21,863 nucleotides of DNA from a virus, in IMG/VR virus record IMGVR_UViG_3300042390_000049, positions 1 through 21,863 of that record; one strand, written 5' to 3'. The notes under the pieces were generated by a model. It did not search any database, was not told where the DNA came from, and worked only from the letters and a program-made list of their open reading frames with translations. Both the position numbers and the translations under genes were made by a program. Of the stretch, positions 1 to 21,863 are shown piece by piece. Numbering within the stretch: position 1 is the first letter of the stretch; each line of letters opens with the position of its first letter.

Positions 1-423
1 GTTAAGTTTCAAGCAGCAGACACTTACGAATCAGTTTGGTATGATGTTACTGCAAGTTTTGAATTTTTTAATGAAACTTCCACACAGTATTTTAACATTG
101 TGGGCTTTTACAACTTGATCCGAGCTGGATTTAACAACAGCCAAGGATTTGGTGCATCTGCTACAGCAACAGTAGTAGATGGAGTAGTCACAGGTATTAC
201 TGCAAACAATAATGGTCAGGGCTATGTGGCACCACCTAAGATTCAAATTTTAGGCAACGGATCAGGTGCAGAAGCCATTGTGACTTCAGTAGGGAATGGA
301 CAGATTGGTGCAATTACTGTCACAAATGGTGGATCGGGATATTTGCCGTTGCAATACCAAGGCACCATAGCAGCCACGGTATTGATCACAACTGGTTACA
401 TTACCAACCTCCAATATCGTTGA
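1..423 (+). CDS. Virion structural protein, C-terminal part (5' end outside window)
   Basis: The reading frame is open from base 1 to the TGA at 421-423, giving about 140 residues, so the gene starts upstream of the window. The visible part has two glycine-rich repeats of the type GxGY..PP.I...G.GA.A...V.NG.IGAITV followed by GGSGY. T4-like phages of aquatic bacteria carry such repeats in tail, neck or baseplate proteins. The role as a virion protein is inferred from this composition; the exact component cannot be named. It is followed after 31 bases by the primase gene on the same strand. An in-frame GTG at 100 is not a credible start because the frame stays open upstream with similar composition. 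Confidence 0.6.
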   Translation, partial: VKFQAADTYESVWYDVTASFEFFNETSTQYFNIVGFYNLIRAGFNNSQGFGASATATVVDGVVTGITANNNGQGYVAPPKIQILGNGSGAEAIVTSVGNGQIGAITVTNGGSGYLPLQYQGTIAATVLITTGYITNLQYR

Positions 424-454
424 TTTAGTCCGGCTAATCTGCTATACTGTATAG

Positions 455-1441
455 ATGCTTGACATCCTTGCGTATCTACCTGCAAAAAGAAAACCCACAC
501 CAAGTGGTTGGTTGAGTTTCAATGCGGTTTGTTGCCAGCACAACGGCAGCACAAAAGACACACGAGGTCGCGGTGGACTCAAAGCGTCTGATCAGGGCTG
601 GAGCTATCACTGCTTCAATTGTGCCTACACAGCCAGTTTTATCATGGGTCGTACCATAAGTGTTAAAGCTCGCAGGCTGTTGGGCTGGATGGGTGTACCA
701 GATAACGAAATTGAAATGCTCAATCTCGAAAGTCTGCGGCATCGTAGCATACATGGTATATTGGAAGATCGGCAACAGGCATGGAATCAATTGGCCGGCA
801 TTGCATTTGAAGAACGAGACCTGCCACCTTTTGCTGAGCTACTAACACCTGAACACCCGATGCATTGGGACTATGTGCAGGGCAGACATGTGCCTGCGGA
901 CTTTCCCATGATGGTGCAGACACAAAATGATGGTGTTCATTGGACACGTCCGCATGTGGTCATACCATTCACATACGAAAACAAAATTGTAGGATACACC
1001 TGCAGATTTTTAGATAACCGTCAGCCCAAGTTCATTTCAGACAGCCAGCCAGGCTATGTGTTTGGCACAGACTTACAGCATAAAGACTGGACCAATGTAG
1101 TAGTGACAGAAGGCATATTTGATGCATTGAGTATTGGTGGTGTGGCTGTCATGCACAACACCATAAGTGATGCACAGGCTCGACTGATACGCAACCTGGG
1201 ACGAGAAACAACTGTGGTGCCCGACCAAGATCAAGCAGGCGTAGAACTGATTGATCGTGCTGTGGAACTGGGATGGGCGGTAAGTATACCCGAGTGGCCA
1301 GAAGGTTGTAAAGATGTCAATGATGCTGTGATTGTGCTAGGGCGTGTTGGTACCCTGCTAACTATAATGGCAGCCAGAGAAACCAGTAAAATCAAAATAG
1401 AACTAAGGAAGAAACAACTTGTTAAAAGAATACGGACTTGA
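455..1441 (+). CDS. 61: DNA primase, T4 gp61-like (zinc-binding plus TOPRIM)
   Basis: This 328-residue protein has the layout of a T4 gp61/DnaG-type primase, which makes RNA primers for lagging-strand synthesis with the replicative helicase. A zinc-ribbon-like site is visible at Cys26/Cys27-His29 and Cys53-x2-Cys56. A TOPRIM domain follows, with the conserved Glu in VVVTEGIFDAL (about 216-225) and an acidic PDQDQAG motif (about 256-262) that would bind metal. The length is close to T4 gp61 (342 aa). The ATG at 455 has no strong Shine-Dalgarno sequence. The end overlaps the helicase start by 23 bases, so the two subunits of the primosome are probably translationally coupled. The assignment is confident; the gene number is by analogy to T4. 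Confidence 0.85.
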   Translation: MLDILAYLPAKRKPTPSGWLSFNAVCCQHNGSTKDTRGRGGLKASDQGWSYHCFNCAYTASFIMGRTISVKARRLLGWMGVPDNEIEMLNLESLRHRSIHGILEDRQQAWNQLAGIAFEERDLPPFAELLTPEHPMHWDYVQGRHVPADFPMMVQTQNDGVHWTRPHVVIPFTYENKIVGYTCRFLDNRQPKFISDSQPGYVFGTDLQHKDWTNVVVTEGIFDALSIGGVAVMHNTISDAQARLIRNLGRETTVVPDQDQAGVELIDRAVELGWAVSIPEWPEGCKDVNDAVIVLGRVGTLLTIMAARETSKIKIELRKKQLVKRIRT

Positions 1442-2861
1442 CGTTCAGCGACTATTTCTAGAAATGATGTTGGAGGACGCACAGAGCTATGTGCGTGTTC
1501 AAAACATCTACAACCCGCAGAACTTTGACAAGAGTTTGAGGCCAGCGGCTGAGTTTATTAAAGAACACTCAGACAAACACAAGACCCTGCCGGACCGCAC
1601 TCAAATCTCAGCCACCACTGGCGTTAAATTGCAATCAGTGCCAGACTTGAATGAAGGACACTTTGACTGGTTCATGGGCGAGTTTGAAGCATTTACTCGC
1701 CGCCAAGAACTAGAACGAGCTATTTTAAAAGCCGCGGACTTGTTGGAAAAAGGTGAATATGATCCTGTTGAAAAGCTGATCAAAGATGCAGTACAGATAT
1801 CGCTCACTAAGGACATGGGCACAGACTACTTTGCTGATCCTCGTGCTAGACTGTTACGCATCAAGGACAAGAACGGACAGATTAAAACTGGTTGGGAAAC
1901 TGTGGACAAGAAGCTGTTCGGTGGTATGAATCGCGGAGAGCTCAATATCTTTGCAGGTGGAAGTGGTGCAGGTAAAAGCTTGTTCCTAGCCAACTTAGGT
2001 GTTAACTGGGTATTACAGGGTCTTAATGTGGTCTATGTTACACTGGAGTTGTCAGAAGAGCTGGTCAGTATGCGTGTAGACTCAATGGTCACAGAAATCC
2101 CTGCTAGAGAAGTGTTTAGACAAATTGATGAAGTAGAAATGCGAGTGCGGGTCACAGGCAAAAAAGCAGGATCCTATCAGGTCAAATATATGCCTAGTGG
2201 TAAGACTGCCAACGATCTACGCAGTTATCTCAAAGAGTATGAAATCAAACTGGGTCGTAAGGTTGATATTTTGCTAGTGGACTACCTAGACTTGTTAATG
2301 CCGATCAGCAAAAAGATCTCAGCAGAAAACTTGTTTATCAAGGACAAGTATGTGTCAGAAGAGCTTAGAAACCTAGCTGTAGAAAAGAACTGTGTGTTAG
2401 TAACTGCGGCACAGCTGAACCGCGGTGCGGTTGAAGAAGTTGAGTTTGATCATAGCCATATTTCAGGTGGATTATCAAAGATTCAAACAGCAGATAACGT
2501 GTTTGGTATCTTTACATCAAGAGCCATGCGTGAGCGCGGCAAGTATCAGATACAGTTAATGAAGACACGTTCATCAAGCGGTGTAGGACAAAAGATTGAT
2601 CTGGACTTTGATCTGGACACACTACGCATTACAGACCCTGGCGAAGAAGATCAAGGACACGCACCTACAACCAAGGGCAGCTCAATACTGCAAAATCTAC
2701 AGCGTACCAGCACAACTGCTTCAGAACCCTGGGAACGAGCACAGCCTAAAAATGGCATTGATCCCCTAACAGGACAGCCAGCGCCCAAAAGCTCTGCACA
2801 GGTAGAATCATCAAAACTGCGACAGCTGATTAATAATCTAGGGCAAAATGACGACGTGTAA
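1419..2861 (+). CDS. 41: Replicative DNA helicase, T4 gp41-like (DnaB family)
   Basis: This 480-residue protein is a RecA-fold, DnaB-family hexameric helicase that unwinds the fork and recruits the primase. Visible motifs are Walker A GGSGAGKS (about 180-187), a Walker B strand DILLVDYLDL (about 283-292), VTAAQLNRGA (about 328-337) and a late motif around HISGGLSKIQTADN (about 347-360). The N-terminal 130 residues form the usual helical domain. The C-terminal tail after about 410 is Ser/Thr/Pro/Gln-rich and probably flexible. The start is a TTG with AAGGAAG at 1404-1410 placed 8 bases upstream, inside the primase gene; the next candidate is an ATG at 1464. T4 gp41 is 475 aa, which supports the upstream start. 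Confidence 0.9.
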   Translation: MLKEYGLDVQRLFLEMMLEDAQSYVRVQNIYNPQNFDKSLRPAAEFIKEHSDKHKTLPDRTQISATTGVKLQSVPDLNEGHFDWFMGEFEAFTRRQELERAILKAADLLEKGEYDPVEKLIKDAVQISLTKDMGTDYFADPRARLLRIKDKNGQIKTGWETVDKKLFGGMNRGELNIFAGGSGAGKSLFLANLGVNWVLQGLNVVYVTLELSEELVSMRVDSMVTEIPAREVFRQIDEVEMRVRVTGKKAGSYQVKYMPSGKTANDLRSYLKEYEIKLGRKVDILLVDYLDLLMPISKKISAENLFIKDKYVSEELRNLAVEKNCVLVTAAQLNRGAVEEVEFDHSHISGGLSKIQTADNVFGIFTSRAMRERGKYQIQLMKTRSSSGVGQKIDLDFDLDTLRITDPGEEDQGHAPTTKGSSILQNLQRTSTTASEPWERAQPKNGIDPLTGQPAPKSSAQVESSKLRQLINNLGQNDDV

Positions 2862-2917
2862 TCAAATTTTAACAGATAAAATGATAAGTACCTATATAAC
2901 CCCGACCTTAGCCAGCC

Positions 2918-3343
2918 ATGTTGTACAGAATAGAAAACACACAAGACCCCCTATTTGACCTAGTCAAAGACGATCCAGTACGTCCAGCAATACCTCGAGA
3001 TCTACGCACACACGAGTATGCAGATACCTTTGTGCTGTTAGATGGCACAAGACCTAGAGCAGTGACCTGTGTGGCCTATCTAGATCAAGTGCCACGCACA
3101 GAACGTGAACTGGGCATACATGGCCGTCAAGTGGCAGCTTTTTACACCATATGGAGTTATGATGCAGGTGCAGGACGTGAACTGATACAACAGGCACAGT
3201 TATGGATCAAACAGAATCATAACTCTATAACCAGATACGTAACGCTGAGTCCCAAAACAGAAATGGCTCGCAGATTCCATCATAAAAACGGTGCAGTCAC
3301 ACTCAGTGACAACGATGACACCGTAAACTACGAATATAGATAA
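2918..3343 (+). CDS. GNAT-fold acetyltransferase-like protein
   Basis: This 141-residue protein resembles a GNAT N-acetyltransferase in order of elements. A strand AVTCVAYLD (about 49-57) precedes a strand AAFYTIWSY. Next comes DAGAGRELI leading into a long helix, at the position where GNAT proteins bind the acetyl-CoA pyrophosphate. The end LSPKTEMARRFHHKNGAV matches the usual '...A..fY.k.GF' segment. The pyrophosphate loop is not canonical (no clear RxxGxG), so activity is uncertain and the substrate unknown. The gene follows the helicase after 56 bases. The start has no obvious Shine-Dalgarno sequence. The fold call is inferred from pattern only. Confidence 0.5.
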   Translation: MLYRIENTQDPLFDLVKDDPVRPAIPRDLRTHEYADTFVLLDGTRPRAVTCVAYLDQVPRTERELGIHGRQVAAFYTIWSYDAGAGRELIQQAQLWIKQNHNSITRYVTLSPKTEMARRFHHKNGAVTLSDNDDTVNYEYR

Positions 3344-3346
3344 CAT

Positions 3347-3368
3347 CGCGAAGCGCAAAAAATTCGCG
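3347..3368. repeat. Inverted repeat CGCGAA/TTCGCG with an A-rich loop
   Basis: CGCGAA at 3347-3352 pairs perfectly with TTCGCG at 3363-3368. The loop is GCGCAAAAAA. It directly follows the stop codon of the 2918-3343 gene, so it may be a transcript-end or processing hairpin. The loop shares GCGCAAAAAATT with two later sites at 4308 and 4396. Confidence 0.5.
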
Positions 3369-3443
3369 ACAGCGCAAGCGGTAAAGCGGTTTTAGGGTCA
3401 GTAATATACGCATATTTCAAAATAGTTCTAGCCAAAATAAATA

Positions 3444-3464
3444 ATCATACTAGGAGAGTATGAT
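3444..3464 (+). promoter_or_regulatory. Ribosome-binding site presented in a hairpin loop
   Basis: ATCATACT (3444-3451) and AGTATGAT (3457-3464) form a perfect 8-bp stem whose whole 5-base loop is AGGAG, the Shine-Dalgarno sequence. The stem ends immediately before the ATG at 3465. This geometry would either display or hide the ribosome-binding site, so it is a candidate translational control element. Confidence 0.7.
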
Positions 3465-3887
3465 ATGGAATTAATGGTTCGCGAATTCACACGTATACTC
3501 ACAGACACTAATGAACTAATGGGCTGGGCAATACCTGAATATGTTATAGCATACGAAAGCCGTATATTTGCCAGCAAAGTAGAACAGCCTAACTGGCAAC
3601 CTGAACCTAGCTATGCAGAACGCTATCTAAGCATACGCACCAGTGAGCAAGCACTGAATTTGGCCAACACCTGTTGGTTTACACGATCAATATTTCCTGA
3701 ACTGGGCTCAAGAAAAGGCATTAACGAAAGCTACTATGTACAACTAGGTCAAAGCTGTTATGATCGTGCGCTACGTGATCAAGAATCACCAACTGTGGAA
3801 ATCATGCGTGATCACTTTGAATTTCTAGCTGAAACTGCATATACTGCCATACGCCACTATGGCAAGTTTAGATCAATGTGGGAATAA
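3465..3887 (+). CDS. Conserved-looking phage protein of unknown function
   Basis: This 140-residue protein is not recognised. It is acidic to neutral with many aromatic residues and no membrane segment or obvious motif. The start is well supported by AGGAG eight bases upstream of the ATG, within an 8-bp hairpin. Isoleucine is encoded by AUA in 7 of 9 positions, which contrasts strongly with the minus-strand block that follows and matches the tRNA with a CAU anticodon at 7695-7772. The end overlaps the next reading frame by 10 bases. Confidence 0.75.
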   Translation: MELMVREFTRILTDTNELMGWAIPEYVIAYESRIFASKVEQPNWQPEPSYAERYLSIRTSEQALNLANTCWFTRSIFPELGSRKGINESYYVQLGQSCYDRALRDQESPTVEIMRDHFEFLAETAYTAIRHYGKFRSMWE

Positions 3888-4093
3888 GACTAAAAACACT
3901 GACACAAACAGCCACAGGATATACATGTGAGCTTGAAGGTGCCATGGGCTGTATACTGGTACAAGATTTGGTTTGGATGGAAGATCGTGAAGATCTAAAG
4001 GATATACTGTACAGTCAAGCGTGGGCAGTGTTACAGGGCAGTTTTCACTGCTGTCTTAGCCTTCCGGGCAAGGTACAACTGTTGACCCAGTAA
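3878..4093 (+). CDS. Small unknown protein, GTG start (tentative)
   Basis: This frame of 71 residues begins with a GTG that overlaps the last codons of the upstream gene. No good Shine-Dalgarno sequence precedes it, so the start is weak. The content looks protein-like (GYTCELEGAMGC, then an acidic segment WMEDREDLKD) and its codon use matches the genes to the left. It is the last plus-strand gene before the convergent gap. A minus-strand frame at 4031-4261 overlaps it and looks less likely. Function unknown. Confidence 0.45.
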   Translation: MGIRLKTLTQTATGYTCELEGAMGCILVQDLVWMEDREDLKDILYSQAWAVLQGSFHCCLSLPGKVQLLTQ

Positions 4094-4272
4094 CAACCAT
4101 GGTGACAAGTGTGCTAGACTCATTAGAATCCACATTATGAGCATGGTATCTATATGAGCTGTGCTAGTGCATACAGAATGTGTCTCATGATATTGATAAA
4201 CAGCCATAATGGCAAATATAGGTGTGGGGAATAGATTAAAAAACTGATAAATTCTGTACATGCTGTATTTAA

Positions 4273-4408
4273 GCCCGAAATGGGTCTACAGCCCAAAAAA
4301 AATAGCCGCGCAAAAAATTTTACAAGCTACTAAATGCTGAGGCCGGGGTTGTTTTTACAGTGCCCAAATGGGTCCTGCACTCTAAAAAAAATTCTGCGCA
4401 AAAAATTT
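4273..4408 (+). repeat. Two diverged copies of an A-rich module
   Basis: Copy A (4273-4320) and copy B (4362-4408) share the same order: CCC, an A-rich spacer, GGGTC, eight A residues, then GCGCAAAAAATTT (4308-4320 and 4396-4408). The 5' part of each can fold as CCC-loop-GGG. The core GCGCAAAAAATT also occurs at 3353-3364. The role is unknown. Confidence 0.6.
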
Positions 4409-4536
4409 AGGTGGAGTACTTTTCTTTTCAAGGTGGTGATTTAGCACCACTAAGCTGTAATAAGTTAGTATTAATAATAATAATATAAAGCCCCGACCCC
4501 TCTCATCTATCGCCCCGACCACCGAACCCCTCAGCC

Positions 4537-4583
4537 AAAAAAAAATCCTAACCTACCGGGAGCGAATCGGATCAGTTAGGATT
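4537..4583 (-). terminator. Rho-independent terminator closing the minus-strand block
   Basis: AATCCTAAC (4544-4552) and GTTAGGATT (4575-4583) are a perfect 9-bp inverted repeat. Read on the minus strand the second arm runs into nine T residues (A9 at 4537-4545 on the plus strand). The 22-base loop contains one copy of the CCGGGAGCGAATCGGA repeat. It lies downstream of the AAA+ gene and would stop transcription before the plus-strand genes. Confidence 0.8.
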
Positions 4584-4647
4584 CAAAACACCCCTGAGGA
4601 TGTTTATAGGGTTAGCCTGCTAAATACTTTGCCGGGAGCGAATCGGA
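4556..4647. repeat. 16-bp direct repeat CCGGGAGCGAATCGGA, two copies
   Basis: Identical 16-mers lie at 4556-4571 and 4632-4647, 76 bases apart. The first copy is the loop of the terminator hairpin and the second stands between it and the 4660-4680 hairpin. No coding function is apparent. Confidence 0.75.
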
Positions 4648-4659
4648 CTTACAGAGTAC

Positions 4660-4680
4660 TAACAGGGCCTAGCCCTGTTA
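4660..4680. repeat. Strong hairpin after the AAA+ gene
   Basis: TAACAGGGC (4660-4668) pairs perfectly with GCCCTGTTA (4672-4680) across a 3-base loop. It begins two bases after the minus-strand stop codon at 4683. There is no T-run, so it is more likely an RNA-stabilising or processing hairpin than a terminator by itself; the true terminator lies about 80 bases further on. Confidence 0.65.
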
Positions 4681-4682
4681 CG

Positions 4683-5594
4683 TTATGCTCTACGCATACA
4701 CGTAACCTCTGCAACAGCACGCCAATTGCTAGGCATGCTCTTCTTCAAGTCTGCTATTTTTAGTACTGTACGCAATGACAGTTCACGCAGCTTCTTCTTG
4801 TTGTCATCCACAAAGTCAATCAACACTTCCTTCTCAAGGTCCGTGAACTCGTAGTCGTCCAGCATGCCGCACTCAGTAACCACTTGCTTGATGCGCAAGA
4901 TCTTCTCACGCTCTGTGTCAATGGTCAAGTCCAAGTAGTGGCAACGGCTCTCAAGTGCTTCCAAGTGATCACGTAGCTTCTTGCTCTTGACATTGTCAAA
5001 CTTGATGTTGGTGATGAAGATTGCACCGCCCTGGAACTCGAATGAGTTGGGCACACCTTCTGAACGCAGGAGTCTGCTGTCTGTGTTCCAGTGGATTGTA
5101 CGCTTCTTACTGCTGTCCAGTGCTGCCTTGAGAATGTTCAAGCTCAGGTCATCTAACAGTACTGAGTCACAGTCATCAAACACTAGAATACACTTCTTGT
5201 CTGAGAACTCGTAGAGCTTCTTGTACAAGCCAATGGCACTCATAGCACCCTTGACCACTTCGTACTTTTTCAGCTTTGAGTCGTTGGCAACGTTAGCAAA
5301 CACATCGTGACGGCTCAATACAGCTTCTACACCAAAGCTCTTGCCTACGCCTGGGGGACCTGTTACGATCATAGCACGTACATCACCCTTCTTGACAGCA
5401 CGGGTCATGTCGTCCAGGATAGTAAAGCGGCTACGCAGACGCTCCATGATCTCTTCATCTGTTACACCTTTGAGCTCACGCTCTTTGGCCTTGATTGCAT
5501 CAGTGTCAATGCCAAAACTGACAACTGATTCCTTGCTGGCTTTCTTCATGTTAGAAACCGTCTCCAAATTTAGTACTTTATAGCCTTTAGTCAT
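4683..5594 (-). CDS. AAA+ ATPase of unknown role
   Basis: This 303-residue protein is an AAA+ P-loop ATPase. It has Walker A GPPGVGKS (about 79-86), a Walker B strand ILVFDDCDS (about 136-144) and an asparagine-bearing sensor-1 strand in GAIFITNIKF. It does not look like the T4 clamp loader gp44 or the helicase, so its substrate is unknown; a role in phage DNA metabolism or assembly is a guess. The ATG at 5594 is chosen because GGAGCGAG precedes it closely; an in-frame TTG at 5606 lacks a ribosome site. Only 1 of 17 isoleucine codons is AUA. It is the last gene of the minus-strand block and has its own promoter at 5627-5655. Confidence 0.85.
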   Translation of the reverse strand: MTKGYKVLNLETVSNMKKASKESVVSFGIDTDAIKAKERELKGVTDEEIMERLRSRFTILDDMTRAVKKGDVRAMIVTGPPGVGKSFGVEAVLSRHDVFANVANDSKLKKYEVVKGAMSAIGLYKKLYEFSDKKCILVFDDCDSVLLDDLSLNILKAALDSSKKRTIHWNTDSRLLRSEGVPNSFEFQGGAIFITNIKFDNVKSKKLRDHLEALESRCHYLDLTIDTEREKILRIKQVVTECGMLDDYEFTDLEKEVLIDFVDDNKKKLRELSLRTVLKIADLKKSMPSNWRAVAEVTCMRRA

Positions 5595-5626
5595 TGCTCG
5601 CTCCAATGTTGTTTAAGTAAGTGTAT

Positions 5627-5655
5627 ATTATACTATCAAGCGTACTCGTTGTCAT
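5627..5655 (-). promoter_or_regulatory. Sigma70-type promoter for the AAA+ ATPase gene
   Basis: TATAAT at 5632-5627 lies exactly 17 bases from ATGACA at 5655-5650. The -35 box falls inside the last codons of the upstream gene (Asp-Asp). This is the weakest -35 box of the series. Confidence 0.65.
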
Positions 5656-5929
5656 CCACTTTGGTTAACATGTTAGCAGGCACCCGCCACAAGCCACCTA
5701 AGGTCTTAACAGTAACGTATTTGATAGCAATCTTGGTCACAAAGCCAGTCATGTTCTGTCCAGTCTTAGTGCTGGTAAAGTTCACGTTATCACCTAGTGC
5801 CAAACTGGCTTTGGTCAGTTTGGCTAAGGTTGCACGTTTCCATTTGACTGCATCAATGATGGCTGTCAGCTCTGTGTTAGACAAGTCACTAAACATGATT
5901 GCCTGGTTGATCTCTTGTACTGTACGCAT
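5636..5929 (-). CDS. Small protein with SH3-like barrel
   Basis: This 97-residue protein has a helical N-terminus (TVQEINQAIMFSDLSNTELT). The C-terminal half has the pattern GDNVNF....G..MTGFVTKI..KYVTVKTLGG.WRVPANML, typical of a KOW/SH3-like beta barrel that often binds RNA or protein. The function is not known. AGGAGCGACC precedes the ATG by a normal distance. A perfect promoter lies at 5960-5988. The gene's 3' end contains the -35 box of the AAA+ gene promoter. Confidence 0.75.
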   Translation of the reverse strand: MRTVQEINQAIMFSDLSNTELTAIIDAVKWKRATLAKLTKASLALGDNVNFTSTKTGQNMTGFVTKIAIKYVTVKTLGGLWRVPANMLTKVDDNEYA

Positions 5930-5959
5930 AGGTCGCTCCTGTGTGTTGTTTAAGTCTTA

Positions 5960-5988
5960 ATTATAACAGCTTTAGCACCAGCTGTCAA
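5960..5988 (-). promoter_or_regulatory. Sigma70-type promoter for the 5636-5929 gene
   Basis: TTGACA at 5988-5983 and TATAAT at 5965-5960 are separated by 17 bases; both hexamers are perfect. The -35 box encodes Val-Asp in the last codons of the 5972-6355 gene. Confidence 0.9.
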
Positions 5989-6355
5989 CCATTAATACGG
6001 GCTTCTTCATAACCCGTTTTACAAAGTCCTCGGGCTCGTCGTCGCAACGTACCATCATAAAGCCCATGCTCTCTACAAGGTCTACCTCGCAGATCTGCAG
6101 GTCCAGAGCAGCCGCCTCAAAGGCAATGTTCATCTTAGTTAGGGCATACTTAACGCCTGCTTCAAAGGCCGCATACTCGCCATTGCCTACATCTTCAAAG
6201 TCAAACTCGGACTCCATAATGTGTGCGTACTCTTGTCCATCTGCTACGATGAACTTGCCGATCTTCTTCCAGTTGCTCTGCTTCTCACTGTCAAAGTGGT
6301 CACAGCACTCGTTAATGTCAAAGCTGGCAAACTTGTCATAATTTACTTTAGTCAT
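5972..6355 (-). CDS. Acidic protein of unknown function
   Basis: This 127-residue acidic protein has no motif that I recognise. It has scattered cysteines (NECCDHF near 15-21, ICEVD, VRCDD and a C-terminal WC) that do not form an obvious zinc site. The central part EYAAFEAGVKYALTKMNIAFEAA looks helical. GGGAGCGAGA gives a strong ribosome site for the ATG at 6355. It is a single-gene unit with the promoter at 6387-6415. Its last codons (Val-Asp-Ser) carry the -35 box of the next promoter downstream. Confidence 0.75.
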   Translation of the reverse strand: MTKVNYDKFASFDINECCDHFDSEKQSNWKKIGKFIVADGQEYAHIMESEFDFEDVGNGEYAAFEAGVKYALTKMNIAFEAAALDLQICEVDLVESMGFMMVRCDDEPEDFVKRVMKKPVLMVDSWC

Positions 6356-6386
6356 TTCTCGCTCCCTTTTGTGTTAATATGTATGT

Positions 6387-6425
6387 ATTATAGCACCAAA
6401 TAATAACCCTGTCAACCGATGGGTT
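6387..6425 (-). promoter_or_regulatory. Promoter with -35 inside an inverted repeat
   Basis: TTGACA (6415-6410), 17-base spacer and TATAAT (6392-6387) drive the 5972-6355 gene. AACCC (6405-6409) and GGGTT (6421-6425) flank the -35 box. The repeat starts at the stop codon of the upstream gene, so on the minus-strand RNA it could also act as a small transcript-end hairpin. Confidence 0.9.
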
Positions 6426-6648
6426 ATAGCCACTGTTTATAGTCACCATGCTCTTCGTTGTCGTCGTAGCCTGCGTTATAGGCTTCTACTTCGTCAGGTG
6501 TCATGTCTTTGTATGTGACACGCGGTGAGCTACCAGTGTCGCCCATGTAATAGTGTGGCGTACGACCTCTGCGGTAGTAGCTGTCTGCCATGCCGCGATC
6601 ATATGGGCCACCGTGGCGGGTATCAATAACAATGTGTTCTCTATACAT
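6424..6648 (-). CDS. Tyr/Arg/Gly-rich small protein of unknown function
   Basis: This 74-residue protein has a polar N-terminus rich in Tyr, Arg, Gly and His (HGGPYDRGMADSYYRRGRTP) and an acidic C-terminus (YNAGYDDNEEHGDY). The C-terminal MTPDEVEAYNAGYDDN looks helical. It has no membrane segment or catalytic motif. AGGAGCAG supports the ATG at 6648. It forms a single-gene unit with its own promoter (6676-6704). Function unknown. Confidence 0.7.
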   Translation of the reverse strand: MYREHIVIDTRHGGPYDRGMADSYYRRGRTPHYYMGDTGSSPRVTYKDMTPDEVEAYNAGYDDNEEHGDYKQWL

Positions 6649-6675
6649 GTCTGCTCCTTGCTTGTCTATGTGTTA

Positions 6676-6714
6676 ATTATAGCACCAAATAATAACCCAG
6701 TCAACCGTAGGGTT
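6676..6714 (-). promoter_or_regulatory. Promoter with -35 inside an inverted repeat
   Basis: TTGACT (6704-6699), 17-base spacer and TATAAT (6681-6676) lie upstream of the 6424-6648 gene. AACCC (6694-6698) and GGGTT (6710-6714) flank the -35 box; GGGTT overlaps the stop of the upstream gene. Confidence 0.88.
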
Positions 6715-7003
6715 ACCAGGCAAGCTCTTTTGCTGGGTAGCGGATCTTGCCCTCGTACTCCAACTGATCCTTCTCAAACTCTGTGAGGTAGTCGTTGGCT
6801 ACAACTTCCCAGCCCAGGATGTACTCGCGATAGAACTCATTGTCGCACTCGATCTGTGAGCGCAAGGCCATCACAGTCTCTGTGACCTTGTTGACATTGA
6901 TCTTCTTGACCACATAGTCACTGCCACCTTTTGGCTTCCAGTAGGGCTCATCAGCCGTACCGTAGTTCTCGTACACTTGGGTGGTAATCAATAGTTTAGC
7001 CAT
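6713..7003 (-). CDS. Phage protein of unknown function (LLITTQVYENYG type)
   Basis: This 96-residue protein begins MAKLLITTQVYENYG and has WKPKGGSDYVV in the middle. I associate this pattern with a small family often seen in T4-like phages of aquatic bacteria, function unknown. The N-terminus looks like a beta strand, followed by a helical middle (VTETVMALRSQIE) and an acidic C-terminal part. AGGAGCGAACC precedes the ATG at 7003. It has its own promoter (7036-7064). Confidence 0.75.
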   Translation of the reverse strand: MAKLLITTQVYENYGTADEPYWKPKGGSDYVVKKINVNKVTETVMALRSQIECDNEFYREYILGWEVVANDYLTEFEKDQLEYEGKIRYPAKELAW

Positions 7004-7035
7004 TTGGTTCGCTCCTTGTTGCTGTCTATGTGTCT

Positions 7036-7064
7036 ATTATACTGTCTTTGGGCTAGAGTGTCAA
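7036..7064 (-). promoter_or_regulatory. Sigma70-type promoter for the 6713-7003 gene
   Basis: TTGACA (7064-7059), 17-base spacer and TATAAT (7041-7036), all perfect. The TGA stop codon of the upstream gene is part of the -35 box. A short GGCT/AGCC repeat flanks the box. Confidence 0.9.
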
Positions 7065-7270
7065 GCCAGTTCGCGTTGTTTTTTAACAACAGCCGCCATG
7101 CTGTCGATAAAGCCCTTTTGCTCGCGCTTGCTCATCAGCGCCAGCATCTGCACAGCCATGCTCTCCAAGTAGCCAGCGGCATAGGCGTGTGAGCCATACT
7201 TCTCGTATGTAGCATCGGAGAACTTGCGCAGGATCTCTTTAAACTCTACTTGATTGTCTGTATGAAACAT
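7061..7270 (-). CDS. Small helical protein of unknown function
   Basis: This 69-residue protein is predicted mostly helical from its composition (FKEILRKFSDATYEKYG, then AGYLESMAVQMLALMSKREQ). There is no recognised motif. AAGGAGCCC stands upstream of the ATG at 7270. The gene has its own promoter (7300-7328) and its TGA stop overlaps the -35 box of the next promoter, so the two transcription units are fully packed. Confidence 0.75.
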   Translation of the reverse strand: MFHTDNQVEFKEILRKFSDATYEKYGSHAYAAGYLESMAVQMLALMSKREQKGFIDSMAAVVKKQRELA

Positions 7271-7299
7271 TTGGGCTCCTTTTGTGTCTGTATGTATTG

Positions 7300-7328
7300 A
7301 TTATACTGCCTTTGGGCTAGCCCGTCAA
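7300..7328 (-). promoter_or_regulatory. Sigma70-type promoter for the 7061-7270 gene
   Basis: TTGACG (7328-7323), 17-base spacer and TATAAT (7305-7300). The upstream gene's TGA stop is within the -35 box. TTTGG and CCAAA flank it, and GGGCTAGCCC is a palindrome in the spacer. Confidence 0.88.
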
Positions 7329-7540
7329 CCAAATTTTGCAAGAAACCCGTCACGGATTAGGGACATTTCCGTGTCTTCTACATAGAAGTCTGTAGTAGGA
7401 TCGTAGTACTGACCTTGCTTGTTGTCATAATACAACACTCTGCCCGAGAAGTTGAACGGACCTTCTAGACCCTTGCGTGGACCGTATTTGACACGCATCT
7501 GGTCCATCTCATACTTGTCTGCTACAACCTTGTAACCCAT
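7325..7540 (-). CDS. Small unknown protein
   Basis: This 71-residue protein is rich in tyrosine and glycine. The middle GRVLYYDNKQGQYYDPTTDFYVED is probably beta strands and turns. It is not recognised. AGGAGCAGGCG supports the ATG at 7540. It is the first protein gene after the tRNA cluster in the direction of transcription and has its own promoter (7571-7599). Confidence 0.75.
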   Translation of the reverse strand: MGYKVVADKYEMDQMRVKYGPRKGLEGPFNFSGRVLYYDNKQGQYYDPTTDFYVEDTEMSLIRDGFLAKFG

Positions 7541-7570
7541 CGCCTGCTCCTTTTGTGTCTGTATGTATGT

Positions 7571-7609
7571 ATTATACAGCCAAAAAGAAACCCTGTCAAC
7601 CGCAGGGTT
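7571..7609 (-). promoter_or_regulatory. Promoter with -35 inside an AACCCT/AGGGTT repeat
   Basis: TTGACA (7599-7594), 17-base spacer and TATAAT (7576-7571). AACCCT (7589-7594) and AGGGTT (7604-7609) form a perfect 6-bp repeat around the -35 box. It lies 5 bases downstream of the last tRNA, so on the minus-strand RNA it may also end the tRNA transcript. Confidence 0.9.
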
Positions 7610-7613
7610 ATTC

Positions 7614-7690
7614 TGGCCAGACAGGAGGGATTCGAACCCCCGACCGACGCCTTAGAAGGGCGTTGCTCTATCCAACTGAGCTACTGTCTG
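7614..7690 (-). tRNA. tRNA-Arg (anticodon UCU)
   Basis: A full cloverleaf can be drawn. The acceptor stem is CAGACAG (from 7690) with CTGTCTG (7624-7618), the D arm contains AGCTCAGTTGGATAGAGC, and the T arm has GGTTCGAATCC. The anticodon loop CCTTCTAAG gives UCU, reading AGA and AGG. The discriminator is G and the 3' CCA is encoded (7614-7616). It is the last of three co-transcribed tRNAs. Confidence 0.93.
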
Positions 7691-7694
7691 ATTC

Positions 7695-7772
7695 TGGTGG
7701 GCCCTCTGTGAGTCGAACACAGCACCAATGGATTATGAGTCCACTGCTCTAACCAACATGAGCTAAGGGCCC
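7695..7772 (-). tRNA. tRNA with CAU anticodon, probably Ile2 (AUA), possibly Met
   Basis: The acceptor GGGCCC pairs with GGGCCC at the 3' end, and discriminator A plus CCA are encoded. The anticodon loop is CTCATAA, anticodon CAU. The segments CTTAGCTCA, GTTAGAGCAG and the TTGG after the anticodon stem resemble bacterial tRNA-Ile2, in which the C is modified to lysidine to read AUA. Elongator Met has the same loop, so the amino acid is inferred. The heavy AUA use in the flanking genes favours Ile2. Confidence 0.85.
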
Positions 7773-7776
7773 TTTT

Positions 7777-7862
7777 TGGTGCTCGGACCCGGAATCGAAC
7801 CGGGACGCCATTACAGCGAGAGATTTTAAGTCTCTTGTGTCTACCTATTTCACCATCCGAGC
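7777..7862 (-). tRNA. tRNA-Leu (anticodon UAA)
   Basis: This is an 86-base class II tRNA with a long variable arm, acceptor GCTCGGA/TCCGAGC, T arm CCGGTTCGATTCCGG and an encoded CCA (7777-7779). The anticodon loop CTTAAAA gives UAA, reading UUA and UUG. It is the first tRNA in the transcript, eight bases downstream of its promoter's -10 box. Confidence 0.93.
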
Positions 7863-7870
7863 GATGATTT

Positions 7871-7899
7871 ATTATACTATCATGATTCTATTCTGTCAA
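7871..7899 (-). promoter_or_regulatory. Sigma70-type promoter for the tRNA cluster
   Basis: TTGACA (7899-7894), 17-base spacer and TATAAT (7876-7871), a full consensus. It lies within the last codons of the 7880-8068 gene, where the -35 box encodes Val-Asp. Transcription would start at about the 5' end of tRNA-Leu. Confidence 0.9.
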
Positions 7900-8068
7900 C
7901 TTCTTCGTAGTCGCCATCTGCGGTTTCTAGATAAATTGTTGCGCCAGTAGCGCCTTCGTTGATTGCCTTTTTAGCCAAGTGGCGTGCCTCTTTGAGGCTC
8001 TTGGTCGTATCAACAAGTTCATCTTGGCCCTCGATGGTGGCCCAGACCTCGTATTGTTCCCAGCTCAT
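7880..8068 (-). CDS. Small acidic protein, unknown
   Basis: This 62-residue protein has a probable beta-alpha-beta pattern: YEVWATIEGQ, then a helix KSLKEARHLAKKAINEG, then ATIYLETADGDYEEV. It is not recognised. The ATG at 8068 overlaps the upstream stop as ATGA, so it is translationally coupled to the 8065-8253 gene. Its 3' end houses the tRNA promoter. Confidence 0.75.
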   Translation of the reverse strand: MSWEQYEVWATIEGQDELVDTTKSLKEARHLAKKAINEGATGATIYLETADGDYEEVDRIES

Positions 8069-8253
8069 GATAGTTTGGTTTGTTCGTCGTTATTGAGTAG
8101 ATCGCAGAGTCGTTGTGCTTCTTGCTCCGCTTCGTATCGGTCTTCTCGCACAATGATAGCAAGTACACGCCCTTTAGGTACACTAAGGAAGTCCCTAATG
8201 ACCACGCACTCGCTTGTTAGATAATCTTTAGAAAGAGAGACCCCGTATCGCAT
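8065..8253 (-). CDS. Small unknown protein with start codon inside a hairpin
   Basis: This 62-residue protein is not recognised; it has a beta-rich N-terminus and a charged helix (VREDRYEAEQEAQRLCDLLNND). The ATG at 8253 has only a weak TGAAGTAAA ribosome site. The start lies in the loop of a perfect 13-bp inverted repeat (8238-8250 and 8274-8286), one arm of which encodes residues 2-6. It shares a transcript with the 8291-8659 gene upstream and is ATGA-coupled to the gene downstream. Confidence 0.7.
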   Translation of the reverse strand: MRYGVSLSKDYLTSECVVIRDFLSVPKGRVLAIIVREDRYEAEQEAQRLCDLLNNDEQTKLS

Positions 8254-8286
8254 ACAATATTTACTTCAGTACACGATACGGGGTCT
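8238..8286 (-). promoter_or_regulatory. 13-bp inverted repeat enclosing a start codon
   Basis: AGACCCCGTATCG (8238-8250) and CGATACGGGGTCT (8274-8286) are perfect inverted repeats with a 23-base loop. The loop holds the weak Shine-Dalgarno sequence and the ATG at 8253-8251. On the minus-strand RNA the second arm runs into CTCTTTCT. It may work as an attenuator between the abundant upstream gene and the two small genes, or as a translation switch. Confidence 0.7.
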
Positions 8287-8290
8287 ATAA

Positions 8291-8659
8291 TTAGAACGGA
8301 GCGTCTTCCAGTTCGGAAGTATCAGCAACCTTTGCAGTTGCCTTAGCCTTGGGAGCCTTCGCAGGTGCCTTAGCTGTAGTAGCAACCTTTGCAGTTGCTT
8401 TAGGTACCTTAGGTGCCTTAGCATCAAGATAGTCAGCGATAGCTGATTGTTGAGCTGCACTCTGGAACTCGTCACCATCTTTGATAGTGTTGACTGCATC
8501 AAGCTTAGTCATAGCCGTATCGAGCTCAACGAGAACGATGTCAGTGTGACCATGCTTCTGGAGTACTTTGGTACGCATGATATCAGTAGCGAAACGAACC
8601 TTGACTTCGCCATTGAGTTTAGAAGTACCAACCACGGTAAAAAGTTTATCAGTAGCCAT
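8291..8659 (-). CDS. Lys/Ala/Pro-rich phage protein with acidic EDAPF tail
   Basis: This 122-residue protein has a folded N-terminal part (about 1-80), including TDIVLVELDTAMTKLDAV. A low-complexity basic linker of ATAKVA/APKAKA-type repeats follows (about 82-112), and an acidic C-terminus ends ELEDAPF. A basic disordered linker suggests nucleic-acid contact. The acidic ...D-x-P-F end resembles the tail by which bacterial SSB proteins recruit partners; this resemblance is inference only. The linker is encoded by a 17-bp direct repeat (8325-8341 and 8382-8398). AAAGGCAC precedes the ATG, after a leader of about 60 bases. Confidence 0.75.
   Translation of the reverse strand: MATDKLFTVVGTSKLNGEVKVRFATDIMRTKVLQKHGHTDIVLVELDTAMTKLDAVNTIKDGDEFQSAAQQSAIADYLDAKAPKVPKATAKVATTAKAPAKAPKAKATAKVADTSELEDAPF
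8325..8398 (-). repeat. 17-bp direct repeat encoding the Ala/Lys linker
   Basis: GCAACCTTTGCAGTTGC occurs at 8325-8341 and 8382-8398. It encodes the repeated Thr-Ala-Lys-Val-Ala units, so the linker probably grew by internal duplication. Confidence 0.75.
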
Positions 8660-8727
8660 TTTGTGTGCCTTTTTTTCTGTGTGTGTTAAAATTAATGCTT
8701 CGAAGCCTATCTTCTCTGCATGTCTCT

Positions 8728-8772
8728 ATTATACAGTCTGGTTAGCCATTAGTCAAGAACTTTTGGCTAACC
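8728..8772 (-). promoter_or_regulatory. Promoter with -35 inside a GGTTAGCC/GGCTAACC repeat
   Basis: TTGACT (8756-8751), 17-base spacer and TATAAT (8733-8728) drive the 8291-8659 gene. GGTTAGCC (8740-8747) and GGCTAACC (8765-8772) form a perfect 8-bp inverted repeat around the -35 box. The sequence differs from the AACCCT/AGGGTT repeats but the architecture is the same. The leader also contains the palindrome GCTTCGAAGC. Confidence 0.88.
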
Positions 8773-8785
8773 AAACCATATTCGT

Positions 8786-9139
8786 TTAGTCCAAACGCGA
8801 ACCTGCGTAGACCCTGTCCAATCCCAACTTGTCTTTCAACACTTGGGCGTAGGCTTCTGCACCTGCTTCCAGGATTGAGATGCTCTGTGTTGGGAAGCCG
8901 CTGGGGTTCCACAGGCTCAATGCACCCGTGTAGTCCTTACGGAAGCCTTGAGCTTGAAGGGCTTTGCCGATCTTGCTGTTTGAACGAACACCCCAAACAT
9001 TAACCCAGGCAAAGCCGCAGGCATCACGATCGCCGTGTTTTTCAAAAAAGTCTCTGGCTGCCGAACGGGCTTCTAGCCCTGCTTCTTGACATGCCGATTG
9101 AACTGCTTCTGGGGTTACCACTGTTGCGATTGCTGTCAT
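8786..9139 (-). CDS. Unknown protein, 117 aa
   Basis: This protein begins with a helical segment (TPEAVQSACQEAGLEARSAARDFFEKHGD). It continues with DACGFAWVNVWGVRSNSKIGKALQAQGFRKDY and ends in a second helix (GAEAYAQVLKDKLG). The pattern looks like a compact alpha/beta fold, and I do not recognise a catalytic motif. AGGAGCGCAAG precedes the ATG at 9139. It is a single-gene unit with the promoter at 9168-9196. Confidence 0.75.
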   Translation of the reverse strand: MTAIATVVTPEAVQSACQEAGLEARSAARDFFEKHGDRDACGFAWVNVWGVRSNSKIGKALQAQGFRKDYTGALSLWNPSGFPTQSISILEAGAEAYAQVLKDKLGLDRVYAGSRLD

Positions 9140-9167
9140 CTTGCGCTCCTTTGTTGTTTAAGTCTTA

Positions 9168-9196
9168 ATTATACTGCCAAAAGCCCAACTCGTCAA
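9168..9196 (-). promoter_or_regulatory. Sigma70-type promoter for the 8786-9139 gene
   Basis: TTGACG (9196-9191), 17-base spacer and TATAAT (9173-9168). The TGA stop of the upstream gene (9195-9193) is inside the -35 box. Confidence 0.88.
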
Positions 9197-9459
9197 CCAA
9201 CTTTTTGTTGTATTTTTACAACATTTTTTGAACGAATCTTTGGATTCTTTTCAGTGCCAAACTCTTTATCCACATAGAACTGAATCAGTTCCCTTTGGAT
9301 CTGTGTGATCAAATCACCGTGATCATCGTTAACTACGAAGCGGACTGGGCAACGACCCCACGCACCCGACTTATTGAACTCAGCGAACCATTGACGATGA
9401 TCTCTGTTCTTAGCATCAAATACGACCCAAGGTCTACCATATAAAGATAGTCTGCTCAT
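9193..9459 (-). CDS. Unknown protein, 88 aa
   Basis: The start is placed at the ATG at 9459, with AGGAG nine bases upstream; an in-frame TTG at 9468 lacks support. The protein has RPWVVFDAKNRDHRQWFAEF, WGRCPVRFVVNDDHGDLI and a basic C-terminus (KNPKIRSKNVVKIQQK). No family is recognised. It overlaps the upstream 40-residue gene as ATGA, so it is the last member of a six-gene transcript started at 10791-10819. Confidence 0.75.
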   Translation of the reverse strand: MSRLSLYGRPWVVFDAKNRDHRQWFAEFNKSGAWGRCPVRFVVNDDHGDLITQIQRELIQFYVDKEFGTEKNPKIRSKNVVKIQQKVG

Positions 9460-9578
9460 TTGAACCAACTCCTAATGGCAGCTTCGAGCGGCCCAAAATC
9501 GTATCGTTGATCCTTAGGACGAACACGCATAAGTTCTTTACGAGCGTGCTCTGTGTTCTTTTCTTTATTCGTTTTCAT
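9456..9578 (-). CDS. 40-residue basic protein
   Basis: A 40-codon frame from the ATG at 9578 to a TGA at 9458-9456. It starts MKTNKEKNTEHARKELMRVR and ends AAIRSWFK, so it is basic and probably helical. It overlaps the 3' end of the upstream gene by 14 bases, using AAGGAAGAAG as the ribosome site. Its stop overlaps the next ATG (ATGA). Both couplings and the lack of other coding explain the gap, so I consider it real. Function unknown. Confidence 0.65.
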   Translation of the reverse strand: MKTNKEKNTEHARKELMRVRPKDQRYDFGPLEAAIRSWFK

Positions 9579-10146
9579 CTTCTTCTTCCTTGTTCTCTTC
9601 TTCCCACTGTGCTACATCTTCTGAGATACCAAATGCTTCGTCCAACTCTACAGGCAGAGTCTCAGCAATCTCTGTGCTAGACATACCACCATACTCGTAG
9701 TAGTCATCATTACCGTTGTCCCAAATGCCTGCAAATGCCATACCTGGCTCAAAATACATAGCTGTGATACGGAAGCCCATAGCCTGTAACTTCTCGTAGG
9801 CTGCTGTAGGAGGAGCCCATGCACTCTCAAAGCCCAACATCAATCCACCTGGGATGTCCTGTGCAGGGTTACCATCAGCACCAATGTCCCACTTGGTTCC
9901 CCATTCGTTGACGCAGTAGTCATACCAGTTAGTGTAACCGTAGGTCATACGGTTGAACTCTTCTTTGAGCTTGTGTTCTGCTTCTTCTGCAACAGGAACT
10001 GATCCTGCTACAATGTTACGAAGGTCTTCTGGTACAGGAATAAACTCTTGTAGCAGGCCTTCGCCATTGAACGCAGTTCGCACCCGCTCAATCATCTTAG
10101 GGTCATCGTGGTAGATCTCTACGCTGTTGTTGCACCAGTTTGGCAT
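9565..10146 (-). CDS. DUF1281/Api92-like protein (ferredoxin-like fold)
   Basis: The start at 10146 gives MPNWCNNSVEIY, the hallmark beginning of the DUF1281/YubB (Api92-like) family found on plasmids and phages. This replaces a longer frame from 10215 that would overlap a better small gene. The 193-residue protein continues with YDYCVNEWGTKWDIG and FESAWAPPTAAYEKL, both typical of this family. It ends in a very acidic tail (WEEENKEEEDENE). The family is predicted to adopt a ferredoxin-like fold, with unknown biochemical role. GAAGGACC lies upstream of the ATG. It sits mid-operon between two small genes. Confidence 0.85.
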   Translation of the reverse strand: MPNWCNNSVEIYHDDPKMIERVRTAFNGEGLLQEFIPVPEDLRNIVAGSVPVAEEAEHKLKEEFNRMTYGYTNWYDYCVNEWGTKWDIGADGNPAQDIPGGLMLGFESAWAPPTAAYEKLQAMGFRITAMYFEPGMAFAGIWDNGNDDYYEYGGMSSTEIAETLPVELDEAFGISEDVAQWEEENKEEEDENE

Positions 10147-10147
10147 A

Positions 10148-10291
10148 TTAGTATGGTCCTTCTGACAAGTATGATTTAAGGTTAGACTCTGGCACAAAGT
10201 GTAACAGCTCTTCAATAGCTGTGAAGTCTGCGTTCTTTACGTCTTGAGCAATCTGCTCCAAGACAAGATCAACAAGCTCTTGTCTAGACAT
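10148..10291 (-). CDS. 47-residue phage protein (SRQELVDLVLEQIAQDV type)
   Basis: The frame runs from the ATG at 10291 to a TAA at 10150-10148 and encodes 47 residues. It starts MSRQELVDLVLEQIAQDV and has DFTAIEELLHFVPESNLKSYL, an amphipathic helical pattern. I associate such short proteins with many T4-like phages of aquatic bacteria, function unknown. GGAGAGGAGAGC precedes the start. The start overlaps the end of the upstream gene by 8 bases. Confidence 0.75.
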   Translation of the reverse strand: MSRQELVDLVLEQIAQDVKNADFTAIEELLHFVPESNLKSYLSEGPY

Positions 10292-10490
10292 CGAAGCTCT
10301 CCTCTCCAAGTTCTGTTACTTCTTCCTCTAAGACCATCAAGTCAACAATGGTAATACCATTGCCGCTAACACCTTGGAACGCAGTTCTAAACGATTGGAA
10401 CTCGCCAAAGAAGTCGTAGATCTCTTCTCGTGTAGTGCCTTCGGGCACCTCCAACTCCTGACGGAGGATAGTTGTTACATAGGCTTTCAT
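10284..10490 (-). CDS. Small acidic protein, 68 aa
   Basis: The start is put at the ATG at 10490, preceded by GGAGATCTAAG one base after the upstream stop codon. Upstream in-frame ATGs at 10526 and 10508 lie inside the previous gene. The protein begins MKAYVTTILRQELEVPEGT, has REEIYDFFGEFQSFRTAF and ends in an acidic stretch (VLEEEVTELGEESFDV). It probably has a beta strand, a helix and an acidic tail. Function unknown. Confidence 0.75.
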   Translation of the reverse strand: MKAYVTTILRQELEVPEGTTREEIYDFFGEFQSFRTAFQGVSGNGITIVDLMVLEEEVTELGEESFDV

Positions 10491-10491
10491 C

Positions 10492-10758
10492 TTAGATCTC
10501 CGTCTCATATTCGTAAAACTTAACACTCGGATCCAACTTCTTCAGTTGCTTTGCGGCAGTCATCAGCTCTTTGTATCTCCGATTGACCTCTGCGCGAGGA
10601 AGTTCCCCATCGCAGGTCAAGTTCTCAGGGCTCAAAGAACTGTCGATCATATCCGCAATGCGTTGACGACCTTTGGCAGTTTGGATCTCATACTGCTCGC
10701 CATTGAAGAAACTGTTCCAGTGATTCTTCTGTGCAATGAACTCTTGTAGTGCTCGCAT
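10492..10758 (-). CDS. Unknown protein, 88 aa, first gene of a six-gene unit
   Basis: This 88-residue protein is mostly helical by composition (MRALQEFIAQKNHWNSFF, then VNRRYKELMTAAKQLKKLD). It has GRQRIADMIDSSLSPENLT in the middle. It has no recognised motif. AAGGAGCGATAG precedes the ATG. It is the promoter-proximal gene of the unit running down to 9193, in which all six genes overlap or lie within two bases of each other. Confidence 0.75.
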   Translation of the reverse strand: MRALQEFIAQKNHWNSFFNGEQYEIQTAKGRQRIADMIDSSLSPENLTCDGELPRAEVNRRYKELMTAAKQLKKLDPSVKFYEYETEI

Positions 10759-10790
10759 CTATCGCTCCTTGTGTGTCTGTGTAAGTATGT

Positions 10791-10819
10791 ATTATAAGCT
10801 CATTTCCGCATCACGTCAA
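10791..10819 (-). promoter_or_regulatory. Sigma70-type promoter for the 10758-9193 operon
   Basis: TTGACG (10819-10814), 17-base spacer and TATAAT (10796-10791). The -35 box encodes Val-Asp in the last codons of the 10800-11006 gene. Confidence 0.88.
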
Positions 10820-11006
10820 CCAGTACCCGTTCAGCTAGATGGGTTTCTTCGACTTGATCAAAGGTAGCGGCAATCATCATGTTGTAGACTACATAAGCAT
10901 CGTGGCCAAAGACCTTGAGGATTACATTGACTTCTTGTTGCGACTGTGCTACCCACAGCAGATCCGCAATCTTGTGCTGTGTAGCATTTTGCAGTTTCAG
11001 TTCCAT
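10800..11006 (-). CDS. Small helical protein, 68 aa
   Basis: The protein MELKLQNATQHKIADLLWVA... has a helical first half (HKIADLLWVAQSQQEVNVILKVF). Its centre DAYVVYNMMIAATFDQ may be a short hydrophobic helix but is too short and polar for a confident membrane segment. AGGAGAGCAAGC precedes the ATG at 11006. Single-gene unit with the promoter at 11032-11060. Its C-terminal Val-Asp codons hold the next promoter's -35 box. Function unknown. Confidence 0.75.
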   Translation of the reverse strand: MELKLQNATQHKIADLLWVAQSQQEVNVILKVFGHDAYVVYNMMIAATFDQVEETHLAERVLVDVMRK

Positions 11007-11031
11007 TGCTTGCTCTCCTTAGTATGTGTAT

Positions 11032-11070
11032 ATTATAGCACCAAAAAGAAACCCTGTCAACCGTAGGGTT
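11032..11070 (-). promoter_or_regulatory. Promoter with -35 inside an AACCCT/AGGGTT repeat
   Basis: TTGACA (11060-11055), 17-base spacer and TATAAT (11037-11032). AACCCT (11050-11055) and AGGGTT (11065-11070) form a perfect 6-bp inverted repeat around the -35 box, nearly identical to the copy at 7589-7609. Confidence 0.92.
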
Positions 11071-11152
11071 AAACAGGGCGTTGTTGAAAAGCCACACTAG
11101 CTAAACGAAGTGCCCAGGCGGGTTGCAGGGCCTAGTGGTCTAGCAGGCGGCA
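11071..11152 (-). other. Short non-coding segment with a repeat shared with the RNA locus
   Basis: Between the stop of the HTH gene and the next promoter are about 80 bases without a good gene. GCCTAGTGGTCTAG at 11130-11143 is identical to 15639-15652 in the candidate RNA gene. An 18-codon frame starting at the TAATG stop/start overlap exists but is too short to call. Confidence 0.4.
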
Positions 11153-11368
11153 TTAACTGTTGACTGTGTCGTAGGGGCTGTAGAGGTCTTTGATCAGACG
11201 CTCTTGTGCAGATTCGTCCCACTCATCGAATGGCTTGCATCCTTGATCAGCAATCCAGTTGAGTACAATCTCTTTAGGGCAGTCGAGTTCACGTGCGATC
11301 TGTCCTGCGTTGAGCCCTTCAATATAGAGTTGCTCAATGTCGTAGGCTAGTTCTGCCATCTTGCTCAT
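11153..11368 (-). CDS. Small helix-turn-helix protein
   Basis: This 71-residue protein has a clear HTH pattern: AYDIEQLYIEGLNAGQIARELDCPKEIVLNWIAD (about 8-41). The turn lies around LDCP, as in homeodomain-like or transposase-type HTH domains. A short acidic C-terminal part follows. It may bind DNA and regulate phage promoters, or bind a host factor; the target is unknown. AAGGA lies eight bases upstream of the ATG at 11368, and the start overlaps the upstream stop (ATGA). It is the third gene of the unit from 11933. Confidence 0.75.
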   Translation of the reverse strand: MSKMAELAYDIEQLYIEGLNAGQIARELDCPKEIVLNWIADQGCKPFDEWDESAQERLIKDLYSPYDTVNS

Positions 11369-11514
11369 CGTAGTAATCCTTTTTCAATACAATTTTGAGT
11401 GTCCTGAATGTCTGTCAATACAGTTTCTAACAACCCTCTAGGATCACCAAGGTTTAACACCTTGATCAATAGATCGCTATAACCTTCAACTAATTCAATT
11501 AGATCTTTACTCAT
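11365..11514 (-). CDS. 49-residue helical protein
   Basis: The frame runs from the ATG at 11514 to a TGA at 11367-11365. It starts MSKDLIELVEGYSDLLIKVL and ends TQNCIEKGLLR, which looks like two amphipathic helices. It overlaps both neighbours by ATGA, and AGGAGG upstream is a near-perfect ribosome site. Translational coupling within the three-gene unit supports it as a real gene. Function unknown. Confidence 0.75.
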   Translation of the reverse strand: MSKDLIELVEGYSDLLIKVLNLGDPRGLLETVLTDIQDTQNCIEKGLLR

Positions 11515-11933
11515 TCCATTTCCTCCTGTGCAATACGATCTTGCTCGTCAATAAAAGCCTCCTCCAGAGGCATCCAAGTGTTTTCTGTTTCGTAGTAACG
11601 AACGAACCATGTAGCTGTGCCGTTGACGTTGCGCAGAATGTAGTCGTACTCTTCAGACTGTGAGCAGTCGAAGTACTCGTCTGCGTTTTTGTACTTGTTG
11701 ATCACAAGCTCTTCGCCACGCCAGTGGTGGTAAGCGCCTTGTTTAGTTTCTTCAACAGTATTGCACAAGCTTGAGAAAGCTCCCAGCGCCAGCAGTTCTT
11801 TAACTGTAAAGGGGTCCATGTAGTGACGAGCAAGGATCTGTCCATTGTTGCTCAAGTAACCGTCCCAGTGGCAGTAGACCTGCTCAACTGTACCGTCTGC
11901 GAATTCTAATGCAATAGTGCTTCGTGTACCCAT
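11511..11933 (-). CDS. Conserved phage protein of unknown function (MGTRSTIALE type)
   Basis: This 140-residue protein begins MGTRSTIALEFADGTVEQVY and has CHWDGYLSNNGQIL, a recognisable beginning shared by proteins in many phages and some bacteria. No biochemical role is known to me. The middle has aromatic and acidic residues (NADEYFDCSQSEEYDY, then TWFVRYYE) and the C-terminus is an acidic helix. AGGAGCGTAAA precedes the ATG. It is the first gene of a three-gene unit with the promoter at 11964-11992. Confidence 0.8.
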   Translation of the reverse strand: MGTRSTIALEFADGTVEQVYCHWDGYLSNNGQILARHYMDPFTVKELLALGAFSSLCNTVEETKQGAYHHWRGEELVINKYKNADEYFDCSQSEEYDYILRNVNGTATWFVRYYETENTWMPLEEAFIDEQDRIAQEEME

Positions 11934-11963
11934 TTTACGCTCCTGTTTTGTTACTGTACCTAT

Positions 11964-11992
11964 AGTATAACATCTTTCAATACCCGTGTCAA
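11964..11992 (-). promoter_or_regulatory. Sigma70-type promoter for the 11933-11153 operon
   Basis: TTGACA (11992-11987), 17-base spacer and TATACT (11969-11964). Upstream CCCTACGG matches the other cassettes, with a shortened ACCC/GGGT repeat around the -35 box. Confidence 0.88.
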
Positions 11993-12000
11993 CCGTAGGG

Positions 12001-12237
12001 TTAATACTCTGCTACGGGTTCTTCGCTTTCGTTCAACGCCACAAAGACTTTGGTGTAGCAGTCCTCACCTTCGTGTTCGTCGAAGTATTTGACCTCGTAG
12101 ACAAATTGTTTGCCGTTGCTAATGCCTAAGAACTTGCTGTCCTTAAACGAGTCGGCATAGCCTGAACGGCGGATAGCTTGAGTTAGCTGTATGGCACCTA
12201 ACTTGCCTAGGATGTTGATAGTGTGTGCTGGGATCAT
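12001..12237 (-). CDS. Unknown protein, 78 aa
   Basis: The protein has a helical N-terminus (IPAHTINILGKLGAIQLTQAIRR) and a beta-rich second half (NGKQFVYEVKYFDEHEGE, CYTKVFVALN). It looks like a small alpha+beta fold. The ATG at 12237 overlaps the upstream stop (ATGA) and AAGGAAACTGC supplies the ribosome site. Co-transcribed with the 12234-12500 gene. Function unknown. Confidence 0.75.
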   Translation of the reverse strand: MIPAHTINILGKLGAIQLTQAIRRSGYADSFKDSKFLGISNGKQFVYEVKYFDEHEGEDCYTKVFVALNESEEPVAEY

Positions 12238-12500
12238 GCAGTTTCCTTAAAAAATACAGCTTTGATACGATTGCCCTCTACGACAAAGGCATATGAGTCT
12301 TCAAACTTAGTGCTGGGATTAGACAGCACCTTGCGAGCGATAATGCGTACACTACGCTCGTTGACGCTGTCCGTTACATCGTAGCCTGGGCCGTCTTCTG
12401 CTGCCCCGTGTGCTGTGTAGCTGTACTTGCCTGCACAACCGCACATACAAGCACCGTTCTTGCCGCTGTAGGTCTTAACAATTTTACTGATATCTAACAT
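12234..12500 (-). CDS. Cysteine-motif phage protein, 88 aa
   Basis: This 88-residue protein has NGACMCGCAGKYSYTA (about 15-30) with three closely spaced cysteines (C-x-C-x-C pattern) near the N-terminus. The motif is reminiscent of small phage proteins with a conserved metal-binding or structural loop. With only three cysteines it is not a standard zinc finger. The rest is probably beta-rich (SYAFVVEGNRIKAVFF). AAGGAGCGAACC precedes the ATG. First of a two-gene unit with the promoter at 12527-12555. Function unknown. Confidence 0.75.
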   Translation of the reverse strand: MLDISKIVKTYSGKNGACMCGCAGKYSYTAHGAAEDGPGYDVTDSVNERSVRIIARKVLSNPSTKFEDSYAFVVEGNRIKAVFFKETA

Positions 12501-12526
12501 GGTTCGCTCCTTGTTATTAAGTCTTA

Positions 12527-12555
12527 ATTATAACATCAATCTAAGTAGTAGTCAA
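12527..12555 (-). promoter_or_regulatory. Sigma70-type promoter for the 12500-12001 operon
   Basis: TTGACT (12555-12550), 17-base spacer and TATAAT (12532-12527). The -35 box encodes Val-Asp within the 3' end of the 12536-12694 gene. Confidence 0.87.
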
Positions 12556-12694
12556 CTCTCTCTACCAGTGCATCCATTGCAGTTTTTAGTTCCCATTGCA
12601 CAGTGCCGCCTTCTTCTATAGGCTCTTTGTCGCAAGTAGCAGAGGCAAACATTTCTTCAATTTCTGCTAGCTTTGCAAGTATTTCGTCTCTCAT
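12536..12694 (-). CDS. Small acidic helical protein, 52 aa
   Basis: The ATG at 12694 is chosen because AAGGAGCTGAC precedes it; a longer frame from 12754 would run through the promoter. The protein MRDEILAKLAEIEEMF... is acidic and helical, with ELKTAMDALVERVDYYL at the C-terminus, and may form a two-helix hairpin or coiled coil. Single-gene unit (promoter 12722-12750). Function unknown. Confidence 0.75.
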   Translation of the reverse strand: MRDEILAKLAEIEEMFASATCDKEPIEEGGTVQWELKTAMDALVERVDYYLD

Positions 12695-12721
12695 TGTCAG
12701 CTCCTTTGTTGCTATGTGTGT

Positions 12722-12750
12722 ATTATAACGCACTTTGCCCAAACTGTCAA
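12722..12750 (-). promoter_or_regulatory. Sigma70-type promoter for the 12536-12694 gene
   Basis: TTGACA (12750-12745), 17-base spacer and TATAAT (12727-12722), perfect. The TGA stop of the upstream membrane-protein gene is inside the -35 box. Confidence 0.9.
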
Positions 12751-12983
12751 CCAACAGCGTTGTATAACCCTACAAGACCTATGGCTAATGCTACAACGTT
12801 AACCACGGCCTGCGGCACATTGCGCACTCGCACAGCCCATGCCAAAAATGCTACAGTTCCTACAGCGAACACGGCAATATTGTAGGGATAGGCAGCAGGT
12901 CCTACAGCGTTAAGCACATGCCCTGCAATAATAGCAGCCGCCCCTGTCCATTGCAGTGCGTCGTCTATGTGTCTATAGCTCAT
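12747..12983 (-). CDS. Small integral membrane protein, three membrane segments
   Basis: This 78-residue protein has three hydrophobic segments: about 12-30 (WTGAAAIIAGHVLNAVG), 33-52 (YNIAVFAVGTVAFLAWAV) and 57-77 (AVVNVVALAIGLVGLYNAV). Short, charged loops (RVRN) separate them. It would sit in the host inner membrane. Its size and topology would fit a holin or a small transport or exclusion protein, but no lysis gene is nearby and I cannot choose. The start forms a TAATG overlap with the upstream gene. Part of a two-gene unit from the promoter at 13364-13392. Confidence 0.75.
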   Translation of the reverse strand: MSYRHIDDALQWTGAAAIIAGHVLNAVGPAAYPYNIAVFAVGTVAFLAWAVRVRNVPQAVVNVVALAIGLVGLYNAVG

Positions 12984-13339
12984 TACATCGCCTCTAGTAC
13001 TGTGTTAAACTTTGCTTCCCATGCTTGCAGGAACTTTGCTGTTACAATGTCGCAGCTCACATAGTTGTCTCCCTGCATGCCTTGCTCGCTGTAGCTAACG
13101 TCTTTGCCTGGCAAGCCGTGTGCATCTAAAAATGCTTTCAGCTCTTGCATAAACTGCTTGTCTGTGTAAATCAGTCCGTCTTTGTTAACGTCCCAGTCCT
13201 CTGTGTTAAAGTAAACACGCAGTTCGCCAAAGTCGCGCTCGTCGTTAATGTATGCAACACGCATGTCTACAATGCGCACTGCCTTAACAGCCCTGCTCCA
13301 GTAGCCCAGACCATTTGTGTTAAATGTTACTGCTTGCAT
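12983..13339 (-). CDS. Unknown protein, 118 aa
   Basis: The start is taken at 13339 (MQAVTFNTNGLGYWSRAVKA), preceded by AGGAGCGAAAC; a longer frame from 13384 would include the promoter. The protein is alpha/beta by appearance: VRIVDMRVAYINDERDFGELRVYF, then FMQELKAFLDAHGLPG and CDIVTAKFLQAWEAKFNTVL. No motif is recognised. It is the first gene of a unit with the membrane protein and overlaps it by one base (TAATG). Confidence 0.75.
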   Translation of the reverse strand: MQAVTFNTNGLGYWSRAVKAVRIVDMRVAYINDERDFGELRVYFNTEDWDVNKDGLIYTDKQFMQELKAFLDAHGLPGKDVSYSEQGMQGDNYVSCDIVTAKFLQAWEAKFNTVLEAM

Positions 13340-13363
13340 AGTTTCGCTCCTATTTAAAAATGT

Positions 13364-13392
13364 ATTATAGCACGTTTTGCGCACAGTGTCAA
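13364..13392 (-). promoter_or_regulatory. Sigma70-type promoter for the 13339-12747 operon
   Basis: TTGACA (13392-13387), 17-base spacer and TATAAT (13369-13364). GCGCA and TGCGC flank the -35 box, a third sequence version of the repeat-around-the--35 design. Confidence 0.9.
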
Positions 13393-13415
13393 TAACCCTA
13401 TGCGCTGTAGTGTTA

Positions 13416-13601
13416 TTATGCGTTTAGTTCAAATTCGTCTATGCGTGTTGCTACACTAAAGCCCGCTTCGCTAAAAAAGTCGCGTGTAAAATTTTGTAGC
13501 GCATTGTCAGCATTTTGTTTGCTATTGTAAACGCCAATACTTTCGTATGCGTTCTCGTCGTCCCCTAGCCCCTGCGCTTGCAGTACATACATTGTTTGCA
13601 T
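13416..13601 (-). CDS. Small unknown protein, 61 aa
   Basis: The protein MQTMYVLQAQGLGDDENAYE... has a beta-alpha-beta pattern: VLQAQGLGDD, YESIGVYNSKQNADNALQNFTRDFF, FSVATRIDEFEL. It is not recognised. AAAAGGAAC precedes the ATG at 13601. Single-gene unit with its own promoter (13637-13665). Confidence 0.75.
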   Translation of the reverse strand: MQTMYVLQAQGLGDDENAYESIGVYNSKQNADNALQNFTRDFFSEAGFSVATRIDEFELNA

Positions 13602-13636
13602 TTTGTTCCTTTTGCTTTACTGTTTAACATGTATGT

Positions 13637-13665
13637 ATTATAGCGCACTTAGCCCAAAATGTCAA
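13637..13665 (-). promoter_or_regulatory. Sigma70-type promoter for the 13416-13601 gene
   Basis: TTGACA (13665-13660), 17-base spacer and TATAAT (13642-13637), perfect. A small hairpin CCCTAC/GTAGGG lies just upstream and follows the stop of the exported-protein gene. Confidence 0.9.
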
Positions 13666-13694
13666 GTCCCTACTAGCTGTAGGGTTATTCTTGA

Positions 13695-14018
13695 TCAGTA
13701 GCGTTGAAGCTTACAGCGAGTCTCATAAAAAGGAACTCCGCTGAAAGGATCGCGTCCGATCTGTTGCGGCCAGCAGTGCTGTCGATACACAGGCTGACCT
13801 TCGCGTATGATCACTGGATATTGCGGATGCATAACCACAGGGCCTTGACCTACAACCACAGGTGGCTGACCGTTGGGGTACTGTTGATTGCGAGTCATTC
13901 CCTGTATAGCCAGAACGGCTGCAATACCTGTTACGATACCCTGCTCACGATCACCCCAAGCATGAGCTTGACTAATGCTAGCCAAAGCAATCATAGAACC
14001 AACAATCAGCTTTTTCAT
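13695..14018 (-). CDS. Exported protein with signal peptide
   Basis: The ATG at 14018, with AAGGAGAACGC upstream, gives a 107-residue protein. It begins with a classic signal peptide: positive n-region MKK, hydrophobic core LIVGSMIALASIS and AHA-W cleavage near residue 20. The mature part has a short Gly/Ala segment (GIVTGIAAVLAIQGM) and a Pro/Gln/Val-rich linker (NGQPPVVVGQGPVVMHPQYP). The C-terminal part has two cysteines (HCWPQQ, TRCKL) that could form a disulfide. It probably acts in the host periplasm or envelope. Superinfection exclusion or envelope change are possible roles, unproven. It has its own promoter (14042-14070). Confidence 0.82.
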   Translation of the reverse strand: MKKLIVGSMIALASISQAHAWGDREQGIVTGIAAVLAIQGMTRNQQYPNGQPPVVVGQGPVVMHPQYPVIIREGQPVYRQHCWPQQIGRDPFSGVPFYETRCKLQRY

Positions 14019-14041
14019 AGCGTTCTCCTTACTATGACTAT

Positions 14042-14070
14042 AGTATAGCATCAATCCTAACTCGTGTCAA
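14042..14070 (-). promoter_or_regulatory. Sigma70-type promoter for the exported-protein gene
   Basis: TTGACA (14070-14065), 17-base spacer and TATACT (14047-14042). The stop TGA of the 14067-14198 gene is inside the -35 box. Confidence 0.88.
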
Positions 14071-14198
14071 CCGATCATTGATGGCCAACCTGAGCAGTTG
14101 TCTTTGCCGTATTGAGCGCAGAATATCGCATAAGCAGTTTCATGATCTCGGGCAGTGGTCTGCACTCGTTCAAACCAGCCGTTGATCTGTACACTCAT
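14067..14198 (-). CDS. 43-residue protein
   Basis: The frame runs from the ATG at 14198 to the TGA at 14069-14067. It starts MSVQINGWFERVQTTARDHE, continues TAYAIFCAQYGKDNC and ends SGWPSMIG. It is the last gene of a four-gene unit (14969 to 14067). The ATG lies one base after the previous stop, with no strong ribosome site, so reinitiation is likely. The stop is built into the next promoter's -35 box, as for several known neighbours, which supports it as real. Function unknown. Confidence 0.7.
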   Translation of the reverse strand: MSVQINGWFERVQTTARDHETAYAIFCAQYGKDNCSGWPSMIG

Positions 14199-14199
14199 T

Positions 14200-14574
14200 T
14201 CAAACAGTTTCACGTTCTATCTCCTCGTTAATAACCTGAAGCTTACGCATCAAAGGCCAAACTTGTTTCTTAGCGTCTTCTATAGCCATTGAGATTTGGT
14301 CCTCGGCTGTCCCGTCAGTAAGGACATCGCGGGCATCTTCGTATAAGCATCCGCCCAAGTAGGCGCTACCGAGCTCGTGACCTTCAACCAGGACCCGGAC
14401 ACGCAGCATGAACCAATCCAGCTTGCCGTAGTCAATGTCCTTGCAGATCTGTTCAATATCGTGGCACTCGTCGTCGAAACAATCACGGACATGGATTTCC
14501 TCATAGGTCTTGTCTACAATAACCTCAAAGCCTTCGCGCTCATAGCGAGCCAATTCATCGTACCAGCGTGTCAT
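14200..14574 (-). CDS. Acidic protein of unknown function, 124 aa
   Basis: The protein has RWYDELARYEREGFEVIVDKTYEEIHVRDCF followed by DDECHDIEQICKDID. It has a possible strand-rich middle (DWFMLRVRVLVEGHELG) and a C-terminal helix (EDAKKQVWPLMRKLQVINEEIERE). It is strongly acidic. It is not recognised. AAGGACTGAT precedes the ATG at 14574. Third gene in the 14969 to 14067 unit. Confidence 0.75.
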   Translation of the reverse strand: MTRWYDELARYEREGFEVIVDKTYEEIHVRDCFDDECHDIEQICKDIDYGKLDWFMLRVRVLVEGHELGSAYLGGCLYEDARDVLTDGTAEDQISMAIEDAKKQVWPLMRKLQVINEEIERETV

Positions 14575-14582
14575 ATCAGTCC

Positions 14583-14729
14583 TTATCGTGTTGCAGGTTT
14601 AACAATGATGTCGCAGGGGTAGCCGTCGTGTTCGATCAGCCCTTTGCGTACATACCACAGCTCACAGTCTGCGTCATAGAATACAGTGTCAATGACTCGT
14701 CCGTTGCGGATAACGTCCCATGCTTTCAT
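14583..14729 (-). CDS. 48-residue small protein
   Basis: The frame runs from the ATG at 14729 to a TAA at 14585-14583. It starts MKAWDVIRNGRVIDTVFYDA, has CELWYVRKGLIEHDGYP and ends DIIVKPATR. Short beta strands with conserved-looking aromatic residues suggest a small beta sheet. The ribosome site AGGAGCAC stands right after the upstream stop codon. It is the second gene of its four-gene unit. Function unknown. Confidence 0.75.
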   Translation of the reverse strand: MKAWDVIRNGRVIDTVFYDADCELWYVRKGLIEHDGYPCDIIVKPATR

Positions 14730-14738
14730 AAGTGCTCC

Positions 14739-14969
14739 TTAGCAATCTGCGTCAAAAGATTCCCATTCCTGGGCTTCGTCGGGCTGACCGTCCCAATCTG
14801 GATCTTCAACTAGATAGTCCTCGTCCTCTTCGTCCAGAATGTCGTTAGCACGGCACATGTCTTTAACGTCATCTTCGCTCATGTAAGCCAGTGCCATCTC
14901 TGCCACAGCTTCTGCAGAGATAAGTCCTTCGTCCATCATCTCCAACAGCTTCGTAGTGTACTTACGCAT
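14739..14969 (-). CDS. Acidic protein, 76 aa
   Basis: This protein begins MRKYTTKLLEMMDEGLISAE, has AVAEMALAYMSEDDVKDMCRAND, and ends in a very acidic tail (DILDEEDEDYLVEDPDWDG onward). The N-terminal part is helical. Such acidic tails can mimic nucleic acid or bind basic proteins, which is only a suggestion here. AGGAGCGAACC precedes the ATG at 14969. First gene of the four-gene unit from the promoter at 15002-15030. Confidence 0.75.
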   Translation of the reverse strand: MRKYTTKLLEMMDEGLISAEAVAEMALAYMSEDDVKDMCRANDILDEEDEDYLVEDPDWDGQPDEAQEWESFDADC

Positions 14970-14998
14970 AGGTTCGCTCCTTGTGTGTTACTGTAGCC

Positions 14999-15163
14999 TT
15001 AATTATAGCAGGATTTGATAACCTTGTCAACCATAGGGTCTTTACGAGCCACAGCCCGCCATGCCCGATTGGCTTTGCTATATTGCTTAGGATCTGTAGT
15101 AAAGCCCGGGAAGCGACTCTTAGCCCAGATCACAAAGTTCAAACGTTCAATCTCGTTCTTCAT
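14999..15163 (-). CDS. 54-residue basic protein whose 3' end is the next promoter
   Basis: The start is put at the ATG at 15163, which overlaps the upstream stop (TGATG); the longer frame from 15199 lies inside the previous gene. The protein is MKNEIERLNFVIWAKSRFPG... with a basic middle (QYSKANRAWRAVARKD). The last codons Val-Asp-Lys ... Cys-Tyr-Asn-stop are exactly the -35 box, the spacer and the TATAAT -10 box of the downstream promoter, so the coding end and the promoter are the same DNA. Function unknown. Confidence 0.7.
   Translation of the reverse strand: MKNEIERLNFVIWAKSRFPGFTTDPKQYSKANRAWRAVARKDPMVDKVIKSCYN
15002..15030 (-). promoter_or_regulatory. Sigma70-type promoter wholly inside a coding sequence
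   Basis: TTGACA (15030-15025), 17-base spacer and TATAAT (15007-15002) drive the 14969 to 14067 unit. Both boxes are in codons of the 14999-15163 gene. A partial AACC/GGGT repeat flanks the -35 box. Confidence 0.9.
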
Positions 15164-15444
15164 CACATAGTCCAGTAGAGTTCGCTTGAAGGATCGCAAG
15201 AGCGAGGTGTGTCGTGTGCTATCTGTACGTCCTTGCCCGACATCAAGTTCTTTACAGTCTTCATTGTAGGGAAGTACTCAAAGCGCCAGCCCTTAGTTGC
15301 AGGGTACAGCCAGTAGAGTCCGTTGCACTCGTGTCGCATGCCTTCTTCTGTACGGCCTTGCCAAACGGTAGTAGAGAACAGGCGCTCACCTGTCTTGCAT
15401 CGCTTGTCTGCTTTGTAGATATACATGGTGTAGTCTTGTTTCAT
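15163..15444 (-). CDS. Unknown protein, 93 aa
   Basis: The protein MKQDYTMYIYKADKRCKTGE... has a strand-rich N-terminus and the segment LFSTTVWQGRTEEGMRHEC. The middle has LYWLYPATKGWRFEYFPTMK and the C-terminus is polar. The order of aromatic strands and a central helix suggests a small alpha+beta protein. AGGAGCGAGCG precedes the ATG. It is co-transcribed with the downstream 54-residue gene. Function unknown. Confidence 0.75.
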   Translation of the reverse strand: MKQDYTMYIYKADKRCKTGERLFSTTVWQGRTEEGMRHECNGLYWLYPATKGWRFEYFPTMKTVKNLMSGKDVQIAHDTPRSCDPSSELYWTM

Positions 15445-15471
15445 CGCTCGCTCCTTTGTGTCTGTGTATGT

Positions 15472-15500
15472 ATTATAAGATAAAAAGGAACCATTGTCAA
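15472..15500 (-). promoter_or_regulatory. Sigma70-type promoter for the 15444-14999 operon
   Basis: TTGACA (15500-15495), 17-base spacer and TATAAT (15477-15472), perfect hexamers. It lies 11 bases from the hairpin that ends the candidate RNA gene. Confidence 0.9.
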
Positions 15501-15510
15501 TCTGTCTCTA

Positions 15511-15533
15511 CCTATACGAACGTCTCGTATAGG
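15511..15533 (-). terminator. 9-bp hairpin at the end of the candidate RNA
   Basis: CCTATACGA (15511-15519) pairs with TCGTATAGG (15525-15533) without mismatch. It may end or protect the transcript, though no T-run follows. Confidence 0.5.
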
Positions 15534-15678
15534 CCTTGACGGTCATTACTCCTAGATTGTCCACCGCAACTCCGGATTGCTCCTGCTTCATGCTCCTGGA
15601 CTAGACCAGCGCCCGTCGGTACTGTCATCTTCCCAGTCGCCTAGTGGTCTAGGTAACCTTTTTACTTACTATGCCTCT
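15511..15678 (-). ncRNA. Candidate small RNA with its own promoter and 3' hairpin
   Basis: A perfect promoter (15707-15679) reads into about 165 bases without a credible gene. The predicted transcript would begin near 15672 and end in a perfect 9-bp hairpin CCTATACGA/TCGTATAGG (15511-15533, 5-base loop). A 7-bp stem CTAGACC/GGTCTAG can form inside, and CTAG-ACCA-CTAG forms a small hairpin. Frames of 27 and 38 codons exist but have ribosome sites jammed against the ATG, so translation is unlikely. No T-run follows the hairpin. A structured RNA is the best reading; function and exact ends are unknown. Confidence 0.5.
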
Positions 15679-15716
15679 ATTATAGCACTAATCAATACCC
15701 TTGTCAACCATAGGGT
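15679..15716 (-). promoter_or_regulatory. Promoter of the candidate RNA, -35 inside an ACCCT/AGGGT repeat
   Basis: TTGACA (15707-15702), 17-base spacer and TATAAT (15684-15679). ACCCT (15697-15701) and AGGGT (15712-15716) flank the -35 box. It lies just after the stop of the GIY-YIG gene. Confidence 0.9.
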
Positions 15717-15718
15717 CT

Positions 15719-16045
15719 TTACAAGTATTGATCATTCAACTCTGGCTCAAACAACTTGACCAGCTCACGCTCGTAAGCATAAGCCTCCTTGCGACCACGC
15801 ACAATGGCAATGATCTCGTGAGTCCAGTTCATAGCCAATCCACCTGACTTCAAGTAGATGTACAAGGCCCACAGTCTGTTTTCGTTGACTGCACGGCTCT
15901 TGTGCTTGCGCCATCTCTCTGCAACAACCTTGTTGGCATTTGGCAAGCTCTTACGTGTCAAGCCAATGTAGCTATCACCACGCTCGCTAGTCATAGCGTA
16001 GATGATGTAGTTGCAATCTGTACGTGGTGTTCTGCGTGTCTTCAT
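15719..16045 (-). CDS. GIY-YIG family nuclease, probably from a leaderless mRNA
   Basis: From the ATG at 16045 the protein has 108 residues. YIIY (13-16) and SYIG (25-28) are the GIY-YIG strands, ERWRKHKS supplies the arginine/histidine region, and YERELVK (91-97) holds the conserved glutamate. This is the catalytic layout of GIY-YIG endonucleases such as phage homing or repair nucleases. It has no additional DNA-binding domain, so it is the minimal type. The ATG is six bases after the -10 box (16057-16052), at the expected transcription start, and has no ribosome site. A longer frame from 16114 would cross the promoter and is rejected. Confidence 0.82.
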   Translation of the reverse strand: MKTRRTPRTDCNYIIYAMTSERGDSYIGLTRKSLPNANKVVAERWRKHKSRAVNENRLWALYIYLKSGGLAMNWTHEIIAIVRGRKEAYAYERELVKLFEPELNDQYL

Positions 16046-16051
16046 GTTAGT

Positions 16052-16080
16052 ATTATACAATGATCTAGCCAAACTGTCAA
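16052..16080 (-). promoter_or_regulatory. Sigma70-type promoter giving a leaderless GIY-YIG mRNA
   Basis: TTGACA (16080-16075), 17-base spacer and TATAAT (16057-16052). Transcription at the usual 7 bases past the -10 box would start on the A of the ATG at 16045. Confidence 0.9.
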
Positions 16081-16095
16081 CCGGCCCCGCACTCG

Positions 16096-16117
16096 GCTGT
16101 GGCGTAAAAGCCACAGC
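16096..16117. repeat. 8-bp hairpin between transcription units
   Basis: GCTGTGGC (16096-16103) pairs with GCCACAGC (16110-16117) across a 6-base loop. It lies after the 16134-16277 gene and before the GIY-YIG promoter, where it could end or protect the upstream transcript. No T-run is present on the minus strand. Confidence 0.6.
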
Positions 16118-16133
16118 ACATTATTATATAATA

Positions 16134-16277
16134 TTAATCTTCTATATAATAATCAAATGCACTTGCTAATGCATTAAATGCATCCTGTATGTCGACATTA
16201 TCCTCATAATCCTCCATAATAATGTCTTGCATTTGCAACATTAAACTAGTAAGTTTCTCTTTAATATTATCTTGCAT
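16134..16277 (-). CDS. 47-residue AT-rich acidic protein
   Basis: The frame runs from the ATG at 16277 to a TAA at 16136-16134. It starts MQDNIKEKLTSLMLQMQDII, continues MEDYEDNVDIQDAFNALASA and ends FDYYIED. It is acidic and helical. Most codons end in A or T, unlike the rest of the block. AAGGAGCTATT is a strong ribosome site. It follows the 16293-16565 gene by 15 bases and shares its transcript. Function unknown. Confidence 0.78.
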   Translation of the reverse strand: MQDNIKEKLTSLMLQMQDIIMEDYEDNVDIQDAFNALASAFDYYIED

Positions 16278-16292
16278 AATAGCTCCTTTTTG

Positions 16293-16565
16293 TTAAACAA
16301 ATTCAATATTATCTGTACGCAATTGCTTTTTAGCTTGCGATAATACATATGCAGTATCTGCTTGTAATGTCTCGTAATTAATATCTCCGCTTACATAATT
16401 ACATTGCTTTTGTGTAGGGAATATATGCACAACTTCTCCATTATCTTTTATTTTTTTATGCACATTAAATGCGATAATGATTTTATAAGTTTCTTTATTT
16501 TTTACATAGATTAATTTTGCTTTTGCAACTTGTGCAAAAATTGCTTGTTTATATACTGTAGACAT
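16293..16565 (-). CDS. AT-rich basic protein, 90 aa
   Basis: The protein MSTVYKQAIFAQVAKAKLIY... is basic, with KNKETYKIIIAFNVHKKIKDNGEVVHIFP in the middle (strand-rich) and a helical C-terminus (TAYVLSQAKKQLRTDN). No family is recognised. The gene and its partner are clearly richer in A and T than their neighbours, suggesting a different origin. AAGGAGCGAACT precedes the ATG, so the gene uses the same leader style as the block. Promoter at 16592-16620. It is the first gene of the block next to the DnaA-box region. Confidence 0.78.
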   Translation of the reverse strand: MSTVYKQAIFAQVAKAKLIYVKNKETYKIIIAFNVHKKIKDNGEVVHIFPTQKQCNYVSGDINYETLQADTAYVLSQAKKQLRTDNIEFV

Positions 16566-16591
16566 AGTTCGCTCCTTGTTACAATAGCGTT

Positions 16592-16620
16592 ATTATAGCA
16601 GAGAGGGTCCAAAACGTCAA
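16592..16620 (-). promoter_or_regulatory. Sigma70-type promoter for the AT-rich gene pair
   Basis: TTGACG (16620-16615), 17-base spacer and TATAAT (16597-16592). It points away from the plus-strand promoter 36 bases further on. Confidence 0.88.
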
Positions 16621-16656
16621 CTGTGGCTAAAAGAACACACACTCTGCATAGGGTTG

Positions 16657-16685
16657 TTGACGCCCCGCCCAAAACGTGCTATAAT
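16657..16685 (+). promoter_or_regulatory. Plus-strand sigma70-type promoter toward the DnaA boxes
   Basis: TTGACG (16657-16662), 17-base spacer and TATAAT (16680-16685). It is the only strong plus-strand promoter in the window. The transcript would begin at about 16692 and run through the DnaA boxes; the sequence AAAACGTGC before the -10 box also occurs in the promoter at 13364-13392. Confidence 0.85.
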
Positions 16686-16691
16686 AATCGC

Positions 16692-16796
16692 ATGTTCGAA
16701 CATAGTGGGGGTGGACGGCGACAGCGCCTAGCGTTTCAGCTGTGGATAAAAGGTGTACAACCTGTGGATAACTTTTGGCCTGTGGATAAGCTGTGA
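16692..16796 (+). CDS. Possible 34-codon leaderless frame through the DnaA boxes
   Basis: An ATG at 16692 lies exactly six bases after the plus-strand -10 box, the same geometry as the GIY-YIG gene. The frame encodes 34 residues, from MFEHSGGGRRQRLAFQLW to a TGA at 16794-16796, and covers three DnaA boxes. It is short and has no known motif. The transcript could instead be a replication primer or regulatory RNA. I report it as tentative. Confidence 0.25.
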   Translation: MFEHSGGGRRQRLAFQLWIKGVQPVDNFWPVDKL

Positions 16797-16824
16797 ATAG
16801 TCTATTTCGCTGAAGTTATCCACA
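16741..16824. promoter_or_regulatory. DnaA-box cluster: candidate replication origin or DnaA-titration site
   Basis: Four perfect 9-bp DnaA boxes (TTATCCACA or its complement) lie at 16741-16749, 16763-16771, 16781-16789 (plus-strand TGTGGATAA) and 16816-16824 (opposite orientation). A degenerate TGTGAATAG is at 16792-16800. Four exact copies in 84 bases cannot be chance. Host DnaA would bind here. Whether this opens DNA for phage replication, attracts DnaA away from the host, or regulates the nearby promoters cannot be told from sequence. Confidence 0.85.
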
Positions 16825-16882
16825 GGTTATTAACAGTGTTGTAGTATAACAACAGAGCCAAAAAAACCGGTTGACACTAGGG

Positions 16883-17089
16883 TTATTCCGAATCTTCCTC
16901 GCCAAAATCTATATAGTATGTGATACTAGGCAGTGGTTCCAGGATCCAATCCCCTGCTGATTCTATATTATCAAATATATCAATGTCACATCTGCCTCGA
17001 TTATATTTGAAACAGTGCAGTCTATTAAGATCGTCACGACTGACACTGACTGCATGAGTACGAAACCGTATATGTCCAAGATATTCCAT
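16883..17089 (-). CDS. Unknown protein, 68 aa
   Basis: The ATG at 17089 is chosen because AAAGG stands seven bases upstream; a GTG at 17095 is an alternative. The protein starts MEYLGHIRFRTHAVSVSRDD and has a polar middle (LHCFKYNRGRCDIDIF). It ends in an acidic tail (YYIDFGEEDSE). Its AUA use resembles the flanking regions rather than the early block, so the codon boundary lies in the DnaA-box region. No clear TTGACA/TATAAT promoter precedes it, though a TATACT lies just upstream. Function unknown. Confidence 0.7.
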   Translation of the reverse strand: MEYLGHIRFRTHAVSVSRDDLNRLHCFKYNRGRCDIDIFDNIESAGDWILEPLPSITYYIDFGEEDSE

Positions 17090-17251
17090 ATACACACCTT
17101 TCTAGTATACAGTATATAGCGCATATGTATAGATCTTAATGTATATAGATCACAATGCATATACACATGTGATTTAACTATAAGTGCAATCTAGTGTGAC
17201 TAGAACTCTCAAGCCACGCTTAGATCGTCATACAGCGCAGGCAGAGTCCTT

Positions 17252-17291
17252 AAAAAGTGTCAAAAAGTGTGAAAAAGTGCAATAAAGTGTG
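17252..17291 (+). repeat. Tandem 10-bp repeats AAAAAGTGTN, four units (iteron-like)
   Basis: Units start at 17252, 17262, 17272 and 17282: AAAAAGTGTC, AAAAAGTGTG, AAAAAGTGCA and ATAAAGTGTG. The period is exactly 10 bases, about one helical turn, so every A-tract faces the same side of DNA. Such phasing favours DNA bending or cooperative protein binding, as in replication iterons. Confidence 0.75.
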
Positions 17292-17356
17292 ACCAACCCT
17301 GGATCAAGAGTCTACATAGGGGTCGCCTACAGTGATATAAGGGTAGATAAAAATCC

Positions 17357-17425
17357 AGAACTGTGGTGGAGACAGGCTATGCTCAAATGGTTTTTCAATA
17401 TTCTTCAATCTTTCTCCACAGTTCT
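17357..17425. repeat. 10-bp inverted repeat AGAACTGTGG/CCACAGTTCT
   Basis: AGAACTGTGG (17357-17366) and CCACAGTTCT (17416-17425) are perfect inverted copies 49 bases apart; GGAGA/TCTCC extends the match after a three-base interruption. Confidence 0.65.
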
Positions 17426-17546
17426 CTACTGTATATACTGTGAATACCAAAGTAAATTTTGTCACAATACCAAAGTAGTTTTATCAATCTAGCTTGAGCG
17501 ATCTCTGCACATACGCACGGAGAGATTGATTCTATATACAAGAGAG

Positions 17547-17613
17547 GCGCAGCGGGGCCTGTGCATATATAGGCTTATACGCTCGTTTTACTTGCAGAAG
17601 CGCAGCGGGGCCT
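17547..17613. repeat. Direct repeat GCGCAGCGGGGCCT
   Basis: Identical 14-mers at 17547-17560 and 17600-17613, each followed by a TATATA-rich stretch and ACGCT(C/T)G. A shorter relative, CGGGGCCTTATTG, overlaps the stop of the 17931-18107 gene. Confidence 0.7.
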
Positions 17614-17614
17614 A

Positions 17615-17656
17615 TATACTATAGCACTATATACGCTTGTCAGTGCTTATAGTATA
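17615..17656. repeat. Near-perfect 13-bp hairpin TATACTATAGCAC/GTGCTTATAGTATA
   Basis: The arms at 17615-17627 and 17643-17656 match except for one extra base. The second arm contains TATAC-type -10-like sequences, so it may act on transcription near the 17717 gene. Confidence 0.6.
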
Positions 17657-17716
17657 CAGAGTCTAGCTACCTTTGTGATCAATAGCAGTTCTCTTTATAC
17701 TATTAAATAATGTACT

Positions 17717-17920
17717 ATGCGTATATGTGTTACCTGTGCTAGTAATAGTCGTGAAATTGATCGTATATACAGTTACTGTCAACGTAACGGTATACTCATG
17801 CACACGGGTTCTTATATATACGCAGATGAAGCCTATTGGATTTGGCGCATTGACAGCGAGTTGACTCCTGCCCTAACTTGGTTGTTATTACAGTATCCAG
17901 ATCAGTTGTGTGTATACTAA
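17717..17920 (+). CDS. Small unknown protein, 67 aa, plus strand
   Basis: The protein is MRICVTCASNSREIDRIYSY... with a CVTC pair near the N-terminus, then CQRNGILMHTGSYIYADEAY and a hydrophobic C-terminal helix (LTPALTWLLLQYP). No ribosome site precedes the ATG at 17717. A TATACT at 17696-17701 with a weak TTGTGA 17 bases upstream could be a promoter. It uses AUA and resembles the flanking codon style. It is convergent with the minus-strand genes to its right. Function unknown. Confidence 0.5.
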   Translation: MRICVTCASNSREIDRIYSYCQRNGILMHTGSYIYADEAYWIWRIDSELTPALTWLLLQYPDQLCVY

Positions 17921-17930
17921 CAACGGGGCC

Positions 17931-18107
17931 TTATTGATCTAGCTGTTTGGCTCGACTTTCTAGTTCTTGTACTAGGTTATAGTCATGTCTGCTTAAACGA
18001 CAAAGTATGCCCATAAGCAGGCCCAGTGTATATATTGTGCCGCGGCGGGCCATGATGTAATCGATGCTAGATTTCGCTGAGTCAAATCTGCGATCTGATT
18101 CGTTCAT
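17931..18107 (-). CDS. 58-residue protein with a hydrophobic centre
   Basis: The frame runs from the ATG at 18107 to a TAA at 17933-17931. It starts MNESDRRFDSAKSSIDYIMA, has a hydrophobic centre (GTIYTLGLLMGILC) and ends in a polar helix (HDYNLVQELESRAKQLDQ). The centre is too short to be sure of a membrane segment. The start overlaps the upstream stop as ATGA, supporting translational coupling. Function unknown. Confidence 0.75.
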   Translation of the reverse strand: MNESDRRFDSAKSSIDYIMARRGTIYTLGLLMGILCRLSRHDYNLVQELESRAKQLDQ

Positions 18108-18319
18108 AGTCTAGTAAAAGGGCTGTTGATTTCGCTTACTTCAGCTACCCAGTCTGTAACACCCATCATTTTACGCTTGTTTAGGCCTTCCGCAAACGCT
18201 TGCGCTTTGCGCTCCGCTAGTTTTAGGTCTGTGGTTCTGCGCCCTTTTAGCTCATCTTCATCTAGAAATCTTTGGCCTCTGTTGGCCTTTTTTGAACGTG
18301 CGTGTATAGCGTAAAACAT
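18104..18319 (-). CDS. Small basic protein, 71 aa
   Basis: The protein MFYAIHARSKKANRGQRFLD... is basic and has TTDLKLAERKAQAFAEGLNKRK, a probable long helix, followed by TDWVAEVSEIN. It is not recognised. GGGAGCAC lies upstream of the ATG, and TATAAATA (18347-18340) lies about 20 bases upstream, which is a consensus T4-type late promoter. It would be transcribed with the 58-residue gene downstream. Confidence 0.78.
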   Translation of the reverse strand: MFYAIHARSKKANRGQRFLDEDELKGRRTTDLKLAERKAQAFAEGLNKRKMMGVTDWVAEVSEINSPFTRL

Positions 18320-18339
18320 ATCTTGTGCTCCCTTTAGAG

Positions 18340-18347
18340 TATTTATA
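18340..18347 (-). promoter_or_regulatory. T4-type late promoter TATAAATA
   Basis: TATAAATA on the minus strand is an exact match to the -10-like element used by T4 late sigma factor gp55, followed by the ribosome site and ATG of the 18104-18319 gene. It lies just downstream of the 2OG-Fe(II) oxygenase stop. A single 8-mer match is suggestive only. Confidence 0.5.
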
Positions 18348-18996
18348 GAGCTAGATGTAGATTACCACTTACTGTTATACGCAATTGATCTGTTGAATAA
18401 AATGGGTAGACCACATGGTGCAGTTCTGAAGGAAATAGGCATATGGTCATGTTGTATGAGCTGTCAATCAGCATGTGATGACTGCGTATACTGCCCAGGG
18501 TGTCTGTAAAATGAAAGTGAAAATCACCATTGCTCTTATAGTCTGGGCCTTGTCCTGGGCCAGTGGCCTGCTCTTGTGCTCGAGTATAGGGTATCTGCAG
18601 CCAAATCACAAAGCTGAATACGCCATCATGCTGATGCACAGGGTTGAACTCGCCCTGTTGTTGAAAGTTGACCCATAGGCCCCCTAGACCCAAAGGGGTG
18701 GGTGTACCCGGGGGCAGTATGCCCAAACGGTCTATTTTGCTTTGGTAATTAAAGGCCTCAATGTACTCACGGGCCAGGGGCTCTACCAGCTGAAAGATTT
18801 GAGTTCTTGACTGGGTCAAGTGATACTCTCGATCTATGCTGCCAACCAGTACGCTATGGGCTGTGGGCCAACCCTGACCTCCTGAGCCAGCTATGGCTGC
18901 TATTTCTTCATGCAGGGCCTCTAGTTCTTGATCTGTGGCCTGGTATAGTAGGTACCCTGGGTTAGGGTCAAATGTATGTATTTGTGCTCGTGTCAT
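18343..18996 (-). CDS. 2OG-Fe(II) oxygenase family protein
   Basis: This 217-residue protein matches the PF13759-type 2-oxoglutarate/Fe(II) oxygenases common in T4-like phages of aquatic bacteria. The segment GGLWVNFQQQGEFNPVHQHDGVFSFV has the iron-binding HQHDG (121-125). The distal histidines HH (193-194) follow the LFPSEL strand, and Arg206 (QLRITVSGN) would hold 2-oxoglutarate. The double-stranded beta-helix fold is therefore intact. The substrate (protein, nucleotide or carbohydrate) is unknown. The ATG at 18996 has no good ribosome site. At least 10 of its isoleucine codons are AUA. A strong terminator upstream (19015-19036) isolates it. Confidence 0.82.
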   Translation of the reverse strand: MTRAQIHTFDPNPGYLLYQATDQELEALHEEIAAIAGSGGQGWPTAHSVLVGSIDREYHLTQSRTQIFQLVEPLAREYIEAFNYQSKIDRLGILPPGTPTPLGLGGLWVNFQQQGEFNPVHQHDGVFSFVIWLQIPYTRAQEQATGPGQGPDYKSNGDFHFHFTDTLGSIRSHHMLIDSSYNMTICLFPSELHHVVYPFYSTDQLRITVSGNLHLAL

Positions 18997-19014
18997 CTAG
19001 TACTTATCAGCCAC

Positions 19015-19036
19015 AAAAAAAGCCCCTTGCGGGGCT
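19015..19036 (-). terminator. Rho-independent terminator of the 19325-19056 gene
   Basis: AGCCCC (19021-19026) and GGGGCT (19031-19036) form a 6-bp stem with a 4-base loop. Read on the minus strand it is followed by seven T residues. It ends the HTH-like gene transcript before the oxygenase gene. Confidence 0.9.
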
Positions 19037-19055
19037 GAGCTAGGCCTAGTCTAGA

Positions 19056-19325
19056 TTAGACAAGACCCTGTGCTAAAGCTCTGTAACCAGCGGCTACAAC
19101 CTTACGGCTGGGCTTGCCCATTACATACTCAGTAACGGTAACACCGTTAGCTGCCTTACGGCTGTTGGCATAAACAGCATAACCAGCTTGGCGGATGCGG
19201 CTGGCTTCTGCTGAAATGTTCTTGATACCAAAACGCTTGGTAGCCTGTGCTGGTGTAACAGCTTCACCAGAGTAAAGTGCTGTAAACAGCTTGAAAGTCT
19301 TTGAGTTTTCAGTAAAACGTGTCAT
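19056..19325 (-). CDS. HTH-like phage protein (TENSKTFKLFTAL type)
   Basis: This 89-residue protein begins MTRFTENSKTFKLFTALYSG and has VTPAQATKRFGIKNISAEASRIRQAGYAVY. That is a winged-helix-like pattern: helix, helix-turn-helix, and a basic turn before a beta hairpin. I associate it with small, often abundant proteins in T4-like phages of aquatic bacteria. It may be a DNA-binding regulator or a structural DNA-binding protein. The C-terminal part is basic (KPSRKVVAAGYRALAQGL). AAGGAGATAC is a strong ribosome site. A palindrome lies in the leader and a terminator follows the stop, so it is a separate, probably highly expressed, unit. Confidence 0.8.
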   Translation of the reverse strand: MTRFTENSKTFKLFTALYSGEAVTPAQATKRFGIKNISAEASRIRQAGYAVYANSRKAANGVTVTEYVMGKPSRKVVAAGYRALAQGLV

Positions 19326-19350
19326 GTCTGTATCTCCTTATAGTTTTTAA

Positions 19351-19364
19351 CAGATTTAAATCTG
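19351..19364. promoter_or_regulatory. Palindrome CAGATTTAAATCTG in the HTH-like gene leader
   Basis: A perfect 14-bp palindrome 26 bases upstream of the ATG of the HTH-like gene and downstream of its TATAAT. It may be an operator or an RNA hairpin; autoregulation by the HTH-like protein is an attractive guess. Confidence 0.5.
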
Positions 19365-19380
19365 CTTGCGCAGTGTTTGT

Positions 19381-19409
19381 ATTATATAGAACTAGGTGTG
19401 CAATTGCAA
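19381..19409 (-). promoter_or_regulatory. Promoter-like site of the HTH-like gene
   Basis: TATAAT (19386-19381) is 17 bases from TTGCAA (19409-19404), a weak -35 box. It lies within the leader region after the stop of the 19424-19804 gene. Confidence 0.55.
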
Positions 19410-19423
19410 CGATTATGGCTGAA

Positions 19424-19804
19424 TTACTTGACTGTAATACCCAACTGATCAGCATGTTCTTTGCTCAATAGGCCCTGGAAATTACGGCCGGGAAAACGCT
19501 GTTCAATGCGAGCTAGGCACTCTTGTAGGCTTGCACCCTGTGCTAGAAACTCACCGTCGCTTTTGGCAAAGAGATAGATCTGATCACCATGACGCTCTAC
19601 ACTGAGTTCTTCTGTGCTGCCAGCGGAGTCTTGATCTTCAAGTTTGGCAATTTCTTTGCGAGCTCGTTCAACCATGCGTTCCAGTCTAGGATCACGATCT
19701 ACCAGCATTTTGGTAATTTTAACTGCGGTAGCATGTTGACCCAGTTTATAACCGCAATAAAATACGGCCAGGATTGAAATTACGGACCAAACAATATCAT
19801 CCAT
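19424..19804 (-). CDS. Membrane-anchored protein of unknown function, 126 aa
   Basis: The protein has an N-terminal hydrophobic segment (VWSVISILAVFYCGYKLG, about 5-22) that would anchor it in the inner membrane. A basic and acidic helical stretch follows (KMLVDRDPRLERMVERARKEIAKLED). The C-terminal part (about 65-126) is beta-alpha (GDQIYLFAKSDGEFLAQGA, then LQECLARIEQRFPG). The ATG at 19804 overlaps the upstream gene by 8 bases with GAGAGG before it. Function unknown. Confidence 0.78.
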   Translation of the reverse strand: MDDIVWSVISILAVFYCGYKLGQHATAVKITKMLVDRDPRLERMVERARKEIAKLEDQDSAGSTEELSVERHGDQIYLFAKSDGEFLAQGASLQECLARIEQRFPGRNFQGLLSKEHADQLGITVK

Positions 19805-20258
19805 TTTTGACCTCTCTAGTCAGTTCTGCAATAAAAAGAAAACGTTCATAGGCTGCTCGCACTATAGGATTATTTATGAGTTTATCTGCTTCGGCCTGCA
19901 TGGCCTTTACAGCTTCTTCACAGGCTTCTCTAGCTGAGGGCCACTCTAGCAAACGAGCTTCTTGACCCATTTCTTTGACTAGGTTGTCCCAGGCTTGTCG
20001 TTGGCCTTCTGTAAGCGGAGCACGTTTTGGACGCAGATCGCTGGCTCGCATCAGCACCTTTGAAATGGCATCTTCAGCCACACGCCCGGCCGCAATCATA
20101 GCCGCATAGTTAGGATCAATATTGTACCTACGACTACTGCCTCCGGGATATACTGAAACCAAATGATCGCCTTTTGGAAAGCTGTCCAAATATTCTGAAT
20201 CATATTCACTTACAGGCACATAGCGCCTGCCCTGTTTTTTATAGTAGATGGTTTTCAT
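19797..20258 (-). CDS. Unknown protein, 153 aa
   Basis: The N-terminus MKTIYYKKQGRRYVPVSEYD and PKGDHLVSVYPGGSSRRYNID look like a small beta domain. The rest is helical (AAMIAAGRVAEDAISKVLMR, then GQRQAWDNLVKEMGQE and EACEEAVKAMQAEADKLI). It is not recognised, and may be a structural or DNA-packaging accessory protein. The ATG at 20258 overlaps the upstream stop (ATGA). Mid-operon gene. Confidence 0.78.
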   Translation of the reverse strand: MKTIYYKKQGRRYVPVSEYDSEYLDSFPKGDHLVSVYPGGSSRRYNIDPNYAAMIAAGRVAEDAISKVLMRASDLRPKRAPLTEGQRQAWDNLVKEMGQEARLLEWPSAREACEEAVKAMQAEADKLINNPIVRAAYERFLFIAELTREVKNG

Positions 20259-20533
20259 TGCAGTTTTCTAGTACTGGCATCAGGGTCTTCAAAGTACTGA
20301 ACCAGTTTTTGCTGTGTGTCTTGAGACATTTCTTCAAACTCTTCTTCTGTGAGTTCACGACTGCGCTCATGAATAGAACCGTCAGCAAATGACCGTTTGA
20401 TTTCAGCAATCAAAGCATCTAACTCTTCTTGTGTGCCTTCGAAATCGTCGAAACAGCCAGGTGCAAATTCAATTTGTACCTCTTTGAGTTCGTCAGCGGT
20501 CAGCTGATCAAGTGTTTTGTTTTGGTCAATCAT
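20255..20533 (-). CDS. Very acidic protein, 92 aa
   Basis: The protein MIDQNKTLDQLTADELKEVQ... is strongly acidic and mainly helical (ELDALIAEIKRSFADGSI, then ELTEEEFEEMSQDTQQKLVQ). It lacks any motif. Its ATG overlaps the upstream stop (ATGA) and its own stop overlaps the next ATG, so it is fully coupled. Function unknown. Confidence 0.75.
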   Translation of the reverse strand: MIDQNKTLDQLTADELKEVQIEFAPGCFDDFEGTQEELDALIAEIKRSFADGSIHERSRELTEEEFEEMSQDTQQKLVQYFEDPDASTRKLQ

Positions 20534-20751
20534 AAAATACGTCCTAATCCTAAATAAATTAGCTGATCCAGTTCTGCTTGATAGTCTCGGCCCAGTCTAC
20601 GCTTTTCATATATGGCCTGCAAGAATTCTTTGCCATCGCCATACTCTGCGGTACCGGCACCACGACTTTCTAATTCTTCAATTAGATCGTCTGTGTCAAA
20701 GTCTGACAAGTCTACATCAACTTCAACTTCTGTGTAAATGGTTTTATACAT
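20530..20751 (-). CDS. Acidic protein, 73 aa
   Basis: The protein starts MYKTIYTEVEVDVDLSDFDT, continues DDLIEELESRGAG and has EFLQAIYEKRRLGRDYQAELDQLI. The first part looks like a strand followed by an acidic helix. AAGGAAC lies upstream of the ATG at 20751. It is coupled to the downstream gene (ATGA). Function unknown. Confidence 0.75.
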   Translation of the reverse strand: MYKTIYTEVEVDVDLSDFDTDDLIEELESRGAGTAEYGDGKEFLQAIYEKRRLGRDYQAELDQLIYLGLGRIL

Positions 20752-20763
20752 TATATTAGTTCC

Positions 20764-21099
20764 TTAATTGATAACAGTATCGTATCGAGGTGTACGGAAT
20801 ACAGATCGTCCACATTGACGTATGGCATTGGCTAGAACCTGTGGAGTTGCTTCACTGCAAATTTGCAGTTCTTTTAAAGACAGCTCACTTTCAAAGGCCC
20901 AGATTTCTGGAAAACGTTGTGGATTAGCCTGTGCTCTAAGTATGGCATACCTAGGAATAGGAAAATCCACTTTGGTATCTCCTTTGAGCTCAGCCCAAAA
21001 CTTTTTCTTTTCATAGTCTGTGATGTTGAAAATCCATTCAAATCCTAGACTATCAAAGTAGGCCATATAGGCATTAATCTTAGCCTTTTTCTTAGCCAT
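20764..21099 (-). CDS. Unknown protein, 111 aa
   Basis: The ATG at 21099 is preferred because GGAGTG lies eight bases upstream; a TTG at 21105 is a less likely start. The protein has a basic N-terminus (MAKKKAKINAYM), a middle GFEWIFNITDYEKKKFWAEL and a C-terminus with SLKELQICSEATPQVLANAI. It is alpha/beta by appearance and not recognised. It starts three bases upstream of the previous gene's end region, so the operon continues. Function unknown. Confidence 0.78.
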   Translation of the reverse strand: MAKKKAKINAYMAYFDSLGFEWIFNITDYEKKKFWAELKGDTKVDFPIPRYAILRAQANPQRFPEIWAFESELSLKELQICSEATPQVLANAIRQCGRSVFRTPRYDTVIN

Positions 21100-21101
21100 G
21101 A

Positions 21102-21662
21102 TCAATCACTCCATTTTTTAGCAAGAGCTTTAACACTCTCGGGATCGCGTTCAGCCTCTTTTAGAAACTCTTTTAGAGCATATTCACAGAATTCGTTAAA
21201 AGTCATATCACGCTCATGTGCAGACTTGAACAACACCATAAGTTCTTCTTCGGAAAGATCTAATGGAATACTCACACGAGTATCATAGTCCTCGCCTGCT
21301 ATAATGGCCAGAGCCTTTTGGATCCAGTCATCATCGCTTTCTAAATCAACGAAGTCAACACTGTCCCAGGCTTGATCTGCATACTGTGAATTTTCTCTGC
21401 GAGCATATTTGCGATAGGCCTTTTCATAGTCGGGATTGATACGACGATAAGCACGTTCCAATCGATAGTCACAGGCTTCTACTATATAAACTTCCTGCGT
21501 CTTAGTATCAAAGGTAATATTAAAACTCCAGCCGTCCTGCTCACCGTTCCACGCTGACAGGCTGTAAGGCCTAGCATCTTTGCCAAAACAGTGCCATGTA
21601 TAATCACTACCTTCAGTGATACGACAGTCTACTACTTCCATAAATTCTTGCATGGTAATCAT
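21102..21662 (-). CDS. Two-part protein with a ribbon-helix-helix-like C-terminus
   Basis: This 186-residue protein has an N-terminal domain (about 1-110) with WNGEQDGWSFNITFDTKTQ and VYIVEACDYRLERAYRRINP. A C-terminal segment, about 128-170, reads TRVSIPLDLSEEELMVLFKS then AHERDMTFNEFCEYALKEFL. The strand VSIPLDL followed by two helices is the pattern of ribbon-helix-helix (CopG/Arc-type) DNA-binding or antitoxin modules. It may bind DNA or form a dimer; no toxin partner is visible. The ATG overlaps the upstream stop (ATGA). Confidence 0.78.
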   Translation of the reverse strand: MITMQEFMEVVDCRITEGSDYTWHCFGKDARPYSLSAWNGEQDGWSFNITFDTKTQEVYIVEACDYRLERAYRRINPDYEKAYRKYARRENSQYADQAWDSVDFVDLESDDDWIQKALAIIAGEDYDTRVSIPLDLSEEELMVLFKSAHERDMTFNEFCEYALKEFLKEAERDPESVKALAKKWSD

Positions 21663-21859
21663 TCTGATACTCCTTCTTTAATTGTCTTTAATAGTTTGCG
21701 GTTACGATAATCTTGCTCTTTGCGAGCACGTAGCTTTTCAATGTTTTTACCGATTAATGAGTTGTCATATTGACGACTCCATTCTAGTCCATTAAGCCAG
21801 TATTCTAACTGCTCTAATGAGCCAGAAAACAACTCGGCATCTCTAGCATAAATGGGCAT
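21659..21859 (-). CDS. Small basic protein at the window edge, 66 aa
   Basis: The protein starts MPIYARDAELFSGSLEQLEY and has a basic helical C-terminus (NIEKLRARKEQDYRNRKLLK). The ATG at 21859 is four bases from the window end, so the ribosome site and any upstream gene cannot be seen, and a longer form is possible. Its stop overlaps the next ATG. Function unknown. Confidence 0.7.
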   Translation of the reverse strand: MPIYARDAELFSGSLEQLEYWLNGLEWSRQYDNSLIGKNIEKLRARKEQDYRNRKLLKTIKEGVSE

Positions 21860-21863
21860 GGAA

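Follow-up and report, generated by a model that had tools for sequence, protein, structure and literature searches.

The window analyzed here, a virus record of IMG/VR, is 21,863 bases long. Thirteen perfect promoters of the form TTGACA-17-TATAAT were identified on its minus strand, while none would be expected from shuffling. One of them (15707-15679) has an extended -10, bearing out an earlier note on this DNA that described a perfect promoter at this place. It is located between the gene of a GIY-YIG domain protein and that of a 93-aa protein with a promoter of its own, so that about 200 bases separate the two start signals (Table 1). As the earlier note held, these bases lack a credible frame: frames of 27 and 38 codons were intact in just 6 and 2 of 44 homologues, respectively, and the RNA lengths among homologues differed by non-multiples of three. 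No intrinsic terminator was found in the window between the RNA and the 93-aa gene.

Other signals were observed elsewhere in the window. A terminator-like hairpin at 7609-7589 (AACCCTGCGGTTGACAGGGTT TCTTTTT) has a 3' arm that extends over a promoter's -35 box and spacer, and these bases are therefore common to terminator and promoter. A near-consensus promoter (TTGACG-17-TATAAT) at 16657-16685 on the plus strand diverges from the minus-strand block (16620-16592 on the minus strand). Repeated TGTGGATAA-like motifs lie beyond the plus-strand promoter, at about 16739-16830.

Table 1. Coordinates of the RNA, its structural parts and the adjoining genes and promoters in the window
Feature	Position	Strand	Remarks
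Preceding gene, GIY-YIG domain protein	15719..16048	-	PF01541, E 1.6e-5
Sigma-70 promoter of the RNA	15679..15707	-	TTGACA-17-TATAAT, extended -10 (TG)
Structured RNA, ~195 nt (5' end predicted)	15478..15672	-	model match 15669-15478, 179.9 bits
P1 (leader-trailer) helix, 5' strand	15657..15669	-	
P2 helix, 5' strand	15643..15653	-	CCUAGA-CCACU
P3/P3b arm	15593..15639	-	GACG loop
P4 arm	15574..15583	-	short in window copy
P2 helix, 3' strand	15551..15565	-	GGUGG-acaa-UCUAGG
GUAAUGA, P2-P5 linker	15543..15549	-	near-invariant, unpaired
P5 arm	15496..15540	-	P5a GUCAA/UUGAC; P5b 9-bp hairpin with GACGU loop; internal loop
P1 helix, 3' (trailer) strand	15477..15488	-	CCUUUUUAUCUU
Promoter of next (93-aa) gene	15472..15500	-	perfect; -35 box and spacer within RNA 3' end
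Next gene, 93-aa protein of unknown function	15163..15444	-	own promoter and SD

Fold and covariation of the RNA

A total of 45 members were aligned and folded, and the refined structure contains 53 pairs on 38 members, with 85.9% of the cells paired. Double-changed cells numbered 362, compared with 126.4 (sd 10.3) after shuffling, a count that is not a probability because the members are related, and with 42-94 in slid controls in which the partner was moved by 1-3 columns. The slid controls preserve relatedness, yet remained far below 362. The covariation score was 0.462 against 0.190 and is somewhat favoured, since the structure was partly chosen from covariation in the same alignment.

The consensus fold consists of a closing helix (P1) and two three-way junctions. 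In P1, A-U, G-C and U-A interchange at the same places, and double changes occur alike in P3, P3b, P4, P5a and P5b. The stem CTAGACC/GGTCTAG considered in the earlier note is not the conserved one; covariation backs CCTAGA...TCTAGG (15653-15648 with 15556-15551) together with CCACU/GGUGG. This helix (P2) occurs as CCUACA/UGUAGG, CCUAGA/UCUAGG, CCUAGU/ACUAGG and CCCACA/UGUGGG, and its extension as CCRYU/GRYGG, where the window has A-U instead of G-C. The unpaired junction bases GGUUA, AGG, AUGAA and GUAAUGA are near-invariant, as is the GACG loop of P5b. All five helices and the conserved junction sequences are present in the window copy. When the window RNA was folded alone, its centroid agreed with the consensus (z = -2.5).

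The boundaries of the RNA differ from those given before. The perfect 9-bp hairpin that had been taken for its end is present (CCTATACGA/TCGTATAGG, 15533-15511), but it forms the tip of the internal arm P5b and is not a terminator. The proposed interval of 15511-15684 is too short, and the RNA is predicted to reach about 15478, into the promoter of the next gene. From the position of its promoter, the 5' end is predicted 7 nt past the -10.

Two other pairings were considered and rejected. A local CCTA..TAGG hairpin at the 5' motif failed because CCTA covaries with the far strand and not with TAGG. The idea that GGUUACC pairs with the 3' portion of 16S rRNA was also dismissed; one member (L070) has GGUUAAC and shows the compensating exchange in P2 (C-G to A-U), indicating that this base serves P2.

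The covariance-model search recommended by the earlier note was positive. The model, R1, recovered the window copy with an E value of 2.6e-48, the window being among the training sequences. With homologues, covariation, covariance model and frame loss taken together, the functional RNA that the note had proposed is strongly supported.

Distribution of the R1 family

A blastn comparison of the interval with loci of the neighbouring protein detected homologues at other gene positions, the longer ones being 74-83% identical over 89-177 bases. Two relatives (L008 and L031) have kept both flanking genes, separated there by one promoter only; the RNA is missing at that place and is located elsewhere. 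Scanning IMG/VR with the 5' motif GGTTACCYASWCCRYTAGG returned at least 120 stretches, two of which were judged false because the rest of the RNA was missing. A second scan with the 3' core only gave 75 stretches, 31 of them new; 24 of the 31 matched the model at 57-197 bits, and the remainder look like coding coincidences. From these pattern scans, the RNA is carried by at least about 140 contig stretches.

The model found exactly one copy per contig in 13 contigs spanning 208-383 kb, and one in the 21.9-kb window fragment. Contigs of 208-383 kb are jumbo phages. For the helicase of the window, the nearest counterparts belong to Pseudomonas jumbo phages, among them PA5oct and Paride (50% identity). 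The model at E 10 gave no R1 match in these two phages, and in Atu_ph07 only a chance-level match (10.5 bits, E 0.79). Among 50,697 records of named phages, no blastn match was obtained with the window region, a family-like sequence or a divergent relative as queries. An apparent isolate match (L235) was not recognized by the model and seems to be a coincidence in coding sequence. The 84,980 species of GTDB contained six exact pattern matches that look like chance, the best model score being 10.9 bits.

The 4227 families of Rfam 15, which include ROOL, GOLLD, pRNA, tmRNA, RNase P RNA, 6S and group I introns, were searched by gathering score and in E-value mode; only tRNAs reached gathering and the element was unmatched. 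No earlier description of the RNA was found in openly licensed papers or in Rfam 15. On the basis of these comparisons, the best reading is that R1 represents a new family of phage-borne stable RNA with no detected relative.

A second conserved candidate RNA of about 87 nt, X (AAGGCGATCCTC...GACTCGGCCT), was encountered in L070:543-629(+), L101:8668-8753(-), L091:6159-6244(+), L032:5435-5519(+) and L102:12190-12275(+). It often lies between the promoter and the R1 RNA, and about 6 kb from R1 in a 383-kb contig, and it occurred once per contig tested. Exchanges of C-G to A-U and of A-U to G-C were seen in its stems. The L091 copy had no credible Rfam match.

Expression layouts

The relatives show two main layouts. 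In about 30 of the 83 distinct members, including the window, the promoter ends 20-30 nt before GGTTACC, and the RNA should thus start at P1. The distance is 20 nt in the window (identical copy L007), where boxA is absent. In the tRNA-array class the promoter is located near -90 and is followed by a boxA-like motif, a leader hairpin, the RNA and, from about +200, tRNA genes, the RNA being closed by a leader-trailer helix of about 21 bp. The boxA-like motif, TGTTCTTTAA(A/C)AA, lies 62-72 nt upstream of the RNA. It heads jumbo-phage tRNA arrays in L093, L094, L108, L120, L123, L125 and others, and in several members of this class one strand can enter either the leader hairpin or the leader-trailer helix, which compete for it. 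Sequences with at most two mismatches to the boxA of E. coli rrnB (TGCTCTTTAACAA, read from the genome) were found in 15 of 82 upstream regions and 1 of 410 shuffles.

The outer strands formed a median of 21 pairs (-23.9 kcal/mol) with their own mates, but 13 pairs (-7.5 kcal/mol) with swapped mates. P1 of the window is short: for the identical copy L196 the values were 13 pairs and -10.8 kcal/mol, against a swapped-mate median of 13 pairs and -7.5 kcal/mol. The leader-trailer helix was evident in the majority of relatives, but almost no outer pairing was seen in a few (L117, L190 and L203).

The framing of 16S rRNA is made up of boxA, leader helices and a leader-trailer helix (PMC10250234). 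One class of R1 relatives resembles E. coli rrnB in its promoter, boxA-like motif, leader hairpin, leader-trailer helix and tRNAs (PMC10250234), but its boxA departs from that of E. coli in 1-2 bases, none is present in the window copy, and the enclosed RNA matches no rRNA family in Rfam. The parallel is one of architecture and no reason to call the RNA an rRNA.

The 3' end of the window RNA overlaps the next promoter. The 3' strand of P5a (UUGAC) and the following A make up the -35 box of the next gene, the spacer holds the 3' strand of P1, and the -10 follows directly. In the window the P5a partner GUCAA matches, so that both helix and promoter are preserved, and one stretch of DNA does two jobs. 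The same overlap was found in L020, L039, L085, L089, L131, L139, L155, L163 and L226.

The genes neighbouring the RNA vary between phages and there is no constant downstream gene class; in 36 of 75 members the next promoter is located between +140 and +420. The variable neighbours indicate that the RNA does not regulate any one linked gene in cis.

Function of the RNA

We consider it likely that R1 is a trans-acting, stably folded phage RNA gene of about 195 nt. Action in trans is favoured by the independent promoter, the variable neighbours, the single copy per large contig, the closing helix and the frame loss. In the window, the host sigma-70 RNA polymerase would start the RNA at about 15672, and the transcript, closed by P1, would fold into two three-way junctions with the arms P3, P4 and P5. 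Since no terminator follows the RNA, its 3' end would probably result from trimming by an RNase at the leader-trailer helix P1. The freed RNA may then bind a host or phage partner. Translation or stable-RNA machinery would be the most likely target, given the rRNA-operon-like expression of the relatives and their place in tRNA arrays, and the ribosome, RNA polymerase with Nus factors and RNA-processing enzymes are the first candidate partners.

A bolder version of this proposal is that R1 is a stable jumbo-phage RNA expressed and matured in the manner of rRNA, which joins or modifies the translation machinery, and that in the window phage it has been cut down to a self-contained cassette, with RNA helix and next promoter using the same bases. 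The boxA antitermination, leader-trailer helix and trailing tRNAs would then exist because the RNA joins or modifies that machinery. We regard this version as tentative and rather doubtful.

It is unlikely that the RNA is a cis-acting leader, either an antitermination RNA such as phage HK022 put RNA or a 5' UTR with a regulatory role. In the tRNA-array class the RNA does stand at the operon head behind the boxA-like motif, and without an intrinsic terminator before the next gene the window RNA could partly be the 5' leader of the next mRNA. However, the next genes differ among phages and often carry their own promoter (the 36 members above), each contig above 200 kb has one copy, and excision is suggested by the closing leader-trailer helix.

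We give a low probability to an assembly made of RNA alone or a packaging RNA, as in the ROOL and GOLLD cages or the pRNA of phi29. The latter is a small RNA of a phage, closed by a helix between its 5' and 3' ends and containing a three-way junction. R1 shares these features, but has no Rfam match to pRNA, and the large phage contigs that carry it vary in gene context. RNAs C and D from the tRNA cluster of T4 are stable, of unknown function, and resemble R1 as stable phage RNAs among tRNA genes, but no sequence relation was found in the 50,697 phage records. ROOL and GOLLD, like R1, are phage-borne and structured, have no known protein partner and often lie beside tRNA genes (PMC12286853), and this common setting near tRNA islands, without a linked protein, would suit an assembly RNA. 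In contrast, R1 matches neither in Rfam and has a quarter to a third of their size (about 195 nt, against 659 nt in ROOL env-120 to more than 800 nt among these cage-forming RNAs), and unlike them it has both a promoter-only form and a form with boxA and leader-trailer helix.

That the RNA is a ribozyme performing chemistry itself, for example on tRNA or on its own precursor, is very improbable: the many near-invariant unpaired bases (GGUUA, AUGAA, GUAAUGA, GACG) would fit such a role, but known Rfam ribozyme families are unmatched and a conserved cleavage-site sequence beside the RNA was not noticed. A gene for a small protein of 27 or 38 codons was rejected as having practically no probability, for although the ATG frames have AGGAG- or GGGAAG-like sequence right before 15591 and 15628, these SD-like sequences are merely 0-2 nt from the start codon and the frames are not conserved, being broken in 38 and 42 of the 44 homologues.

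Large structured phage RNAs are few and their function is mostly unknown. The R1 family is conserved, occurs once in each of the large contigs analyzed, is spread over contigs of uncultured jumbo phages as long as 383 kb, and is of a size that is easy to make, probe and pull down. The rRNA-like expression unit of many relatives of the window RNA offers a direct, testable lead to host contacts.

Follow-up and report, generated by a model that had tools for sequence, protein, structure and literature searches.

We put at roughly one in two the probability that a non-coding module in this phage DNA, in which phased DnaA boxes follow a host-type promoter, is a transcription-activated, host-DnaA-assisted early replication origin of a jumbo T4-like phage lineage. 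The window (the whole 21,863-nt stretch analyzed) is a fragment of a jumbo T4-like phage. Its primase and DnaB-like (gp41-type) helicase genes lie at 455–2861, and the helicase shares ~50% identity with its counterparts in Pseudomonas phage PA5oct and related phages. PA5oct has two DnaA boxes, which are scattered, and none of the cultured relatives carries the 90-aa gene found left of the module, the 70-aa gene, or the module's 29-nt element. The minus strand of the window also encodes an AAA+ ATPase of phrog_1250 (unknown function; 4683–5606) that weakly resembles clamp and helicase loaders, and, 0.6 kb left of the module, a GIY-YIG domain protein (15719–16114; Pfam E = 2.8e-5) that is possibly a homing endonuclease.

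Perfect TTATCCACA boxes occur five times in the window, four in a cluster and one as a lone copy at 9266, whereas dinucleotide shuffles predict 0.19±0.44 for the whole window and none of 100 shuffles reached five. The cluster has been selected, and chance is rejected as its source. As in other DnaA-site clusters, several TTWTNCACA 9-mers fall within a short non-coding stretch, above chance. All four clustered boxes reported by the first-pass annotation are confirmed (~0.2 expected in the window), and the degenerate fifth copy that it mentioned is CTATTCACA, one of three partners located 11 bp from perfect boxes (Table 1). The same annotation placed the cluster between two divergent promoters, which is incorrect: the boxes lie downstream of the rightward promoter, inside its predicted transcript. 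Beyond this placement, it had missed the near-invariant start element, the 11-bp phasing, and the boxless relatives that keep the element.

Table 1. Features of the module in the window; offsets are counted from the predicted start of the rightward transcript.
Feature	Position	Strand	Remarks
90-aa gene	16293–16565	-	Left of the module; would be driven by the leftward promoter
Leftward sigma70 promoter, TTGACG-17-TATAAT	16592–16620	-	Would drive the 90-aa gene
Rightward sigma70 promoter, TTGACG-17-TATAAT	16657–16685	+	Predicted start ~16692
Initial-transcribed element CATGTTCGAACATAGTGGGGGTGGACGGC, ~29 nt	16691–16719	+	Palindrome ATGTTCGAACAT plus G-rich block
Perfect DnaA box 1	16741–16749	-	+49
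Degenerate partner TTGTACACC, 6/9	16752–16760	-	11 bp from boxes 1 and 2
16-bp perfect inverted repeat	16759–16828	.	Arms 16759–16774 and 16813–16828, made of boxes 2 and 4
Perfect DnaA box 2	16763–16771	-	+71
Perfect DnaA box 3	16781–16789	-	+89
Degenerate partner CTATTCACA, 7/9	16792–16800	-	11 bp from box 3
Perfect DnaA box 4	16816–16824	+	+124
Degenerate partner TTATTAACA, 7/9	16827–16835	+	11 bp from box 4
Direct repeat array, 10-bp-spaced, (A)AAAAGTGT(G/C), iteron-like	17252–17291	.	About +560

The rightward promoter is predicted to start a non-coding RNA whose first ~29 nt constitute the near-invariant element. A consensus sigma70 promoter was detected at 28 of 28 loci, boxless ones included; among the 13 relatives checked, the rightward promoter always precedes the element by 6 nt (by 5 nt in a single case), and the divergent leftward promoter is present in 11. 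In relatives found by protein homology, whose spacers have diverged, the boxes invariably come after a perfect or near-perfect sigma70 promoter and the element, and the element is identical or carries one mismatch (L209), the exception being L204 with five mismatches. A scan with the element alone yielded 10 contigs and a looser scan 29 viral contigs, but invariance at the positions fixed by the scan patterns is partly a pattern effect, so the clean evidence consists of the protein-homology set and two scans that used the boxes only. These box-only scans recovered the element independently in L079, L258, L219, L260, L222, and L227; six other contigs with the box core lack it, and the proteins checked there were helicase, primase, and other mobile-element types. 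That the element was met together with boxes from the protein side and in box-only scans alike favors an origin.

Two translational explanations of the element were rejected. For a leaderless micro-ORF (MFEHSGGGRR), the ATG is replaced by CTG in L272 and L283, the downstream peptides are unrelated, and the changes are nearly all non-synonymous. For the G-rich block as a Shine-Dalgarno sequence, judged by eye, no start codon lies at the proper distance, and GGGGA variants break the pairing. A search for known RNA families was likewise negative, with only tRNAs passing in Rfam. Bacterial contamination or a captured host oriC was also rejected: the element occurs in none of 84,980 prokaryote genomes scanned, and phage homologues flank the loci or share their contigs.

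Fourteen homologues of the 90-aa gene were found in viral contigs, and those at least 66% identical have, except for L204, four to six perfect boxes within 3 kb upstream. When near-identical contigs were merged, 21 distinct element-bearing loci remained, 15 with box clusters (2–6 perfect copies each) and six without. Identity between relatives is 78–98% in the boxes versus 43–93% in the spacers, with the boxes higher in nine of nine pairs. The absence of boxes from close relatives would have counted against the first-pass annotation, but they recur; because they are kept in 15 of the 21 loci, above the spacers, a DnaA-related function is well supported, with the three roles that it listed (origin, sink, or switch) as candidates. 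Helicase-homologue loci in general have 19 boxes in 1 Mb and no cluster, indicating that the module is lineage-specific. A second pair of large viral contigs, L257 and L263 (88 and 133 kb), unrelated to the element-bearing ones, has a common DnaA-box layout without the element, consisting of an inverted pair and, about 1.7 kb from it, two or three further boxes. A search for the host through phage contigs within bacterial assemblies found nothing. A search of nine phage records turned up no phage-encoded DnaA gene, which would leave the host protein as the ligand and is in line with a host-assisted origin.

Perfect and one-mismatch boxes lie at +48 to +270 after the predicted start. At all 15 boxed loci the first box falls at +48–50, +70–71, or +82 (4–6 modulo 11), and across 99 boxes the phase strength is greatest at 11.0 bp (R = 0.56, versus 0.07 at 12). 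L079, L220, and L227 have a hairpin of the GTTAGT...AACTAAC type between the element and the boxes, and their first pair is displaced by two turns of the helix. Same-strand neighbors are 11 or 22 bp apart in 22 of 32 cases, a count drawn from related and hence not independent loci; partner positions peak at exactly ±11 and ±22, and the ±11 peak persists with imperfect partners only. At every boxed locus other than the window, one or more pairs at 11/12 bp are made up of boxes with no more than one mismatch each; the window's perfect boxes instead have partners matching 6/9–7/9 located 11 bp away. The 11/22-bp spacing corresponds to “double DnaA boxes” 2–3 bp apart, the arrangement of pairs that E. 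coli DnaA prefers (PMC11317965). Box mismatches fall at positions 1, 3, and 5 in 30 of 33 cases, nearly the positions at which variation is known to be tolerated (TTWTNCACA). The 11/12-bp spacing, the pattern of mismatches, and the conservation of the boxes together suggest that DnaA binds them. That otherwise diverged relatives retain double boxes at a fixed helical distance from a conserved promoter implies that contact of DnaA with the transcription complex is under selection.

Such contact between DnaA and the start complex, suggested by the fixed start-to-box phase, fits an origin or a transcription switch better than a sink. A sink would be a datA-like decoy whose double boxes capture or inactivate host DnaA, halting host chromosome initiation and freeing nucleotides for the phage. 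The box numbers resemble those of datA. Like the module, datA and DARS of E. coli are places in non-coding DNA where double or high-affinity DnaA boxes cluster; they are chromosomal and IHF/Fis dependent and, unlike the module, have no phased transcription start. The high affinity of double boxes, the multiplication of boxes that phage copy number would bring, and the absence of a phage DnaA gene from the nine records are all compatible with a decoy. We nevertheless consider it distinctly unlikely, as it would need neither a fixed helical phase to the start nor a near-invariant leader, and the boxes are not spread: in the 383-kb relative, six of seven perfect boxes lie within 130 bp and a single one lies outside the module, with 5.8 expected genome-wide. 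Moreover, a lone infecting genome adds only 2–6 perfect boxes to the hundreds of sites on the chromosome (E. coli; PMC12371093). The first and last 2.7 kb of this relative (L228–L247, IMGVR_UViG_3300042868_005134, 383,411 bases; module near 86.8 kb) are 83–87% identical, which suggests that two strains were assembled into one circularly permuted genome.

Six distinct loci keep the promoter and the element without boxes: L269, L270, L271, L275 (with L278 and L280), L277, and L225. Most of them have one or two stem-loops containing GGTTGACA in place of the boxes, and in five of the six the element ends in GGACGTGGA; L276 has an element with this ending, yet carries ten boxes, all in one orientation. 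The stem-loop, AACC-GGTTGACA(N)-GGTT, also occurs in the window (16864–16885), is found in L275, L271, L277, and L225, and is doubled in several boxless relatives; its stem letters vary between copies with pairing retained, and the GGTTGACA loop is constant. The retention of the element at boxless loci indicates that these phages can lose the DnaA cassette or exchange it and that the element does something in its own right; with six of 21 loci in this state, DnaA is not essential to the element's function.

Farther downstream, the 10-bp-spaced array of the window has four units (AAAAAGTGTC AAAAAGTGTG AAAAAGTGCA ATAAAGTGTG), and a similarly spaced AAAAGTGTGA-like array lies at +547 to +696 in nine of 11 relatives, among them the two boxless relatives checked. 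These repeats are possibly iterons for some phage protein. In relatives the array is followed by a conserved block and then by GCAGCGGGGCCT repeats, which occur two to three times in most relatives with enough sequence and, in the window, at 17549–17560 and 17602–17613 within AT-rich, TATATAC-rich non-coding DNA. Iteron plasmid origins (P1, RK2, F) likewise combine non-coding DNA that contains perfect TTATCCACA boxes with neighboring direct repeats, but they need a plasmid Rep protein, and none was identified at the module.

The inverted boxes might also be the hairpin arms of a structured non-coding RNA, with the match to the DnaA box incidental. The window transcript does fold better than shuffles (z = −2.84), a result of the 16-bp inverted repeat. 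We regard this explanation as highly improbable: the copies return to the DnaA consensus and show no compensated drift, the ten boxes of L276 all point one way and could not pair with one another, and 11-bp phasing is a property of DNA.

A transcription switch, in which downstream-bound DnaA would activate, pause, or block the rightward RNA or convergent leftward transcription and thereby time early genes, would explain why the boxes lie within the predicted transcript in fixed helical phase to its start, and the promoter and element are constant even at boxless loci. Activation and repression by DnaA are both known, and the protein may make contact with RNA polymerase (PMC8203912). There is little downstream to switch, however: no rightward gene follows the promoter for about 1 kb, and terminator-like hairpins in L218 and L221 indicate that the predicted transcript may end near the boxes there. 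The act of transcription itself would then have to matter, which leads back to an origin, and we view a switch as rather unlikely.

For an early origin, we envision that host sigma70 RNA polymerase would start at the rightward promoter and make a short non-coding RNA led by the near-invariant element, while host DnaA would fill the phased double boxes on the same helix face as the start complex. The duplex could then be opened by DnaA touching RNA polymerase, by an R-loop formed by the G-rich leader, or by both, and the phage's own T4-type primase and helicase would load on it. Two features of oriE-type origins of T4 are present, namely a promoter aimed across the site (28/28 loci; transcript predicted) and even direct repeats (17252–17291 in the window; 9/11 relatives), the unit length of which differs from that of oriE. 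The GC-skew switch of oriC-type origins, which the first-pass annotation suggested looking for, is absent from the module in the one 383-kb relative, which displays no origin signature there and in which fourfold-site skew follows gene strand. The AT-rich unwinding element of oriC-type and oriF/oriG-type origins is not seen either, as no consistent low-stability dip lies beside the boxes in 11 relatives. Because both the skew switch and a conserved AT-rich unwinding element are missing, origin activity, like transcription, DnaA binding, and strand opening, is something we infer from the sequence. That the module represents a new class of phage origin, in which host DnaA in helical register with host RNA polymerase at the near-invariant start would begin the replication of jumbo phages with otherwise T4-type replication genes, and in which the DnaA cassette is exchangeable for GGTTGACA stem-loops in sister phages, is a tentative proposal to which we give less than even odds.

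The module resembles both lambda pR/pO-ori-lambda and T4 oriE, its closest precedents, while being homologous to neither, and the likeness in layout favors an origin. In lambda, the origin region is transcribed by the polymerase of the host, and DnaA boxes are found there on the downstream side of a promoter; when DnaA binds close to ori, transcriptional activation is stimulated, apparently through the beta subunit of RNA polymerase (PMC3985674, PMC8203912). Lambda, however, is an unrelated temperate phage; it has iterons and few DnaA sites and initiates with O and P proteins of its own, and no near-invariant leader element is known in it. T4 oriE combines an early host-type promoter with evenly spaced iterons, and initiation at oriF/oriG is R-loop primed (PMC3016281); the module shares with T4 the type of primase and helicase as well as the early promoter and even repeats. 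The differences are that DnaA goes unmentioned in the T4 review (PMC3016281), that the repeat unit is 12 nt in oriE versus 10 bp in the module, and that T4 has nothing like the 29-nt leader, whereas the module has no AT-rich unwinding element.

The boxed and boxless variants of this one module provide a clean natural system for studying cooperation between transcription and DnaA at origins. Replication that does without the host initiator has its textbook example in T4-like phages, and the same variants would allow one to ask whether large phages borrow the initiator of their host or disarm it.
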